Assembly: GCF_036840915.1 (NCBI RefSeq) | Contig: NZ_CP085725.1 | Span: 2,790,001 to 2,854,000, forward strand | Source of the DNA: Flavobacterium hankyongi | GTDB lineage: Bacteria > Bacteroidota > Bacteroidia > Flavobacteriales > Flavobacteriaceae | Length of the DNA stretch: 64,000 nt | Reading direction: 5' to 3' | In this document: positions 1 to 64,000 of the stretch, one piece after another | Layout of the letters: each line of letters begins with the position of its first letter | Position numbering within the stretch: position 1 is the stretch's first letter | Notes under the pieces: model-generated | Seen by the model: the letters and a program-made list of their open reading frames with translations, nothing else | What the model was told of the DNA's origin: nothing | Database searches by the model: none | Program-made: the position numbers and the translations under genes

Positions 1-28
1 CTTTTACTCTTGATGCAATGTCTGACAT
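1..28 (-). CDS. acpP: Acyl carrier protein, N-terminal fragment
   Basis: Reading leftward from the ATG at 26-28, the visible codons give MSDIASRVK and then leave the window. This is the usual N-terminus of Bacteroidota acyl carrier protein, the phosphopantetheinylated carrier of fatty acid synthesis. Only nine residues are present, so the Asp-Ser-Leu attachment site cannot be seen. It is divergent from purN, an arrangement common in flavobacteria. The call rests on a short match plus context. Confidence 0.75.
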
Positions 29-58
29 AATCTTTAATTTTAAATTTTAATTAGTTGG

Positions 59-86
59 CAAAAATAAAAAATTTATTTAAAACCAA
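59..86 (-). promoter_or_regulatory. Probable acpP promoter
   Basis: On the minus strand TATTTTTG (66 to 59) matches the Bacteroidota -7 element TAnnTTTG, with TTGG (86 to 83) 16 bp upstream as a possible -33 element. It lies about 30 bp before the acpP start. The -33 match is weak. Confidence 0.4.
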
Positions 87-205
87 GTTTTTTAGTTAAT
101 AAATGTTACTACGAATTTAGAAAATTAATTTAACAAAGGATATCATTTTTAATTATTTGTCATTTATTATTCTTTTTTTTGCGTAATAAAAATTACAGTT
201 GTTGT

Positions 206-237
206 TTGACAATTACTAGTTTGACACACTTTATAAT
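206..237 (+). promoter_or_regulatory. Possible purN promoter
   Basis: TTGACA at 206-211 and TATAAT at 232-237 are 20 bp apart, just before the purN ATG at 247. A second TTGACA occurs at 221-226. The elements look more like a classical sigma-70 promoter than the usual TAnnTTTG type, so the assignment is tentative. Confidence 0.3.
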
Positions 238-246
238 ACTTAATAA

Positions 247-816
247 ATGAAAAGGATTGTAATATTTGCTTCAGGTTCAGGTACTAATGCTGAACAAATC
301 ATATTACATTTTAAAAACAATAATCAAGGAAACGTAGTTGGTGTTCTATCTAACAATCTGCATGCCAAAGTTTTAGAAAAAGCAAAAAATCATGATGTTG
401 AGGCTTTCTCTTTTGATAAAAATGAGCTTTCAGATGGTACTGTTCTTAAAATTGTAGAAAGTTTACAACCCGATTTAATTGTGTTAGCAGGATTTCTTTT
501 GAAATTTCCTTCGGATATAATAAGTAAGTATCCTGAATGTATAATTAATATTCATCCAGCACTTTTGCCTAAATATGGTGGTAAGGGGATGTATGGTATG
601 AATGTACACAAAGCAGTTTTAGAAAATAAAGAGAAAGAAACAGGCATTACTATTCATTATGTAAATGAGCATTATGATGAAGGAGGAATTATTTTTCAGA
701 AAACTGTAAGTATTGAAAATTGTTTAACTCCAGAAGAAGTTGCAATTAAAGTGCAAGAATTGGAACATGAATATTTTCCTGTTGTAGTTGAAAAACTTCT
801 ATTTTCTAACTTCTAA
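247..816 (+). CDS. purN: Phosphoribosylglycinamide formyltransferase (GAR transformylase)
   Basis: PurN transfers a formyl group from 10-formyltetrahydrofolate to GAR, the third step of de novo purine synthesis, in the cytoplasm. The 189-aa length is normal. The N-terminus FASGSGTN is the phosphate-binding loop. The catalytic triad is visible as Asn101 and His103 in INIHPALLPKY and Asp144 in HYDEGG. The ATG at 247 lies directly after a possible promoter. rnhA follows after 9 bp, so the two are probably cotranscribed. No anomalies were seen. Confidence 0.96.
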   Translation: MKRIVIFASGSGTNAEQIILHFKNNNQGNVVGVLSNNLHAKVLEKAKNHDVEAFSFDKNELSDGTVLKIVESLQPDLIVLAGFLLKFPSDIISKYPECIINIHPALLPKYGGKGMYGMNVHKAVLENKEKETGITIHYVNEHYDEGGIIFQKTVSIENCLTPEEVAIKVQELEHEYFPVVVEKLLFSNF

Positions 817-825
817 TTTTATATT

Positions 826-1305
826 TTGTCACATCAAGTTCATATTTATACAGATGGTGCTGCCAAAGGTAATCCCGGAAACGGTGGTTATGGTGTTATT
901 ATGGAGTTAGTGGGGACTAACTATAAAAAAGAGTTTTACGAAGGGTTTCGATTAACTACTAATAATCGAATGGAATTGTTGGCTGTTATTGTAGGTTTGG
1001 AAAAACTTAAAAACCCTGGAATGAAAGTCTTAGTGGTTTCTGATTCTAAATATGTGGTAGATGCTGTAGAAAAAAAATGGGTTTTTGGTTGGGAGAAAAT
1101 AGGATTTAAAGCTAAAAAGAATCCAGACCTATGGATACGTTTTTTAAAAATTTACCGTAAGCACCAAGTTGACTTCAAATGGATAAAAGGTCATAACAAT
1201 CATCCTCAAAATGAGCGTTGTGATGAATTGGCAGTAATGGCTTCTCAGCAATCTGAACTTTCTATTGATGCTTTTTATGAACAAGAAAGCAGTTCAATTT
1301 TATAG
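826..1305 (+). CDS. rnhA: Ribonuclease HI
   Basis: RNase HI cleaves the RNA strand of RNA-DNA hybrids, removing primers and R-loops. The family signature TDGAAKGNPG begins at residue 9. The four acidic metal ligands are Asp10, Glu50, Asp73 and Asp133, with the catalytic His123 in KGHNNHP. The length of 159 aa is typical. The start is a TTG at 826; no ATG lies early enough to keep Asp10. The gene lies 9 bp downstream of purN and probably shares its transcript. Confidence 0.95.
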   Translation: MSHQVHIYTDGAAKGNPGNGGYGVIMELVGTNYKKEFYEGFRLTTNNRMELLAVIVGLEKLKNPGMKVLVVSDSKYVVDAVEKKWVFGWEKIGFKAKKNPDLWIRFLKIYRKHQVDFKWIKGHNNHPQNERCDELAVMASQQSELSIDAFYEQESSSIL

Positions 1306-1352
1306 ATGTTTTTTAATCAATAGATTGATTGTTTTAAATGGGTAAAATCTAA

Positions 1353-1384
1353 TTGGTTTTTACCAAAACAATGTTGTACATTTG
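1353..1384 (+). promoter_or_regulatory. Bacteroidota-type promoter for the PfkB gene
   Basis: TTGG (1353-1356), a 20-bp spacer and TACATTTG (1377-1384) match the -33/-7 consensus. The ATG of the kinase is 26 bp downstream. The -33 element sits in the loop of an imperfect inverted repeat (GGTAAAA at 1341 with TTTTTACC ending near 1364), which could be a weak rnhA terminator or an operator. Confidence 0.6.
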
Positions 1385-1410
1385 CCGCTTAATTTTTTTC
1401 AATTCAATTT

Positions 1411-2337
1411 ATGAATAAATTATTAATTGTTGGAACAGTAGCTTTTGATGCTATTGAAACGCCGTTTGGTAAAACTGATAAAATTTTAGGTGGTGCAGGT
1501 ACTTTTATCGGACTTTCTGCATCACATTTTAACTTACAATCTGCTATTGTTTCTGTAGTAGGTGAAGATTTTCCGCAAGAATATATCGATTTATTAAAAT
1601 CAAGAAATATTGATGTAACAGGTCTTGAGGTTGTAAAAGGAGGAAAAACTTTCTTCTGGAGTGGTCGTTACCACAATGATATGAATTCAAGAGATACTTT
1701 GGCTACCGAATTAAATGTATTAGCTGATTTTAACCCTGTAGTTCCTCAAAACTATCAAAATTCTGATATTGTTTTATTAGGAAATTTACATCCACTAGTA
1801 CAATCAAGTGTTTTAAACCAGTTGACTGAAAAACCTAAGTTAGTAGTGCTTGATACTATGAATTTCTGGATGGACTGTGCATTACCAGAATTATTAGACG
1901 TTATTAAGCGTGTTGATGTTATTACAATAAATGATGAAGAGGCTCGTCAATTATCAGGTGAATACTCATTAGTAAAAGCTGCAGCTAAAATCCATACTAT
2001 GGGACCTAAATATGTGGTAATTAAAAAAGGAGAACATGGAGCTTTAATTTTCCATGGTAAAGAAATCTTCTTTGCTCCTGCTTTACCATTAGCAGATGTG
2101 TTTGATCCAACTGGTGCGGGAGATACTTTTGCTGGAGGATTTGCTGGATTCATAACGCAACAAGGAGATATTTCTTTTGAAACCATGAAAACAGCTATAA
2201 TTCATGGTTCTAATTTAGCATCTTTCTGTGTAGAGAAATTTGGTACAGAAAGAATGGTGAGTTTAACTAAAGAAGAAGTACAAAATCGTTTGAAGCAATT
2301 TAAAGCTTTAACACAATTTGACATAGAATTATCATAA
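1411..2337 (+). CDS. PfkB-family sugar/nucleoside kinase
   Basis: This is a cytoplasmic PfkB (ribokinase-like) kinase that phosphorylates a sugar or nucleoside hydroxyl using ATP; the substrate cannot be read from sequence. The N-terminal GGAGTFIG segment is the substrate-binding lid region. The C-terminal DPTGAGDTFAGGFAGF carries the anion hole and catalytic Asp. The 308-aa length is normal. It has its own promoter and terminator, so it is probably monocistronic. Its position next to purN and a PurF-like gene suggests a link with ribose or nucleotide metabolism, which is inference only. Confidence 0.88.
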   Translation: MNKLLIVGTVAFDAIETPFGKTDKILGGAGTFIGLSASHFNLQSAIVSVVGEDFPQEYIDLLKSRNIDVTGLEVVKGGKTFFWSGRYHNDMNSRDTLATELNVLADFNPVVPQNYQNSDIVLLGNLHPLVQSSVLNQLTEKPKLVVLDTMNFWMDCALPELLDVIKRVDVITINDEEARQLSGEYSLVKAAAKIHTMGPKYVVIKKGEHGALIFHGKEIFFAPALPLADVFDPTGAGDTFAGGFAGFITQQGDISFETMKTAIIHGSNLASFCVEKFGTERMVSLTKEEVQNRLKQFKALTQFDIELS

Positions 2338-2343
2338 ATTTAC

Positions 2344-2367
2344 GCCTCGATTTTCGGGGCTTTTTTT
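2344..2367 (+). terminator. Rho-independent terminator after the PfkB kinase
   Basis: GCCTCGA and TCGGGGC form a 7-bp stem (with one G-T pair) around a TTT loop, followed by seven T. Confidence 0.8.
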
Positions 2368-2439
2368 ATTTTTAGAATTATCGAATTTTAGATAAATGAA
2401 CTGGAATTCAAACAACTATAACTACACAACAACAATACA

Positions 2440-4338
2440 ATGAGTGACGCAATTAAACATGAGTGCGGAATTGCACTTTTGCGATTAAAAAAACCTTTAG
2501 AATACTACAAGCAAAAATATGGCACAGCTTTTTATGGCGTTGAAAAAATGTACCTTCTTCTAGAAAAACAGCATAATAGAGGGCAAGATGGAGCTGGTTT
2601 GGCTAGTATTAAACTAGATGTTGATCCAGGAGAAAGATACATTAGCCGAATTCGTTCAAATCAAGCACAGCCTATTCAGGATATTTTTGGGCAAATCAAT
2701 GCTAGAATCAATCAAGAATTAGAATTACATCCTGAATATAAAGATGATGTTGCACTTCAAAAAGAAAACATTCCTTATGTTGGTGAAGTATTTTTAGGGC
2801 ACGTACGTTATGGTACCTTTGGAAAAAACAGTATCGAAAACGTTCATCCGTTTTTACGTCAAAATAACTGGATGCACCGTAATTTAATTGTAGCTGGAAA
2901 CTTTAACATGACTAATGTAAAAGAGTTATTTGAGGATTTGGTGCAATTAGGACAACATCCAAAACAAATGGCAGATACGGTAACTGTAATGGAAAAGATT
3001 GGTCATTTTCTTGATGATGAAGTCACAGATTTGTACCAAGAATGTAAAGAAAAAGGTTTGTCAAAACAAGAGGCCTCACCTGTTATAGCAGAAAATTTAA
3101 ATATTGCTCGAATTTTAAAAAGAGCATCTAAAAATTGGGATGGAGGTTATGCAATGGCGGGTATGATTGGTCATGGTGATGCATTTGTAACACGTGACCC
3201 CGCAGGTATTCGACCAGCATATTATTACCAAGATGATGAAGTGGTGGTAGTGGCTTCAGAAAGACCAGTAATTCAAACAGTATTTAATGTTCCTTTTGAA
3301 TCAATTCAAGAAATAACACCAGGACATGCATTAATTATTAAAAAAGATGGAAGAGTGCTTGATGAAAAAGTAAGAGAAGCTTCTGTGAAAAAAGCATGTT
3401 CTTTTGAGCGAATTTATTTCTCTCGTGGAAGTGATGCCGAGATTTATCAGGAACGAAAAGATTTAGGCAAACTTATCATGCCATCTGTTCTAAAAGCTGT
3501 TGATAATGATACTGACAATACAGTTTTCTCTTATATACCTAATACAGCAGAGACTTCTTTTTATGGTATGGTCGAAGCGGCAAATGATTTTTTAAATCAA
3601 CGTAAGATATCAGCAATCCTAGAAAATAAAGAGAACTTGTCAGAAGAAAAATTAAAAGAAATTTTATCTGTAAAACTCCGTTCTGAAAAAATTGCGATTA
3701 AAGACGTTAAGCTTCGTACATTTATTACTGAGGATAGTTCTCGTGATGACATGGTTGCTCATGTATATGATGTTACGTATGGTGTCATAAAACCAACAGA
3801 TAATTTAGTGATTATTGATGATAGTATTGTTCGAGGAACTACTTTGAAAAAAAGTATCATCAAAATGATGGATCGATTGAATCCTAAAAAGATTGTAATT
3901 GTTTCTTCTGCGCCACAAATTCGTTATCCAGATTGTTATGGTATTGATATGGCTAAATTGGAAACATTGGTGGCCTTTCAAGCGACGTTAGAGCTTCTAA
4001 AACAGAATAATAAATATCATTTGGTAGAAGATGTATATGCTAAATGTAAAGCGCAAGAACATAAGCAAGATTCTGAAGTTGTGAATTATGTAAATGAGCT
4101 TTATAATCAGTTCACAGATGAGCAAATTTCAGATAAAATAGCTGAAATGTTAACAGAATCATCTGTTAAAGCAGAAGTAAAAATTATTTTCCAATCAGTT
4201 GAAAATTTACACAAAGCTTGTCCAAAGAATTTAGGAGATTGGTATTTCACTGGAGATTATCCAACAGATGGCGGTAATCGTGTGGTTAACCGCGCTTTTA
4301 TGAATTTTTATGAAGGTAAGGATGCAAGGGCGTACTAA
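2440..4338 (+). CDS. Enlarged PurF-like amidophosphoribosyltransferase
   Basis: The protein has an N-terminal class II glutamine amidotransferase domain and a C-terminal phosphoribosyltransferase domain, like PurF, which makes 5-phosphoribosylamine from PRPP and glutamine. Cys9 in HECGIALL would become the catalytic N-terminal Cys after removal of an eight-residue propeptide. LGHVRYGTFG and NFNMTN are typical glutaminase motifs. The PRPP loop is IIDDSIVRGTT near residues 457-467. At 632 aa it is about 130 residues longer than ordinary PurF, with an insertion near residues 365-430 and a C-terminal extension. It could be the housekeeping enzyme or a paralogue; the window cannot decide. Confidence 0.85.
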   Translation: MSDAIKHECGIALLRLKKPLEYYKQKYGTAFYGVEKMYLLLEKQHNRGQDGAGLASIKLDVDPGERYISRIRSNQAQPIQDIFGQINARINQELELHPEYKDDVALQKENIPYVGEVFLGHVRYGTFGKNSIENVHPFLRQNNWMHRNLIVAGNFNMTNVKELFEDLVQLGQHPKQMADTVTVMEKIGHFLDDEVTDLYQECKEKGLSKQEASPVIAENLNIARILKRASKNWDGGYAMAGMIGHGDAFVTRDPAGIRPAYYYQDDEVVVVASERPVIQTVFNVPFESIQEITPGHALIIKKDGRVLDEKVREASVKKACSFERIYFSRGSDAEIYQERKDLGKLIMPSVLKAVDNDTDNTVFSYIPNTAETSFYGMVEAANDFLNQRKISAILENKENLSEEKLKEILSVKLRSEKIAIKDVKLRTFITEDSSRDDMVAHVYDVTYGVIKPTDNLVIIDDSIVRGTTLKKSIIKMMDRLNPKKIVIVSSAPQIRYPDCYGIDMAKLETLVAFQATLELLKQNNKYHLVEDVYAKCKAQEHKQDSEVVNYVNELYNQFTDEQISDKIAEMLTESSVKAEVKIIFQSVENLHKACPKNLGDWYFTGDYPTDGGNRVVNRAFMNFYEGKDARAY

Positions 4339-4357
4339 AAGGATTACGAAACTGCAC

Positions 4358-4422
4358 TTAATCGACTTTTTATGTAATTAATCGACTTTCTTTGGCAACT
4401 GAAACATCAAAATATACTTTTG
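4358..4422 (+). promoter_or_regulatory. Promoter with paired direct repeats, small RNA copy 1
   Basis: Two identical 12-mers TTAATCGACTTT lie at 4358-4369 and 4378-4389, a 20-bp period. Immediately downstream are TTTG (4391-4394), a 20-bp spacer and TACTTTTG (4415-4422), an exact Bacteroidota -33/-7 pair. Direct repeats about two helical turns apart just upstream of the -33 element look like a response-regulator operator (LytTR-type regulators bind such sites). The regulator assignment is inference. Confidence 0.65.
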
Positions 4423-4427
4423 GCATA

Positions 4428-4499
4428 CCATTACATAAGTAGGTTAAGTTTATGGTAGATTTGGGGCAAAAAAGGTAGAACTAAGCGTCTACCTTTTTT
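4428..4499 (+). ncRNA. Candidate small RNA, copy 1 (about 72 nt)
   Basis: A strong promoter predicts a start near 4428, and an intrinsic terminator (AAAAAAGGTAGA at 4468-4479, 8-nt loop, TCTACCTTTTTT at 4488-4499) ends it. Between them a short 5' hairpin (ACCAT 4427-4431 with ATGGT 4452-4456) and an unpaired G-rich segment (TTTGGGGC) can be drawn. The sequence is identical in copy 2. No gene lies downstream on this strand before the convergent sodA, so it is a stand-alone transcript rather than a leader. An 8-codon ORF (4452-4478, MVDLGQKR) lies inside. It may belong to a known flavobacterial RNA motif; this could not be checked. Confidence 0.7.
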
Positions 4500-4593
4500 A
4501 TTTTATTGTTTTCCAATTCTATTTTCTCCTTCAAAAAAAATAGAAAAAAACGCCTAACTAAATTTAGTTAGAAAACAATATTTTTAATCAGAT

Positions 4594-4656
4594 AAACGAT
4601 TATTTTCTCATTTTGACGATTATTTTTGGTTTACCAAAATCAGCAATATACTTTTA
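4594..4656 (+). promoter_or_regulatory. Promoter with paired direct repeats, small RNA copy 2
   Basis: AAACGATTATTT (4594 onward) and GACGATTATTT (4615 onward) form a direct repeat with the same 20-bp period as copy 1. TTTG (4625-4628), a 20-bp spacer and TACTTTTA (4649-4656) form the promoter, with one mismatch in the -7 box. The second CGA core sits 8 bp from the -33 element in both copies. The operator bases differ from copy 1 (CGATT against CGACT) while the geometry is kept. Confidence 0.6.
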
Positions 4657-4661
4657 CCTCA

Positions 4662-4733
4662 CCATTACATAAGTAGGTTAAGTTTATGGTAGATTTGGGG
4701 CAAAAAAGGTAGAACTAAGCGTCTACCTTTTTT
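4662..4733 (+). ncRNA. Candidate small RNA, copy 2 (about 72 nt)
   Basis: Predicted transcript from about 4662 to the terminator stem 4702-4713/4722-4733. It is base-for-base identical to copy 1, although the promoter and upstream repeats have diverged. That pattern suggests the RNA itself is under selection or is kept uniform by gene conversion. It ends 27 bp before the sodA terminator. Confidence 0.7.
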
Positions 4734-4760
4734 ATTGAATTTAATGAATTAATAATAATA

Positions 4761-4793
4761 AAAAAGCGCACTGAAAAACAGTGCGCTTTTTTT
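4761..4793 (-). terminator. Bidirectional terminator downstream of sodA
   Basis: AAAAAGCGCACTG and CAGTGCGCTTTTT form a 13-bp perfect stem around AAAAA. It has T runs in both orientations and lies 17 bp beyond the sodA stop. Confidence 0.9.
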
Positions 4794-4809
4794 ATGTAAA
4801 GAAGTCTTT

Positions 4810-5415
4810 TTATTTTGCTTCCGCGTAACGTCTTGCTACTTCCGTCCAATTAATTACATTAAAGAAAGCTTCAATGTAGTCAGGACGACGGTTTTGATAG
4901 TTGAGGTAATAAGCATGTTCCCAAACATCCATTCCTAAAATTGGAGTTCCGCCACAACCAACGCCAGGCATTAATGTGTTGTCTTGATTTGGAGTTCCGC
5001 AAACTTCTAATTTTCCATCTTTAACACATAACCAAGCCCATCCAGAACCAAATTGAGTTGCTCCAGCTTTAGAAAAAGTTTCTTTGAAAGCAGCAAAACT
5101 TCCAAAAGCAGAATTGATAGCATTAGCTAATTCTCCTGTAGGCTCACCACCGCCATTTGGAGACATTACGGTCCAAAATAAATTGTGATTGTAAAAGCCA
5201 CCACCATTATTGCGAATAGCAGCTTTGGTCATGTCAAGATTTTTAAGAATCTCTTCAATAGATTTTCCTTCTAAATCTGTTCCTGCAATGGCAGCATTTA
5301 GATTTGTTGTGTAAGCATTATGGTGTTTAGAATGATGGATTTCCATTGTTCTAGCATCTATATGTGGTTCTAATGCATCATATGCATAAGGTAATTGTGG
5401 TAACTCAAAAGCCAT
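4810..5415 (-). CDS. sodA: Iron/manganese superoxide dismutase
   Basis: It dismutates superoxide to hydrogen peroxide and oxygen. The ATG at 5415 gives [20 protein letters not shown], the normal N-terminus; an upstream in-frame start would add 12 unsupported residues. The 201-aa chain has metal ligands His27, His77, Asp163 ([10 protein letters not shown]) and His167. Gly73 in the helix and Gln144 in the loop favour a manganese or cambialistic enzyme over a strict iron enzyme. Three cysteines between residues 130 and 154 are unusual for the family. TAATTTTG (5460 to 5453) is a possible -7 box. No secretion signal is present. Confidence 0.96.
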
Positions 5416-5582
5416 ATTATTTATGTTTAAAAGATTAATAATTAAATTCATTCAAAATTAAACATTTAACTTTGTAATTAAAATTTTTTTGGCTGGTTTT
5501 CCTCCTTTTCCGAACAATCTTTTTATTTTTATAGTCAAGATATCAAGGCAGATTTAAATCTATTTTGATTAACACATTCATA

Positions 5583-7001
5583 ATGCGACACGTATATTCT
5601 CTTATTGCAACATTATTATTCTCTTTAGTTGGGTTTTCACAAAACTTTTTTAATTATAAAATCAGTAAACCATATTGTGTGCTTAACTTCATGCAGACTG
5701 CAATTGGGTCACATGGTACATCACCTTCGTTTAAAGATTATATTATTACTGGCGGGCAAAGTGATGATGATTTTAAAACTTTGATTGAAGAATATTCTAA
5801 GTTAAATTTGAATGATGTAATTAATAGAGGAGGATTTCCAGAAGGAAGAAAACAAAGTAATTCGACTTTTGATTTGTTGATTATGAATGCAGTTTCCTCT
5901 AAAGACTTGGAAGAATTTAAATTAAAATGCTTAGGGATTATTCCTTTGGAAACAAATCAAAAGCTATACAAATTGCTTAAAAAAGCAGAAGAAAAGTATG
6001 ATAATTTAATTTGGTTACAAAACAAAAGTAAAATTGAAAAACAGCTTTTTGAACTATCCAAATTTGAAAAAACAAACGTTGATATATTTAATAAAATAAG
6101 AACTTTTTATGATTCTTCTTGGACATCAGATATTCCTTTTCAAGTAGCTATTTATCCAATTCCTGGCGTTAATGGTTTTTCAACAGCAACACCTCATGTA
6201 AATAGTTTGTGTGTTGGAGTTTTTACTGATGAAGTTGATCATGCGTCAAGAAATGGAGTTGTGTTACATGAAATGTGTCACATTCTTTACAGAGAACAAA
6301 AATTAAGTAAGCAATTTGATATTGAAGGATATTTTAACGATAATAACACGTTGTATTCAAAATTTGCCTATTCTTATTTAGACGAAGCTTTGGCAACGGC
6401 AATTGGTAACGGTTGGGCTTATAAATTAATTAATAATAAACTAGATGAAGGAGAATGGTATGCTGATGCAACAATAAATGCATTTGCAAAGGTAATTTAT
6501 CCGATGGTAGAACAATATATGCAAAAAGGTAAGTCTATTGATAGAGATTTTATTAATGAGGCTAGTAGACTTTTTGCGTATAATTTTCCTAAGGCAATTC
6601 AGGACTATTCCATTCTTTTAAACAAAACTACTGTCTATGCAGATGACATGACAGAAATTGAAATAGTTAATAAACTAGGAGATTATTTTCAGGTGTATAG
6701 TTTGAATTTATCTTCACCCATACTTCATAAGTATAGTTTTGAATTTATGGAAAATTCAAAAGATACACAATTGTTTATTATTCATAAAAATCAGCAACAA
6801 ACATTGCTAGAGCTTAAGAAGAAATTTACTCAAATTGATAATTACAAATTTGCTAATCAACCAATGAATTTAAGTTTTTTTGATTCTAAAGGTAGAGCGG
6901 TAATTGTGTTGGTTGTAAACAATAAAGAAGAAATCAAACCTGAGTTGTTAAAAATGAAAAAACAAAGTTTTTTTGATATAAAGCAACCTTTACAATATTA
7001 G
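5583..7001 (+). CDS. Secreted metalloprotease-like protein with HEMCH motif
   Basis: The ATG at 5583 gives MRHVYSLIATLLFSLVGFSQ, a clean Sec signal peptide; the longer reading from 5565 spoils it. HEMCH near residue 229, in the context GVVLHEMCHILY, fits the HExxH zinc-protease signature. A possible third ligand lies in YLDEALATAIGN about 50 residues later, giving a gluzincin-like layout. No known family name could be assigned to the rest of the 472-aa chain. The addA gene begins 8 bp after its stop, so the two may be cotranscribed. Proteolytic activity is inferred, not shown. Confidence 0.7.
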   Translation: MRHVYSLIATLLFSLVGFSQNFFNYKISKPYCVLNFMQTAIGSHGTSPSFKDYIITGGQSDDDFKTLIEEYSKLNLNDVINRGGFPEGRKQSNSTFDLLIMNAVSSKDLEEFKLKCLGIIPLETNQKLYKLLKKAEEKYDNLIWLQNKSKIEKQLFELSKFEKTNVDIFNKIRTFYDSSWTSDIPFQVAIYPIPGVNGFSTATPHVNSLCVGVFTDEVDHASRNGVVLHEMCHILYREQKLSKQFDIEGYFNDNNTLYSKFAYSYLDEALATAIGNGWAYKLINNKLDEGEWYADATINAFAKVIYPMVEQYMQKGKSIDRDFINEASRLFAYNFPKAIQDYSILLNKTTVYADDMTEIEIVNKLGDYFQVYSLNLSSPILHKYSFEFMENSKDTQLFIIHKNQQQTLLELKKKFTQIDNYKFANQPMNLSFFDSKGRAVIVLVVNNKEEIKPELLKMKKQSFFDIKQPLQY

Positions 7002-7009
7002 AGCGCCAA

Positions 7010-10000
7010 GTGAACAAACTTGCATTTTCCATATACAACGCATCGGCGGGTTCAGGTAAAACCTATACTTTGGTTAAGGAATACCTTAAAATTGTGTTGA
7101 CTTCTCCTAAAGATGACGCCTATAAAAGTATCTTGGCCATAACTTTTACAAATAAGGCTGTTCAAGAAATGAAAAGTCGAATTGTTGATAGTTTGTATGA
7201 TTTTACAAAAGATCAGCCTTCCTTGAAAGCCTTGTCTTTAATGCAAGACTTGTCTAGAGATACAGGTCTTAATTTAGTTGAAATCACTACTAAGGCTAAA
7301 TCAATCATCAAGAATATCATTCACAATTATGCAGCTTTCGATATTTCGACCATAGATAAATTTACGCACAAAGTTATTCGCTCGTTTGCTTTAGATTTAG
7401 ATTTGCCAATCACTTTTGATGTTTCACTGGATACTGAAAATCTATTACAAGAAGCTGTTGATGCAATTATTGCTGAAGCTGGGAATGATGAGGTTTTAAC
7501 AAAGCTTCTTGTGGATTTTACCATGGAAAAAACAGATGATAATAAATCTTGGGATGTTTCTGGAGAAATATTTAATGCAGGGAAATTAGTGCTTAATGAA
7601 AATTATAGAGAAGAAGTCCTTTCATTACAAGAAAAAACTATTCCTGATTTCATAAGGCTAAAATTTAAACTAAATGAATTTTGTAAGCAACTTGATGATG
7701 AGACCAAAGGTTTGGCAACTGATCTTTTAGAGTTAATTAATAAAAGAGGGATTGATTTAAAATCTTTTTCTAGAGCTACATTTCCAAATCACTTGCAAAG
7801 TATTAGTGAAAGTAGATTTAATCCAAACAATAAAACTTTTCATGAGTTTGATGATATTCAAATAAACAAAGGGGCAAAAGACAAAGAAATTATTGAGTCT
7901 TTAATTCCTGAAATGCTGTCTCAACTTAAAATAATTTATCAAAAGTTTGAAAAGAAGTCTTTTTATGAAGCTTTCTTAAAAAATATTACACCGCTTTCCT
8001 TGTTGAATACCATTAACAATAAGTTGAAGGACATTCAAGAAGAGCAAAACATTTTGTCAATAGCCGAATTTAATAAGCTTATTTATGACCAAATTAAAAA
8101 GCAACCTGCTCCATTCATTTATGAACGTTTGGGTGAACGATACAAGCACTTCTTTATAGATGAATTTCAGGATACTTCACAAATGCAATGGGAGAATTTA
8201 ATTCCGTTGATAGATAATGCGTTGTCGAGTGAAGACTTGCAAGGCGTAAAAGGTTCTTTGCTCATTGTTGGAGATCCTAAACAATCTATTTACAGATGGC
8301 GTGGAGGAAAAGCTGAACAGTTTATTAACTTAACAAAGGACGAAAATCCATTTAGTAATAAGGATAAAAAGATTTTTGACCTTGAGCGTAACTATAGAAG
8401 TTATGATGAGGTTATTAATTTTAATAACGATTTTTTTAAATTTCTATCTCATAAATTCGAAAATGAAGATTATAAGAAGCTTTATTTAGAAAAAAGTTTT
8501 CAACTCAGTAATGACAAGAAAGGAGGTTTTGTAAATATTTCTTTTTTACCTTCTGTTGAAAATAGTGATGAGGTTGATGAATCAGAAGAACTGACTACTG
8601 ATGATTTATATCTTCAAAAAACACTTGAAACCATTCATGGTGTAAAGCGACAAGGTTTTTCTTTGAATGAAATTGTTTTGTTGGTGCGGAATAATAAACA
8701 CGGAGTGTTATTGGCAAATTATTTGACTGAAAATAATGTTCAAGTAATATCATCAGAAAGTTTATTGATACAATCTTCAAGCGAAGTGCAGTATTTACTT
8801 CATATGCTAGGTTATCTTAATGATGTAAAAGATAAAGAGTCGCTAGCTCAAGTCTTGTATTATTTTTCTAAAAATAGAATCAAAACAGCTCAACCTCATG
8901 ATTTTATAGTTAAAGGAATTTCATTCGAAAAACAAGACGAACTTCAGTCGTGGTTAAATTCTTTTGGAATTGAGTTAAATTTTCAAGCTATTAAAAAGAA
9001 ATCGCTTTTTGAAGTTGTTGAAACCTTAATTTATAAAGGGATTTTGCCTGAAAATAACAATGCTTACGTTCAGTTTTTTCTAGATATTGTTTTGGAAAGA
9101 GATGTAAAGTATCAAATGAGTATTGGTGATTTTCTTGATTTTTGGAATAAAAGCGGTTCTAAATTTAGTGTTCCTGCTAATGAAAATTCAGACGCAATAA
9201 GAATCATGACTATTCATAAATCGAAAGGGCTAGAATTCCCTGTGGTTATTTTTCCTTTTGCCGAAGAAAGTTACAGTGCAAATAAAGGAGAAAAGCTTTG
9301 GATAGATGCAAATGAGGAAATAGAGTTTGATAAATTTTTAGTCGACAAATCGAGTAATGTTTTACGTTATGGAGAAGTAGCTGTTGAAACCTATAATCAA
9401 AAAGAACAGGAAAAATTATTAGACAATATTAATGTCTTATATGTGGCTTTAACAAGAGCCGAAGAACAATTACATATAATTTCGTCTGTAAAAGAAAGGA
9501 ATAAAAAAGGAGAATTACCCAATAACCTTGCTTCATATTTTATTGAGTTCTTAGAATTAAATAGCAATTTCAATTCAGAAAAAATAGGATATGATTTTGG
9601 TAATTCTGAAAGAATTTCTCTGCCCAAACCAAGAGAAGAAACGCAGGAGTTTATTAAAAATAATGAATCGATTATAAAACCAGAGTCGATAAAAATCGCA
9701 CAGCGTGAAGCGCTTATGTGGGGGACACATCAACAGGAAGCAATCGAATTTGGTAACGTTATGCATAAAGTGTTGTCTTTCGTTGAAACAAATAACGATG
9801 TTGATCTGGCTATTTTAAAAGCTGTAGAAAATGGTTTGATTTCAGAAGATCAAAAAGAGTTGGTTTTTAATAGTCTTTCGAAAATTGTAAATCATGCAAG
9901 CCTTTCAGACTTTTTTACAGAAGGAGGAAGAGTGTTGAACGAAGTCAGTATTTTAAGAAGTGATGCGTCAACAATAATTCCAGACAGAATTGTAATTAGA

Positions 10001-10162
10001 GAAAATACAGCTTATTTGTTGGACTATAAGACGGGAGTACATAATCAAAAATATGTGACTCAAATAACAGAGTACGAAAACGTACTCAAAGAAATGGGAT
10101 ACCAAGTCAGTAAAAAAGCTCTTGTATATATAGGAGAAAAAATAGAAGTGGTACATTTGTAA
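7010..10162 (+). CDS. addA: AddA-type UvrD helicase with C-terminal nuclease domain
   Basis: This is the helicase-nuclease subunit of the AddAB/RexAB double-strand-break resection complex, the counterpart of RecBCD. SF1 motifs appear in order: Walker A ASAGSGKT (residues 11-18), motif [12 protein letters not shown] (about 382), motif [17 protein letters not shown], motif [13 protein letters not shown] and motif [15 protein letters not shown]-(D/E)XK nuclease motif LLDYKTG is near residue 1003. The start is GTG at 7010; the next residues form the Walker strand, so no later start works. The 1050-aa length fits. Its partner addB lies 2.8 kb downstream, separated by kbl and an ompA gene. Confidence 0.9.
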
Positions 10163-10187
10163 AAATTCAAAACAAACTCATAATAGT

Positions 10188-11384
10188 ATGTACGGAAAAA
10201 TTAAACAACACTTACAAAATGAACTGAATGCTATTCAGGAAAATGGATTATATAAAAAAGAACGTATTATCACTTCACCTCAAGGCGCAGAGATTGTCGT
10301 TAATGGAGAAACGGTTTTAAATTTTTGTGCCAATAATTATTTAGGATTGTCATCTCACCCCGAAGTTGTTCAAGCTGCAAAGGACGCTTTGGATACTCAT
10401 GGATTTGGAATGTCTTCTGTTCGTTTTATTTGCGGAACACAAGATATTCATAAAAAATTAGAAGAAACCATTGCAAAGTTCTATGGAACAGAAGATACTA
10501 TTTTGTACGCCGCAGCATTTGATGCAAATGGTGGAGTATTCGAACCTTTATTAGGTGAAGAAGATTGTATTATTTCGGACAGTTTAAATCATGCTTCTAT
10601 AATTGATGGAGTTCGTTTGTGTAAAGCGGCACGTTATCGTTATGAAAATAATAATATGGCTGACTTAGAGGAACAACTTAAAAAAGCTACTGAAGCAGGT
10701 CATCGTTTCAAGTTAATTGTGACAGATGGTGTTTTTTCTATGGATGGTTTAGTCGCGCCATTGGATAAAATTTGTGATTTAGCTGATAAGTACGACGCAA
10801 TGGTGATGGTCGATGAATGTCACGCTGCTGGATTCATTGGAGCAACAGGAAAAGGTACGCTTGAAGCTAAAAATGTTATGGGTCGAGTAGATATTATTAC
10901 AGGGACTTTAGGAAAAGCTTTGGGAGGTGCAATGGGTGGTTATACAACTGCTAAAAAAGAAATTATTGAGATTTTACGTCAAAGATCACGTCCGTATTTG
11001 TTTTCTAACTCTTTGGCACCTTCAATTGTTGGAGCGTCTTTAAAAGTTTTCGAATTGTTGGAAAAAGACACAACATTGCGAGATAAATTAGAATGGAATA
11101 CTAATTATTTTAAAGATGGTATGAAAAAGGCTGGATTTGATATAATTGATGGAGATTCAGCTATAGTTCCTGTAATGTTATATGATGCAAAGCTTTCTCA
11201 AATTATGGCTGATGAGCTTCTAAAGAAAGGGATTTATGTAATTGGATTTTTCTTTCCAGTAGTTCCAAAAGACAAAGCAAGAATTAGAGTTCAGCTTTCA
11301 GCGGGACATTCAAAAGAGCATTTAGATAAAGCTATAGAGGCTTTTATAGAGGTTGGAAAGAGCCTAAATATTATAAAAAATTGA
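10188..11384 (+). CDS. kbl: Glycine C-acetyltransferase (2-amino-3-ketobutyrate CoA ligase)
   Basis: Kbl is a PLP enzyme of the alpha-oxoamine synthase family that converts 2-amino-3-ketobutyrate and CoA to glycine and acetyl-CoA in threonine breakdown. The PLP lysine is Lys243 in [15 protein letters not shown], close to its position in the E. coli enzyme. [11 protein letters not shown] carries the cofactor Asp and His. The 398 aa match the family length. No threonine dehydrogenase gene is adjacent, so the related 8-amino-7-oxononanoate synthase activity cannot be strictly excluded, but the [14 protein letters not shown] start is typical of Kbl. Confidence 0.93.
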
Positions 11385-11422
11385 TTTTTTTATCAATTTT
11401 AGCCTTTTTTTTAACAATTCAT

Positions 11423-11453
11423 TTTGTAATTAATTATTTACCTCTTACTTTTG
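11423..11453 (+). promoter_or_regulatory. Bacteroidota-type promoter for the OmpA-family gene
   Basis: TTTG (11423-11426), a 19-bp spacer and TACTTTTG (11446-11453) give an exact -33/-7 pair. A start near 11459 leaves about a 30-nt leader before the ATG at 11489. The promoter position argues against the upstream in-frame start at 11381. Confidence 0.75.
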
Positions 11454-11488
11454 TCACAATAACGTATTGTAATCAAATAAAATTAAGT

Positions 11489-12907
11489 ATGAAACATCTT
11501 AACAAACTTTTTGTTTCCATGTTGATGGTAGCTGGTTTGAGTGCTAACGCACAAAGCAGTGATAATCCGTGGGCAATATCTTTCGGAGCTAATGCAGTAG
11601 ACACTAGAACTAGTGCGGGTGTGAAAGATGCAAATATTAAAGACCACTTTTCACAATTTTTTAATGTTAAAGAAAACTGGAACATTATTCCTTCAGTTTC
11701 TTATTTAACTGTTTCAAGAAATGTTGGTGGAAATTTCTCAGTAGGTGTTACTGGGTCAGTTAACAAAATTTCTAAATGGGTTAACTGGGTTGGTCCTTCT
11801 GCAAACTCTGTAGAGACATTTAATCCTGGTGATTTAATGTACTACGGTGCTGATGCTAAAGTGGCGTACAGCTTAAAAAACTTAATCGGAATCAAATGGT
11901 TTGATCCTTCAGTTCATATTGGTGGAGGTTATACTTGGTTAGATAAGCAATCAGCAGGGAATGCTAATGCTGGAGCTGGTTTAACATTTTGGTTTACTGA
12001 GCAAGTAGGTTTATCATTAAGCTCAACTTATAAAAAAGCATTTACTGATAGAAATAATACGGATGGTTCGTTAGATGTTCCTTCAGTATTCCAACACATG
12101 GCTGGTCTTACTTTTCAATTCGGAGGTAAAGATACAGATAATGACGGTATCTACGATAAAGATGATGCTTGTCCAGATGTTAAAGGTTTGAAAGAATTCC
12201 AAGGTTGTCCTGATACAGACGGTGACGGTATTCAAGATAAAGAAGACGGTTGTCCTGAGGTAGCTGGTCCAAAAGAATTAAACGGTTGTCCTGACACTGA
12301 TGGTGATGGTATTGCTGATAAAGATGATGCTTGTCCTGAAGTTGCTGGTTTAGCTAACTTACAAGGTTGTCCTGATGCTGACGGTGACGGTGTTGCAGAC
12401 AAAAATGATAAATGTCCTACTGTAGCAGGTCCTAGAGATAACGGTGGTTGTCCATGGCCAGATACTGATGGTGACTCAGTTCTTGACAAAGATGACAAAT
12501 GTCCAGATGTTAAAGGTACTGTAGCTAATAATGGTTGTCCTGAAGTGAGCGAAGACGTAATGAAAAAATTAAACGACTACGCTAAAACTATCTTATTTGA
12601 TACTAATAAAGCTACTTTCCAACAAAGAACTTTCCCTGTGTTACAAGCTATGGTTGCTATCTTAAAAGAGTACCCATCTTCTAACTTCTCTATCGAAGGT
12701 CACACAGATTCAGATGGTAAAGATACTGCTAACCAAAAATTATCAGAAATTAGAGCTGCTGCTGTTGTTACTTACTTAGTAGAAAACGGTATTGAAGCTT
12801 CAAGATTATCTTCTGCTGGTTTTGGTGAGTCTAAACCAATCGCTTCTAACAAAACTAAAGCTGGTAAAGCTCAAAATAGAAGAGTTGAAGTGAAATTAGT
12901 AAAATAA
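11489..12907 (+). CDS. OmpA-family outer membrane protein with thrombospondin type 3 repeats
   Basis: The ATG at 11489 gives [22 protein letters not shown], a signal peptide ending in ANA-Q. Residues about 25-210 form a predicted outer-membrane beta-barrel. Residues about 215-335 hold five calcium-binding thrombospondin type 3 units of the form DTDGDGIxDKxDxCP. Residues about 340-470 are a peptidoglycan-binding OmpA domain ([29 protein letters not shown]). This is the usual abundant flavobacterial porin/anchor protein of about 470 aa. Codon use is noticeably biased toward preferred codons, as expected for high expression. It has its own promoter and terminator. Confidence 0.93.
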
Positions 12908-12930
12908 TTTCTTAAGAAATAAATTCTTTA

Positions 12931-12960
12931 AAACGCTCCGATTAGTCGGAGCGTTTTTTT
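12931..12960 (+). terminator. Terminator after the OmpA-family gene
   Basis: AAACGCTCCGA and GTCGGAGCGTTT pair in a G/C-rich stem around a short TTA loop, ending in seven T. addB starts 12 bp later, so read-through probably supplies its expression. Confidence 0.9.
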
Positions 12961-12971
12961 ATTTTTATAAA

Positions 12972-15736
12972 ATGACTCAAGCTTCCTTTTTAGATAAACT
13001 AGCCAATTATATTGTCAATGAAAGGCAATATTCTTTTTCAGATATCATTATTGTTTTACCTAATAAAAGAGCCAAAATATTTTTATTGGAATCTTTTAAA
13101 AAGCATTTGAAAGATTACTTTTTTGCTCCAAAAATAGTAAGTGTTGAAGATTTTGTTCAAGAAATTTCTGGAGTAAGAAACATCGATAACGTTGAGTTAT
13201 TGTTTGAGTTTTTTGAAGTTTATTCATCTCTTACAGTATCAGATAAAAGACAAGATTTTGAACAATTTGCAAATTGGGCAAAAACGCTATTGCAAGATTT
13301 TAATGAAATTGATCGTTATCTTATAAATCCTGATTATGTTTTCTCTTATCTAAAGGATATTGAAGTTCTTAAAAGATGGGATTTATCTCCAAATAATACT
13401 ACCGAAATTATAGACAAGCAACTTGAGTTTTGGGATTGCTTGCCAAATTATTACAGCAAATTTTACAATCATCTTCTAGAAAAAAAATAGGATATCAAGG
13501 GCTTATTTATAGGGAAGCTGTGAAAAATATTGAGGTATTTTCGTCTATGATGAAAGAAAATAAAGTTGTTTTTGCTGGATTCAACGCATTAAATCAAGCT
13601 GAGGAAAAAATAATTCAACATTTGATTTCCCAAAATAAAGCAGAAATTCTTTGGGATATTGATGAGGTCTTTCTGAGGGATACACATCATGATGCTGGCC
13701 TATTCGCAAGAAGATTTAAAGACCAATGGAACTATTATAATACAAATCAGTTTCAGTGGATAGTTAATGAATTTTCTAAAGAGAAAAACATTGAGATAAT
13801 TGGTACTTCAAAATCAATTGGTCAGGCAAAAATTGTATCACAAATTATAGAAGAAAAATCCGCCGATCTTTCTATAGATAATTTAAGTAAAGTAGCTTTA
13901 GTCCTTGGTGATGAAAATTTATTGATTCCAGTTCTGCATTCTTTGCCTTCAACTGTTGGGAGTTTAAATATTACTATGGGTTATTCAAGTAAAAATAATC
14001 CAGTACAAATTCTAGTTGCTAAATTGTTTAAAATGCATAGTCATGCATTAAAAAGAAATTCTGAAAGTTATCTTTTTTATTATAAAGATGTTTTGGAACT
14101 TCTCTCAAATCCAATCATTGAGACTTATGTTAATGCATCAGATTTAATTAACCTGATTAAAAAGAATAACTACACATTCATAACACATAATAGGGTAACA
14201 AGCCTTAAGGAAGATAGAAACATTTTTTTTAATATAATCTTTAAGAAATGGGATGAAAAACCTCTCGAAATTCTTCAAAACATAAAAGAATTATTATTGT
14301 TGATTAAAGATGAGCTTAATCATGAAAAAGAAGAAGATAAACTGGTTAAAACTTTTCTTTATTCTATTTTCAAAACAATAAATCAATTGATGTCATACTG
14401 CTCGAAGAATAGTTATGTGAACTCAGTTGAAATACTTCAAAGTCTCTATAAACAAGTTGTTGATTTAAGTGAAGTGTCTTTTGAAGGAGAACCACTGTTA
14501 GGTTTACAAGTTATGGGGGTTTTAGAAAGTCGTGTTTTAGATTTTGAAACCGTTATAATTACGTCAATGAATGAAGGCAAATTCCCTTCGGGGAAGTCTA
14601 ATAATTCGTTTATCCCGTATGATATAAAACGAGAAATTGGATTGCCTACATTTAAAGAAAAAGATGCTATTTATTCATATCATTTTTACCATTTATTACT
14701 TAGAGCAAAAAATATTTATTTACTATACAATACAGAAAATGAAGGTTTAGATGGAGGAGAAAAAAGTAGATTTATTACACAATTGGAAGTTGAGAAAAGA
14801 AACAGTCATACTATTTCACATCGAATAATTCAGCCATTTATTCCTAATATTGCCTATCAAAGTATGGAGATTGGTAAAACGGAATTGGTTTTACAGCGTC
14901 TCAAACAAATTGCAACTGAAAAAGGTTTTTCTCCATCAGCTTTAACAACTTATATTCGTAATCCTATTCAATTTTATTTTCAAAGAGTATTATCGATAAG
15001 AGAAGTTGAGGAAGTTGAGGAGAATATTGCTCTAAACACTTTAGGAACAATCATTCATGGTGCTTTAGAAGAATTATATAAGCCTTATTTAAACCAATTT
15101 TTATCAGTTAATATAATTGACCAAATGATTGCTTCGGCAAATAATGAAATTGAAAAACAATTTAAAGAAGTTTATAAGGAAGGAGAGATAAAAAAAGGTA
15201 AAAATCTACTAGCTTTTGAAGTTGCTAAACGTAATATTTATAATTTTTTAAACGATGAAAAAAAGACAATTGAAAACGGTGACGCTGTAAAAATTCTTGG
15301 TTTAGAAGTTTCACTTGAAAGATATTTGGATGACGCTCGATTACCATATCCTGTAAAAATTGCTGGTAATGTTGATCGAATTGAAATTCGAAATGCTAAA
15401 TTAAGAATCATAGATTATAAAACTGGGAAAGTAGAAGCGAGAAGTCTTCAATTAAAAGACTGGACTGGACTTACCACAGATATAAAAAACGATAAAATTA
15501 TTCAGCTTTTATGTTATGCTTTTATGTTTGAAGAGAAAGCTAAAGATCTTGAAGTTGAAGTAGGAATTGTGTCTTTTAAAAATATGAAATCAGGTTTTAT
15601 GCCTTTTGGGATTAAAGAAGGAAGAGAACTTGATTCGAAAATAACTTCTGACACATTAGAAGACTTTAAAAAGGAACTTATAGAACTAATTTTGGAGATT
15701 TTGAATCCTGAAATTGATTTCAAAGAGAACGTTTAA
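12972..15736 (+). pseudogene. addB: AddB-like PD-(D/E)XK nuclease subunit, split by a frameshift at an A8 run
   Basis: Two overlapping frames make one protein. The first (12972-13490, 172 aa) ends in NHLLEKK-stop. The second continues as IGYQGLIYREAV in another frame. The break is the run of eight A at 13480-13487; nine A would restore one 921-aa chain. It resembles AddB: an inactivated helicase-like core and a C-terminal nuclease with LRIIDYKTG near residue 812. It would pair with addA upstream. Intact coding downstream argues for a recent mutation, a sequencing error, or expression by slippage at A AAA AAA. The last 4 bases overlap the convergent hydrolase gene. Confidence 0.85.
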
Positions 15737-16515
15737 ATTTTTTTAAAGAAATCCAATAAAATAGCTTCTAAAATATCTTGATTTTCAATATGACTCATAT
15801 GGCCATCAGGTAAGTTAACTAGCTCGACAGAAGTACCTTCAATTTGAGAAATGTTATCTTCATAGTTTAATACAGGATCTTTTTTGCCCAAAATTAAAAG
15901 AATAGGAAAAGTAGCTTGGTGTAAAATAAACTCCCTGTCCTTTCTTGCCTTCATTCCTTCTAATGCAGAAATGATGCCCTGTAAAGGAGTTTTTAGAGCT
16001 TCTTGCTTTACAGCTTCAATCTCATCAGCTAACTTTTCGCGGTTCTCTTCACAAAATAAATTAGCAATCGACATGCCTATAAAAACAGAGGGATTTTGCT
16101 TTACGGCTTTAATGGCACGCATTCGGTTTAATTTACGTTCGTTACTGTCTTCTTTTGATGTAGAATTGAGTAAAACAATTCCTTTTACCATGTCAGAATA
16201 TAATTCGGCAAAAGCTAGAGAAACATAACCACCCATCGAATGGCCTACAAATATTGCTTCAGAAATATTTAATTCATAAAGGACAGCATGAACTGCATCA
16301 GCCATATCCTCCATGGTGTGCATATAACTCATGTTTTCGGTCTGGCCATGTCCAAGTAAATCGATAGTAATTACTTGGTGGTTTTTAGCAAAATCATTAA
16401 TGTAGAAATTCCACATTGTCGAATTTTCTAAAAAACCATGAAGTAAAACAAGAGCTGTGCCTTTCCCTTTTGTAGAATAAGCTACATTGATATTTTTATA
16501 ATTAATTGTATTCAC
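15733..16515 (-). CDS. Alpha/beta hydrolase
   Basis: A 260-aa cytoplasmic alpha/beta-hydrolase fold protein with oxyanion HGF (LVLLHGFLENSTMW), nucleophile Ser93 in VGHSMGGYVS, an acidic residue in GKKDPVLNYEDN and the catalytic His in the DGHMSHIEN region. Esterase, lipase or MenH/BioH-like roles are all possible; the substrate is unknown. It starts 3 bp after the restored stop of the DUF2891 gene, which indicates an operon. Its 3' end overlaps addB by 4 bp. Confidence 0.87.
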   Translation of the reverse strand: MNTINYKNINVAYSTKGKGTALVLLHGFLENSTMWNFYINDFAKNHQVITIDLLGHGQTENMSYMHTMEDMADAVHAVLYELNISEAIFVGHSMGGYVSLAFAELYSDMVKGIVLLNSTSKEDSNERKLNRMRAIKAVKQNPSVFIGMSIANLFCEENREKLADEIEAVKQEALKTPLQGIISALEGMKARKDREFILHQATFPILLILGKKDPVLNYEDNISQIEGTSVELVNLPDGHMSHIENQDILEAILLDFFKKI

Positions 16516-16518
16516 AAA

Positions 16519-17576
16519 TTATTTTATTGAAAGTGCAAAAATAGCAAATGATGCTAACCAATGTTCACCTCCATATCCACTATTAAATAAAACATTTAAG
16601 GATTTATTGATGAACTCTTGAGCAGTTGTCTCAAATCTTTTCTTAACAGGATTGTTTTTAGGAAGGTTTTTGGCAATGTTTTTCTGTTCCAAGCTCTACT
16701 AAATGAAAGTCCGTCTAAATGAACAATCTGGTAGTCATTTCGGTCACTAACAGTGGGTGCTTGACAGATTCTTTCAAACCCTTTTTTAGTGTAAAATTTT
16801 TTGAACCATTTTTCAAATTCTTCTGGCGACAATATGCGAGTCATTAAATCGGCTGACTGTAAACTAGGTGAAAAAAAATCGCTCCCGTCCGGTTCTAGAT
16901 GAGCGGGAATCTCTTTGTTTGTTAAATAAAAATCTTTACTTTTTTTGATAATTAAATTTAAAAACTCAACTTCTTTTCTTGTTTTTGCCCAATCATAAGC
17001 AAAGCATAATCCAAAAGCAGTGTTTGGATGAACTCCTGTTCTGTTTGGATAAGTCTGTTTGGGTAAAAACTCTTTCCAGATGGTTGTAATTTTTTGTGTT
17101 AAAGGCTGAAGTGACTCATGCCATTTTCTTCCCAAATCAGAATCCCATGTATAAAGTTCTTCATCTAATTTTAATAGCCATGCCCAACCATAAGTTCTTT
17201 CAAATCCTTTTGAAGCAGTATATTTCCCAAAATATTCCGCTTCCAGTACCATCTTATCTTTTTGAAATGAATTTTCTAAGATTTTAATTATTTCTTCTTT
17301 ATTTCCAATTTTAGGAAAATCTTTTAGTAGCTTAACTAACATCCAATGACCGTGGACGCTGCTATGCCAATCTAAACAGCCATAAAAAACAGGATGTAAT
17401 TCGTGAGGCAACATTTTAGCATCTTTTTCCCCATCTGCTAAATGAGAGGTTTTGTTAGGGAATTCTGAAGCGATACAATGCAAGGGCATTTTGCTTAACT
17501 TTAATGCTGTTTCTAAATTCAATTTTTGAGAATATGCAGTTAAAGAATATAATAATAAGAGTAGGAAGTATTTCAT
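16519..17576 (-). pseudogene. DUF2891 family protein, frameshifted near the C-terminus
   Basis: The protein has a signal peptide (MKYFLLLLLYSLTAYSQ) and the DUF2891 pattern: LPHELHPVFYGCLDWHSSVHGHW early, and LDGLSFSRAW late. The open frame stops at 16596 after unrelated residues. Another frame supplies the expected ending IAKNLPKNNP through GYGGEHWLASFAIFALSIK to a stop at 16519-16521. One extra A in the A5 run read on the minus strand (T5 at 16679-16683) restores 352 aa. The restored stop lies 3 bp before the hydrolase ATG, which supports one operon. Function is unknown; helical residues suggest an alpha/alpha toroid-like enzyme, which is inference. Confidence 0.82.
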
Positions 17577-17604
17577 GGCTGATTTTTAGGAAAATAAATT
17601 TATA

Positions 17605-17633
17605 AAAAAACACCTCATTATGAAGTGTTTTTT
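17605..17633 (-). terminator. Terminator downstream of the M24 aminopeptidase
   Basis: AAAAAACACCTCA and TGAAGTGTTTTTT form a stem with one mismatch around TTA. It separates pepP from the DUF2891-hydrolase unit on the same strand. Confidence 0.75.
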
Positions 17634-17656
17634 AATCTTTATTCTTTTGTTTAAAA

Positions 17657-18949
17657 TTATGAATTCATCAAACTCTCAATTTCATCAGCTTCAATAGGAA
17701 TATTACGCATTAAGTTGAACGGCTCTCCTTTTTCCTGAATTATCACATCATCCTCTAAACGAATTCCGAATCCTTCTGCTGGAATGTAAATTCCTGGTTC
17801 AACCGTGAATACCATATTAGATTGCATTGGTTCGTGTAATAATCCGTAATCATGTGTGTCTAAACCTAAGTGGTGAGAAGTGCCATGCATGAAATATTTT
17901 TTGTAAGCTGGCCAATCTGGATTTTCGTTTTGCACATCGGCTTTGTCAATTAATCCTAGTCCTAACAATTCAGAGGTCATAACTTTACCTACTTCAATAT
18001 GATATTGTTTCCAAAGTGTTCCAGGAACTAACATTTTAGTTGCTTCATTTTTAACATTTAAAACGGCGTTGTAAACAGCACGTTGTCTATCTGTAAATTT
18101 TCCTGAAACTGGAATGGTTCTGGTTAAGTCACTTGAATAATTTGCATATTCGGCACCAACATCAAGTAACAATAAATCACCTGCTTTACATTGTTGGTTG
18201 TTTTCTATGTAATGTAATACGTTAGCATTCTTTCCTGAAGCGATGATAGGAGTGTAAGCAAATCCTTTTGAACGGTTGCGTAAAAATTCGTGAGCAAGTT
18301 CTGCCTCAATTTCGTACTCCATTACATTGGGTTTAACGAAAGATAAAAGTCGGCGGATTCCTTTTTCGGTGATATTGCAAGCATTTTGAATCAAGTCAAG
18401 TTCTTCGCTTTCTTTAATTGAACGTAAGCGTTGTAAAATTGGATTCGATTTTTCTACTTTGTGAGCAGGATAATTTTCTTTCCACCACTTTACAAATCTT
18501 GCTTCACGCGTTTCAGTTTCAATTGTGGCACGATAATGTTCATTAGTATTAATGTACATTGTATCAGCGTAAGCCATAATTTCCTTTAATGTTTTGTGGA
18601 AATCTTGTAGCCAGATTACAGTTTTAATTCCTGAAACTTCAAATGCACGTTCTTTTGTTAGCTTTTCGCCTTCCCAAACAGCAATATGTTCATTAGTTTC
18701 TCTTAAAAATAAAATTTCTTTTAAGTGTTCATAAGGAGCATCAGGGAATAATAATAAAATACTTTCTTCTTGGTCAACGCCACTTAAATAAAATATGTCG
18801 CGGTGCTGTGCAAAGGGTAAAGTACTATCAGCAGAAACGGGGTAAATATCGTTTGAGTTAAATACAGCTACACTGTTGGATTTCATTTGTGCTGTAAATT
18901 TTGCTCTGTTTTTAATAAATAAATTGCGGTCTATTTGATGGTATTTCAT
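17657..18949 (-). CDS. pepP: Xaa-Pro aminopeptidase (M24B)
   Basis: This metallopeptidase removes an N-terminal residue preceding proline. An N-terminal creatinase-like domain (about 1-170) is followed by the pita-bread fold. The five metal ligands are seen in order: Asp in LLDVGAEY, Asp in YSSDLTRT, His in GTSHHLGLDTHD, Glu in FTVEPGIY and Glu in RLEDDV. The 430-aa length is normal. No signal peptide is present, so it acts in the cytoplasm. The divergent lipoprotein gene starts 150 bp away. Confidence 0.93.
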   Translation of the reverse strand: MKYHQIDRNLFIKNRAKFTAQMKSNSVAVFNSNDIYPVSADSTLPFAQHRDIFYLSGVDQEESILLLFPDAPYEHLKEILFLRETNEHIAVWEGEKLTKERAFEVSGIKTVIWLQDFHKTLKEIMAYADTMYINTNEHYRATIETETREARFVKWWKENYPAHKVEKSNPILQRLRSIKESEELDLIQNACNITEKGIRRLLSFVKPNVMEYEIEAELAHEFLRNRSKGFAYTPIIASGKNANVLHYIENNQQCKAGDLLLLDVGAEYANYSSDLTRTIPVSGKFTDRQRAVYNAVLNVKNEATKMLVPGTLWKQYHIEVGKVMTSELLGLGLIDKADVQNENPDWPAYKKYFMHGTSHHLGLDTHDYGLLHEPMQSNMVFTVEPGIYIPAEGFGIRLEDDVIIQEKGEPFNLMRNIPIEADEIESLMNS

Positions 18950-19099
18950 AATGAAATGAATTTATTAATAATGAATTTCAAATTTAGGGTTTTGAAGCTA
19001 AAAGTTATTAACTATTCTGTAAAATTAGCATTTAATTGGGATAATACTTTTTTTCACCTATTTTCGTTTTTAAATCTATCAACTCTAAACAAAAGCGTT

Positions 19100-19975
19100 A
19101 TGAAATTAAAGTCGATTTTAGGATTAGCTCTTTTGAGTGTAATGTTTATTTCTTGTGATGATAAAGATGATAAAGAATTAGTTCAAGATGAGCCTCAATT
19201 GATTGTGAAATTCAAGTTCGATCCTAATCAAGCTAGATTGGATAATGTTGGTCAGCCATCGACAATTCCAGTAGGACACGCAGCTCAAACGCCTGTGTTC
19301 AATAAAATCAGTTCACATTATTTAGAATTTGCACCTAATGCAACAACACAAATAGGGCAAGGAACAATTTTGTATCATGGTCAAGAAACTGCAATTGGAG
19401 GCGCAACTGCTTTCGATTTTAGTAAGGCAAAAATTGTTGGAGAGGGAGAAGTATTTTTATCAATCCCTCTTAAGAATATTACTCCTGGAAGTTATGAGTG
19501 GGCTAGATGTTCACTTTCATATCAAGATTATAATATTAAAGTTCTAAGCTCTGGAATAGAGCATAATGGAACCTTGGCAAGTTTTGTTGGTAAGATAACA
19601 TATATTTCTTCATTTACTTCTGGAGGGTACACTTATAATGTTAACGCCAATAATGATCAAGGTTTTTGGGCTTTTGGATTACAAGGATTTAACTATTCAA
19701 CTTCTGGGCAAACACCAGTTGGAGCAACTACAGTACCAAATCCAATTAATTCAACATCACCAATACCGGCAAATTCTTGTGTAGTAACTGGGAAGTTTGG
19801 AAATAATTTGGTGATTACCGGTAATGAGACAAAAGATATTGTTGTTACACTTTCGCTTTCCATAAATAAAAGTTTTGAATGGACAGAAGTTACAGCAGAC
19901 GGTAAGTATGAACCTTCTATAGGCGAAAATGTTGTAGATATGGGGTTAAGAGGATTGATTCCTAGTTATGATTAG
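19100..19975 (+). CDS. Lipoprotein of unknown function
   Basis: Starting at the ATG at 19100, the product begins MKLKSILGLALLSVMFISCDD, a lipoprotein signal with lipid attachment Cys19. The mature N-terminus is very acidic (DDKDDKELVQDE), like the export signal reported for surface lipoproteins of Bacteroidota. The rest (about 270 aa) is rich in Gly, Ser, Thr and Asn with beta-strand character. I do not recognise a family. An in-frame extension back to 18935 overlaps pepP and destroys the signal peptide, so it was rejected. Confidence 0.75.
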   Translation: MKLKSILGLALLSVMFISCDDKDDKELVQDEPQLIVKFKFDPNQARLDNVGQPSTIPVGHAAQTPVFNKISSHYLEFAPNATTQIGQGTILYHGQETAIGGATAFDFSKAKIVGEGEVFLSIPLKNITPGSYEWARCSLSYQDYNIKVLSSGIEHNGTLASFVGKITYISSFTSGGYTYNVNANNDQGFWAFGLQGFNYSTSGQTPVGATTVPNPINSTSPIPANSCVVTGKFGNNLVITGNETKDIVVTLSLSINKSFEWTEVTADGKYEPSIGENVVDMGLRGLIPSYD

Positions 19976-20000
19976 AATAATTTGAAAAAATAATTATGAA

Positions 20001-20036
20001 GCATTCAAGAGAAATTTTGGATGCTTTTTTGTTTTT
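20001..20036 (+). terminator. Terminator after the lipoprotein gene
   Basis: GCATTCAA and TTGGATGC pair (with one G-T) around GAGAAATT, followed by TTTTTTGTTTTT. Confidence 0.75.
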
Positions 20037-20076
20037 AATACGTATTTTAAATTCATTATAAATTAGGAGAAAAAGG

Positions 20077-20107
20077 TTGTGTTTACATTCAAATTCCTTT
20101 ACTTTTG
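20077..20107 (+). promoter_or_regulatory. sdhCAB promoter
   Basis: TTG (20077-20079), a 20-bp spacer and TACTTTTG (20100-20107) match the Bacteroidota consensus. The leader to the sdhC ATG at 20145 would be about 30 nt. The position rules out the in-frame start at 20079. Confidence 0.7.
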
Positions 20108-20144
20108 TTACAACTTTTTTAAATTAAAAAATCAAATCAATACT

Positions 20145-20975
20145 ATGGCAAAATCTGCGCTTTTAAAGTCATCTTTAGCAAAAAAATACTGGATGGCTCT
20201 TACAGGTTTATTTTTATGCTTGTTTTTGACGGGACATTTATTGGGAAATCTTCAGTTATTAGCTGGGAATTCACCAGAAGCAGCTTTAAAATTTAATAAG
20301 TATGCTTTGTTCATGACTACAAATCCAGCAGTAAAAATTCTTTCTTACTTAACTTACATCTCTATTATCTTTCATGCAATCGACGGGATTATGCTTGCTT
20401 TTCAAAACAAAGCAGCTCGTCCAGTGGCTTACGCAATGAATAAGCCTCAAGTGAACAGTAGTTTTGCTTCAAGGAATATGGCGGTGTTGGGAACTGTAAT
20501 TTTAGTATTCATTGTAACTCATATGGTAAGTTTTTGGGCTAGAATGCATTTTGATGAAAAAATGCCATTGCAAAAAATGACAATTGCAGTCCAGCCAGGA
20601 ATGAATCAGGATTTTTACCTTACTACAGATGGTGGATATGTTCCTGTTAACGATCCTACTTATGTGGTTAAAAATAGAACTGAAATCTATGAGGCTAATG
20701 CAAACGTAAAAGTAAAAGAAGCGTATAAAGACCTACATAAAATCACTTTCGATTTCTTTAGAGAGCCACAATATGGTTTGGTATTTACAATTTTATATGT
20801 GCTTTCTATGGTTGTTTTGGCATTCCATTTACTTCATGGTTTCCAAAGTGCATTTCAGTCATTGGGAGTTAATAATAAATTCACACCAGCAATTAAAATG
20901 TTAGGAACAGGATTTGCGATTATAGTACCTTTATTATTTGCAATTATTCCTCTTTTCATCCACTTTACAAAATAA
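20145..20975 (+). CDS. sdhC: Succinate dehydrogenase cytochrome b subunit
   Basis: This is the membrane anchor of complex II, passing electrons between the flavoprotein/iron-sulfur head and quinone. The 276-aa chain has five predicted transmembrane segments (near residues 13-38, 65-90, 108-132, 206-232 and 245-272) with conserved histidines in [21 protein letters not shown] and FHLLHGFQ. This fits the single-subunit, diheme b558 type (as in Bacillus and Wolinella) rather than the SdhC/SdhD pair. sdhA follows after 17 bp. Confidence 0.94.
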
Positions 20976-20992
20976 TCAACATCAGATATATT

Positions 20993-23002
20993 ATGAAGTT
21001 AGATTCTAAAATACCAGAAGGTTCTATTTCAGAGAAATGGACTAATCATAAAAATCATTTAAAACTTGTTGCACCAAATAACCGTCCAAAAATTGACGTA
21101 ATTGTTGTTGGTACTGGATTAGCTGGAGCTTCGGCTGCTGCTTCTTTAGGAGAAATGGGCTATAATGTAAAAGCATTTTGTTTTCAAGATTCTCCACGTC
21201 GTGCGCACTCAATTGCGGCACAAGGTGGTGTAAATGCTGCAAAAAATTACCAAAATGATGGCGACTCAGTTTACCGTTTATTCTATGATACTATCAAAGG
21301 TGGTGACTACCGTGCTCGTGAAGCAAACGTTCATCGTTTAGCGGAAGTTTCAGGAAATATCATTGACCAATGTGTGGCGCAAGGGGTTCCTTTTGCACGT
21401 GAATATGGTGGAATGTTAGATAACCGTTCTTTTGGTGGAACACAAGTACAACGTACATTTTATGCTGCTGGTCAAACAGGACAACAATTATTATTAGGAG
21501 CTTATTCAGCTTTGTCTCGCCAAATTGGTTTAGGACGTGTAAAAATGTACAACCGTCACGAGATGTTAGATATCGTTAAAGTTGATGGTAAAGCTCGCGG
21601 AATTATTGCTCGTGATTTAGTTACAGGTGAAATTCAACGTCATTCAGCTCATGCTGTAATCATTGCTTCAGGTGGATACGGAAATGTTTATTTCTTATCA
21701 ACAAATGCAATGGGTTCTAATGTAACAGCAGGATGGAAAATCCACAAGCAAGGAGCTCTATTCGCTAATCCTTGTTATGTACAAATTCACCCAACATGTA
21801 TTCCAGTTCACGGAACAAATCAGTCAAAATTAACATTGATGTCTGAATCGTTACGTAACTCAGGACGTATTTGGGTACCAAAGAAAAAAGAAGACGCAGA
21901 AGCAATCCGTGCTGGTAAATTGAAACCAACACAAATTGCTGAAGAAGATAGAGATTATTATTTAGAGAGAAGATATCCTGCTTTTGGTAACTTAGTACCA
22001 CGTGATGTTGCTTCTCGTGCAGCAAAAGAGCGTTGTGATGCAGGTTATGGTATCGAAGCAAATGATACTAATGAAGGGGTTTACCTTGATTTCTCTTCTG
22101 AAATTATTGCAAAAGGAAAGCAAGCTGCTTATGCTAAAGGAAATCATAATCCTTCAGATGCTGAAGTTACTGCTTTAGGGAAACAGTGGTTAGAAGAAAA
22201 ATATGGTAACTTATTTACCATGTACCAAAAAATTACTGACGAAAATCCATACGAAACACCAATGAAAATTTACCCAGCAGTTCACTATACAATGGGTGGT
22301 GTATGGGTTGATTATAACTTGCAGTCAACAATTCCTGGATGTTTCGTTGCTGGAGAGGCTAACTTCTCTGATCACGGAGCTAACCGTTTAGGAGCTTCTG
22401 CATTAATGCAAGGTTTAGCAGATGGTTATTTCGTATTACCTTACACAGTTTCTAACTATTTAGCTGATGAAATTCGTACTGGTAAAATTTCTACAGATTC
22501 TCCAGAATTTGCTGAAGCAGAAAAAAGAGTACAAGATCAAATCAATTTCTTCCTTAATAACAATGGTAACAAGTCAGTAGATCATTTCCACAAGGCTTTA
22601 GGAAACATCATGTGGAATAAAGTAGGTATGGGAAGAAATGCTCAAGGTTTAACTGAAGCTATTGCTGAAATTGATGCTTTACGTAAAGAATTCTATAAAG
22701 ATGTTTTTGTTCCTGGTTCTGCTGATGAAATGAATCCTGAACTAGAGAAAGCTATTCGTGTAGCTGACTTTATGGAGTTAGGTCAATTGATGGCAATGGA
22801 TGCTTTACAACGCGAAGAATCTTGTGGAGGTCACTTCCGTGAAGAGCACCAAGATGCTGAAGGAGAAACATTACGTGATGACGAAAACTTCTCATTTGTT
22901 GGAGCTTGGGAATATCAAGGTGAAGACATCAACAAAGAAGTATTACACAAAGAAGAGTTGAAATACGAGTTTATCAAAATCGCAGCTCGTAACTACAAAT
23001 AA
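20993..23002 (+). CDS. sdhA: Succinate dehydrogenase/fumarate reductase flavoprotein subunit
   Basis: This is the catalytic subunit of complex II, interconverting succinate and fumarate. The FAD-binding Rossmann motif [20 protein letters not shown] is at about residues 37-56. The covalent-FAD region is [15 protein letters not shown]. Substrate-site motifs include HPTCIPVHG and the C-terminal half [15 protein letters not shown]. At 669 aa it is of the long type typical of Bacteroidota. It is the second gene of sdhCAB, with sdhB 27 bp downstream. Strong codon bias fits high expression. Confidence 0.97.
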
Positions 23003-23029
23003 TAGTTGTTGACTTAAAACAATAAGATT

Positions 23030-23794
23030 ATGGCATCTAAAAAGAATATCAATATAAAATTAAAAGTTTGGCGTCAGAAAAAAGCTTCTGACAAAGGACA
23101 AATGGTAGATTACTCATTAAATGATGTATCTACAGATAGTTCATTCTTAGAAATGATGGACCAATTAAATGAACAATTGGTTGCAGAAAAGAAAGAACCT
23201 ATCGCTTTTGACCACGATTGTCGTGAAGGGATTTGTGGTATGTGTTCTATGTATATTAATGGTCGTGCACACGGTCCAGATACAGGAATTACAACTTGTC
23301 AGTTACACATGCGTATGTTCAATGATGGTGATACAATCTTTGTTGAGCCATGGAGAAGTAAAGCTTTCCCTGTAATTAAAGATTTAGTTGTTGATAGAAG
23401 TGCTTTTGACAGAATTCAACAGGCAGGTGGTTTCGTATCTGTAAATACTTCGGGCAACACTATCGATGCTAACACTATTCCTGTTCCTAAAGCAGATGCT
23501 GATAAAGCATTTGAAGCTGCAGCTTGTATTGGTTGTGGTGCTTGTGTGGCAACATGTAAAAACGGTTCGGCAATGTTATTTGTTGGAGCAAAAGTTTCAC
23601 AATATGCTTTGTTACCTCAAGGTAAAGTAGAAGCTACCGACCGTGTTTTAAATATGGTTCGCCAGATGGATGAAGAAGGATTTGGTAACTGTACAAATAC
23701 TGGTGCATGTGAAATTGAATGTCCTAAGGGAATTTCTTTAGAAAACATTGCTCGTATGAATAGAGAATACTTAAAAGCAAGTTTAGTAAAATAA
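23030..23794 (+). CDS. sdhB: Succinate dehydrogenase/fumarate reductase iron-sulfur subunit
   Basis: This subunit carries electrons from SdhA to the membrane cytochrome. The [2Fe-2S] ligands are in [15 protein letters not shown] and a downstream Cys in GITTCQLHM. The [4Fe-4S] and [3Fe-4S] ligands are in [14 protein letters not shown] and [15 protein letters not shown]. The 254-aa length is normal for the b558-type complex. It closes the sdhCAB operon and is followed at once by a strong terminator. Confidence 0.97.
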
Positions 23795-23796
23795 TT

Positions 23797-23822
23797 AAAA
23801 GCGTCTTCGGACGCTTTTTTTA
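23797..23822 (+). terminator. Terminator of the sdhCAB operon
   Basis: GCGTC, a TTCG tetraloop and GACGC, extended by flanking A/T pairs and a seven-T tail, directly follow the sdhB stop. Confidence 0.92.
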
Positions 23823-23861
23823 TGGCTTGATTTTTGTTAACTTAACATAAAGACATAACAG

Positions 23862-24377
23862 ATGAAAAAGATATATTTAGCTTGCTTATTATTGGTAACG
23901 GCAATTGGTTTTTCTCAAACAGATGAAGAAAAGGCAGAAAAGAAGAAACAAATTGAAGCAGAGAAGGCCACATTACCTAAACCTTATCAAGAAATGGAAG
24001 ATGCTGATGCTAAAGTGAAAGAACTTTTAATTCAAGCAAAAGCAGAAAATAAAAACATAATGATTCAAGTTGGTGGTAACTGGTGTGTTTGGTGTTTGCG
24101 TTTAAACGATTTTATTCAAAAAACCGATGAATTAAAAAGTGTAGTCGATAACAATTATATCTATTATCATCTGAATTGGTCACCTAAAAACAAAAACGAA
24201 AAATTCTTTACAAAGTATGGTAATCCAGGCGATAAACAAGGGTATCCAATTTTTATGGTTTTAAATAAAAAAGGGAAATTAATCCATGTACAAGAAACAG
24301 GCTCTTTAGAAGAAGGGAAAGGCTATGGTAAAGATAAAGTAAAAGCATTCTTTGAGGAATGGAAAGTTAAAAGCTAA
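23862..24377 (+). CDS. Secreted thioredoxin-family protein
   Basis: A signal peptide (MKKIYLACLLLVTAIGFSQ) precedes a lysine/glutamate-rich linker (about 21-48) and a thioredoxin-like domain. The redox motif is GNWCVWC with Cys75 and Cys78. The 171-aa chain resembles the thioredoxin_7/DUF255-like group. It probably acts as a periplasmic thiol-disulfide protein; the partner is unknown. It is single, between two terminators. Confidence 0.85.
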   Translation: MKKIYLACLLLVTAIGFSQTDEEKAEKKKQIEAEKATLPKPYQEMEDADAKVKELLIQAKAENKNIMIQVGGNWCVWCLRLNDFIQKTDELKSVVDNNYIYYHLNWSPKNKNEKFFTKYGNPGDKQGYPIFMVLNKKGKLIHVQETGSLEEGKGYGKDKVKAFFEEWKVKS

Positions 24378-24402
24378 AAAAATCAATAATATATTTATTT
24401 TA

Positions 24403-24436
24403 AAAAAACGCATTCAGTGATTTGAATGCGTTTTTT
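24403..24436 (+). terminator. Terminator, copy A of a repeated element
   Basis: AAAAAACGCATTCA pairs with TTTGAATGCGTTTTTT around a short loop. The same 34-bp element, with one base changed, recurs at 26795-26828 after the deacetylase gene. Confidence 0.88.
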
Positions 24437-24483
24437 ATGTGAGTAAAAAATTATATTTGTGAGAAAATTATTAAAATTAAAAT

Positions 24484-25662
24484 ATGTCATTAAAAAAATA
24501 CGTTGTAGCGTTTTTACTTTTTACGCTTACTCAGGCATTTTATGCCCAATCTTCAAAAGAAATTTTAGTATTAAGTGCAGTTGTTAAAGATAAAGTAATT
24601 CCTGGTGCTCAGGTTATCTTTCAGAAAAACGGGGAAAAATCTATTCCTTTATATTCAGATCAAAGGGGAAAAGTACAAATTCCAGCAGAATATCAAGATG
24701 AAACAGATTTGACCATTATCATCAAAAAAGAAGGGTATTCAACATTGGTTTCTAAATGTCCTTGTGGAGGATTAACATATGCAATAAGCCCTGTAATGGA
24801 GGAGTTGGATGGTATGCGTATTGTGTTGAGCTGGGGTAGCGAGCCATCAGATTTAGATTCACATCTTTCTTATCAAGGAGGTTATGTGTGTTATTACCAA
24901 AAAGATGCTTCTCAAGCAAATTTAGATGTGGATGATACGGATAGTTATGGGCCGGAAACAATTACAATAACAAAAAAAATTGAAGGGAAAAAATATGTGT
25001 ATGCGGTACATAATTTTTCAAATAAAGACAATAACAACAATGCAAACTTATCTAAAATAAGCAATGCGAAAGTCTATGTTTATATTGGTAATACATTAAT
25101 AAGAACTTACATTCCACAATTTGGGAAAACAGGAACAGTTTGGATTCCTTTTGTAATTGATGAGAACGGTAATTTAGTTGATGTCGGTGATTTTAAAAAT
25201 GCTACTTCATGGGAAGGAGTTAGATCAATTTTAAGAGATTATAGATATGATGCTAGCAATCATGTAGTAGATGCAGCAAGTATCCAAGAATCTATTAGTT
25301 TAAATAAAGCAGGGGAGAGAAGTTACCATTCAGGAAATTTAGAAGAGTCGGTTTCTTTTTATCAAGATGCAATCGAAGAAAATCCTAGAAATGGTCAAGC
25401 ATATAGTAACCTTGGTTTATCTTTTCAAAAATTAGGAAGAGAAGCAGAAGCTTTATGGGCAAACAGAAAAGCAATCGATTTAGCAGAAGGAGCCAAAGCC
25501 AATGTAGTTAAAGCAAGTTCATATTATAATATTGCTAGAATATATGAGCAAAAAGGACAATGGAATGATGCGTTAAACAACTTTAAGTTAGCGAAACAGC
25601 ATAACCAAAACCCTGCTTACGATAAAGGTATTGCAAGAATGTCAGCAAAAGCGAGATCATAA
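24484..25662 (+). CDS. Secreted YfaP-like (DUF2135) and TPR protein
   Basis: A signal peptide (MSLKKYVVAFLLFTLTQAFYAQ) is followed by a carboxypeptidase-regulatory-like region (about 25-105), then a DUF2135/YfaP-like segment marked by VLSWGSEPSDLDSHLSY (about 115-245). The C-terminal 110 residues form about three tetratricopeptide units (GNLEESVSFYQDAIEENP, AYSNLGLSFQKLG, YYNIARIYEQKGQ). It is probably periplasmic or surface-exposed and binding rather than catalytic. TATATTTG at 24452-24459 is a possible -7 box. Only 2 bp separate it from the deacetylase gene, so the two form a unit. Confidence 0.75.
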   Translation: MSLKKYVVAFLLFTLTQAFYAQSSKEILVLSAVVKDKVIPGAQVIFQKNGEKSIPLYSDQRGKVQIPAEYQDETDLTIIIKKEGYSTLVSKCPCGGLTYAISPVMEELDGMRIVLSWGSEPSDLDSHLSYQGGYVCYYQKDASQANLDVDDTDSYGPETITITKKIEGKKYVYAVHNFSNKDNNNNANLSKISNAKVYVYIGNTLIRTYIPQFGKTGTVWIPFVIDENGNLVDVGDFKNATSWEGVRSILRDYRYDASNHVVDAASIQESISLNKAGERSYHSGNLEESVSFYQDAIEENPRNGQAYSNLGLSFQKLGREAEALWANRKAIDLAEGAKANVVKASSYYNIARIYEQKGQWNDALNNFKLAKQHNQNPAYDKGIARMSAKARS

Positions 25663-25664
25663 TA

Positions 25665-26780
25665 ATGGAAAGACTAAAAGCTTTATTCTTACTGTTTGTT
25701 GTAACTCATTCTTTCGGGCAAATAAATGTGGCAAAAATTGACCGTTCCGTTTGGCCTTATTCAATTAATTCAAAAGTAGATTTTGATGTAGCCTCAAAAA
25801 TGGAAATGCTGGTTTTTACTGAAACTTTCAATGACTACATGAGTTTAAGTACTTCAGAATTATCTCTTAAAATTGGAGTTAAGAATGTTAGTGAAAAATC
25901 GGTGAAAGAATGGGAAGCAAGGACCAAAAAACTCTTGCTTGATAATTTTCATGCTTTGTTGGATGAATCATTGCCCAAATATATTTCGATTAAAAAAAAT
26001 ATAGATTGGAATTCAATGATAGCATTGCAGTTGGATAAAAAGATTCCTTCAGAATTAAAAAACTGGTACAATTCTTCAAAAGTTTTTTATCAAGATTATT
26101 TGTTTGAATTGTATCGTTTAGCTTCCTTAAATCCTAGAATTACTAGTGAAATTACAATCTTAGATGAAACTGAAGTTACTGGTGATAATTTTGAGCAAAA
26201 GCATTTTTTATTGACTTTTGATGACGGTCCAACTCCTCAAAACGGAAATACAGATAAACTTGTTAAGGTACTTAATGAAAATAATCTTAAAGGAATCTTT
26301 TTTGTTTTAGGAGATAATTTTAATCAACGATTAGAAGCGACATCATCTAAATCTTTAGAGATGTTATATGGGCAAAATTTAGTGGCATCACATGGTAAGA
26401 TTCATAAATCACATCAAAAATTTTTAGATTGGCAAAATTCAATTGATTATACTCAAAATATAATCAAATCGAATATGAAATCGAAAGCGATGGTTTACTT
26501 CCGTCCACCATACGGACAACGAAATAAAATTTTGATTGATTATTTAAACAATCATCAATCTAAAGTAGTGTTGTGGAATATGGATTCTCAGGACTGGAAT
26601 AAAGACATTACAGCAAGACAAGTAGCAGATAGACAAATTACTTTGATGCTTTTGTGGCGAAAGGGAATTTTGCTATTTCATGATGTACATTCCAAAGTAC
26701 AAACAGCAGTGCCTATTATAAAAGAATATTTTAAAAAGGCAGATGTCAATTGGATTGATCCTTCGACGGTAAAAATTTAA
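25665..26780 (+). CDS. Polysaccharide deacetylase (NodB-like, CE4) family protein
   Basis: A signal peptide (MERLKALFLLFVVTHSFGQ) and an unassigned N-terminal region (to about 175) precede a NodB homology domain. Its motifs are visible in order: TFDDGPTP with the catalytic and metal Asp residues, a metal-binding His pair region SHGKIHKSH, FRPPYGQRN, and the C-terminal LLFHDVHSK. Family members de-N-acetylate chitin-like or peptidoglycan glycans. The substrate here is unknown; periplasmic cell-wall or glycan modification is likely. It is cotranscribed with the preceding YfaP/TPR protein. Confidence 0.87.
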   Translation: MERLKALFLLFVVTHSFGQINVAKIDRSVWPYSINSKVDFDVASKMEMLVFTETFNDYMSLSTSELSLKIGVKNVSEKSVKEWEARTKKLLLDNFHALLDESLPKYISIKKNIDWNSMIALQLDKKIPSELKNWYNSSKVFYQDYLFELYRLASLNPRITSEITILDETEVTGDNFEQKHFLLTFDDGPTPQNGNTDKLVKVLNENNLKGIFFVLGDNFNQRLEATSSKSLEMLYGQNLVASHGKIHKSHQKFLDWQNSIDYTQNIIKSNMKSKAMVYFRPPYGQRNKILIDYLNNHQSKVVLWNMDSQDWNKDITARQVADRQITLMLLWRKGILLFHDVHSKVQTAVPIIKEYFKKADVNWIDPSTVKI

Positions 26781-26794
26781 CTATCTATTTTAAT

Positions 26795-26828
26795 AAAAAA
26801 CGCATTCATTGATTTGAATGCGTTTTTT
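26795..26828 (+). terminator. Terminator, copy B of a repeated element
   Basis: It is a 34-bp element identical to 24403-24436 except at 26809. The stem and T run end the YfaP/TPR-deacetylase unit. Confidence 0.88.
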
Positions 26829-26836
26829 TATCTTTG
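26829..26836 (+). promoter_or_regulatory. Possible -7 box for the GH92 gene
   Basis: TATCTTTG matches TAnnTTTG exactly and directly abuts the preceding terminator. It contains the TTG at 26834 that could be mistaken for a start codon, supporting the ATG at 26852. A -33 element is not clear. Confidence 0.5.
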
Positions 26837-26851
26837 AAAAAACAACCACTA

Positions 26852-29680
26852 ATGAACTCAACTAAGTTTTATTTTTTAATTCTTTTCTTTTCACAATTTG
26901 TTTTTTCGCAGGATTTCACAAAACATGTTAATCCATTTATAGGGACCGATGGACACGGGCATACTTTTCCAGGAGCCACTTTGCCTTATGGTATGATTCA
27001 ATTATCACCTGATACTCGGGTGGATGGTAGTTGGGACGGTTGTTCGGGTTATCATTATTCTGATAAAATTATCTATGGATTTTCACATACCCATTTGAAT
27101 GGAACTGGTTGTTCAGACTATGGTGATGTTATGTTAATGCCTTCAATGGGGAAAATTCTTTTGGAAAAAGAACAATATGCTTCATCATTTTCTCATGACA
27201 ACGAAAAAGCATCTGCTGGATTTTATAGTGTAAAGTTAGATAGAAATAATATTGATGTTCGATTAACTTCCTCAACTCGTGTTGGTTTTCATGAGTATAC
27301 TTTTAATAATGCTGGGGAAGCAGATATTGTAATAGATTTAAATCACCGAGATAAATTGCTTTATGGGGAAGTAAAAGTGATCGATGATAAAACGATTGAG
27401 ATTTTCCGCAGAAGTGAAGCTTGGGCTAAAGACCAGTATATATATGCACGAATCGAATTTAATGTGTCAGTGAAAGTATTGGGTTACGGAAATGAGAGGA
27501 ATGAAGCGAAATACTTTTCAGGAACCAAAGTGGCTATAAAAGCTTCAAAAAATGTAAAAAAAGGAGAAAAAATATTAGTAAAAGTAGCGCTTTCGCCAAC
27601 AGGTTATGATGGAGCAAAATTGAACATGTCTGAAATCAAGCATTGGGATTTTGAGAAAGTAAAGAAAGATGCTGAAGCAACATGGAATAAAGAGTTGTCT
27701 AAAATTCAAGTAGCTTCTTCAGATAAAGATAAGTTGGCCGTTTTTTACACAGCATTGTATCACACCATGATGCAACCCAATATTGCAGAAGATATAGATG
27801 GTAAATACCGTGGACGTGATAATAAAATTCATGTAGCAGATACTTTCGATTATTACTCGGTCTTTTCATTATGGGATACGTTTCGTGCAGCACATCCACT
27901 ATATACATTAATTGATAAAAAAAGAACATCAGATTATGTAAATACTTTTATTAAACAATACGAGCAAGGAGGAAGATTACCCGTTTGGGAATTAGCTTCA
28001 AACGAAACAGATTGTATGATTGGCTATCATTCCGTTTCCGTGATTGCTGATGCTATGGTAAAAGGAATCAAAGGTTTCGATTATGAAAAAGCTTTTGAGG
28101 CGTCAAAACATTCGGCCATGCTAGACCATTTAGGTTTAGAGGCGTACAAGAAAAATGGATTTATTTCGATGGATGATGAACACGAAAGTGTTTCTAAAAC
28201 GGTTGAATATGCTTATGACGATTGGTGCATTGCCCAAATGGCAAAAATCTTAAACAAAAAAGAAGATTATGAATATTTCATGAAACGTTCTCAAAGCTGG
28301 AAAAATATTTTTGACTGGGAAACAGGATTTATGCGACCAAAGAAAAACGGAGGTTGGGATAAGCCTTTCGATCCTCGTGAAGTCAATAATAATTTTACAG
28401 AAGGGAATTCATGGCAGTACTCTTTTTTTGTGCTACAAGACATTCCAGGAATGATAGAAGCATATGGAGGGCCACAAAAGTTTGAGGCCAAGTTGGATGA
28501 AATGTTTAATGGTGAAAGCAAAACCACAGGTCGCGAACAAGTGGATGTTACTGGTTTAATTGGACAATATGCACACGGGAACGAACCAAGTCATCATATG
28601 GCGTATTTGTATAATTATGTAGGTAAGCCAGAAAAGACGAAAGAAAAGGTACATTACATCTTAAATGAGTTTTATAAAAACACTCCTGATGGATTAATTG
28701 GTAACGAAGATTGTGGGCAAATGAGTGCTTGGTATGTACTAAGCAGCATAGGGATTTACTCTGTTACACCAGGTGAAACAACAATAAATCTTGTTAAACC
28801 AATATTTAAAAATGTTATGATAAAAAATCAATTTGATAAATTTTTCGAGCTAAATGATATATCTGAAAAGGGTCTTTTTGCAGATTTTATAATGTTGGGA
28901 TCAAAATATATTGAAGCTTCATCTTACAAACAAAATATGTATTATACTTTACATACTTTGCCAGTAATTGATAGCGATGGAAAATCATTCAAAGATAAAT
29001 TAAATATTAAAATAACGACAGCTTGTAATTATGATAAAATTTATTATTCATTTAGGAAGAAAGGAACTTATAAAGAATATAAAGAGCCAATTGTAATAAC
29101 AAAATCCACAAAAATTTACACCTACACAGATTATAAATATTCTAATATGTGTGGTCCAAATTTTTGGTATGTACCAAGCGATACTATTTCTGCTGAGTTC
29201 TTCAAAAAACCAAACAACTACACCATCAACATCAAATCAAAATACAATCCACAATACCATGCTGGTGGTGCAGAAGGTTTGTTGGACGGAATTTTTGGTT
29301 CTGAAAATTGGCGCAAAGGGGACTGGCAAGGGTATCAAAGTCAGGATTTTGAATGTGTCATCGATAGACAAACTAGTTCACCTGTTAATATTATCAGTGC
29401 CAATTTCTTGCAAGATCAGCGCTCATGGATTTTAATGCCAACCCAAGTAGAGTTTTATGTTTCTAATGATAATGTAAACTTTGAATTGGTTGATAAAATA
29501 AATAATGATGTAGATCCTAAAATTGACAAGAACATTTTAAAATCATTCGACAGTAATAAAAAAGTAACTTCTGCCAGATACGTAAAAGTGATTGCAAAAA
29601 ACTTTGGTAAACTGCCCGAGTGGCACCAAGGAGCAGGAGGAGATGCGTTTATTTTTATTGATGAGATAACAATTAAATAA
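26852..29680 (+). CDS. GH92 family alpha-mannosidase with C-terminal carbohydrate-binding-like domain
   Basis: GH92 enzymes are calcium-dependent exo-alpha-mannosidases acting on N-glycans and yeast mannans. After a signal peptide (to about residue 20, FSQ), the N-terminal motif VNPFIGTDGHGHTFPGATLP is diagnostic. GYHYSD, FSHTHLNGTGCSDYGD and the acid/base region GNEDCGQMSAWYVLSS also match. The family core ends near residue 760. A C-terminal domain (about 780-942, starting YNPQYHAGG) looks like a discoidin-type F5/8 module. The product of 942 aa would be exported. No SusCD pair is nearby, so this is not a typical utilisation locus. Confidence 0.93.
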   Translation: MNSTKFYFLILFFSQFVFSQDFTKHVNPFIGTDGHGHTFPGATLPYGMIQLSPDTRVDGSWDGCSGYHYSDKIIYGFSHTHLNGTGCSDYGDVMLMPSMGKILLEKEQYASSFSHDNEKASAGFYSVKLDRNNIDVRLTSSTRVGFHEYTFNNAGEADIVIDLNHRDKLLYGEVKVIDDKTIEIFRRSEAWAKDQYIYARIEFNVSVKVLGYGNERNEAKYFSGTKVAIKASKNVKKGEKILVKVALSPTGYDGAKLNMSEIKHWDFEKVKKDAEATWNKELSKIQVASSDKDKLAVFYTALYHTMMQPNIAEDIDGKYRGRDNKIHVADTFDYYSVFSLWDTFRAAHPLYTLIDKKRTSDYVNTFIKQYEQGGRLPVWELASNETDCMIGYHSVSVIADAMVKGIKGFDYEKAFEASKHSAMLDHLGLEAYKKNGFISMDDEHESVSKTVEYAYDDWCIAQMAKILNKKEDYEYFMKRSQSWKNIFDWETGFMRPKKNGGWDKPFDPREVNNNFTEGNSWQYSFFVLQDIPGMIEAYGGPQKFEAKLDEMFNGESKTTGREQVDVTGLIGQYAHGNEPSHHMAYLYNYVGKPEKTKEKVHYILNEFYKNTPDGLIGNEDCGQMSAWYVLSSIGIYSVTPGETTINLVKPIFKNVMIKNQFDKFFELNDISEKGLFADFIMLGSKYIEASSYKQNMYYTLHTLPVIDSDGKSFKDKLNIKITTACNYDKIYYSFRKKGTYKEYKEPIVITKSTKIYTYTDYKYSNMCGPNFWYVPSDTISAEFFKKPNNYTINIKSKYNPQYHAGGAEGLLDGIFGSENWRKGDWQGYQSQDFECVIDRQTSSPVNIISANFLQDQRSWILMPTQVEFYVSNDNVNFELVDKINNDVDPKIDKNILKSFDSNKKVTSARYVKVIAKNFGKLPEWHQGAGGDAFIFIDEITIK

Positions 29681-29683
29681 TTT

Positions 29684-30451
29684 ATGAAAACAGCAATCAT
29701 TCAATCGGATTTAGTTTGGGAAAGTCCAAGAATTAACAGAATTAACTTTGAAGAAAAAATAAATTCTATTCAGGAAGAGGTTGATTTAATTGTTTTGCCT
29801 GAAATGTTTTCAACAGGTTTCACGATGAATCCTTCGGTCGTTGCTGAAACTATGGATGGAGAAACTGTTTCATGGATGGTTTCATTAGCCAAAAACACAC
29901 ACACAGCAATAACTGGAAGTGTAGTAATTACAGAAAATGGAAATTACTACAATCGTATGCTTTTTGTTTTTCCTGATGGAAAAATTCAAACGTATGATAA
30001 AAGACATTTGTTTTCTTTAGCGAAAGAAGAAACTGTTTTTAGGCGCGGAAACGAAAAAGTCATCGTAGATTATAAAGACTGGAAAATCTGTCTCCAAATC
30101 TGCTACGATTTGCGTTTTCCAGTTTTTGCTCGTAATGTTGAGAATTATGATATGTTGATTTATGTTGCAAGTTGGCCTAAACCACGCATTAACGCTTGGG
30201 ATATTTTATTGCGTGCCCGTGCTGTCGAAAACCTTTCTTATGTAATAGGTGTCAATCGTATTGGAACAGATGGAAGTCAACTTGAATATGTTGGTCATTC
30301 ACAAGTTGTAGATTATTTAGGAAATTATGTTATTGAGCCTTTCGAAAATGAAATGGTTAAAATATTTTCTTTTGATAAAAATGAGATGCTTGAAACGCGC
30401 AAAAAGTTGAACTTTTTGAATGATAAGGATAAGTTTCAATTACTTTCCTAA
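29684..30451 (+). CDS. Nitrilase-family amidohydrolase, omega-amidase type
   Basis: The carbon-nitrogen hydrolase triad is Glu40 (VLPEMFSTGF), Lys106 (YDKRHLF) and Cys140 (LQICYDLRFP). The FSTGF and KRHLF context is typical of the YafV/Nit2 omega-amidases, which hydrolyse alpha-ketoglutaramate in methionine salvage and metabolite repair. It is 255 aa and cytoplasmic, and begins 3 bp after the GH92 stop, so it is probably read from the same transcript though functionally unrelated. Its 3' end overlaps the convergent lipoprotein gene by 12 bp. Confidence 0.9.
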   Translation: MKTAIIQSDLVWESPRINRINFEEKINSIQEEVDLIVLPEMFSTGFTMNPSVVAETMDGETVSWMVSLAKNTHTAITGSVVITENGNYYNRMLFVFPDGKIQTYDKRHLFSLAKEETVFRRGNEKVIVDYKDWKICLQICYDLRFPVFARNVENYDMLIYVASWPKPRINAWDILLRARAVENLSYVIGVNRIGTDGSQLEYVGHSQVVDYLGNYVIEPFENEMVKIFSFDKNEMLETRKKLNFLNDKDKFQLLS

Positions 30452-32041
30452 ATCCACATCTTGATTTACATCCCAATTGGCACGAACATCAATTTCAGTT
30501 GGATAGTGAACTACTTCTTCAGGTTGGCGTTTTTCTAAATAGCTACCAGTGTCGCGCTCTTTGTTTTTGTTTTCGTCATAGATAATTCTTAACGAATATC
30601 TTTGTGGTTCAAGAAGTAAAAATTCGACTACTGGATTATTTTCACTGTATTGTGATGCTAAAATTTTTCCTTTACTATCTGTTAGCTCAATAACTATTGG
30701 AAACGATTTTACATTTTTGAAATTTAGTTTTAAATTCCCATAATCAGAATAATTTTTTGTTGTAAAGGTAAAATTTAAACTATCATTTTTTTGACCTAAA
30801 TAATCTTCAATAGCATTTGGTAACATTTTGAAAGTGTATCTTTCATTTTCGTCTTTTGTGAAAAGGATTTCAAGATTATGATTGAATTCGTCGTAATTTG
30901 TTTTGAAATCTACTTTTGAAGAGTCTTTTTTAGTTAAACTCATTTTAGAAAAATCAAATTTTTCTAAAGGAGTGCTTGTTTTTAAAGTAAAAGTTTCATT
31001 AAAGTTTAAACCTCCTCTTTGTTTGGCAGTAATGCTTAAGGTGTCTTGTTTTTGATTTTTCAATTTTAAAACGAAATCTTTTTTTACTTCTTTATTTTGT
31101 AACTGTAGACTAATAGAATCGTTTTTTATAACTGGAAACCAAATTTGAAGCGAATCTCTTTCAGGGAATTTGGTTACTTTTATTGGTAATGGATTTCCTT
31201 TATGGATAGCAGTAAGTTTGATGTTTTTGTTTTTTCCTTCATAGCCTAAAACACCTCTGTTACCAGATGCTTGATATGGTTTTTTTGCTTTAAAAGCAGC
31301 ATCTTCTTTAAAGAGTTCCAGTTCAAAAATAGATTTGTCTGGAACTGTTATTGTTTGATTATAGAAACCAATTTTGTCACTATTAGGATCGAACTTGTAA
31401 TTTGTAGTTTTTTCTTTTAATGCAATTAGTTTGTAATTTCCAGCTTTTACATTCTCAATTTTGAAAGTTTTTAAACTATCTAATGTGTTTGTGATATAAC
31501 GGGGGTTTTGTTTATAAATAATGGAGTCCTTAAAGTTTTCATCGACTTCAAATAACATGACATTTACATAGTTGTCGGTCTCTTTTTCGTAAGAATCTTT
31601 AATAGTTCCTTCAACAAACAGTGAGTCTAAATCCGGACCTGTGGAAAAAACATATTTTAATTGAGGGTAAGCGTTTCCTTCGTTATTGTCAACAATGCTT
31701 TGTCCAAAATTAAAGCTATAAGTAGTATTTGCTTTTAAGGTGTCATTTATTTTTATAACCAATTGTTTGCTAGCCGTTCCTTGAGGTAAAACCGTGATTT
31801 GGTTTTTCATGGGAGGAGAAACAATTAAGTTTTTCTGAAGATCTTTTACTTTAATAAATTCATCAAAGTTTATTTTGATGGTTTTTGTATTAAATTGAGT
31901 GGATAAGTTCTTTGGATTGCTAGAAATAATTTTAGGAGGAGTGATGTCTTTTTCACCACCTGTAATTGTGCCTCTTTTTGCACAACTAACAATTAACACG
32001 AAAGTTAAAAACAAAAAGAACTGTATGTTGATTTTTTTCAT
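30440..32041 (-). CDS. Ig-like domain lipoprotein
   Basis: The ATG at 32041 gives a lipoprotein signal MKKINIQFFLFLTFVLIVSC with Cys20; the alternative TTG at 32050 adds only three residues. TPPKIISSNPKNLST and the following 100 residues match a bacterial Ig-like fold (Big_5 type). The rest of the 533-aa chain is beta-rich and ends with RDTGSYLEKRQPEEVVHYP, a segment shared by flavobacterial homologues of unknown function. It is probably anchored in the outer membrane. The downstream end overlaps the nitrilase gene. Confidence 0.8.
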   Translation of the reverse strand: MKKINIQFFLFLTFVLIVSCAKRGTITGGEKDITPPKIISSNPKNLSTQFNTKTIKINFDEFIKVKDLQKNLIVSPPMKNQITVLPQGTASKQLVIKINDTLKANTTYSFNFGQSIVDNNEGNAYPQLKYVFSTGPDLDSLFVEGTIKDSYEKETDNYVNVMLFEVDENFKDSIIYKQNPRYITNTLDSLKTFKIENVKAGNYKLIALKEKTTNYKFDPNSDKIGFYNQTITVPDKSIFELELFKEDAAFKAKKPYQASGNRGVLGYEGKNKNIKLTAIHKGNPLPIKVTKFPERDSLQIWFPVIKNDSISLQLQNKEVKKDFVLKLKNQKQDTLSITAKQRGGLNFNETFTLKTSTPLEKFDFSKMSLTKKDSSKVDFKTNYDEFNHNLEILFTKDENERYTFKMLPNAIEDYLGQKNDSLNFTFTTKNYSDYGNLKLNFKNVKSFPIVIELTDSKGKILASQYSENNPVVEFLLLEPQRYSLRIIYDENKNKERDTGSYLEKRQPEEVVHYPTEIDVRANWDVNQDVDLGK

Positions 32042-32110
32042 GAACTGCAATTTAATCAGTACAAAATAACCACTTTATTTAGTGGAAACGAAATTTTTTT
32101 AAGTATTACA

Positions 32111-32794
32111 CTACGATTCAGAGAAAGCCATAGTAACAATGCTTATTTTGGCTCCAGGAATTTTTAAAATTGCTTTTCCGCAAGCTTCTAATGTTGCCCC
32201 TGTTGTGAGTACATCATCTATTAGTAAAAAATGTTTGTTGTGATGAGAATCATTAAAAGAAACCGAAAATGTATTTTCAGAAATTGTATTCCTGTTGATT
32301 AAGTTTTTCTTTGATTGAGTTTCAGAGAATTCTTCGCGAGTCAAAATATCATAGTGTATTTCTTTCTCTAGCTTTTTTGAAATTGATTGACAAAATGTAT
32401 CGACTTGGTTATAACCTCTTTTTTTAAGTCTTTTTTTGTGTAAAGGAACAGGAATTATGTAGTCTACTGTTTCAAATTTTTTACTTTCTTTTAAATCAAT
32501 GGCATACCAGTCTCCTAGAATAGTACCTATTTTTTGTTGATTTTTGTATTTTAAATTATGTATTATTTCCTGCGAAATCCCTTTTTTATGATAGTAAAAC
32601 ATAGAAGAAACATATTCGATAGGGATTTTACCATAGAATTTTTTCATTCCTTCATTGTTTTTTGTAAGAAGATGGTTTGTAAGAGGTAAATCATGTCGAC
32701 AATTGATACATATTTGATTTTCAGATTCTAATAATTGACTGAAACATCCCGAACAGATCTCAGGAAAGAATAAGTTTATCAAATTTTTAAGCAT
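32111..32794 (-). CDS. comF: ComF family protein (phosphoribosyltransferase-like)
   Basis: The N-terminal zinc-ribbon cysteines (CSGC and CINC, residues about 13-33) precede a phosphoribosyltransferase domain with HKKRLKKRGYNQ and the PRPP-binding loop LLIDDVLTTGATLEACG. ComF proteins are needed for natural DNA uptake in several bacteria, with a role in moving single-stranded DNA into the cytoplasm. The ATG at 32794 gives the standard MLKNLINLFFPEIC start; a longer reading to 32836 is less likely. The length is 227 aa. The neighbouring gene is divergent. Confidence 0.88.
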   Translation of the reverse strand: MLKNLINLFFPEICSGCFSQLLESENQICINCRHDLPLTNHLLTKNNEGMKKFYGKIPIEYVSSMFYYHKKGISQEIIHNLKYKNQQKIGTILGDWYAIDLKESKKFETVDYIIPVPLHKKRLKKRGYNQVDTFCQSISKKLEKEIHYDILTREEFSETQSKKNLINRNTISENTFSVSFNDSHHNKHFLLIDDVLTTGATLEACGKAILKIPGAKISIVTMAFSES

Positions 32795-32857
32795 TTCGTC
32801 GATTTTATTTTTTATATGGAAAGGAAAAAGATACATTTAGAAAAAATTACCCAGAGA

Positions 32858-33715
32858 ATGTCCTTACGTATTTCATCAACTTTTTTAAAGTTAGCATCTA
32901 TCGTGTTGTTATCTACAACAACGACTTTTGCTGTGAAATATTTTAAAGCTAAAAAAGAAAATCTTCAATTAAAAGAATCTATTAAGCTTGATAAAGAAAC
33001 ATACATTAATGATTTGAAAGAAATCTTTAAAAGATATGATAATCAGGTTTTAAAAAACACTGAACTTTCTGGATCAAAAAAAGAAGAAGTTTCCCTAGAT
33101 GTAGTAAAAGTTGAGAAAAAAAAAGCGTCACTCCCTAAACGATCTTCTAAGATAATTTATTCGGAAAAAAATGCTTCAAAAAAAGAGATAGATTCATTTC
33201 AAAATCTTATAAAAGAGAAAGAAGAGGAGAATGCAAGTATTCATAATGAAATGGATAGGCTTTCTCAAAAAAACACAGAACTTGAAAATAAAAATAGAGA
33301 AAACGAAAAAAATGTTTCTAAGACAAGAAACCTTACTGCGACTAATGTAATTGCTAACGGCGTTAAAATAGTCTCTAATAATATTATAGAAACAAAACGC
33401 TTTAGTGCTACAGAGCAAATAAAAGTTTGTTTTACATTACTCGAAAATAAATCTGCTATACAGGGTTATAAGGACATTTATTTACAAATCATAAATCCTA
33501 AAAAGAGAGTTGTTACTAACAACGGTGAGTTTGTTGAATTTGATAATCAATTATTACGTTATAGTGCTAAAACTAATGTTTTTTACGAAAACGAAGAATT
33601 GGATGTTTGTGTCTTTATTGATCCTAATAAAAAAGATTTACTTCCAGGAGATTACGAAATCAACATCTACTCTGGTATAAACTTAATTGGAAATACTGTT
33701 TTTTCGCTGAAATAA
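32858..33715 (+). CDS. Coiled-coil membrane-anchored protein of unknown function
   Basis: One N-terminal transmembrane segment (LKLASIVLLSTTTTFAVKYF) precedes a charged, lysine/glutamate-rich coiled-coil (about residues 30-150, e.g. SFQNLIKEKEEENASIHNEM). A compact C-terminal beta domain follows (VCFTLLENKS through GDYEINIYSG). No family name is recognised. The start is uncertain: the ATG at 32858 leaves room for a TACATTTA -7-like box at 32831 and for divergent comF, while an in-frame ATG at 32816 would add 14 residues. A terminator follows at 33743. Confidence 0.6.
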   Translation: MSLRISSTFLKLASIVLLSTTTTFAVKYFKAKKENLQLKESIKLDKETYINDLKEIFKRYDNQVLKNTELSGSKKEEVSLDVVKVEKKKASLPKRSSKIIYSEKNASKKEIDSFQNLIKEKEEENASIHNEMDRLSQKNTELENKNRENEKNVSKTRNLTATNVIANGVKIVSNNIIETKRFSATEQIKVCFTLLENKSAIQGYKDIYLQIINPKKRVVTNNGEFVEFDNQLLRYSAKTNVFYENEELDVCVFIDPNKKDLLPGDYEINIYSGINLIGNTVFSLK

Positions 33716-33742
33716 GTAATAAAAGATTGAATTATACAAATT

Positions 33743-33769
33743 AAAACGGATTTTTTAAGTCCGTTTTTT
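33743..33769 (+). terminator. Terminator before glyS
   Basis: AAAACGGA and TCCGTTTT pair across a T-rich loop, followed by a T run. Confidence 0.7.
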
Positions 33770-33777
33770 TATTTTTG
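33770..33777 (+). promoter_or_regulatory. -7 box for glyS, predicting a near-leaderless mRNA
   Basis: TATTTTTG matches TAnnTTTG. The usual start 5-6 nt later falls at 33782-33783, only about two bases from the glyS ATG at 33785. The -33 element is unclear because it would lie in the terminator. Confidence 0.5.
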
Positions 33778-33784
33778 CACCACT

Positions 33785-35326
33785 ATGGCAAAACAAGACG
33801 ATTTATTTAAAAATGTGATTTCGCACGCAAAAGAATACGGATTTATTTTTCCGTCAAGCGAAATTTATGATGGTTTGAGCGCAGTATATGATTATGCTCA
33901 AAACGGAGTAGAATTAAAAAAGAATATTAGAGATTATTGGTGGAAATCAATGGTACAAATGCATGAAAATATTGTGGGCATCGATGCTGCAATTTTTATG
34001 CATCCAACAACGTGGAAAGCTTCAGGTCACGTAGATGCTTTTAACGATCCATTGATTGATAACAAAGACTCTAAAAAAAGATATCGTGCCGATGTTTTAA
34101 TTGAGGATTATGCTGAAAAATTAAATCAAAAAGCACAAAAAGAAATTGAAAAAGCAAAAGGCCGTTTTGGCGATGCTTTCGATGAAGCGCAATTTGTTGC
34201 AACAAACGAAAGAGTTAAAGGATATTTAGATCAAAAAACAGCAATTCTACAAAGAATGGCTAAAGGTTTAGATTCTGGTGATTTGGCAGATGTAAAAGCA
34301 TTAATTGAAGAATTAGAAATTGCTTGTCCTGATTCAGGTTCTAAAAACTGGACCGAAGTACGCCAATTTAATCTGATGTTTGGTACTAAGTTAGGAGCTT
34401 CTGCTGATACAGCAATGGATTTGTATTTACGTCCAGAAACTGCTCAAGGTATTTTTGTAAACTTTTTGAACGTTCAAAAAACGGGACGTATGAAAATTCC
34501 GTTTGGTATTGCACAAACTGGTAAGGCTTTCCGTAACGAAATTGTTGCACGCCAATTCATTTTCCGTATGCGTGAATTTGAGCAAATGGAAATGCAGTTT
34601 TTTGTAAAACCAGGCGAAGAAATGAAATACTACGAGTATTGGAAAAATACACGTTTAAATTGGCATTTGTCTTTAGGATTAGGAAAAGAGAATTACCGTT
34701 TCCACGATCATGAAAAATTAGCACATTATGCTAATGCGGCGGCAGATATCGAATTCAACTTCCCATTCGGATTTAAAGAATTAGAAGGAATTCACTCTCG
34801 TACTGATTTTGATTTAAAAGCACACGAAGAATTTTCAGGCAAAAAAATGCAATATTTCGATACTGAAGAGAATAAAAACTACACGCCATATGTAGTAGAA
34901 ACTTCAGTTGGTTTAGATAGAATGTTCTTGGCAGTTTTCTCCAATTCATTAAAAGAAGAAACACTTGAAGATGGTTCTACAAGAACTGTATTGCGTTTAC
35001 CTTCTGTATTAGCACCAACAAAAGCTGCGGTTTTACCATTGGTAAAAAAAGATGGTCTGCCAGAATTAGCAAAAGAAATCATCGAAGATTTAAAATGGGA
35101 TTTCAATGTAGCTTATGACGAGAAAGACGCCGTGGGTCGTCGTTACCGTCGTCAAGATGCATTAGGAACTCCTTTCTGCATTACAGTAGATCACCAAACA
35201 TTAGAAGATAAAACTGTTACTATCCGTCACCGTGATTCAATGCAGCAAGACCGCGTTGCGATTTCAGAATTGAGAGCAATTATCTCAAATGAAGTTTCAA
35301 TGCGTAACTGGTTGATGAAGATGTAA
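33785..35326 (+). CDS. glyS: Glycyl-tRNA synthetase (alpha2, single-subunit type)
   Basis: This class II synthetase charges tRNA-Gly. Visible motifs include motif 2 region AFRNEIVARQFIFRMREFEQ, RPETAQGIFVNF, the motif 3 region ETSVGLDRMFLAVF and the C-terminal anticodon-binding domain (about 400-513, starting VLAPTKAAVLPL). The 513-aa chain is the eukaryote/archaeal-like dimeric form used by Bacteroidota rather than the E. coli alpha2beta2 enzyme. Codon bias suggests strong expression. Confidence 0.96.
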   Translation: MAKQDDLFKNVISHAKEYGFIFPSSEIYDGLSAVYDYAQNGVELKKNIRDYWWKSMVQMHENIVGIDAAIFMHPTTWKASGHVDAFNDPLIDNKDSKKRYRADVLIEDYAEKLNQKAQKEIEKAKGRFGDAFDEAQFVATNERVKGYLDQKTAILQRMAKGLDSGDLADVKALIEELEIACPDSGSKNWTEVRQFNLMFGTKLGASADTAMDLYLRPETAQGIFVNFLNVQKTGRMKIPFGIAQTGKAFRNEIVARQFIFRMREFEQMEMQFFVKPGEEMKYYEYWKNTRLNWHLSLGLGKENYRFHDHEKLAHYANAAADIEFNFPFGFKELEGIHSRTDFDLKAHEEFSGKKMQYFDTEENKNYTPYVVETSVGLDRMFLAVFSNSLKEETLEDGSTRTVLRLPSVLAPTKAAVLPLVKKDGLPELAKEIIEDLKWDFNVAYDEKDAVGRRYRRQDALGTPFCITVDHQTLEDKTVTIRHRDSMQQDRVAISELRAIISNEVSMRNWLMKM

Positions 35327-35356
35327 GTTATAGAATAAATTTAGTAATATTGGGGC

Positions 35357-36661
35357 ATGAAAATAGCCCCTTTATTTTTTTATTTAAGTTTTTTATTGGT
35401 TTCTAATTTTGGATATACTCAATATAAAGAACCAATAGATACTTCTAACATACCTTTTAGGGATGAACTTGAAAAAGAATTTGAAAGGCGACTTTTAAAG
35501 CCTGAAGCTATTAAGGATCTTTTTGTAAACGAAAACGCATCTTTAGAATTTGAGAAAAGCTACAAGTTAAAGAATGAAGAATTTAAGAAGCTAATAAAAA
35601 AGGGGATTTTTATTGAAGACAAAAAGTACAAACCTTTTGTAGACCAACTTTTCTTAAAAATTAAAAAAGCAAATCCCGATTTTGATTTAAATCGAACAAA
35701 AGTTCTATTAGCAATTTCTGAAGAATTCAATGCATACAATATAGGTGAAGAAATCATTGTGCTTAATCTTTCTCTTATTGGTAAATTTGAAAATCAATAC
35801 CAACTTGCCTTTGTGATATCCCACGAACTAGCACATCAAAAACTAGATCATGTTTTAACTTCAATGAAAAATTATGCAGTTAAAACTAATTCAAAAGATT
35901 TTATAGATAAGGTTTCAGGTGTTGAAAAACAAAAATATAACAAGAATAATTCGGCGTCTTTATTATTGAAGAAATTTGTTTATAATAGCAAAAGTGATTC
36001 AAGACAAAAAGAACAACAGGCTGATTCTCTTGGTTTTGTTTTGTTTAGCAAAGCGTTTCCAAACTATAAAGATGAATCTGTAAAATCGTTACAGATTTTA
36101 GGGAACCTTGATAAAGAAAAGGATTCGTTAACAAGTCAAGATTTTGCTCGTTTTTTTGAAACACCTAATCAAGTATTTAAAAAAGAATGGTTGAAAATAA
36201 ATGCCCTAGAAAACTATAAATATCAAAAAGGGAATTTGTTTTGGGAAGTAGATTCTTTAAGAACACATCCTGATTGTGAAACAAGAATTTTATTACTAAA
36301 GAAGGAATTTTCTCTTCAAGATTTGGATAAAAAAAACACGGATAAAGAATATCAGAATATCATTTCAGAAACTGAAGAAGAGTATGTGTATGGATTATAT
36401 TTTTTAAAGGAGTACGGAAAATCATTATATAATACTTTATTGTCTTATAAAAAAAATACTGGTATAGATTTGTTTTACAAGAAGATGATTCTAGAAAATT
36501 TAATTCAAATAAGAGAAGCTAGAAATAAATACACACTTAGTAAATATTTAGAAACTGAAAATCCTAAATTCTCAAAAAGTTACAATCAGTTTTTGAGTTT
36601 AATCCGAAATCTACGAAAACAAGAACTTAACGAAATAATTTCTTATTATGAAACCCAGTAA
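35357..36661 (+). CDS. M48 family metalloprotease, secreted
   Basis: A signal peptide (MKIAPLFFYLSFLLVSNFGYTQ) is followed by an M48 (Oma1/HtpX-like) zinc-protease domain. The HExxH motif is His156-Glu157-His160 in VISHELAHQKLDH; the third ligand is the Glu of RQKEQQADSLGF about 60 residues later. The 434-aa protein has no transmembrane helix after the signal, so it would be periplasmic. Its last 14 bases overlap the next gene, which implies translational coupling. Confidence 0.87.
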   Translation: MKIAPLFFYLSFLLVSNFGYTQYKEPIDTSNIPFRDELEKEFERRLLKPEAIKDLFVNENASLEFEKSYKLKNEEFKKLIKKGIFIEDKKYKPFVDQLFLKIKKANPDFDLNRTKVLLAISEEFNAYNIGEEIIVLNLSLIGKFENQYQLAFVISHELAHQKLDHVLTSMKNYAVKTNSKDFIDKVSGVEKQKYNKNNSASLLLKKFVYNSKSDSRQKEQQADSLGFVLFSKAFPNYKDESVKSLQILGNLDKEKDSLTSQDFARFFETPNQVFKKEWLKINALENYKYQKGNLFWEVDSLRTHPDCETRILLLKKEFSLQDLDKKNTDKEYQNIISETEEEYVYGLYFLKEYGKSLYNTLLSYKKNTGIDLFYKKMILENLIQIREARNKYTLSKYLETENPKFSKSYNQFLSLIRNLRKQELNEIISYYETQ

Positions 36662-38165
36662 AATTCTTTCTTTGCTAATATGTCTTATTGGTATAACCGC
36701 ATTTGGTCAAGTGACTAAATTAAGTAATCTTTCCTCTAATAAATATCTTGATTCAAGAATCATTTTCGAAGAAAATAAAGAAGATGTGTATGGTTATTTT
36801 GTGCTTTATGAAAAAGATCGAACCGATAAAAAAGAGTTTTTATTAGAATATTATGTCTTAGATAAAAATTTAAACAAAATTGCTTCTGGTAACTTTTCAC
36901 ATCATAAAAACACGTCGATGTTTTATAATACAGAAGTAATTTTAAGATCTGTGATCAGGAATAATAACAAAATTCTAATCTCTACAGGAGAATTTGTTGG
37001 GAAGGCATTAGGTATGACATACAATATGAAATTTGGGACTTTGTATAGGGAATTAGATTTAAATGATTTTTCAATGTCTCCATCGTTTCTGTATTTGGAT
37101 TTTGTAAAGTATGAGCTTACAGAGTATTCTAGAAAATCTACAGGTAACACAAAAGTATTGACGCAAAATTTGATCTCGGCAAACGGAAATGGTTTTGTTA
37201 TGTTTCAGTCAGACACAAGAAAAGATATGGCTCTAGGAATAAGAACTAAGCCGCTAGAATTTAGATTTTACGATACAGATAAAAATCAAAAATGGGTACA
37301 TAGTTTTAATACAGAGAAAAGTAAACAATTTGTTGATTATGGTTATTTAACGGCTGATCAGAACAACCTTGTTTTGTTAAAAGCTTCAACTGAAAATAAT
37401 TTTTTAAGGATAGAGGTGTTTGATTCTAATAATGGAAAACTTAAAGCTCAGTTACCCGAAAATGATAATCAAAAGCTTATTAGAATACATAATGTACAAA
37501 TTCAGGATAATCTTTTAATCTGTTTAGGAGAACTAAATAGTGATGGTAAAAATGTTGATCCTGAAGGGCAAAAAACATTAGGTTTAATGAAGTTGGTTTA
37601 TGATTTAGAATCTGGAAAAACAATCTCTCAACGTTATTTTAATAGAGATGATCCTGACAATAAAATAAAGCTAAGTTCTGAAGGAGGAGTTAATTCAAAC
37701 GGTATTTTTGAATATATTGATTTCAAAATAAAATCTGATGGAGGGATTGTTGTTTTGGCGGAAGAAAATTTATTTGACAATTCTGGAGAAGTAAACTTAT
37801 GTGTAATAGAATTCGATTCTAATATGAAAGTGAAATACTTTGAAAAGGTGGAAAAAAATAAAGCATCTGAACCTAACAATAAAAAATATCGCGATTTTGA
37901 ATACCAATATTCTCAAAAATTAGAAAAGGATAGTTATGTTTTTTGTTATGTAGATACTTATGCGAGTAAGCCAAAAGAAAAAAGAGATTGGTTTTTGGGA
38001 GTTATAACTTATGTTGATGGTAAGTATGGTTTTGACAAAGTTTCATTAAAAACTAGTGATGGCAAAATACATCCTGTTCTTGCAAAAAAAGGATATGTTA
38101 TGTTGGTTGAAGAAAAGACTGATAGTAAAGAATCAGAAATTAGATTGGAAAAAATAAATTATTAA
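36648..38165 (+). CDS. Secreted protein of unknown function coupled to an M48 protease
   Basis: The 505-aa product starts with a signal peptide (MKPSKILSLLICLIGITAFGQ). The rest is rich in regularly spaced beta strands with aromatic and charged residues, consistent with a beta-propeller-like fold, but no family is recognised. The start lies inside the 3' end of the M48 protease gene (14-bp overlap), so the two proteins are probably made together; this one could be a substrate, inhibitor or scaffold of the protease, which is inference. Confidence 0.7.
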   Translation: MKPSKILSLLICLIGITAFGQVTKLSNLSSNKYLDSRIIFEENKEDVYGYFVLYEKDRTDKKEFLLEYYVLDKNLNKIASGNFSHHKNTSMFYNTEVILRSVIRNNNKILISTGEFVGKALGMTYNMKFGTLYRELDLNDFSMSPSFLYLDFVKYELTEYSRKSTGNTKVLTQNLISANGNGFVMFQSDTRKDMALGIRTKPLEFRFYDTDKNQKWVHSFNTEKSKQFVDYGYLTADQNNLVLLKASTENNFLRIEVFDSNNGKLKAQLPENDNQKLIRIHNVQIQDNLLICLGELNSDGKNVDPEGQKTLGLMKLVYDLESGKTISQRYFNRDDPDNKIKLSSEGGVNSNGIFEYIDFKIKSDGGIVVLAEENLFDNSGEVNLCVIEFDSNMKVKYFEKVEKNKASEPNNKKYRDFEYQYSQKLEKDSYVFCYVDTYASKPKEKRDWFLGVITYVDGKYGFDKVSLKTSDGKIHPVLAKKGYVMLVEEKTDSKESEIRLEKINY

Positions 38166-38170
38166 AAAAA

Positions 38171-38205
38171 AGAGCCAAATCAAAGTATGATTTGGCTCTT
38201 TTTTT
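38171..38205. terminator. Shared bidirectional terminator
   Basis: AGAGCCAAATCA and TGATTTGGCTCT form a 12-bp perfect stem around AAGTA, with A and T runs on either side. It serves both the secreted protein gene (plus) and ribE (minus), whose stop lies at its edge. Confidence 0.92.
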
Positions 38206-38794
38206 ATGCTTGTAGTTCATGCAAACGCTTTACATATTTTCCAATTACGTCAAATTCTAAATTTACTTTCGTTCCTACTTTAAAAGTGTGAAAATTTGTG
38301 TGTTCATGTGTGTAGGGGATAATTGCTACACTAAATTCATTTATTTTTGAATTAACAACTGTTAAACTTGTTCCGTTTACTGTAATTGAGCCTTTTTCGA
38401 TGGTAATGTTGCTTAAACTTCTGTCGTATTCAAATGTAAAATACCAGCTGCCATTAACTTCTTCAATGCTTTTACAAATAGCAGTTTGATCAATATGTCC
38501 TTGAACAATATGCCCATCAAGTCTATCTCCCAGTTTCATGGCGCGTTCAAGATTTATAATGTCACCAACTTGCCATTCTCCAAGATTTGTTTTTTCGATA
38601 GTTTCTTTAATAGCCGTAACGGTATAAATATCATTATTAATTGCCACGACTGTCAAACAAATTCCATTGTGCGCAACACTTTGGTCAATTTTTAATTCGT
38701 TTGTTATGGTTGATTGTACCGAAACATGTATGTTTTCTCCCTCTTTTTCAAGCGATTTGATTGTTCCAAGAGTTTCTATGATGCCTGTAAACAT
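38204..38794 (-). CDS. ribE: Riboflavin synthase, alpha subunit
   Basis: It converts two molecules of 6,7-dimethyl-8-ribityllumazine into riboflavin and a pyrimidinedione. The product begins MFTGIIETLGTI, the near-invariant start. Two lumazine-binding repeats are present (residues 1-95 and 96-190), each with a VNGTSLTV-type motif (NGICLTVV; NGTSLTVV). It is 196 aa long, normal for the family. It is divergent from pdxA, with 57 bp between the start codons, and no FMN riboswitch fits in that space. Confidence 0.95.
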   Translation of the reverse strand: MFTGIIETLGTIKSLEKEGENIHVSVQSTITNELKIDQSVAHNGICLTVVAINNDIYTVTAIKETIEKTNLGEWQVGDIINLERAMKLGDRLDGHIVQGHIDQTAICKSIEEVNGSWYFTFEYDRSLSNITIEKGSITVNGTSLTVVNSKINEFSVAIIPYTHEHTNFHTFKVGTKVNLEFDVIGKYVKRLHELQA

Positions 38795-38811
38795 TAACTG
38801 ATTAATTTTAG

Positions 38812-38819
38812 TAAATTTG
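38812..38819 (+). promoter_or_regulatory. Possible -7 box for pdxA
   Basis: TAAATTTG matches TAnnTTTG 32 bp before the pdxA ATG. A -33 element would overlap the start of the divergent ribE and is not clear. Confidence 0.45.
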
Positions 38820-38851
38820 CATTCAAAATTAGCAATAAATACATTGAACTG

Positions 38852-39901
38852 ATGACAAAAAGACCAGAAAATATAATTGTAGGAATATCAATTGGTGATT
38901 TGAATGGTATTGGAGGGGAGATAATTTTAAAATCTTTTGAGGATTCTCGTATGCTCGAGTTATGTACGCCAGTTATTTTTGCTAATGTTAAGATCCTGTC
39001 TTATTTAAAAAAGAATTTAGAGCTTACTACAAACTTGCACGGGATAGATAAGATTGATCAAGCACTAACAGGAAAAATTAATGTGTTAAATGTTTGGAGA
39101 GAAGGAGTCAATATAGAATTCGGAAAAACAGATGAAAATGTGGGGAAGTATGCCGTGAAATCATTTGTGGAAGCAACAAAAGCGTTGAAAGAAGGAAATA
39201 TAGATGTTTTGGTTACAGCTCCTATAAGTAAATCAAATATTCAGTCAGAAGAATTTTCTTTTCCTGGACATACAGATTATTTAGATCAAGAATTAGAAGG
39301 AGATGCGTTGATGTTTATGATTCAGGACTCACTTCGTGTTGGTTTGTTAACAGATCATGTGCCTATTAATGATGTGGCTAAGCATTTAACAGAAGAACTT
39401 ATTCGTAAAAAGATAAAAACAATAAATCAATCATTAATTCAAGATTTTGGAATCACACGACCAAGAATTGCTGTTTTAGGATTAAATCCACATTCTGGAG
39501 ATAACGGGGTGATTGGCGATGAAGAAGAAAAAGTATTGAAACCGGCTTTAAAAAAGATTTTTGATGAGGGAATTTTGGTTTTTGGGCCGTTTTCTGCTGA
39601 TGGATTCTTTGGAAGCGGACAGTATGAAAAGTACGATGCGGTCATTGCAACGTATCATGATCAAGGATTAATTCCGTTCAAAACACTTTCTTTTGGAAAA
39701 GGAGTAAATTATACGGCAGGGTTAAATAAGGTGAGAACGTCACCAGATCATGGTACTGGTTTTGATATTGCCGGGAAAGGAATTGCGGATCATAGCTCAT
39801 TTGTTGAAGCAGTTTATGCTGCAATCGATATTTTTAAATCAAGAAATGAGTATGCTGTTATTTCAGAAAAGCCTTTAAAATTGAAGGAAAAGCAGTTATA
39901 A
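38852..39901 (+). CDS. pdxA: 4-hydroxythreonine-4-phosphate dehydrogenase
   Basis: PdxA oxidises 4-phosphohydroxy-L-threonine in pyridoxal phosphate synthesis. Family motifs are visible: GISIGDLNGIGGEI at the N-terminus, TAPISKSNIQ, the metal-binding FPGHTDYL, LGLNPHSGDNG, and the C-terminal TYHDQGLIPFK with the second metal His. The 349 aa length fits. The ATG at 38852 gives the expected start. It is followed by its own gap and a new promoter before the DUF177 gene. Confidence 0.95.
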   Translation: MTKRPENIIVGISIGDLNGIGGEIILKSFEDSRMLELCTPVIFANVKILSYLKKNLELTTNLHGIDKIDQALTGKINVLNVWREGVNIEFGKTDENVGKYAVKSFVEATKALKEGNIDVLVTAPISKSNIQSEEFSFPGHTDYLDQELEGDALMFMIQDSLRVGLLTDHVPINDVAKHLTEELIRKKIKTINQSLIQDFGITRPRIAVLGLNPHSGDNGVIGDEEEKVLKPALKKIFDEGILVFGPFSADGFFGSGQYEKYDAVIATYHDQGLIPFKTLSFGKGVNYTAGLNKVRTSPDHGTGFDIAGKGIADHSSFVEAVYAAIDIFKSRNEYAVISEKPLKLKEKQL

Positions 39902-39923
39902 ACAAAAAAATGTTCATAACACT

Positions 39924-39952
39924 TTTGATTTTATAAATATTTTATATCTTTG
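39924..39952 (+). promoter_or_regulatory. Promoter of the DUF177-rpmF transcript
   Basis: TTTG (39924-39927), a 17-bp spacer and TATCTTTG (39945-39952). An in-frame TTG at 39950 lies inside this box, so the real start is the ATG at 39986, about 28 nt after the predicted transcription start. Confidence 0.7.
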
Positions 39953-39985
39953 CACACCCTAATTAAGGGACAAATTGTTGTTAGT

Positions 39986-40507
39986 ATGAAAGGTACAAAA
40001 GAATATTTAATTCCTTATGTGGGGTTAAAGCTTGGAAAACATCAGTTTGAGTATCAAATAAATAAAGCGTTCTTTGATCACTTTGAATATGACGAATTTG
40101 ATTCGGCAGATGTAAAAGTGAATTTGGTTTTAGAAAAGCAAACAAATATGCTTGAATTAAATTTTAAGCATTCTGGAACTGTAAATGTTTTGTGTGATGT
40201 AACTGGTGAGCCGTTTGATATGCCAATTAAAGGTAAATTAAAATTGGTGGTTCGTTTTGGTGAAGCATACAATGATGATAATGAGGAATTACTCATTTTG
40301 CCTTTTGGTGAGCATCAAATAGACGTTTCACAATACATTTATGAAATGATTGTTTTGTCAATACCATTAAAAAGAATAAGTCCTAATGCAAAAAGCATTA
40401 AAACTGAAACGCTTAATGAAATTGAAGTCAAAGACGAAGAAGAAGTAAAAGAAGAAGAAATTGACCCGCGTTGGGCAGCATTAAAGAAACTATTAACGGA
40501 TAAATAA
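39986..40507 (+). CDS. DUF177 (YceD-like) protein
   Basis: A 173-aa YceD/DUF177 protein, begun at the ATG at 39986 (MKGTKEYLIPYVGL). YceD relatives are linked by genomic context to 23S rRNA maturation and almost always precede rpmF, as here (9 bp). The conserved core has one Cys in VLCDVTGEPF and the end EIDPRWAALKKLL. The C-terminal part is strongly acidic (EVKDEEEVKEEEI). Confidence 0.88.
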   Translation: MKGTKEYLIPYVGLKLGKHQFEYQINKAFFDHFEYDEFDSADVKVNLVLEKQTNMLELNFKHSGTVNVLCDVTGEPFDMPIKGKLKLVVRFGEAYNDDNEELLILPFGEHQIDVSQYIYEMIVLSIPLKRISPNAKSIKTETLNEIEVKDEEEVKEEEIDPRWAALKKLLTDK

Positions 40508-40516
40508 TTTTGTAAA

Positions 40517-40711
40517 ATGGCACATCCTAAGAGAAAAACCTCGAAAACAAGAAGAGATAAAAGAAGAACTCATTATAAAGCAACTGTTGCTCAAATCGCA
40601 ACATGTCCAGTAACTGGAGAAGCACATTTATACCACAGAGCTTACTGGCATGAAGGTAAAATGTACTACAGAGGTCAAGTAGTTATCGATAAATCTGTAG
40701 CTGTTGCTTAA
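40517..40711 (+). CDS. rpmF: 50S ribosomal protein L32
   Basis: The 64-aa product [19 protein letters not shown] is typical of L32: a lysine/arginine-rich N-terminus and then a beta hairpin ([15 protein letters not shown]). Only one Cys of the zinc ribbon set is present, so it is a zinc-free form. It is transcribed with the DUF177 gene and ends at a hairpin terminator. Confidence 0.96.
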
Positions 40712-40733
40712 TACGTTTTAGTAAAAGAAATCT

Positions 40734-40759
40734 AACTCTCACAATGTGAGAGTTTTTTT
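40734..40759 (+). terminator. Terminator after rpmF
   Basis: AACTCTCA and TGAGAGTT pair around a 5-nt loop and are followed by seven T. It separates rpmF from fabH. Confidence 0.85.
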
Positions 40760-40871
40760 GTTGGGTATAACTGAAAATAAATAGAGGTTATTTTAAAGTT
40801 TATTTTAAAGATTTTTGTAACTTCATCGTCTTTTTAAAAAAGGTTTTTTTAGGAAGTATTATTACAATTTT

Positions 40872-41870
40872 ATGAGTACAATAACTGCCGCAATAACCGC
40901 CGTTGGTGCGTATGTTCCTGATTTTGTTCTTTCTAACCAAGTGTTAGAAACAATGATTGATACAAATGATGAGTGGATCACCACAAGAACAGGAATCAAA
41001 GAAAGAAGAATTTTAAAAGAAAAGGGCAAGGGAACTTCATTTCTTGCTATAAAAGCAGCTCAAAATCTTATCGAAAAATCAGGAATTAATCCTGAAGATA
41101 TCGATTTAGTATTGTTGGCGACTGCAACTCCAGATATGCCAGTAGCCTCTACAGGTGTGTATGTGGCAACACAAATTGGGGCGGTAAATGCTTTTGCTTA
41201 TGATTTACAAGCAGCGTGTTCTAGTTTTTTATATGGTATGTCAACAGCTGCAGCATACATTCAATCAGGAAGATACAAAAAAGTACTTTTAATTGGGGCA
41301 GACAAAATGTCTTCAATTATCGATTATACAGACAGAGCAACCTGCATTATCTTTGGAGATGGTGCAGGTGCTGTTCTTTTTGAACCTAACGAAGAAGGTT
41401 TAGGACTTCAAGATGAGTACTTGCGCTCTGATGGTATTGGTCGTGAATATTTAAAAATTGATGCAGGAGGTTCAATCCTTCCAGCATCTTTAGAAACTGT
41501 TCAAAATGGTCAGCATACTGTTTTTCAAGATGGAAAGACTGTATTTAAATATGCTGTTTCTGGAATGGCTGATGTGAGCGAAAAAATCATGCAAAGAAAT
41601 AATTTGACACACAACGATGTCAATTGGTTGTTAGCACATCAGGCTAATAAAAGAATTATCGATGCAACAGCTGAGCGTATGGGGTTGGATGAATCAAAAG
41701 TCCTAATCAATATCCACCGTTACGGGAATACTACATCAGGGACATTGCCATTGTTAATGCATGATTTCGAAAAGCAATTTAAAAAAGGAGATAATCTTAT
41801 ATTTGCCGCTTTTGGTGGAGGATTCACTTGGGGATCTATCTACTTAAAATGGGCTTATGATACTAAATAA
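40872..41870 (+). CDS. fabH: 3-oxoacyl-ACP synthase III (KAS III)
   Basis: FabH starts fatty acid synthesis by condensing acetyl-CoA (or a branched starter) with malonyl-ACP. The active-site Cys116 sits in LQAACSSFLYG; His and Asn of the triad are in LLAHQANKRI and HRYGNTTSGT. The 332-aa length is normal. The gene follows rpmF as in many bacteria, but plsX, which usually lies between them, is absent here. accB follows after 20 bp. Confidence 0.95.
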   Translation: MSTITAAITAVGAYVPDFVLSNQVLETMIDTNDEWITTRTGIKERRILKEKGKGTSFLAIKAAQNLIEKSGINPEDIDLVLLATATPDMPVASTGVYVATQIGAVNAFAYDLQAACSSFLYGMSTAAAYIQSGRYKKVLLIGADKMSSIIDYTDRATCIIFGDGAGAVLFEPNEEGLGLQDEYLRSDGIGREYLKIDAGGSILPASLETVQNGQHTVFQDGKTVFKYAVSGMADVSEKIMQRNNLTHNDVNWLLAHQANKRIIDATAERMGLDESKVLINIHRYGNTTSGTLPLLMHDFEKQFKKGDNLIFAAFGGGFTWGSIYLKWAYDTK

Positions 41871-41890
41871 TAAACCAAAATCAAAATATC

Positions 41891-42379
41891 ATGGATATTA
41901 GAGAAATTCAAAACCTAATCAAATTTGTAGCAAAATCAGGAGCTACGGAAGTAAAATTAGAGATGGATGATTTCAAAATCACTATCAAAACAACAACAGA
42001 AGGAGCTGAAACAACGTATGTACAACATGTACCTATGCAACCTGCAATTCCGCAAATCCCTGTGGCTGCGAATCCAGTAGCTACTACTCCGGTTGCTGCT
42101 ACTCCAGTTGCTGAAGCTGTTGGTGATGATACATCAAAATATATTACAGTGAAGTCACCAATGATTGGTACTTTCTACCGTAAGCCAGCTCCAGACAAAC
42201 CAATGTTTGTTGAAGTAGGTTCTACAATTTCTAAAGGAGACACTTTGTGTGTTATCGAAGCTATGAAATTATTCAACGAAATTGAAAGTGAAGTTTCTGG
42301 AAAAATCGTTAAAGTATTAGTTGATGATTCATCTCCAGTTGAATTTGATCAACCATTATTCTTAGTAGATCCATCTTAA
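41891..42379 (+). CDS. accB: Acetyl-CoA carboxylase biotin carboxyl carrier protein
   Basis: This subunit carries carboxybiotin between biotin carboxylase and carboxyltransferase in malonyl-CoA synthesis. The biotinylated lysine is Lys126 in CVIEAMKLFNE. A flexible Pro/Ala linker (about residues 48-75, PVAATPVAE) separates the N-terminal and biotinyl domains. The 162-aa length is typical. It is 20 bp after fabH and is followed by accC after a 118-bp repeat-containing gap. Confidence 0.96.
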   Translation: MDIREIQNLIKFVAKSGATEVKLEMDDFKITIKTTTEGAETTYVQHVPMQPAIPQIPVAANPVATTPVAATPVAEAVGDDTSKYITVKSPMIGTFYRKPAPDKPMFVEVGSTISKGDTLCVIEAMKLFNEIESEVSGKIVKVLVDDSSPVEFDQPLFLVDPS

Positions 42380-42434
42380 ATTAGAAATTAGGAATCAGAA
42401 ATTAGAAGTATTTGGAAAACCAAAGATTGGCATT

Positions 42435-42462
42435 TTCTAAATTCTAAATTCTAAATTCTAAA
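42435..42462 (+). repeat. Four tandem copies of the heptamer TTCTAAA between accB and accC
   Basis: The copies run 42435-42441, 42442-42448, 42449-42455 and 42456-42462, followed by a degenerate fifth (TTCAAAT). The earlier part of the gap (42380-42412) holds near-complements (TTAGAAATTAGG, AGAAATTAGAAG), so a long A/T hairpin is possible in the mRNA. The repeats may be slippage products. Confidence 0.85.
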
Positions 42463-42497
42463 TTCAAATCATTGTCTAATTGTCTAATTAAAGAATT

Positions 42498-43847
42498 ATG
42501 TTTAAAAAGATATTAATTGCAAACAGGGGAGAAATTGCACTTCGTGTAATTAGAACTTGTAAAGAAATGGGAATAAAGACCGTTGCGGTTTATTCTACAG
42601 CTGATGCAGATAGTTTACATGTTAAATTTGCAGATGAAGCAGTGTGTATAGGTCCTGCGCCAAGTAACCAATCGTATTTGAAAATGTCAAATATCATTGC
42701 CGCTGCTGAAATTACAAATGCAGATGCAATTCATCCAGGATACGGATTCCTTTCAGAGAATGCCAAATTCTCTAAAATTTGTCAAGAACACGGTATCAAA
42801 TTTATTGGAGCTTCTCCAGAAATGATTGATAAAATGGGAGACAAGGCTACTGCTAAAGCAACCATGAAAGAAGCTGGAGTTCCTTGTGTTCCTGGTTCAG
42901 AAGGTATTTTAGAATCATTTGAAGAAGCAAAAAAAGTAGCTAAAGAAATTGGTTACCCAGTAATGATGAAGGCTACTGCCGGTGGTGGTGGTAAAGGTAT
43001 GCGTGCTATCTGGAAAGAAGAAGAGCTTGAGAAAGCTTGGGAAAGTGCTCGTATGGAAGCTGCTGCTGCATTCGGTAATGACGGAATGTACATGGAAAAG
43101 CTTATCGAAGAACCTCGTCATATCGAAATACAAGTAGTTGGTGATTCATATGGTAAAGCTTGTCACTTATCTGAAAGAGACTGTTCAGTACAACGTCGTC
43201 ACCAAAAATTAACAGAAGAAACACCTTCTCCATTCATGACAGACGAATTACGTCACAAAATGGGAGAAGCTGCTGTAAAAGCTGCTGAGTTTATTAACTA
43301 TGAAGGAGCTGGTACAGTTGAATTTTTAGTAGATAAACACCGTAATTTCTACTTCATGGAGATGAATACTCGTATCCAAGTAGAGCATCCAATTACTGAA
43401 CAAGTAATTGATTACGATTTAATTCGTGAGCAAATTTTAGTTGCGGCTGGTGTGCCAATTTCTGGTAAAAACTATTTGCCACAATTACACTCGATTGAAT
43501 GTCGTATTAATGCTGAAGATCCTTATAATGACTTCCGTCCGTCTCCAGGTAAAATTACAGTTTTACATTCGCCAGGAGGACACGGAGTTCGTTTAGATAC
43601 TCACGTTTATGCAGGTTATACAATTCCGCCAAATTATGACTCAATGATTGCGAAATTGATTACGACTGCTCAAACAAGAGAAGAGGCTATTTCAAAAATG
43701 AAACGTGCTTTAGATGAGTTCTATATTGAAGGTATAAAAACTACCATTCCTTTCCACAGACAGTTAATGGATGAGCCAGATTATGTTGCTGGTAATTACA
43801 CGACTAAGTTTATGGAATCCTTCAAAATGAAAGAACCTAAAAATTAA
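42498..43847 (+). CDS. accC: Acetyl-CoA carboxylase, biotin carboxylase subunit
   Basis: AccC carboxylates the biotin on AccB using ATP and bicarbonate. It is an ATP-grasp enzyme: [11 protein letters not shown] start, glycine-rich loop [12 protein letters not shown] (near residue 160), [12 protein letters not shown], and catalytic [13 protein letters not shown]. The 449 aa match the bacterial subunit. It ends the fabH-accB-accC set and is followed by a strong terminator, whose stem reappears after the neighbouring peptide cluster. Confidence 0.97.
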
Positions 43848-43850
43848 TAA

Positions 43851-43879
43851 AAAAAGCCCTGAATTTTCAGGGCTTTTTT
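43851..43879 (+). terminator. Terminator after accC (first copy of a repeated stem)
   Basis: GCCCTGAA and TTCAGGGC with A and T runs on either side. Twenty-four bases (43853-43876) recur exactly at 47374-47397, after gwsS. Confidence 0.9.
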
Positions 43880-43906
43880 GTTGGATTAAATTTTAAACTA
43901 AAATTG

Positions 43907-43937
43907 TTTGTTTTGCATTAGTTAAATAATATATTTG
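43907..43937 (+). promoter_or_regulatory. Promoter of the grasp-with-spasm cluster
   Basis: TTTG (43907-43910), a 19-bp spacer and TATATTTG (43930-43937) match the consensus. The predicted start near 43943 lies 12 nt before the TTG start codon of the lipoprotein gene, and no other clear promoter was seen before 47366. Confidence 0.7.
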
Positions 43938-43954
43938 TAAGAAAATTTTTTATT

Positions 43955-44893
43955 TTGAAATTAAAAAACTTCCTTTTAATTACCTTTTTAGCTTTTGTTT
44001 CATTTTCATGTAAGACAAAAGTTGTTGATGCTAATTCTTTAAAAAAAGAAATTAATTATATTCCTTATTACCTCAAGGTATATGAGGCTGATAGTTTGTT
44101 TATAACTAATAACTTTGAAAAAAGTTATCAAATTCTAGATAGTTTATTTCAAAAATATGAGCCACTCGAGATGGAAAATTATTATGAATATAGTAATTAC
44201 ATTGCCTCGTCTGTAATGTCTGGTCATGTAGATGGTTTAGATGAAAAAATCAAAAAAGGATATCTCAATTTTGGAGGTTTCGGTTTTTTGCACCCTCAAG
44301 GATATGAAATTCGTCAAAAGATAGCAAAAATTAGTAAGCTTTCTATGGATGAAAAAAATCTTTATAAAAAAGAGTACTCTAAAAAAATTAATTTGGCTTT
44401 GAGAAAGGAAATTGACATAATGGATGATGAAGATCAATCGGTTAGGATGAAGAATTTAAATGAAGAGGGCATGACATTCTTTAGAGAAAAGCACAGAGAG
44501 CAGTTGGAAAAAATTATGACTACTTATGGTTATCCTAATTATCAATTAATAGGTTCAATGAATTATCAAGATGAAAATTGGAGTTCTCTAAAACCTATCA
44601 AAGTTGTGATTTTATTTTTACATCAAGACCCTGATTTTCAAGATAAATATTTGCCTGTATTGTTAAAGAAATTGAAAGAAGGTAAATGTTCACCAGATGA
44701 TTATGCTTCTATTTATGACAAATCATTATGGAAAAAAAGTTTAAAATTAAATAATGAAAAACAATTATATGGAACATTTCCAAATTTGGCTTTAGACAAC
44801 CCTCAAAAAATAGATTCAATAAGGAAGTCTATAGGGTTGCCTAAATTGGGTTATGAAATGAGAAGAGTAAAAAAACTGAGTACTAAAATTTAA
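43955..44893 (+). CDS. DUF6624-like lipoprotein opening the peptide-maturation cluster
   Basis: The start is a TTG at 43955, giving a lipoprotein signal MKLKNFLLITFLAFVSFSC with Cys19. The C-terminal half resembles DUF6624: REQLEKIMTTYGYPNYQLIG, then VVILFLHQDPDFQDKYLPVL, a SPDDYASIYD segment, LYGTFP and a final IGLPKL. The function is unknown. DUF6624 proteins are, to my recollection, found beside grasp-with-spasm genes. It may be a lipid-anchored immunity, export or receptor protein, which is inference. The precursor peptide gene starts 23 bp downstream. Confidence 0.68.
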   Translation: MKLKNFLLITFLAFVSFSCKTKVVDANSLKKEINYIPYYLKVYEADSLFITNNFEKSYQILDSLFQKYEPLEMENYYEYSNYIASSVMSGHVDGLDEKIKKGYLNFGGFGFLHPQGYEIRQKIAKISKLSMDEKNLYKKEYSKKINLALRKEIDIMDDEDQSVRMKNLNEEGMTFFREKHREQLEKIMTTYGYPNYQLIGSMNYQDENWSSLKPIKVVILFLHQDPDFQDKYLPVLLKKLKEGKCSPDDYASIYDKSLWKKSLKLNNEKQLYGTFPNLALDNPQKIDSIRKSIGLPKLGYEMRRVKKLSTKI

Positions 44894-44916
44894 TTAATTA
44901 TCTAAAACTAAAAAAA

Positions 44917-45120
44917 ATGAAATCATTAAAACAGCTTAAAGAAGAAGGTTTTTGTCTGTCAAGAGAAGAGCTAAAGGAAATTAAAGGTGAATTGTATAAT
45001 AATCAAGAATTGTCTTATTACAAAGACACAATAAATCCTTCAGATTGTATGAGATGTGCAGCAACAACATATCCAGATGGGACTCACGAGCCTTTTAATT
45101 GTGTTGTAGTTAATCAATAA
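44917..45120 (+). CDS. Candidate ribosomal peptide precursor of the grasp-with-spasm system
   Basis: The 67-aa product has a leader-like N-terminus (MKSLKQLKEEGFCLSREELKEIKG) ending at Lys23-Gly24, where related leaders have Gly-Gly; here the second Gly is Glu25. The C-terminal part holds Cys44, Cys47 and Cys62 around a Thr/Asp/Glu-rich stretch (T50, T51, D54, T56, E58), the kind of residues an ATP-grasp ligase could join in an ester or amide macrocycle. It lies directly before the ATP-grasp gene, and a hairpin follows its stop. The core boundary and cross-links are inference. Confidence 0.72.
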   Translation: MKSLKQLKEEGFCLSREELKEIKGELYNNQELSYYKDTINPSDCMRCAATTYPDGTHEPFNCVVVNQ

Positions 45121-45126
45121 CAGATA

Positions 45127-45149
45127 GAGGAATTTAATTCCTCTTTTTT
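45127..45149 (+). terminator. Internal terminator/attenuator between precursor and ATP-grasp gene
   Basis: GAGGAATTTAATTCCTC (45127-45143) is a perfect palindrome followed by TTTTTTATTTT. It lies 6 bp after the precursor stop and 11 bp before the ATP-grasp ATG. Partial termination here would yield more precursor than enzyme. Confidence 0.68.
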
Positions 45150-45154
45150 ATTTT

Positions 45155-46075
45155 ATGATTTTAATTTTATCACAAGAGAGTGATTTTTCAACTACTCAAA
45201 TAATTGAGTGGCTTGAAGTTTTGGGAAAAAAATGGATACGAATTAATGGAGAAGATGAAATTATTATAGATTATGAAGGGGAAGATATTGTTTTTACTTT
45301 AAACGAGTCTAGTTTTAAATTTTCTGAGATAACCAGTTTTTGGTATAGAAGAGGTTTTTTAAATGTAAAAAAGAAAACTTCTGGTATACAAGAATTCAAA
45401 GACTTTATGAATGCAGAATATAATTCACTAATAGAGTTTATATATTATAGGTTATCTCAAAAGCACCGACTGGATTCTTTAAAGAACAGGCATGTAAATA
45501 AATTGATTGTAAATTCTATAGCAAGAGAATTAGGTATTAAGACCCCTTATGAATTTGTTTTCAATAAAAAAAGTGATTTGAAATTAATTCTTGATGATGA
45601 TAAGGAGTATGTGACAAAAAGTATTTATGGAGATCCTAGACGTGATTTTGAGAATTTTTATATTTATAATTATACTTCAAGTGTAGATACCAATAATATT
45701 AAATCAGAAACTTTTTTCCCTTCATTGATACAAAATAAGATTTCTAAAAAGTATGAATTGAGAATATTTTACTTAAAGGGTAAATTTTATTCAATGGCAA
45801 TTTTTACACAAAAAGATGTGCAAACCAGCTTAGACTCTAGAAGATACAATTATAAAAAGCCAAATAGAAGGGTTCCATTTGTTTTGCCTAAACTTATCGA
45901 AGATAAAATAGATAGTTTGATGAAGAAACTAGATTTTGATAGTGGCTCAATCGACATGATTGTGACGCCAGAAAATGAATACATTTTTCTCGAAGTGAAT
46001 CCTATTGGTCAATTTAGCATGACTTCATTCCCATGTAATTATAATATTGAAAAAAAAATAGCTGAATATTTATAA
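45155..46075 (+). CDS. gwsG: Grasp-with-spasm ATP-grasp peptide maturase
   Basis: A 306-aa ATP-grasp protein resembling the peptide maturase of the grasp-with-spasm system and microviridin-type ligases, which join side-chain carboxylates to hydroxyl or amine groups on a precursor. The N-terminal pre-ATP-grasp domain includes ITSFWYRRGFLN. The substrate-recognition stretch is SLKNRHVNKLIVNSIARELG, and the C-terminal metal/ATP motif is IFLEVNPIGQFSMTS, where the Glu and Asn bind Mg2+. It is placed directly after the precursor gene and 2 bp before a 64-aa protein. The product's precise chemistry is unknown. Confidence 0.85.
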   Translation: MILILSQESDFSTTQIIEWLEVLGKKWIRINGEDEIIIDYEGEDIVFTLNESSFKFSEITSFWYRRGFLNVKKKTSGIQEFKDFMNAEYNSLIEFIYYRLSQKHRLDSLKNRHVNKLIVNSIARELGIKTPYEFVFNKKSDLKLILDDDKEYVTKSIYGDPRRDFENFYIYNYTSSVDTNNIKSETFFPSLIQNKISKKYELRIFYLKGKFYSMAIFTQKDVQTSLDSRRYNYKKPNRRVPFVLPKLIEDKIDSLMKKLDFDSGSIDMIVTPENEYIFLEVNPIGQFSMTSFPCNYNIEKKIAEYL

Positions 46076-46077
46076 AA

Positions 46078-46272
46078 ATGAAAATAGATAGTATTGAAGA
46101 AATGAAGGACTATATTGATAATCATATTGAGGAGTTTCCTATTTTGTTTTATGATGCTGTATTTACAGACAATGATGATGATAAAAGATTTGGAAAAAAA
46201 GTTTATTCAACTAAGTATAAGGATTCAGATTATGAAATTTTCAGTTTTTATAAGCCAATTACTCGTTTTTAA
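46078..46272 (+). CDS. Small acidic protein inside the peptide-maturation cluster
   Basis: A 64-aa product (MKIDSIEEMKDYIDNHIEEF..., ending FSFYKPITRF) with 20 acidic residues, including NDDDD-like and SIEEM stretches, and no signal peptide or cysteine. It starts 2 bp after gwsG and stops 2 bp before gwsS, so translation is tightly coupled. I do not recognise a family. Possible roles are a precursor-binding adaptor, a second modified peptide or an accessory subunit; nothing in the sequence decides. The lack of Cys and the absence of a leader motif make a classic precursor less likely. Confidence 0.65.
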   Translation: MKIDSIEEMKDYIDNHIEEFPILFYDAVFTDNDDDKRFGKKVYSTKYKDSDYEIFSFYKPITRF

Positions 46273-46274
46273 TT

Positions 46275-47366
46275 ATGAACTCTGGAAAGTATTTTAAGGT
46301 ATTTGCAAATTGTATTTTTGTATATGGATACAACAGAAGTTTGATAATTGATAGTCAAAGAAATCATTTCACGATAATTCCTAATGAAATGTATGATATG
46401 ATTAATCAATTTCAAAGTAAAAAGTCAATTGAAGATGTTGTTTCATCATATGGTCATGAAAATTTGGATGTGGTTAATGAGTATATTGATTTTCTTATTG
46501 AAAACGAATTTGGATTTGTAACGAATGAAGATGAATTTGATTTGTTTCCTAAAATGAATACAGATTTTGAAATAGCATCACATATAACAAATTGTATCGT
46601 TGAAATTTCAGAAGTTAACTTGTTTAATATAGATAAAATCATATCTGATTTAGATTTTCTTCAATGTAAAAATGTTCAGTTTATTAGTTATGAAACTATA
46701 GATTTGAAAACTTTAAAGGATTTGTTAGTTAAAGCAAATAATTCTAATTTTAGGTCTATTGAATTAGTTTTGAAATATTCTGATGAGATTTTGAGTTTTA
46801 TTAATAAAATAGATGATATTAATTTTAGAGTTACTCAATTGACTTTGCATTCATCATCTCCCAAAAGAGAGTTTGAGGATTTAAAAGCATCATTTAATAT
46901 AAATCTGTTAGAATATGAATTAAAAAATTTTAAACACTGTGGAATAGTTGATGCAAAGTATTTTAGTGATGTTAATAAATATAAGATTCTAGAATCTTTA
47001 AATCATAATTCGTGTCTTAACAAAAAAGTGTCAATTAATAAAAAAGGAGAAATAAAGAATTGCCCTTCTATGACTGGGAGTTTTGGTAATATAAATGATA
47101 TAACTCTAAAAGAAGCTTTTAATCATTCTAATTTTAAAGAATACTGGGGTGTAACAAAGGATAAAATTTCCGTTTGCAAGGATTGTGAGTTCAGACATGT
47201 TTGCACCGATTGTAGAGCTTATGTGGAAAATCCAAATGATATGTATTCAAAGCCATTAAAATGTGGTTATAATCCATATACTAATGTCTGGGAAGAATGG
47301 AGTACCAACCCTTTAAAAGAAAAAGCTATTGCTTTTTATGAAATGTCAGATTTGATAAAAAGATAA
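46275..47366 (+). CDS. gwsS: Grasp-with-spasm SPASM-domain peptide maturase
   Basis: The C-terminal SPASM domain is well preserved: Cys247 and Cys263 (CLNKK...GEIKNC, with the Gly-x4-Cys spacing), then Cys301, Cys304, Cys310, Cys313 and Cys330, enough for two auxiliary iron-sulfur clusters. Cys222 in HCGIV is an extra candidate ligand. The N-terminal region, where radical-SAM enzymes carry CxxxCxxC, reads ITNCIVEISEVN with a single Cys107. The N-terminal 80 residues look like a peptide-binding (RRE-like) fold (ITTIIPNEMYDMI...-type, residues 33-75). It closes the cluster and is followed by a terminator. Confidence 0.82.
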   Translation: MNSGKYFKVFANCIFVYGYNRSLIIDSQRNHFTIIPNEMYDMINQFQSKKSIEDVVSSYGHENLDVVNEYIDFLIENEFGFVTNEDEFDLFPKMNTDFEIASHITNCIVEISEVNLFNIDKIISDLDFLQCKNVQFISYETIDLKTLKDLLVKANNSNFRSIELVLKYSDEILSFINKIDDINFRVTQLTLHSSSPKREFEDLKASFNINLLEYELKNFKHCGIVDAKYFSDVNKYKILESLNHNSCLNKKVSINKKGEIKNCPSMTGSFGNINDITLKEAFNHSNFKEYWGVTKDKISVCKDCEFRHVCTDCRAYVENPNDMYSKPLKCGYNPYTNVWEEWSTNPLKEKAIAFYEMSDLIKR

Positions 47367-47373
47367 TTTAGAT

Positions 47374-47400
47374 AAAGCCCTGAATTTTCAGGGCTTTATT
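47374..47400 (+). terminator. Terminator of the peptide-maturation cluster (second copy)
   Basis: GCCCTGAATTTTCAGGGC forms the stem, identical over 24 bases to the one after accC. It is placed between gwsS and the convergent dehydrogenase gene and may serve both. Confidence 0.85.
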
Positions 47401-47411
47401 GTTTAATGTGT

Positions 47412-48179
47412 TTAGATGTGAATTCCTCCAGAAGCTTCAATACGTTGACCATTCACCCACTTTGATTCATCTGAACACAAGAAGGCAACTACACTACCAA
47501 TATCGTCTGGTTTTCCAACTCTACCAAGTGGAGTCATATTGCTTATCATGTCGTTCAGTTCTTTGTTGTCTCTTACAAAACCACCTCCGAAATCAGTTTC
47601 TATAGCACCAGGTGCAACGGAGTTAACTCTTATTTTTCTGTTTCCAAATTCTACTGCTTGATAACGTGTTAATCCATCTATTCCGGCTTTCATAATCGCG
47701 TATGCGGCATAGCCTGAATAGCTAAAACGAGACAAGCCAGATGAAGTGTTTACAATGCTTCCGCCATCATTTAATAATGGTAATAGTTTTTGAGTTAAGA
47801 AAAAAGGCGCTTTTAAATGAATGTCTGACATAGCATCAAAACCAGCTTCCGTTGTTTCACTAATTGTTGCATGATAACCAGAACCTGCGTTGTTAACTAA
47901 AGCATCAAATTTATCAGTGCCGAAATCATTTTTAAGAATGTTTTCAAGCTCTTTTGCAAAATTATCGAAAGATGAAGTGTTTGATAAGTTTAATTGAAGA
48001 AAAGAAGCCTTTCTTCCTGTCGCGATTATTTCATTAGCAGTTTTTTCTGCTTCTTCTTTTTGAGATTGGAAAGTGATGATGACATCAAACCCTTTTTTAG
48101 CTAATTGTAAAGCTGAATTCTTGCCTAAACCACGGTTACCTCCAGTAACTAATGCAATTTTGTTTATACTGTTTGTCAT
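47412..48179 (-). CDS. Short-chain dehydrogenase/reductase (SDR)
   Basis: A classical SDR oxidoreductase: TGGNRGLG nucleotide-binding motif near residues 12-19, NNAG (VNNAGSGYHA), catalytic Ser in NTSSGLSRF and YxxxK as YAIMK within SGYAAYAIMKAG. The 255-aa length is typical. The APGAIETDF motif following the active site is usual. The first part TFQSQKEEAEK suggests NADPH use, which is weak evidence. It lies 93 bp downstream of an AraC-family gene on the same strand, which probably controls it. Confidence 0.88.
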   Translation of the reverse strand: MTNSINKIALVTGGNRGLGKNSALQLAKKGFDVIITFQSQKEEAEKTANEIIATGRKASFLQLNLSNTSSFDNFAKELENILKNDFGTDKFDALVNNAGSGYHATISETTEAGFDAMSDIHLKAPFFLTQKLLPLLNDGGSIVNTSSGLSRFSYSGYAAYAIMKAGIDGLTRYQAVEFGNRKIRVNSVAPGAIETDFGGGFVRDNKELNDMISNMTPLGRVGKPDDIGSVVAFLCSDESKWVNGQRIEASGGIHI

Positions 48180-48272
48180 TTTGATATGATTTAAAATTAT
48201 ATGACAAAGTTGCGATGATTCTGAAAGTTAGCGGTTGCTTGAAACAATCTATCTTTTGTAAAAATCAAATAA

Positions 48273-49202
48273 TTAGTTTCTGAATGATAATGGAGATAGT
48301 CCAGATTGCTTTTTGAAAAAATTAGAAAAATGAGCTACTTCTTCAAAACCTAGACTATTTGAAATTTCGGAGATATTCCACGTGGTGTTCTTTAAAAGGA
48401 TTTTAGATTCTTGTAAAATCCTAGAGGTAATTATTTCGGTTGTCGTTTTTCCAGTTCTTTCTTTTAATGTTTTGTTTAAATGATTTACATGCACGTTTAA
48501 TGTGTCGGCATAATCTTTTGGATTGCGAAGCAGTAGGGATTGAGTGCTCGATTCTACTGGGAATTGCCTTTCAAGTAGTTCAAGGAATAATGAAGTAATT
48601 CGGGAAGAAGCATTCATGTTGTCAATCAACGAATCCATTGGTTTTAGTTTTTGACCATAGTGGATAAGTTCAATGAGATAATTACGCAGCAAATCATATT
48701 TAAATTTGTAGTCTGATTCTATTTCGCTATGCATTTTATTGAAAATAGAAGATACCTCTTCGTATTGTTTCTCAGTCAATTGGAAAATAAAATCAGTATT
48801 TGGTTGATAAATTGGAAGTTCATCAATCATTAATCCGGTTTTAGATTTGGTCATAAAATCGCTTGTAAAAACACAAAAATGTCCTTTTTGATTGTTGTCT
48901 AGTGGTGTGTAGCGATAAGGAATTTTGGGAGTAGCAAAAAGAATGGCATAATCTTTAATTTCTATGGTTCTATCTGCGTATTCGACTGTATTTTTTCCAT
49001 TAATTAGGCTGATTTTATAATAGGCTCTTCTATTATATGGCATCGCTGGTTTTGCTTTGCACACATTGTACATGTCTGCAATATTAAAAACGTTAAAATG
49101 ACCAACGTCCTTTTTGTCCATTTCTTCAATGTATTTAACAACTTCAGGGCAGTAATTGCCAAACATTTCGTTGTAAAACTCTTTTATGGTTGTAGTAGTC
49201 AT
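48273..49202 (-). CDS. AraC-family transcriptional regulator
   Basis: The C-terminal ~100 residues carry two helix-turn-helix motifs of the AraC/XylS type (NVHVNHLNKTLKERTGK and ISEISNSLGFEEVAHFSNFF), ending KQSGLSPLSFRN. The N-terminal ~190 residues form a cupin-like sensing domain (ADMYNVCKAKPAM..., IPYRYTPLDN). It is 309 aa long. It sits upstream of the SDR gene on the same strand, a common arrangement for regulation of an oxidoreductase; the inducer is unknown. Confidence 0.88.
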   Translation of the reverse strand: MTTTTIKEFYNEMFGNYCPEVVKYIEEMDKKDVGHFNVFNIADMYNVCKAKPAMPYNRRAYYKISLINGKNTVEYADRTIEIKDYAILFATPKIPYRYTPLDNNQKGHFCVFTSDFMTKSKTGLMIDELPIYQPNTDFIFQLTEKQYEEVSSIFNKMHSEIESDYKFKYDLLRNYLIELIHYGQKLKPMDSLIDNMNASSRITSLFLELLERQFPVESSTQSLLLRNPKDYADTLNVHVNHLNKTLKERTGKTTTEIITSRILQESKILLKNTTWNISEISNSLGFEEVAHFSNFFKKQSGLSPLSFRN

Positions 49203-49240
49203 TGTAAATAGTATTTGTAAAAATCAAATTTACAAAAAAC

Positions 49241-49267
49241 AAACCCCAAAGGACAACTTTGGGGTTT
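49241..49267 (-). terminator. Terminator of the C1 peptidase gene
   Basis: AAACCCCAAAG and CTTTGGGGTTT form a perfect 11-bp stem around GACAA, 29 bp beyond the peptidase stop on the minus strand. The trailing T run is short (TTT, G, TTTTTTG), so efficiency is uncertain. Confidence 0.75.
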
Positions 49268-49295
49268 ATGATTTTTGATTGATGATGTAAGTATG

Positions 49296-50492
49296 TTATA
49301 ACTTCAATTTAGAAGCAATAGCTGCAGGGACTGCTTTTTTGTGTAACATGATAGCTGTTGCTTTGTATTTTGCAAACTCTTTAGACATATATAAATATCC
49401 TTTATAGTCGTTTGTAGCTCCCCAAGAGTTTTTAACGATGTAATATTCTTTACCGTTTTGATCTTTAGAAATACCTACAATGTGCATTCCGTGGTCATCA
49501 GTAGTTGTGTAATTGTCAAATGCTTTTTGACGCATCTCTTCAGTTACAACAGCTTCTTTTTTAGGACCATTGAACATATCTGCTTTTTCTTCTGCAGTCA
49601 TGTCTTCTACTTTCTTTTCTGGAACAAAAGCTACTCCGTTTTTCCATGAAAAACTTTTTTCACTAACATCACCTGCCCAAGCTACTGAGTATCCATTTTT
49701 AAGAGCACTATCAATGATTTCTGTTAATTCATTCATTTTTACATTGTACACCTGGTCATAGTTCCAGTTGTCGGGTACCATTAATACAAATTTTGAATAG
49801 TATGGATATTCTTGTAAAGATGAGATTTCTACATAATCATCAGCATTGATACCTACTACTTCTTTGGCAAAAGTTTCAGGAGTATATTTTTTTCCGTTAT
49901 AGTCAAAAGTTTTTGGTACTTGTCCTAGATACGTATCAATCATTGCTGAATATGCTTTTTCCCAGTTAGGAGTTAATTCTCCATTAGGATTTGAAACGAC
50001 AGCTTTTAAAAATCCTTCGATTAAAGCAGCCATTTCAGCAAATTTATTTTTATCGGTACCATAATTTAAACCAGTATAAACTGATTGCGGAACAGCACCG
50101 TATTTTTTATACATATTGATTACATCGTGAAATGCACCACCATCTCCTAAAGCAACTGAACCATGCATGCGAACATAGTTTCTTCCTTTTTCTACGTAAG
50201 CGTTACGTGCAGAGAAAATTTGAGATAATTCGACAGGTTTTTTACCCATGCGTATCATTTCTGATTCTAAAAATGAATTAGCTGAATAACTCCAACAAGT
50301 TCCAGATGAACCTTGGTTTTTTACCGAAGTGTTTTCAATATTAATTACATCAGCAAATTTGAAAGATTCTTTACTTTTTTCACTTGCATTGATTTTTAGT
50401 GAATTAACCAAGTTATCTTGTGCGTTACCAGCTAAGGCAGAAGCGATTAACGTTGCGGCAATAACTATTGGTTTTAGAGGAATGTTATGCAT
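49296..50492 (-). CDS. C1 family cysteine peptidase (bleomycin hydrolase/aminopeptidase C-like)
   Basis: This is a papain-fold peptidase. The catalytic Cys66 is in NQGSSGTCWSYSANSF, the His in DDHGMHIVGI and the Asn in IVKNSWGATNDYKGY. The 398-aa chain fits the PepC/bleomycin-hydrolase group. Unlike cytoplasmic PepC, it has an N-terminal signal peptide (MHNIPLKPIVIAATLIASALAGNAQ), so it would be periplasmic or exported. It is a single gene, with terminators on either side. Confidence 0.9.
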   Translation of the reverse strand: MHNIPLKPIVIAATLIASALAGNAQDNLVNSLKINASEKSKESFKFADVINIENTSVKNQGSSGTCWSYSANSFLESEMIRMGKKPVELSQIFSARNAYVEKGRNYVRMHGSVALGDGGAFHDVINMYKKYGAVPQSVYTGLNYGTDKNKFAEMAALIEGFLKAVVSNPNGELTPNWEKAYSAMIDTYLGQVPKTFDYNGKKYTPETFAKEVVGINADDYVEISSLQEYPYYSKFVLMVPDNWNYDQVYNVKMNELTEIIDSALKNGYSVAWAGDVSEKSFSWKNGVAFVPEKKVEDMTAEEKADMFNGPKKEAVVTEEMRQKAFDNYTTTDDHGMHIVGISKDQNGKEYYIVKNSWGATNDYKGYLYMSKEFAKYKATAIMLHKKAVPAAIASKLKL

Positions 50493-50590
50493 AATAATGT
50501 TTTTTGATATTACTAATAGTAGTGTAAAATTAAAAATTGTTACAGATGAAAATTTATTTTAACATCGATTTATGCTTTTGTTAAGAAATA

Positions 50591-50626
50591 AAAATCCCGT
50601 CTCGTTCTTAAAAACGAGACGGGATT
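50591..50626 (-). terminator. Terminator of the S9 peptidase gene
   Basis: AATCCCGTCTCGTT and AACGAGACGGGATT form a 14-bp perfect stem around CTTAAA, and a T run follows on the minus strand. Confidence 0.9.
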
Positions 50627-50631
50627 GATAA

Positions 50632-52548
50632 TTATAGGGTTTCTTTTAACCATTTAAAAAACTCGCGTTGCCAAATTAAGGCGTTTTGAGGTTTTAGCAC
50701 CCAGTGATTTTCTTCTGGAAATAATAAGAACCTACTTTTTATTCCTTTTAATTGTGCCGCTTGAAAAGCTTCTTGTCCTTGTCCAATTGGAACACGGTAA
50801 TCTTTACCGCCTTGAATAATCATAATTGGAGTGTTCCAGTTATTTACTAAGTTGATTGGGTTAAACTCATTGTATGTTTTTTGAGCAATCTTATTTTCTT
50901 TTTCCCAGTATGCTCCTCCAGAATCCCAGTTAGTAAAGAAAACTTCTTCGGTAGTTCCATACATGCTTTGCGTGTTGAAAATTCCACAGTGAGAAATAAA
51001 AGTTTTAAATCTGTTTTTGTGAATTCCAGCTAATTGAAATACTGAATATCCTCCATAGCTAGCACCAACAGCACCTAAACGTTTTTTGTCTACATACGAT
51101 TCTTTAGCAACATCATCAATAGCAGCTAAGTAATCATCCATAACTTGACCGCCCCAATCACCAGAAATTTGCTCGTTCCATTTAATACCATGACCTGGCA
51201 TTCCGCGACGGTTTGGTGCAACAACAATATAACCTTGTGAAGCAATTGTCTGAAAATTCCATCGGTAAGAATAATATTGAGATAAAGCACTTTGTGGGCC
51301 TCCTTGACAGTATAATAAAGCAGGATATTTTTTATTAGCATCGAAGTTTGGTGGAAGAATTACCCAAACCAACATTTTTTTTCCATCAGTAGTAGTAACG
51401 TATCTTTTTTCAGTCTTACACAAAGCTAATTTGTTGTATGTTTCTGTATTTACATTTGTAAGTTGACTCCAAGTTTTCTTTTTTAAATCATAAGAAAAAA
51501 TTTCCGAAGCATGATTCATATCGTTTCTTGCTACAATTACTTTGTCAATGTTGAAACCTATAATTTCAGTAACATCAAAAACACCCTTTGTGATTTGGTT
51601 TACTGTAACTGCAATTTTGGTTAATCCAGGGAAGTTAACTTCAAACAATTGTTTTGTACCATCTACCGGTGCAATGAAATATACTTTTTTGCCATCAGCA
51701 CTCCATTTAAAACTTTCAACAGTTCCATCCCAAGTAGCGGTTAAATTCATATCCATTCCTTTGAAACGAACAATAATGTCGTTTTTATCTGCTTCGTAAC
51801 CATCGCGTTTCATTTGTAACCAAGTCAAATCACCTTTTGGGGAGAATAGCGGATGTGTGTCATAGCCTAGGTTTCCTTCGGTTAAGTTTTTAGTTTCTTT
51901 AGTATCTATATTGTATTGATATAAATCAGTATTTGTGCTTGTTGCATAGGCAGTTCCTGATTTCTTTTTGCATGCATAAATGATGTTTTTACTATCTGGA
52001 GACCAAATATAATCTTCATCACCACCAAAAGGTTTTTGAGGAGAATCGAAAAGTTCTCCTTGCATAATGTCTATTGGCGCTGCTAAACGAACATTTGGCG
52101 CTGGAATTCCTCCAAAGAAAACATGGTTGTAAGTCCCGTCTCTCCAAGTATCCCAATGACGATAATCCAAACCATCATAAACTTTTACATCAGATTTACT
52201 AAGTTCAGGATAAACATCTTTTCCTAATATATTACTTACTTTCACTTCTTGATGAGATAACTGGTATATGCCATCAGGTGAAATGTTTTTATCTGCAATT
52301 AATCCTTTATGGTCAGTTATTTCGGTTGCATTTCCTCCATTAACTGGAATAGTATAATATTTTGAGTTTGATTTATTCTCTTCAATAGATGGTGTTGCTA
52401 CTTTGTAAACAATGTTTTTCCCATCTTTAGAAATTCCAAGAGGAGTCACACGACCCAGTTTCCAAAGTAATTCTGGAGTCATCACTTCTTGAGCAATTGC
52501 CGAATTTAGTCCCATAAGCGTTAAACTTAATAATGCTAATTTTTTCAT
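50632..52548 (-). CDS. S9 family prolyl oligopeptidase/dipeptidyl peptidase-like
   Basis: After a signal peptide (MKKLALLSLTLMGLNSAIAQ), a seven-bladed-propeller N-terminal region (about 25-370, with TolB-like ISPDGIY and WSPDSKN strands) is followed by an alpha/beta hydrolase domain. The nucleophile is in GAVGASYGGYSVF, the Asp in IIQGGKDYRVP and the His in EENHWVLKP. The 638-aa length fits S9 peptidases that release peptides or dipeptides; it is probably periplasmic. The preceding and following genes are unrelated. Confidence 0.9.
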   Translation of the reverse strand: MKKLALLSLTLMGLNSAIAQEVMTPELLWKLGRVTPLGISKDGKNIVYKVATPSIEENKSNSKYYTIPVNGGNATEITDHKGLIADKNISPDGIYQLSHQEVKVSNILGKDVYPELSKSDVKVYDGLDYRHWDTWRDGTYNHVFFGGIPAPNVRLAAPIDIMQGELFDSPQKPFGGDEDYIWSPDSKNIIYACKKKSGTAYATSTNTDLYQYNIDTKETKNLTEGNLGYDTHPLFSPKGDLTWLQMKRDGYEADKNDIIVRFKGMDMNLTATWDGTVESFKWSADGKKVYFIAPVDGTKQLFEVNFPGLTKIAVTVNQITKGVFDVTEIIGFNIDKVIVARNDMNHASEIFSYDLKKKTWSQLTNVNTETYNKLALCKTEKRYVTTTDGKKMLVWVILPPNFDANKKYPALLYCQGGPQSALSQYYSYRWNFQTIASQGYIVVAPNRRGMPGHGIKWNEQISGDWGGQVMDDYLAAIDDVAKESYVDKKRLGAVGASYGGYSVFQLAGIHKNRFKTFISHCGIFNTQSMYGTTEEVFFTNWDSGGAYWEKENKIAQKTYNEFNPINLVNNWNTPIMIIQGGKDYRVPIGQGQEAFQAAQLKGIKSRFLLFPEENHWVLKPQNALIWQREFFKWLKETL

Positions 52549-52611
52549 TTTAAATTTTTTTGAAAGTGATGCTAAATTATGAAATTTTATGACTGATAAG
52601 TTCGAATCATA

Positions 52612-52643
52612 AAAAAACGCCTTCCATAAGGAAGACGTTTTTT
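52612..52643 (-). terminator. Terminator of the large metallopeptidase gene
   Basis: AAAAACGCCTTCC and GGAAGACGTTTTT pair around ATAA with one mismatch. It lies between the metallopeptidase stop (minus strand) and the S9 gene. Confidence 0.8.
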
Positions 52644-52665
52644 GAATTTAGTTTGCTTATTATAA

Positions 52666-55600
52666 TTAGTTTTTGATAAAACGTTTTGTTGTTGAAGTAC
52701 CATTGTTAGAAACTTCAATTACATAATTACCATTACTTAAACGAGATACATCAATAGTTCCGTTAACGATTTTTCCATTTAAAATAGTTTGACCCATTAA
52801 ATTGAAAACTCTAAACGTTGTATCATCAGAAGTTGAAGAGATGTTTAAGAAATCTTTTGTTGGATTAGGGTATACTCTAATTTCACTAATTTCATTTTTA
52901 AAAGAAGCTTCTTCTTCTCTTGCAGCTGCAGTAATGTTGATTGTATAATCCTCTACTTGTCCGTATGAGAAAGACTCACATGAAGTAGGAACTCCATTGT
53001 ATTTCATAGAAACTCTCATTCTTGTTGCTCCTAAAGTTGCAGTTGCAGGAATTGTGAAAGATCCAGAAACCGGAGTTGTTGTAGAAGCAGCAGCAGACCA
53101 AACTGTTTCTCCTGCATCTGTAAATACACCATTTTGATTGTAGTCAATAAATACAGCATAACCTTCGCTATAAACTGTGCTTGTCCAAGTTGGAGTTACA
53201 GTGATTGTTTGAGAAGAGCTTCTTCCTGCATTTGTTGAAATTGCTGTGAAGTTTTCATAACCAGTAGTACCAGTTGAAGCATTATTGATTGAGCCAATAG
53301 CTACTCTTCCAATTCTTTCATCATTAGTATTGTTTCCTTGAGATGTACAGTAAGTAATTGTTACTGAAGAAGTAGTTACGTTCACTGTGTTACTTGAAGC
53401 AGAAACGTTACCTGCTGCATCTTTAGCTTTTACTGAGAAAGTATAAGCTGTTGAAGCAGTTAAACCTGTAACATTATATGTAGTTGAAGCAGTTGTTCCA
53501 ATTACAGTAGCACCTTGGTAAACATCATATCCAGTTACACCTACATTATCTGTAGAGGCTGTCCAAGATAAGTTAGTTGAGCTAGAAGTTGTTCCAGAAG
53601 CAGTTAAACTAGTTGGAGCAGATGGAGCTGTTGTATCTGCTGTTCCAGCAGTGATGTTAATTGTGTAATCTTCTACTTGACCATAAGAGAATGCTTCACA
53701 AGATGTTGGCACAGCATTGTATTTCATAGAAACTCTCATTCTAGTAGCTCCTAAAGAAGCTGTAGCTGGAATTGTGAAAGATCCAGAAACCGGAGTTGTA
53801 GTAGAAGCAGCTTTTGTCCAAACGGTTTCACCAGCATCAGCAAAATCACCATCTTTATTATAATCGATGAATACAGCATATCCTTCAGCATAAGTTGATG
53901 AAGTCCAAGTAGGAGTGATTGTGATAGTTTGTGAACCATTTTGAGCTGCAGAAGTTGATAAAGATGTAAAATCCTCATATCCAGTAGTTCCTGTAGATGC
54001 ATTGTTAATTGATCCAATAGCTACACGTCCAATTTTTTCGTCAGCAGTACTGTTACCTTGAGATGCACAGTAAGTGATTGTTACAGCAGATGTTGTTACA
54101 TTAACTGTATTACTTGCTGCAGAAATATTTCCAGCAGCATCTTTAGCTTTTACAGAGAAAGTATAAGCAGTTGAAGCAGTTAATCCAGTTACATTGTAAG
54201 TTGTTGATGCAGTTGTTCCAATTACAGTTGCTCCTTGGTACACATCATATCCTGTTACTCCTACATTGTCTGTTGAAGCTGTCCATGATAAGTTAGTTGA
54301 AGATGAAGTAGTTCCAGAAGCTGTTAAGTTTGTTGGTGCACTTGGCGCTGTAGTGTCTACCACTGTAGCCGAAGTTGTCACATTAACAGTATTACTTGCT
54401 GCAGAAACATTTCCAGCAGCATCTTTAGCTTTTACAGAGAAAGTATAAGCAGTTGAAGCAGTTAATCCAGCAACATTGTAAGTAGTTGAAGCAGTAGTTC
54501 CAATTACAGTTGCACCTTGATATACATCATATCCTGTTACACCTACATTATCTGTTGAAGCTGTCCAAGATAAGTTTGTTGTTGTTTGTGTAGTTCCTGA
54601 TGCAGCTAAATTAGTTGGTGCCGATGGAGCTACTGTATCTGTTGATCCTGCAGTAATAGTAAAATTAGTATTAGAAACATCAAAGAAGATGTGATTTGTT
54701 CCTTTTACCATTAATCTTGCAGTAGTTGTTGCAGTATTAGGAATTGTAACTGCTTGAGTTCCGTCATTTGGAGTAGCAGCTAAAACAGTTGACCAAGTAT
54801 TTCCACCATCTGTAGAAATTAAAATATCAACATTAGCACAATTTACACCATTTGCAGTAGTTCCAGCCACATTCCAAGTTACGGTTTGCGAGCTTCCACC
54901 TACATAAGAAACAGCAGTGTTTGGTGCTGTTACAGCAAATGGACCAGCCGTAGCATTTACAGTAACAATCATGTCATCTGAATTGTTAGCAGAACCACCA
55001 GCTCTGTTATCACGAACTGTTAATCTGAAATTCATGGTTCTAGCCACAGATGGTACTGCTTCAACAGTGATTTCAGTTCCAGCTGTTGTAGTAGCTCCAG
55101 TTAATACAGAAGCCATTCTAGGAAAATATCTTACTGGAGAAGTACTTGAAGAGTATGATCTAAAAGTAGGTCCTGAAGTTTTAGTTGCGCTTGCAGCAGA
55201 ACTTGCTCCTGTTTGTGAACTTGATGCATTGTCAAATTGTTCCCAGTTGTACGTTAAAGCATCGCCGTTAGCATCTGTTCCAGCTCCAGTTAACATAAAA
55301 GGAGTGCTTTTAGGAATTGTATAATCAGCTCCTGCATTTGCAGTTGGAACCGCATTTCCTGTAGCAGTATTTGTTTGACAAGTTTTTGCCTTAATGTTAT
55401 TTGTTACTTGTTGAATACTAAATGCATGGAAATAAGCATCAGAGTGAGGTTGAACGTCTTGAGAAGTAATACCTGCGTATCCCATGATTGATGATCCAGA
55501 TCCTGGCTCCATGTTTGCACCAGTTCCTTCATTGTTCATAGAGAAAGTATGATTAGCTCCAAATTGATGTCCTAATTCGTGCGCTACATAATCAATATCA

Positions 55601-56610
55601 AAATTGTCTCCTGAAGGAATACCATCACCAGGTGAAGTAAATCCAGATCCTTTTTGTCCATTAACGCAAACACATCCAATACATCCGGCATTACCCCCTC
55701 CGCCAGAAGCACCAAAAAGATGTCCTACATCATAATTTGCTTCACCAATTACTGATGTTAATGTGTTTTGTAGTTCAGAATTCCATGCTCCTCCAGAACC
55801 TGTAGCAGCTGCAGAATATGGGTCTGTCGATGCATTAGTATATATTACAAGATCATTGTTGGCAATTAAAACCATTCTTACAGCGAAATCTTTTTCAAAT
55901 ACACCGTTTACACGTGTCATTGAATTGTTAATTGCTGCTAATGCTTGTGCTTTTGTTCCACCAAAGTAAGTAGTATATTCACCAGTTACTGACATCGCCA
56001 AACGGAATGTTCTTAATGTAGAATCATCTGCATTTGGTCTTGCTGTTGAACCAGCTTTGTTCGCGTTTGGTTCGATTTTGTCTATAACTGTACATTCAAA
56101 AGGAGATAGATTCTCTTTTTTATCAGCTTTTCTGTAAATAGAATATGTTTTTAAATCTTTTGAAAAGGGCTCTATAAATACAGCTGATTTATCAGGACTT
56201 AGTACCATCGATTTAAATCCTAACGGAGACATACTAAAATAAGCAGTTGCAGTAGGGTTCTCGATGCCAATTCCTATGTATGATTTAATGTCTGGATATT
56301 TTGTTGCAAGTTCTGGCGCAAAAACAGGATTTTCATAAACATTGAAATGCTCAATTTGACCATTTGCATCAGGTAAAGCAATTATTGCTCCTGATTTTTT
56401 TGTGTTAGCACTTCTTAAAGGTGATTTAGATAAGTTGTTTTTTAAAGAAGTTACATCTAAATCGTAAAGATTGTTTTCTGGTAGTTGCATTCTTGATTCA
56501 AGAACAGTTTTGTTGCTTTTTGTGGAACGACTCCAGAAAGAGCCTTTTTCCTGAGCGAACAAACTGGTCGTGACTGCCAGTAATGCAACTGGAAGTAGTT
56601 TGATTTTCAT
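52666..56610 (-). CDS. T9SS-exported reprolysin-like metallopeptidase with FN3 and GEVED modules
   Basis: The 1314-aa protein has, in order: signal peptide (MKIKLLPVALLAVTTSLFAQ), a propeptide-like region (to about 190), an M12B-like zinc peptidase with HELGHQFGANH near residues 342-352, a PKD/cadherin-like region (about 420-560), an Ig-like region (about 560-655), two FN3 domains, a GEVED domain, a third FN3 domain, a second GEVED domain, and a C-terminal type IX secretion sorting domain (VYPNPTKDFLNISS, through NGTSTTKRFIKN). It is therefore predicted to be secreted or bound to the cell surface. No T9SS machinery gene lies in this window. Confidence 0.93.
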   Translation of the reverse strand: MKIKLLPVALLAVTTSLFAQEKGSFWSRSTKSNKTVLESRMQLPENNLYDLDVTSLKNNLSKSPLRSANTKKSGAIIALPDANGQIEHFNVYENPVFAPELATKYPDIKSYIGIGIENPTATAYFSMSPLGFKSMVLSPDKSAVFIEPFSKDLKTYSIYRKADKKENLSPFECTVIDKIEPNANKAGSTARPNADDSTLRTFRLAMSVTGEYTTYFGGTKAQALAAINNSMTRVNGVFEKDFAVRMVLIANNDLVIYTNASTDPYSAAATGSGGAWNSELQNTLTSVIGEANYDVGHLFGASGGGGNAGCIGCVCVNGQKGSGFTSPGDGIPSGDNFDIDYVAHELGHQFGANHTFSMNNEGTGANMEPGSGSSIMGYAGITSQDVQPHSDAYFHAFSIQQVTNNIKAKTCQTNTATGNAVPTANAGADYTIPKSTPFMLTGAGTDANGDALTYNWEQFDNASSSQTGASSAASATKTSGPTFRSYSSSTSPVRYFPRMASVLTGATTTAGTEITVEAVPSVARTMNFRLTVRDNRAGGSANNSDDMIVTVNATAGPFAVTAPNTAVSYVGGSSQTVTWNVAGTTANGVNCANVDILISTDGGNTWSTVLAATPNDGTQAVTIPNTATTTARLMVKGTNHIFFDVSNTNFTITAGSTDTVAPSAPTNLAASGTTQTTTNLSWTASTDNVGVTGYDVYQGATVIGTTASTTYNVAGLTASTAYTFSVKAKDAAGNVSAASNTVNVTTSATVVDTTAPSAPTNLTASGTTSSSTNLSWTASTDNVGVTGYDVYQGATVIGTTASTTYNVTGLTASTAYTFSVKAKDAAGNISAASNTVNVTTSAVTITYCASQGNSTADEKIGRVAIGSINNASTGTTGYEDFTSLSTSAAQNGSQTITITPTWTSSTYAEGYAVFIDYNKDGDFADAGETVWTKAASTTTPVSGSFTIPATASLGATRMRVSMKYNAVPTSCEAFSYGQVEDYTINITAGTADTTAPSAPTSLTASGTTSSSTNLSWTASTDNVGVTGYDVYQGATVIGTTASTTYNVTGLTASTAYTFSVKAKDAAGNVSASSNTVNVTTSSVTITYCTSQGNNTNDERIGRVAIGSINNASTGTTGYENFTAISTNAGRSSSQTITVTPTWTSTVYSEGYAVFIDYNQNGVFTDAGETVWSAAASTTTPVSGSFTIPATATLGATRMRVSMKYNGVPTSCESFSYGQVEDYTINITAAAREEEASFKNEISEIRVYPNPTKDFLNISSTSDDTTFRVFNLMGQTILNGKIVNGTIDVSRLSNGNYVIEVSNNGTSTTKRFIKN
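52921..54650 (-). repeat. Internal FN3 and GEVED module repeats of the metallopeptidase
   Basis: Three FN3 modules (approximately 53370-53640, 54090-54350 and 54380-54640) share long stretches such as ASTDNVGVTGYDVYQGATVI and SAYTFSVKAKDAAGN almost unchanged. Two GEVED modules (about 52921-53360 and 53650-54080) are likewise near-copies. DNA identity is high, so recent duplication or gene conversion is likely. Confidence 0.85.
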
Positions 56611-56769
56611 AATTTATTGGTTTTTAGTTGTTTATAAGTAACGAATATAATTTATTTTTAACATATTGCAAATATTATGTAAGAAAAATAAAACAATATT
56701 TAAAAAATATCCATAAAATTCACAATTGTTTCTTGTAAGATTGTTAATTTATTAAGGAAAGCAAAAATA

Positions 56770-56797
56770 AAAAAGCACCTTATTTAAGGTGCTTTTT
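56770..56797 (-). terminator. Terminator of tyrS
   Basis: AAAAAGCACCTTA and TAAGGTGCTTTTT form a 13-bp perfect stem with a 2-nt middle, 20 bp after the tyrS stop on the minus strand. Confidence 0.88.
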
Positions 56798-56817
56798 AAA
56801 ATGATCATAAGTTTATC

Positions 56818-58128
56818 TTATTTTACTCTTAAGACAAAATAATTTTTTTTGCCTCTTTGTAAAAGAATAAATTGATTGTTGATTAAATCTTTATTGGTAA
56901 CAGAGTACTCTTCGGTTACTTTTTCTTTGTTAACAGATATTGAATTTTCGGTTAATGCACGTCTTGCTTCTCCATTTGATTTTAAAAATCCTGTTTTTGC
57001 ATTCAAAACATCAACAATGTTAATTCCGTTTTCAATTTCATCACGAGAAACTTCTGCTTGCGGTACTCCTTCAAAAATTTCAAGGAATGTTTCGCCATCT
57101 AAACCTTTTAAATCATCAGATGTTGAATTTCCAAATAAAATGTTTGATGCAGATATTGCTTTTTCTAAAGCTTCTGCACTATGTACAAAAGTTGTTACTT
57201 CTTCAGCCAATTTTCTTTGTAAAACTCTTAAATGAGGTGCTTGTTTGTGCTCTTCGATAAGTTTTTCTGTTGTCTCTTTGTCTAAGAAAGTAAATATCTT
57301 GATGTATTTTTCAGCATCTTCATCAGTTGAGTTTAACCAAAATTGGTAAAATTTGTAAACCGAAGTTTTATCAGCAGTCAACCAAACATTTCCTCCTTCT
57401 GATTTTCCAAACTTAGAACCATCAGCTTTTGTAATAAGTGGAGTTGTTAATGCAAAAGCTTTTGCGCTATCAGAAGAGCCATCGGCATTTAAACGTCTAA
57501 CTAGTTCAGTTCCTGTTGTTATATTTCCCCATTGATCACTTCCTCCCATTTGAAGTAAACAGTTGTAGGTTTTATGTAAATGATAAAAATCGTAACCTTG
57601 TATTAATTGGTATGTAAATTCAGTAAACGACATTCCTTCGCCAGCTTCACCAGATAAACGTTTTTTTACCGAATCTTTAGCCATCATGTAATTTACGGTG
57701 ATTCTTTTTCCAACTTCACGAGCAAAATCAATAAAAGAAAACTCTTTCATCCAATCGTAGTTATTTACTAAAATTGGAGCATTCGCATCAGTTGAATTAA
57801 AATCTAAAAATTTAGATAATACTCTTTTTATACCGTCAACATTTTTAGCTAAAGTTGCTTCGTCTAGTAAATTTCTTTCATCACTTTTTCCAGATGGATC
57901 TCCAATCATACCCGTTGCACCACCAACAAGAGCGATAGGTTTGTGTCCAAAATTCTTAAGATGAACTAAAAGGATAATTTGGACCATACTACCAATATGC
58001 AATGAATCGGCAGTTGGGTCAAACCCAATATAGGCTGTAGTTGCTTCTTTTAGCAATTGTTCCTCTGTTCCTGGCATACTGTCGTGGTATAATCCTCTCC
58101 ACTTTAATTCTTCAACTAAATTTTTCAT
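56818..58128 (-). CDS. tyrS: Tyrosyl-tRNA synthetase
   Basis: This class I synthetase charges tRNA-Tyr. The HIGH-like motif is HIGSM in [14 protein letters not shown]; the KMSKS-like motif is KFGKS in [25 protein letters not shown] binds substrate. The C-terminal S4-like RNA-binding domain (about 370-436) reads [20 protein letters not shown]. The 436-aa length is normal. It is divergent from the epimerase gene. Confidence 0.97.
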
Positions 58129-58238
58129 CTTTAATACAAATTTACTTTTGTCAACTCTGACATTCTTGTTTTTGTGAGTGCAAAGATAAAATTTATAACG
58201 ATTTGTTCATTCGGTTACTGGTTTATTTGAATTTAAAC

Positions 58239-58268
58239 TTTGGTGATATAGAACTTTATTTATCTTTG
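58239..58268 (+). promoter_or_regulatory. Promoter of the epimerase gene, predicting a leaderless mRNA
   Basis: TTTG (58239-58242), an 18-bp spacer and TATCTTTG (58261-58268) match the consensus. A start 5-6 nt after the -7 box falls at about 58273, the first base of the ATG. Confidence 0.65.
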
Positions 58269-58272
58269 AAAC

Positions 58273-59256
58273 ATGATTTTAGTAACAGGAGCAACTGGAT
58301 TAGTAGGTTCACATTTGATTTTGCAGCTTTTAGAGCAAGGTCAAGTTGTTAAGGCTTTATATAGAACAGAAGAGAATAAAGAAAAAGTAAAACGAGTTTT
58401 TGACTATTATCAAAAAGCAAGTTTGTTTTCTGAAATTAATTGGATTCAGGGAGATATTACAGATGTTCCTTCTTTAGAAGAAGTTTTTGTAGGGGTCGAA
58501 TATGTATATCATTGTGCAGCTTTAGTTTCTTTTGATCCTAATGATGAAGAAAAGCTCAGAAAAGTAAATATTGAAGGGACTGCTAATGTTGTAAATTTTT
58601 GCTTAGACTTTAATATTAAGAAGCTTTGCCATGTAAGTTCTATTGCTGCTTTGGGTGATTTGCTCGAAGGACAAACAATTGTTACAGAAGATACCGAATG
58701 GAATCCAGAATTTCAGCATAGTGATTATGCGATTTCCAAGTATGGGGCTGAAATGGAAGTTTGGCGTGGGCAACAAGAAGGTCTTGATGTAATAGTTGTC
58801 AATCCAGGGGTTATATTAGGGCCAGCTTTTTGGGCGGAAGGTAGTGGTGAGATTTATCAAAAAATAAAAAATGGGTTGCCTTTTTATACTAAAGGTGTGA
58901 CAGGTTTTGTTGCTATTGCCGATGTTGTAACTGCAATGATTAAGTTGATGGATGGTGAAATAAAAAATGAAAAATTCACGTTAGTTTCAGGAAATATAAG
59001 CTATCAAGATTTGGTTTTTAAAATAGCCGATTGTTTTAAAGTTTTGAGGCCAAAAATATATGCAACTAAATTGCTTACCAGTATTGGTTGGAGAATAGAT
59101 TGGTTTTTGTCACTATTCGGAAAAAAAAGAGTCTTGAGTAAAAGTATGGCAAACTCTCTCCATTCAATAGGTATTTATTCTAATGAAAAAATAATCAGAG
59201 AAATCAATTTCAAGTTTGTTGAAATTAATGATTATATAGATGAAATTATCCTCTAG
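58273..59256 (+). CDS. NAD-dependent epimerase/dehydratase (extended SDR)
   Basis: An extended SDR with the TGATGLVGSHL nucleotide-binding motif at residues 5-15, YHCAALVSF, catalytic Ser in VSSIAALGD and YxxxK as YAISK in HSDYAISKYGAE, then VVNPGVILGP. It is 327 aa long. Family members act on nucleotide sugars or dihydroflavonol/steroid-like substrates; the substrate is not identifiable. The 3' end overlaps the convergent DUF4296 gene by 11 bp. Confidence 0.85.
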   Translation: MILVTGATGLVGSHLILQLLEQGQVVKALYRTEENKEKVKRVFDYYQKASLFSEINWIQGDITDVPSLEEVFVGVEYVYHCAALVSFDPNDEEKLRKVNIEGTANVVNFCLDFNIKKLCHVSSIAALGDLLEGQTIVTEDTEWNPEFQHSDYAISKYGAEMEVWRGQQEGLDVIVVNPGVILGPAFWAEGSGEIYQKIKNGLPFYTKGVTGFVAIADVVTAMIKLMDGEIKNEKFTLVSGNISYQDLVFKIADCFKVLRPKIYATKLLTSIGWRIDWFLSLFGKKRVLSKSMANSLHSIGIYSNEKIIREINFKFVEINDYIDEIIL

Positions 59257-59680
59257 CCAAAACAGTTGGTTTTTTCTTTTTAGAAACTTTTTTTAAAGAG
59301 TCAGCTATTTGTTGCTGTTTTTTCTTGAAATCTTTGTTGATTTTAGCATCAACATCCTTCTTTTCTTTTTCTATTCTTGCAATAATACGGTCATACATTA
59401 ATTTGTATTCTTCGATATTAGAAGAATAATATTTGTTGTTTTCTACAAATTGAATGCTGTCTATTTTGTATTTCTGATAAATATATGATTTAGGATTTAC
59501 GCTGTTTTTTTGAAGTTCCATAGGACTGTAGCCTTTTAACGCCTGAAGTAGTGCTAGGTCATACAAAATATTTTCCATTACATCTTGTTCAATTAGTTTT
59601 TCAGGTTTTTTAATCTCATTCTTTACTGTACATGAAGCAAAAAGAAAAATTAAGGAAACAATTACAGCAACTTTTTTCAT
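59246..59680 (-). CDS. DUF4296 lipoprotein
   Basis: A 144-aa lipoprotein: signal MKKVAVIVSLIFLFASC with Cys17, then a DUF4296 helical region (MENILYDLALLQALKGYSP, YKIDSIQFVENNKYYSSN). The C-terminus is a lysine-rich coil (DFKKKQQQIADSLKKVSKKKK). Function is unknown. It is the last gene of a three-gene minus-strand operon (mannose synthase, pyrC, this gene), 3 bp from pyrC. Confidence 0.86.
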   Translation of the reverse strand: MKKVAVIVSLIFLFASCTVKNEIKKPEKLIEQDVMENILYDLALLQALKGYSPMELQKNSVNPKSYIYQKYKIDSIQFVENNKYYSSNIEEYKLMYDRIIARIEKEKKDVDAKINKDFKKKQQQIADSLKKVSKKKKPTVLARG

Positions 59681-59683
59681 TTT

Positions 59684-61021
59684 TTATCTATTAAATTCTA
59701 AACGTCTTCCGTTTTGGATATCTTTTACTTGGTTGTTTTCATAAACCAAAGTACCATTGACAAAAGTATGGGTAATTTTCGAATTGAAAGTATAATTTTC
59801 AAATGGTGACCAACCGCATTTATACAAAATATTTTCTTTAGAAACCGTCCAAGCCGAGTTTGGATTAACGATGGCTAAATCAGCATAAAAACCTTCTTTG
59901 ATAAAGCCTCTTCGGTGAATTTGAAAAAGTTTAGCAGGGTTATGAGCCATTTTTTCTATAATTTTTTCCACAGAAATTTTTCCTTGATGGTATGCTTCAA
60001 ACATCGCTACTACCGAATGTTGTACTAGTGGTCCTCCCGAAGGAGCTGATGTATAAAGGTTTTGTTTTTCTTCTAAAGTGTGAGGAGCATGATCTGTTGC
60101 GATAACATCAATTCGGTCATCTAGCAAAGCTTCCCAAAGAGCATCTTTGTCTTTTTGAGTCTTTACAGCAGGATTCCATTTTATCAACGAGCCTTTTTCA
60201 TCATAATCTTTATCGGTAAACCATAAGTGATGAACACAAACTTCTGCAGTGATTTTCTTTTCTTCTAATGGAATGTCATTTTGGAATAACTCCATTTCTT
60301 TAGCTGTTGAAAGATGAAAGATGTGTAATCTAGCGCCTGTTTTTTTAGCTAATTTGATAGCTTTTGATGAAGAAATATAGCAAGCTTCGTCACTACGAAT
60401 TAAATGATGACAATTCATAGGGATATCATCACCATATTTTTCTTTATAAGCAGCTAAATTGTTTTTAATGGTAGTTTCATCTTCACAATGTACACAGATA
60501 ATCATTTTTGTGTTTGAGAAAATTTTCTCTAAAACTTCTTCTTTGTCAACCAGCATGTTTCCTGTTGATGAACCCAGAAATATTTTTATTGCTGCAACGT
60601 TTTTAGGATTTGTTTTTAAAACTTCGTCTAAATTGTCATTTGTTGCTCCCATCATAAACGAATAATTCGCGTAAGATGTTTGGGAAGCAATCTCATATTT
60701 TTGTTCTAAAAGTTCTTGCGTAACTGCATTGGGAACAGTGTTGGGTTGTTCCATGAAAGTGGTAACGCCACCAGCAACAGCAGCTCTTGATTCGGAAGCA
60801 ATATTTCCTTTATGAGTTAATCCAGGTTCGCGAAAATGAACTTGGTCATCAATAGCGCCAGGAATTACAAAATTTCCTTCGGCATCAATAATTTGACAAT
60901 TTTCAGGAACGTTGAGACCATTCCCAATGTGTTTTATGAATTCATTTTCAATTAAAATTTCGCCTTCGGTTATTTTTCCTTCGTTAACAATTTTTGCGTT
61001 TTTAATTAAAATCGAGCTCAT
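59684..61021 (-). CDS. pyrC: Dihydroorotase (class I-like)
   Basis: It catalyses ring closure of carbamoyl aspartate to dihydroorotate in pyrimidine synthesis. Motifs: DDQVHFREPGLTHKG near residues 58-72, the lysine in AIKIFLGSSTGNMLVD, VHCEDE, RLHIFHLSTAKE and catalytic Asp in ATDHAPHTLEEK. The first metal-binding His of the usual HxH motif is Gln60 here (Q-V-H62), which I believe is common among Bacteroidota homologues. The length is 445 aa. An allantoinase or dihydropyrimidinase is less likely given the overall pattern. Confidence 0.88.
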   Translation of the reverse strand: MSSILIKNAKIVNEGKITEGEILIENEFIKHIGNGLNVPENCQIIDAEGNFVIPGAIDDQVHFREPGLTHKGNIASESRAAVAGGVTTFMEQPNTVPNAVTQELLEQKYEIASQTSYANYSFMMGATNDNLDEVLKTNPKNVAAIKIFLGSSTGNMLVDKEEVLEKIFSNTKMIICVHCEDETTIKNNLAAYKEKYGDDIPMNCHHLIRSDEACYISSSKAIKLAKKTGARLHIFHLSTAKEMELFQNDIPLEEKKITAEVCVHHLWFTDKDYDEKGSLIKWNPAVKTQKDKDALWEALLDDRIDVIATDHAPHTLEEKQNLYTSAPSGGPLVQHSVVAMFEAYHQGKISVEKIIEKMAHNPAKLFQIHRRGFIKEGFYADLAIVNPNSAWTVSKENILYKCGWSPFENYTFNSKITHTFVNGTLVYENNQVKDIQNGRRLEFNR

Positions 61022-61039
61022 AGTTGTGTGTGTTGAGTT

Positions 61040-61765
61040 TTATAGTCGGTTGAATATTTTTCGTATACGTAGCATTATTACTCCTAAAATTGCTTCACGA
61101 ATGATGGCGCCACTCATTTTTGACTCACCTTTAGTTCTGTCTGTAAAAATGATTGGAACTTCTACTATTTTAAAATGATTAACAAAAGTTCTGTATTTCA
61201 TTTCAATTTGGAAGGCGTACCCGGTGAATTTTAATCGGTCAAGATTTATTTTTTCTAAAACTTGTCTTTGGTAACAAACAAATCCAGCTGTAGCATCTTG
61301 AATTTCCATACCGGTTATCATTCTAACATATACAGATGCAAAATAGGACATCAATACTCTGTTTAGTGGCCAGTTCACTACGTTGACTCCTGTAATATAA
61401 CGAGAACCTATTGACATTCCTGCGTTTTCGTCTTTACAGGCATCGTATAGCTTTTCTAAATCATTAGGATTGTGTGAGAAATCGGCATCCATTTCAAAAA
61501 TGTACTCATAATGATGTTGTATTGCCCATTTGAATCCATGAACATAAGCCGTGCCAAGACCAGCTTTGCCTTGTCTTTTTTCTAGATGCAGAGCATCGGG
61601 GAATTCTTTTTGTAGTTCAATAACTTTATCAGCAGTCCCATCGGGTGAGTTGTCATCTACGATTAGTACATCGAATTTTTTTGGCAAAGACATTGTTGCT
61701 CGAATAATGCTTTCGATGTTTTCTATTTCGTTATAAGTAGGAATTATGACTATTGAGTCCTGCAT
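61040..61765 (-). CDS. Polyprenol monophosphomannose synthase (GT2)
   Basis: A GT2 glycosyltransferase that moves mannose from GDP-mannose to polyprenyl phosphate, forming the donor for membrane-side glycosylation. The start is the ATG at 61765 (MQDSIVIIPTYNE). VDDNSPDGTADK holds the nucleotide-binding Asp, MDADFSHNP the metal-binding DxD-like motif, and FTDRTKGESKMS a family-specific loop. It has no multi-span C-terminus, so it is the short, soluble form (241 aa). It leads the operon with pyrC (18 bp away). Flavobacterial O-glycosylation is a likely use. Confidence 0.9.
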   Translation of the reverse strand: MQDSIVIIPTYNEIENIESIIRATMSLPKKFDVLIVDDNSPDGTADKVIELQKEFPDALHLEKRQGKAGLGTAYVHGFKWAIQHHYEYIFEMDADFSHNPNDLEKLYDACKDENAGMSIGSRYITGVNVVNWPLNRVLMSYFASVYVRMITGMEIQDATAGFVCYQRQVLEKINLDRLKFTGYAFQIEMKYRTFVNHFKIVEVPIIFTDRTKGESKMSGAIIREAILGVIMLRIRKIFNRL

Positions 61766-61865
61766 AATGTTAAAATTCTGATGCAAAAATAAACTTTTTA
61801 GTGGTTGAGTTTCTTAAATTATTTATAATTAAACGAGTCCTGTAAAAAATTTGTAATTTCGCGCT

Positions 61866-62531
61866 ATGAATAAAATCGAGTTTATTCCTAGAATAGTAGA
61901 AAATAAAGATTGGATAACAATAGTTTTTATTGTTGCGGTAGCCCTTGTTGCTGTTACTAAGGCTGCTTTCGAAAATAGATTTGTTGATTTTGTGAATTTA
62001 ATAGCAAACAACAAGTATATAAAAATGTACAAAGACCCTAGTAACTTGATGAGTTGGTTCACCATTCTGTTGTTTTTTGTTCAGTTAATTTCGTTTTCTT
62101 TCTTTGTTCAGTTGGTGTTGAGTTACTTTGGTTATACCACAAAAACAAACTGGATAACATTTATTCAAATTTTTACCTTTTTAACTTTCTTTGTTTTATC
62201 TAAATTCTTAGTAGAAAAAATTATTGCCGCTTCATTTAATATAGAACCCTTTATTGAGCAGTTTAATTTGTTCAAAGTGAGCTATCGAACCTATGTTGGG
62301 TTAATGTTGCTTCCAGTTAATATTGTATTGTATTATACTGATTTAATGAATTCTTACGTAATAATCATTGTTTTAGTTGTATTATTGATAATTAACTCAA
62401 TAACTTACCTTGTTTCATTGAAGAATTATCAAAATTTATTACTTGGTAAGTTGTTTTATTTTATTTTATATATTTGCGCTCTGGAAATAGCACCGTATTA
62501 CTTTATGTATTATGTTATTACAAACAGGTAA
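61866..62531 (+). CDS. DUF4271 membrane protein
   Basis: A 221-aa integral membrane protein with six or seven hydrophobic spans, e.g. WITIVFIVAVALVAVTKAAF (about 19-38), WFTILLFFVQLISFSFFVQL (about 66-85), IQIFTFLTFFVLSKFLV, YVGLMLLPVNIVLYY and YVIIIVLVVLLIINSITYLV. Matches the DUF4271 family of Bacteroidota, of unknown function. It is always close to hemD in related genomes as far as I know, and here the hemD ATG lies 12 bp beyond its stop. The pair is divergent from the mannose synthase operon. Confidence 0.85.
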   Translation: MNKIEFIPRIVENKDWITIVFIVAVALVAVTKAAFENRFVDFVNLIANNKYIKMYKDPSNLMSWFTILLFFVQLISFSFFVQLVLSYFGYTTKTNWITFIQIFTFLTFFVLSKFLVEKIIAASFNIEPFIEQFNLFKVSYRTYVGLMLLPVNIVLYYTDLMNSYVIIIVLVVLLIINSITYLVSLKNYQNLLLGKLFYFILYICALEIAPYYFMYYVITNR

Positions 62532-62543
62532 TATTTTTTGAAA

Positions 62544-63302
62544 ATGCCCAATATGAAAGTGAAAACAATTTTAGTTTCGCAACCCGAGCCAAAGGTTGAA
62601 AATTCACCTTATTTTGACTTGCAAAATAAGCACAAAATAAAAGTTGATTTCAGACCCTTTATTCATGTTGAAGGAGTTCCTGCAAAAGAAGTTAGAGCTC
62701 AAAAAATTGACTTAAACAATTTTACTGCAATTATTTTAACGAGTAAAAATTCAGTAGATCATTTCTTTAGAGTAGCTGAAGAGATGCGTTACAAAGTTCC
62801 TGAAGATTTACGTTATTTTTGTCAATCGGAAGCTGTGGCTTACTATTTACAAAAGTATGTTGTGTATAGAAAACGTAAAATATATGTTGGTCAAAAAGAC
62901 TTTGCAGATATGTCAGCGTTATTCAAAAAATACAAAGACGAGAAGTTTTTACTTCCTGCATCAGATAAATTAAATGCCGATGTTCCTCAAACGCTAAACA
63001 ATCTAAAATTAGATTGGACACCAGGAACTTTTTACAAAACAGTAATGAGTGATTTGTCTGATTTGAAAGATGTGTATTATGATGTTTTAGCATTTTTTAG
63101 TCCAACGGGAATTCAATCATTGTTTAAAAATTTTCCTGATTTTCAACAAAACAATACTCGTATAGCTGTTTTTGGAAGCACTACACAAAAAGAAGCTTTG
63201 GAACATGGATTACGTGTTGATATTATGGCTCCAACACCAGAAGCTCCGTCAATGACAATGGCTTTGGAAAAATATGTTGCTGAAGTAAACAAAGGAAAAT
63301 AA
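62544..63302 (+). CDS. hemD: Uroporphyrinogen-III synthase
   Basis: HemD cyclises hydroxymethylbilane to uroporphyrinogen III in tetrapyrrole synthesis. The protein (252 aa from the ATG at 62544, with another ATG at 62553) has the family layout of two similar lobes: SQPEPKVENSPYFDL at the N-terminus, TAIILTSKNSVDHFF, CQSEAVAYYLQKY, and in the second lobe LAFFSPTGIQSLFKNF and AVFGSTTQKEALEHG, then APTPEAPSMTMALEKY. The family has low identity, but this pattern is characteristic in flavobacteria. Cotranscribed with DUF4271. Confidence 0.88.
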   Translation: MPNMKVKTILVSQPEPKVENSPYFDLQNKHKIKVDFRPFIHVEGVPAKEVRAQKIDLNNFTAIILTSKNSVDHFFRVAEEMRYKVPEDLRYFCQSEAVAYYLQKYVVYRKRKIYVGQKDFADMSALFKKYKDEKFLLPASDKLNADVPQTLNNLKLDWTPGTFYKTVMSDLSDLKDVYYDVLAFFSPTGIQSLFKNFPDFQQNNTRIAVFGSTTQKEALEHGLRVDIMAPTPEAPSMTMALEKYVAEVNKGK

Positions 63303-63321
63303 TTATTATTACATATATAAG

Positions 63322-63346
63322 AATCCCGATTTATCGGGATTTTTTA
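63322..63346 (+). terminator. Terminator after hemD
   Basis: AATCCCGAT and ATCGGGATT form a 9-bp stem with a tight loop, followed by a T run, 20 bp after the hemD stop. Confidence 0.85.
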
Positions 63347-63368
63347 TTTTTACTGCAAATTAATCATC

Positions 63369-64000
63369 ATGAGCACAACTGGAACCATTCAAACTACTAT
63401 ACAAAACAAAATAGCTAGAGTTACTTTTAGTCACCCAGCAAGTAATTCGTTTCCTAGCAATCAATTAAAAGCATTGACAGAAGAGTTAAACTCATTAAGT
63501 AATAATGATGAGGTTACTGTGATAGTTCTACAAAGTAAAGGGAATGGTGCATTTTGTGCGGGAGCTTCTTTTGATGAACTATTAGCGGTTAATGACCTTG
63601 AGACTGGGAAACAGTTTTTTAGTGGTTTTGCTAATGTGATTAACGCAATGAGGTCTTGTAAAAAGGTTATTGTAGGTCGAATTCATGGAAAAGCTGTTGG
63701 AGGAGGTGTTGGACTTGCTTCAGCTTGTGATTATGCTTTTGCCACAGATGGAGCATCAATTAAATTATCTGAAATTGCTATTGGAATTGGTCCTTTTGTG
63801 ATTGAGCCAGCAGTTTCAAGAAAAATTGGGAAATCGGCTATGGCAGAAATGACTTTATCTCCAGCCGAATGGAAATCAGCAAAATGGGCATTTGAACATA
63901 AATTATATGCTCAATTATTTGCTTCTGTAGGTGAAATGGATGAAGCATTAGAAAAATTTGTAACTCAATTGGCAACTTATAATCCTGATGCTTTGTATGA
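63369..64000 (+). CDS. Enoyl-CoA hydratase/isomerase family protein, 3'-truncated by the window
   Basis: The ATG at 63369 opens a frame that runs off the window end (210 codons visible). The product MSTTGTIQTTIQNKIARVTF is followed by crotonase-family motifs: GNGAFCAGASFDELL, which forms the oxyanion hole, and GKAVGGGVGLASACDYAFAT, which binds the CoA thioester. These enzymes hydrate or isomerise enoyl-CoA in fatty acid or aromatic breakdown. The usual second catalytic Glu position (about residue 140) lies in KLSEIAIGIGPFV. Which substrate cannot be told. Confidence 0.9.
   Translation, partial: MSTTGTIQTTIQNKIARVTFSHPASNSFPSNQLKALTEELNSLSNNDEVTVIVLQSKGNGAFCAGASFDELLAVNDLETGKQFFSGFANVINAMRSCKKVIVGRIHGKAVGGGVGLASACDYAFATDGASIKLSEIAIGIGPFVIEPAVSRKIGKSAMAEMTLSPAEWKSAKWAFEHKLYAQLFASVGEMDEALEKFVTQLATYNPDALY

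Follow-up and report, generated by a model that had tools for sequence, protein, structure and literature searches.

Our analysis reveals a real, widespread and multicopy family of predicted small RNAs (sRNAs) in the Flavobacteriaceae, together with a LytTR response regulator that is a strong candidate for the dedicated regulator of these RNAs. The likely function is that of a trans-acting antisense sRNA, encoded in several copies and placed under control of this regulator.

Two identical predicted sRNA genes between purF and sodA

The window, a 64-kb stretch of the Flavobacterium hankyongi genome, contains a gap of 471 bp between a PurF-like amidophosphoribosyltransferase gene (2440-4338, plus strand, with the ORF ending at 4338) and the Fe/Mn superoxide dismutase gene sodA (4810-5451, minus strand), and both sRNA units lie in this gap, convergent with sodA. 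The sodA ORF is listed from position 5451; the ATG at 5415 is probably its true start, because the conserved N-terminus MAFELPQL begins there. A repeat scan of the window recovered the units as a direct repeat (4411-4507 and 4645-4741, spacing 234) with an overall identity of 94%. The 76 bases from 4427 to 4502 are identical to those from 4661 to 4736 at 76/76 positions, whereas the 80 bp upstream of the two copies share an identity of 54% only. A 29-nt core pattern, searched with up to 3 mismatches, matched exactly twice in the window and never in 100 shuffles of it. The whole 3.47-Mb genome likewise holds exactly two copies (92 and 90 bits), and a third candidate, the next best match with 28.8 bits, was rejected as being at chance level.

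Each unit carries its own set of signals on the plus strand. The promoter of copy 1 (4391-4422) consists of a -33 element TTTG at 4391-4394, a 20-bp spacer and the -7 element TACTTTTG at 4415-4422; that of copy 2 (4625-4656) has TTTG at 4625-4628, the same 20 bp and TACTTTTA at 4649-4656. Both promoters are of the Bacteroidota type, and the -7 element is conserved across the sRNA family. Transcription of copy 1 is predicted to start near 4427 and to yield an RNA of about 74 nt (4427-4500), to which the predicted RNA of copy 2 (4661-4734) is identical. In copy 1 the RNA comprises a first hairpin with an ACCA...UGGU stem and an invariant loop containing AGUAGGUUAAG (4427-4456), a single-stranded linker AGAUUUGGGGC formed by invariant columns and proposed as seed (4457-4467), and an intrinsic terminator (4468-4499). 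The linker AGAUUUGGGGC of copy 2, likewise of invariant columns, lies at 4691-4701 and its terminator at 4702-4733, and in both copies the terminator stem is 12 bp long and 100% complementary. Thus the description in the earlier note, of two units in this gap with TTTG at -33, 20 bp, a -7 element and a 12-bp terminator stem, and with 76 identical bases below diverged upstream DNA, holds in every part. Between the array and the convergent sodA lies a strong, bidirectional terminator-like inverted repeat, AAAAAAGCGCACTG / CAGTGCGCTTTTTTT (4760-4793, assigned to neither strand), which probably serves both.

Identity of the two copies

The relative G098 also possesses two copies, and the comparison separates two processes. 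A 41-nt core is identical in both copies here and in both copies of G098, and this core is therefore under selection. The terminator halves of the two G098 copies share an identity of 68%. Copy 2 of the window combines a copy-2 type promoter (87.5% identity to G098 copy 2) with a terminator that belongs to the copy-1 type (94% to G098 copy 1). Recent gene conversion of the transcribed part, in which the copy-1 type replaced the terminator of copy 2 after the split from G098, explains this arrangement. The alternative offered earlier, selection or gene conversion, is accordingly best answered by both: a selected core and a recently converted terminator.

An sRNA family of the Flavobacteriaceae

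When genomes of the same genus were searched with the repeat itself, 172 of 200 gave matches. An nhmmer search of 80 records that encode a sodA relative revealed units at many of them; at these loci all units lie directly 3' of sodA on the convergent strand, in tandem arrays of 1-6 copies. The genera concerned include Flavobacterium, Maribacter, Zobellia, Winogradskyella, Algibacter, Aquimarina, Mesonia, Kordia and Arenibacter. With a covariance model built from 58 units, matches at E<=0.01 were obtained in 250 of 301 genomes of the Flavobacteriaceae, representing 201 of 237 genera; of these 250 matches, eight are weak (E above 1e-5). In a sample of about 354 genomes from the whole phylum, the model matched 35 of 42 members of the Flavobacteriaceae and five genomes outside the family, and these five (E between 2e-4 and 1e-2) are taken as chance.

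The Rfam models, including flavo-1, 6S-Flavo, Qrr and FopS, gave no match at gathering threshold in the 64-kb window. At permissive thresholds the best sub-threshold matches at the locus were driven by the terminator and were set aside as chance, and a literature search for the sRNA core sequence found no paper. Judged by sequence, the sRNA family is specific to Flavobacteriaceae and uncatalogued in Rfam. Both searches had been proposed in the earlier note: that of the genomes revealed multicopy loci with compensatory stem changes conserved across the Flavobacteriaceae, and that of Rfam, with flavo-1 included, returned no family at gathering score.

Structure and conservation of the RNA

The alignment backs a structure of a 5' hairpin (ACCA...UGGU), an open loop AUAAGUAGGUUAAG, the linker AGAUUUGGGGC and the terminator. 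Changes on both sides occur at 8 of 12 modelled pairs, and cells with double changes number 41 against 10.5 in shuffles, none of the 500 shuffles reaching as high; the signal was destroyed in a control in which the partners were slid. In hairpin 1, 99.1% of cells are paired and three of four pairs show changes on both sides. Pairing in this 5' stem is kept through rare double changes, while the sequence of the terminator stem, which covaries in the family, is freely variable. The hairpin loop and the linker AGAUUUGGGG are nearly invariant, and the linker is the most constrained stretch of all.

An ATG stands before the conserved linker, which could be read as the start of a short peptide of 8 codons, ATGGTAGATTTGGGGCAAAAAAGGTAG. 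In marine genera, however, a one-base insertion GGTAAGATTTGGGG breaks this frame, and other genera alter the A-run with the same effect, the RNA being kept in each case; since indels break the frame while the RNA is retained, the coding reading is excluded for practical purposes, and we give it hardly any credence. The units are repeated, contain inverted repeats and occupy an intergenic gap, which could likewise suggest a mobile element, a REP-like element or a leader whose gene has been lost. Against an element of this kind, the units are confined to one locus and one bacterial family with no scattered copies, each has its own promoter and terminator, and a conserved core is combined with covarying stems; against a leader, the terminators follow directly, so that no downstream gene would be led. 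We regard both versions as extremely improbable and interpret the units as sRNA genes.

Promoter boxes

Upstream of each -33 element lies a pair of direct-repeat boxes, a feature that is absent from the earlier note. In copy 1 (4358-4387, plus strand) the pair is TTAATCGACT at 4358-4367 and TTAATCGACT at 4378-4387, 20 bp from start to start; in copy 2 (4592-4621, plus strand) it is ATAAACGATT at 4592-4601 and TTTGACGATT at 4612-4621. Fitting a two-box model to 180 non-redundant promoters, with the spacing left free from 8 to 39, yielded the box consensus TT[CT][AG][TA]C (TTYRWC). The spacing was exactly 20 bp in 134/180 promoters compared with 8/180 shuffled ones, at a fixed distance from the RNA; about a quarter of the promoters are without a 20-bp pair. 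Throughout the F. hankyongi genome the perfect pattern occurs solely at the two sRNA promoters, and pairs with one mismatch elsewhere are not in excess (6 versus 10 for a reversed-pattern control). A LytTR site comprises two repeats, each 9-11 nt long, with 11-13 nt between them (PMC4847170). The repeats described here are about 10-11 nt apart, depending on the box length taken, and this separation is at or just below that range.

A candidate LytTR regulator

The F. hankyongi genome encodes ten LytTR proteins. The candidate among them is a response regulator encoded between priA and rpsF (C1:266,132-266,821 of genome G000), with a receiver domain (PF00072, 75.2 bits) and a LytTR DNA-binding domain (PF04397, 68.3 bits). 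We inferred a tree of the LytTR proteins from ten small sRNA-positive genomes, ten sRNA-negative genomes and F. hankyongi. One clade, with a support of 100/100, unites one LytTR protein each from nine of the sRNA-positive small genomes with that of F. hankyongi; the 62 rows analysed from sRNA-negative genomes all fall outside it. In several of the sRNA-positive small genomes the clade member is the sole LytTR protein, and all ten members adjoin priA and/or rpsF-rpsR. The tenth sRNA-positive small genome, G387, has no LytTR protein.

A profile of this clade splits the E-values in 301 genomes sharply, and we set the cut at 1e-70 for the regulator and at E<=1e-5 for the sRNA. In the cross-table, counted by reading two tables, 231 genomes have both, 11 the sRNA only, six the regulator only and 53 neither. 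The corresponding Fisher test (p ~6e-41) ignores common descent, and shared ancestry inflates its value. Four of the 11 genomes with sRNA only are at least 95% complete; two of the six with regulator only are near-complete, and both belong to genus g11. These two, G209 (L289, L295) and G442, have a regulator with E ~1e-94 and no sRNA above chance, and would be a good place to look for other genes under its control.

The genomes that lack the regulator bear directly on the boxes. In four lineages (G387, G265, G338 and G365) the RNA core is kept and the boxes are absent, with two-box scores of -4.6 to -0.4 versus a median of 12.5, scores that are optimistic because the model was fitted and scored on the same promoters. 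Five other regulator-negative genomes (G446, G394, G288, G492 and G279) retain the boxes at at least one copy, and for these mostly either the assembly is incomplete or a sister genome is regulator-positive; box scoring is unreliable for the diverged RNAs of G388 and G370. The regulator-less G338 (L284, L294) possesses a tandem pair, 123 bp apart, with almost identical RNA parts, and therefore arrays persist without boxes.

Taken together, the association of the priA-rpsF regulator and the boxes with the sRNA is correlative and strongly supported, and the regulator appears to be dedicated to switching the sRNAs on. An alignment of the receiver domains, with the F. hankyongi regulator (L177:1495-2193) as reference, also indicates that the usual phospho-acceptor Asp has been lost in several small-genome lineages (L193, L196, L197, L198, L212, L214), and therefore the regulator may act independently of phosphorylation in those lineages.

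Possible targets and mode of action

In 14 Flavobacterium genomes we counted 86 occurrences of CCCCAAATCT, the complement of the linker. About 60 of them lie outside sRNA genes, whereas the reversed word occurs 26 times; part of this excess of a 10-mer may be due to intergenic sequence that is C-rich and repeat-like. Of 61 distinct non-sRNA sites, 11 lie in sense orientation between -60 and +20 of a start codon and one in antisense orientation (p ~3e-5). The leaders concerned belong to genes for an M28 peptidase, a response regulator, ClpS (in F. hankyongi), an LRR protein and a Roadblock-domain protein. In F. hankyongi, clpS (L321:1513-1785) carries CCCCCAAATCT (CCCCAAATCT) 12 nt before its ATG, and an M1 peptidase gene (L371:2729-4354) has CCCCCAAATCC directly before its ATG, with the leader complement CCCCAAATCC. 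With clpS left out, the word CCCAAAT is found in leaders 7 times in an independent sample of F. hankyongi, 864 kb in size, where 1.74 are expected (p=0.002), a weak signal from one of 17 words tried. No such enrichment of leaders was present in 400 kb of G259, an sRNA-positive genome of another genus, and no recurrent gene with a linker-complement leader was found between the Flavobacterium genomes. An unbiased seed test thus gave a modest signal in F. hankyongi, no replication in G259 and no leader signal in the sRNA-negative G224; the words TTTTTGC and TACCTTT, which also stood out in the test, were attributed to the -7 promoter element and disregarded. Duplex energies from RNAduplex proved too permissive and were left out. 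The over-representation of the linker complement directly before start codons in Flavobacterium is suggestive only, a hint of pairing.

The data weakly favour pairing with mRNA leaders over other modes of action, and the main rival is a protein-binding decoy comparable to CsrB/RsmZ or 6S RNA, in which more copies would simply offer more binding sites. A decoy would suit a loop and linker that are near-invariant family-wide, tighter than expected for targets that vary between species, as well as a copy number that varies from 1 to 6 and the failure to find a recurrent target. On the other hand, the linker complement is enriched at leaders in Flavobacterium, the RNA offers one short hairpin and one linker instead of an array of repeated motifs, and it matches neither 6S nor other Rfam families, and we thus consider a decoy unlikely. 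A motif search in a sampled quarter of the F. hankyongi genome found no RRM-type RNA-binding protein.

A separate question is whether the RNA is already partly known, as Rfp18 or another Rfp RNA of F. psychrophilum, an identity that would be compatible with the antisense mechanism. Rfp18 is conserved throughout the genus and expressed in F. columnare too, and a deletion mutant contains less mRNA of two metalloproteases (PMC9723704); the leaders with linker complement found here include those of the M28 peptidase, the M1 peptidase and ClpS. The text nevertheless describes pairing via a third stem-loop, whereas the present RNA has two, and makes no mention of tandem copies, purF or sodA (PMC9723704). 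We rate the identity with Rfp18 or another Rfp RNA as rather doubtful, if somewhat more credible than a decoy, although the present array may well be represented among the 85 Rfp RNAs.

The explanation that we consider probable as a whole is a LytTR-driven, multicopy antisense sRNA whose linker pairs with mRNA leaders. Each copy would be transcribed from its own promoter of the main-sigma-factor type of Bacteroidota into an RNA of about 74 nt that ends at its own terminator. The single dedicated LytTR regulator encoded between priA and rpsF would bind both direct repeats before each copy and so activate all copies together, and several copies would provide dosage and a robust output. The RNA would then act in trans, with the linker AGAUUUGGGG, perhaps together with the loop AGUAGGUUAAG, pairing to mRNAs directly before their start codons and altering their translation or stability. 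A bolder reading, to which we give about even chances, sees a near-universal circuit of the Flavobacteriaceae in which the sole conserved sites of one LytTR regulator are those of an expandable tandem array of identical antisense RNAs.

Most of what is known about RNA-based regulation in Bacteroidota comes from Bacteroides. The Flavobacteriaceae are a large environmental family, and an sRNA that occurs in about 85% of their sampled genera and has a candidate for a dedicated regulator would constitute a core system of regulation there. If the single-regulator circuit is true, the whole output of a two-component branch would be delivered as RNA. Regulator, boxes and RNA are all short elements at single loci and could be deleted in a laboratory strain such as F. 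johnsoniae. This makes the circuit directly testable, and with it the way in which antisense RNAs act in a phylum without Shine-Dalgarno sequences.

Comparison with known systems

The csRNAs of Streptococcus, controlled by CiaR, and the Qrr RNAs of Vibrio, controlled by LuxO, are encoded by near-identical sRNA genes with promoters of their own under one response regulator. The present family resembles them in having at least two near-identical sRNA genes with separate predicted promoters and terminators. It differs in sequence and structure, with no Qrr match at gathering score, in a candidate regulator of the LytTR class and in a tandem array at one site; targets of the Shine-Dalgarno type are also absent from Bacteroidota (PMC7366714). 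Of the comparison with these families drawn in the earlier note, the circuit logic of several copies under one response regulator, here a candidate, stands, whereas membership of either family does not.

In RNAIII/AgrA of Staphylococcus and FasX/FasA of Streptococcus, expression of a regulatory RNA is driven by a LytTR-type response regulator that acts on direct repeats. RNAIII and FasX are single, longer RNAs of unrelated sequence, in contrast to the tandem short copies described here, and the candidate regulator of the present family, unlike AgrA and FasA, is not encoded beside the RNA. Rfp18 shares with it the host genus, conservation within this genus and possible protease targets, and would be set apart by the three or more stem-loops described for it.

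The nearest analogue within the phylum is FopS. In the source that also names Qrr and csRNA as multicopy sRNAs, FopS and GibS of Bacteroides are multicopy sRNAs of 65-70 nt with main-sigma-factor promoters (PMC11697453), and FopS, with 14 paralogues in B. thetaiotaomicron, pairs at translation-start regions (PMC11697453). Homology to FopS (RF04319) was rejected: its model gave 12 weak matches elsewhere in the F. hankyongi genome and none at the locus, with a best score genome-wide of 23 bits against a cut-off of 56, and the two RNAs have in common a short AGGTTAA string only. What FopS and GibS share with the present sRNA is that all are short, multicopy RNAs of Bacteroidota with promoters of the main-sigma-factor type, predicted ones in the present case.
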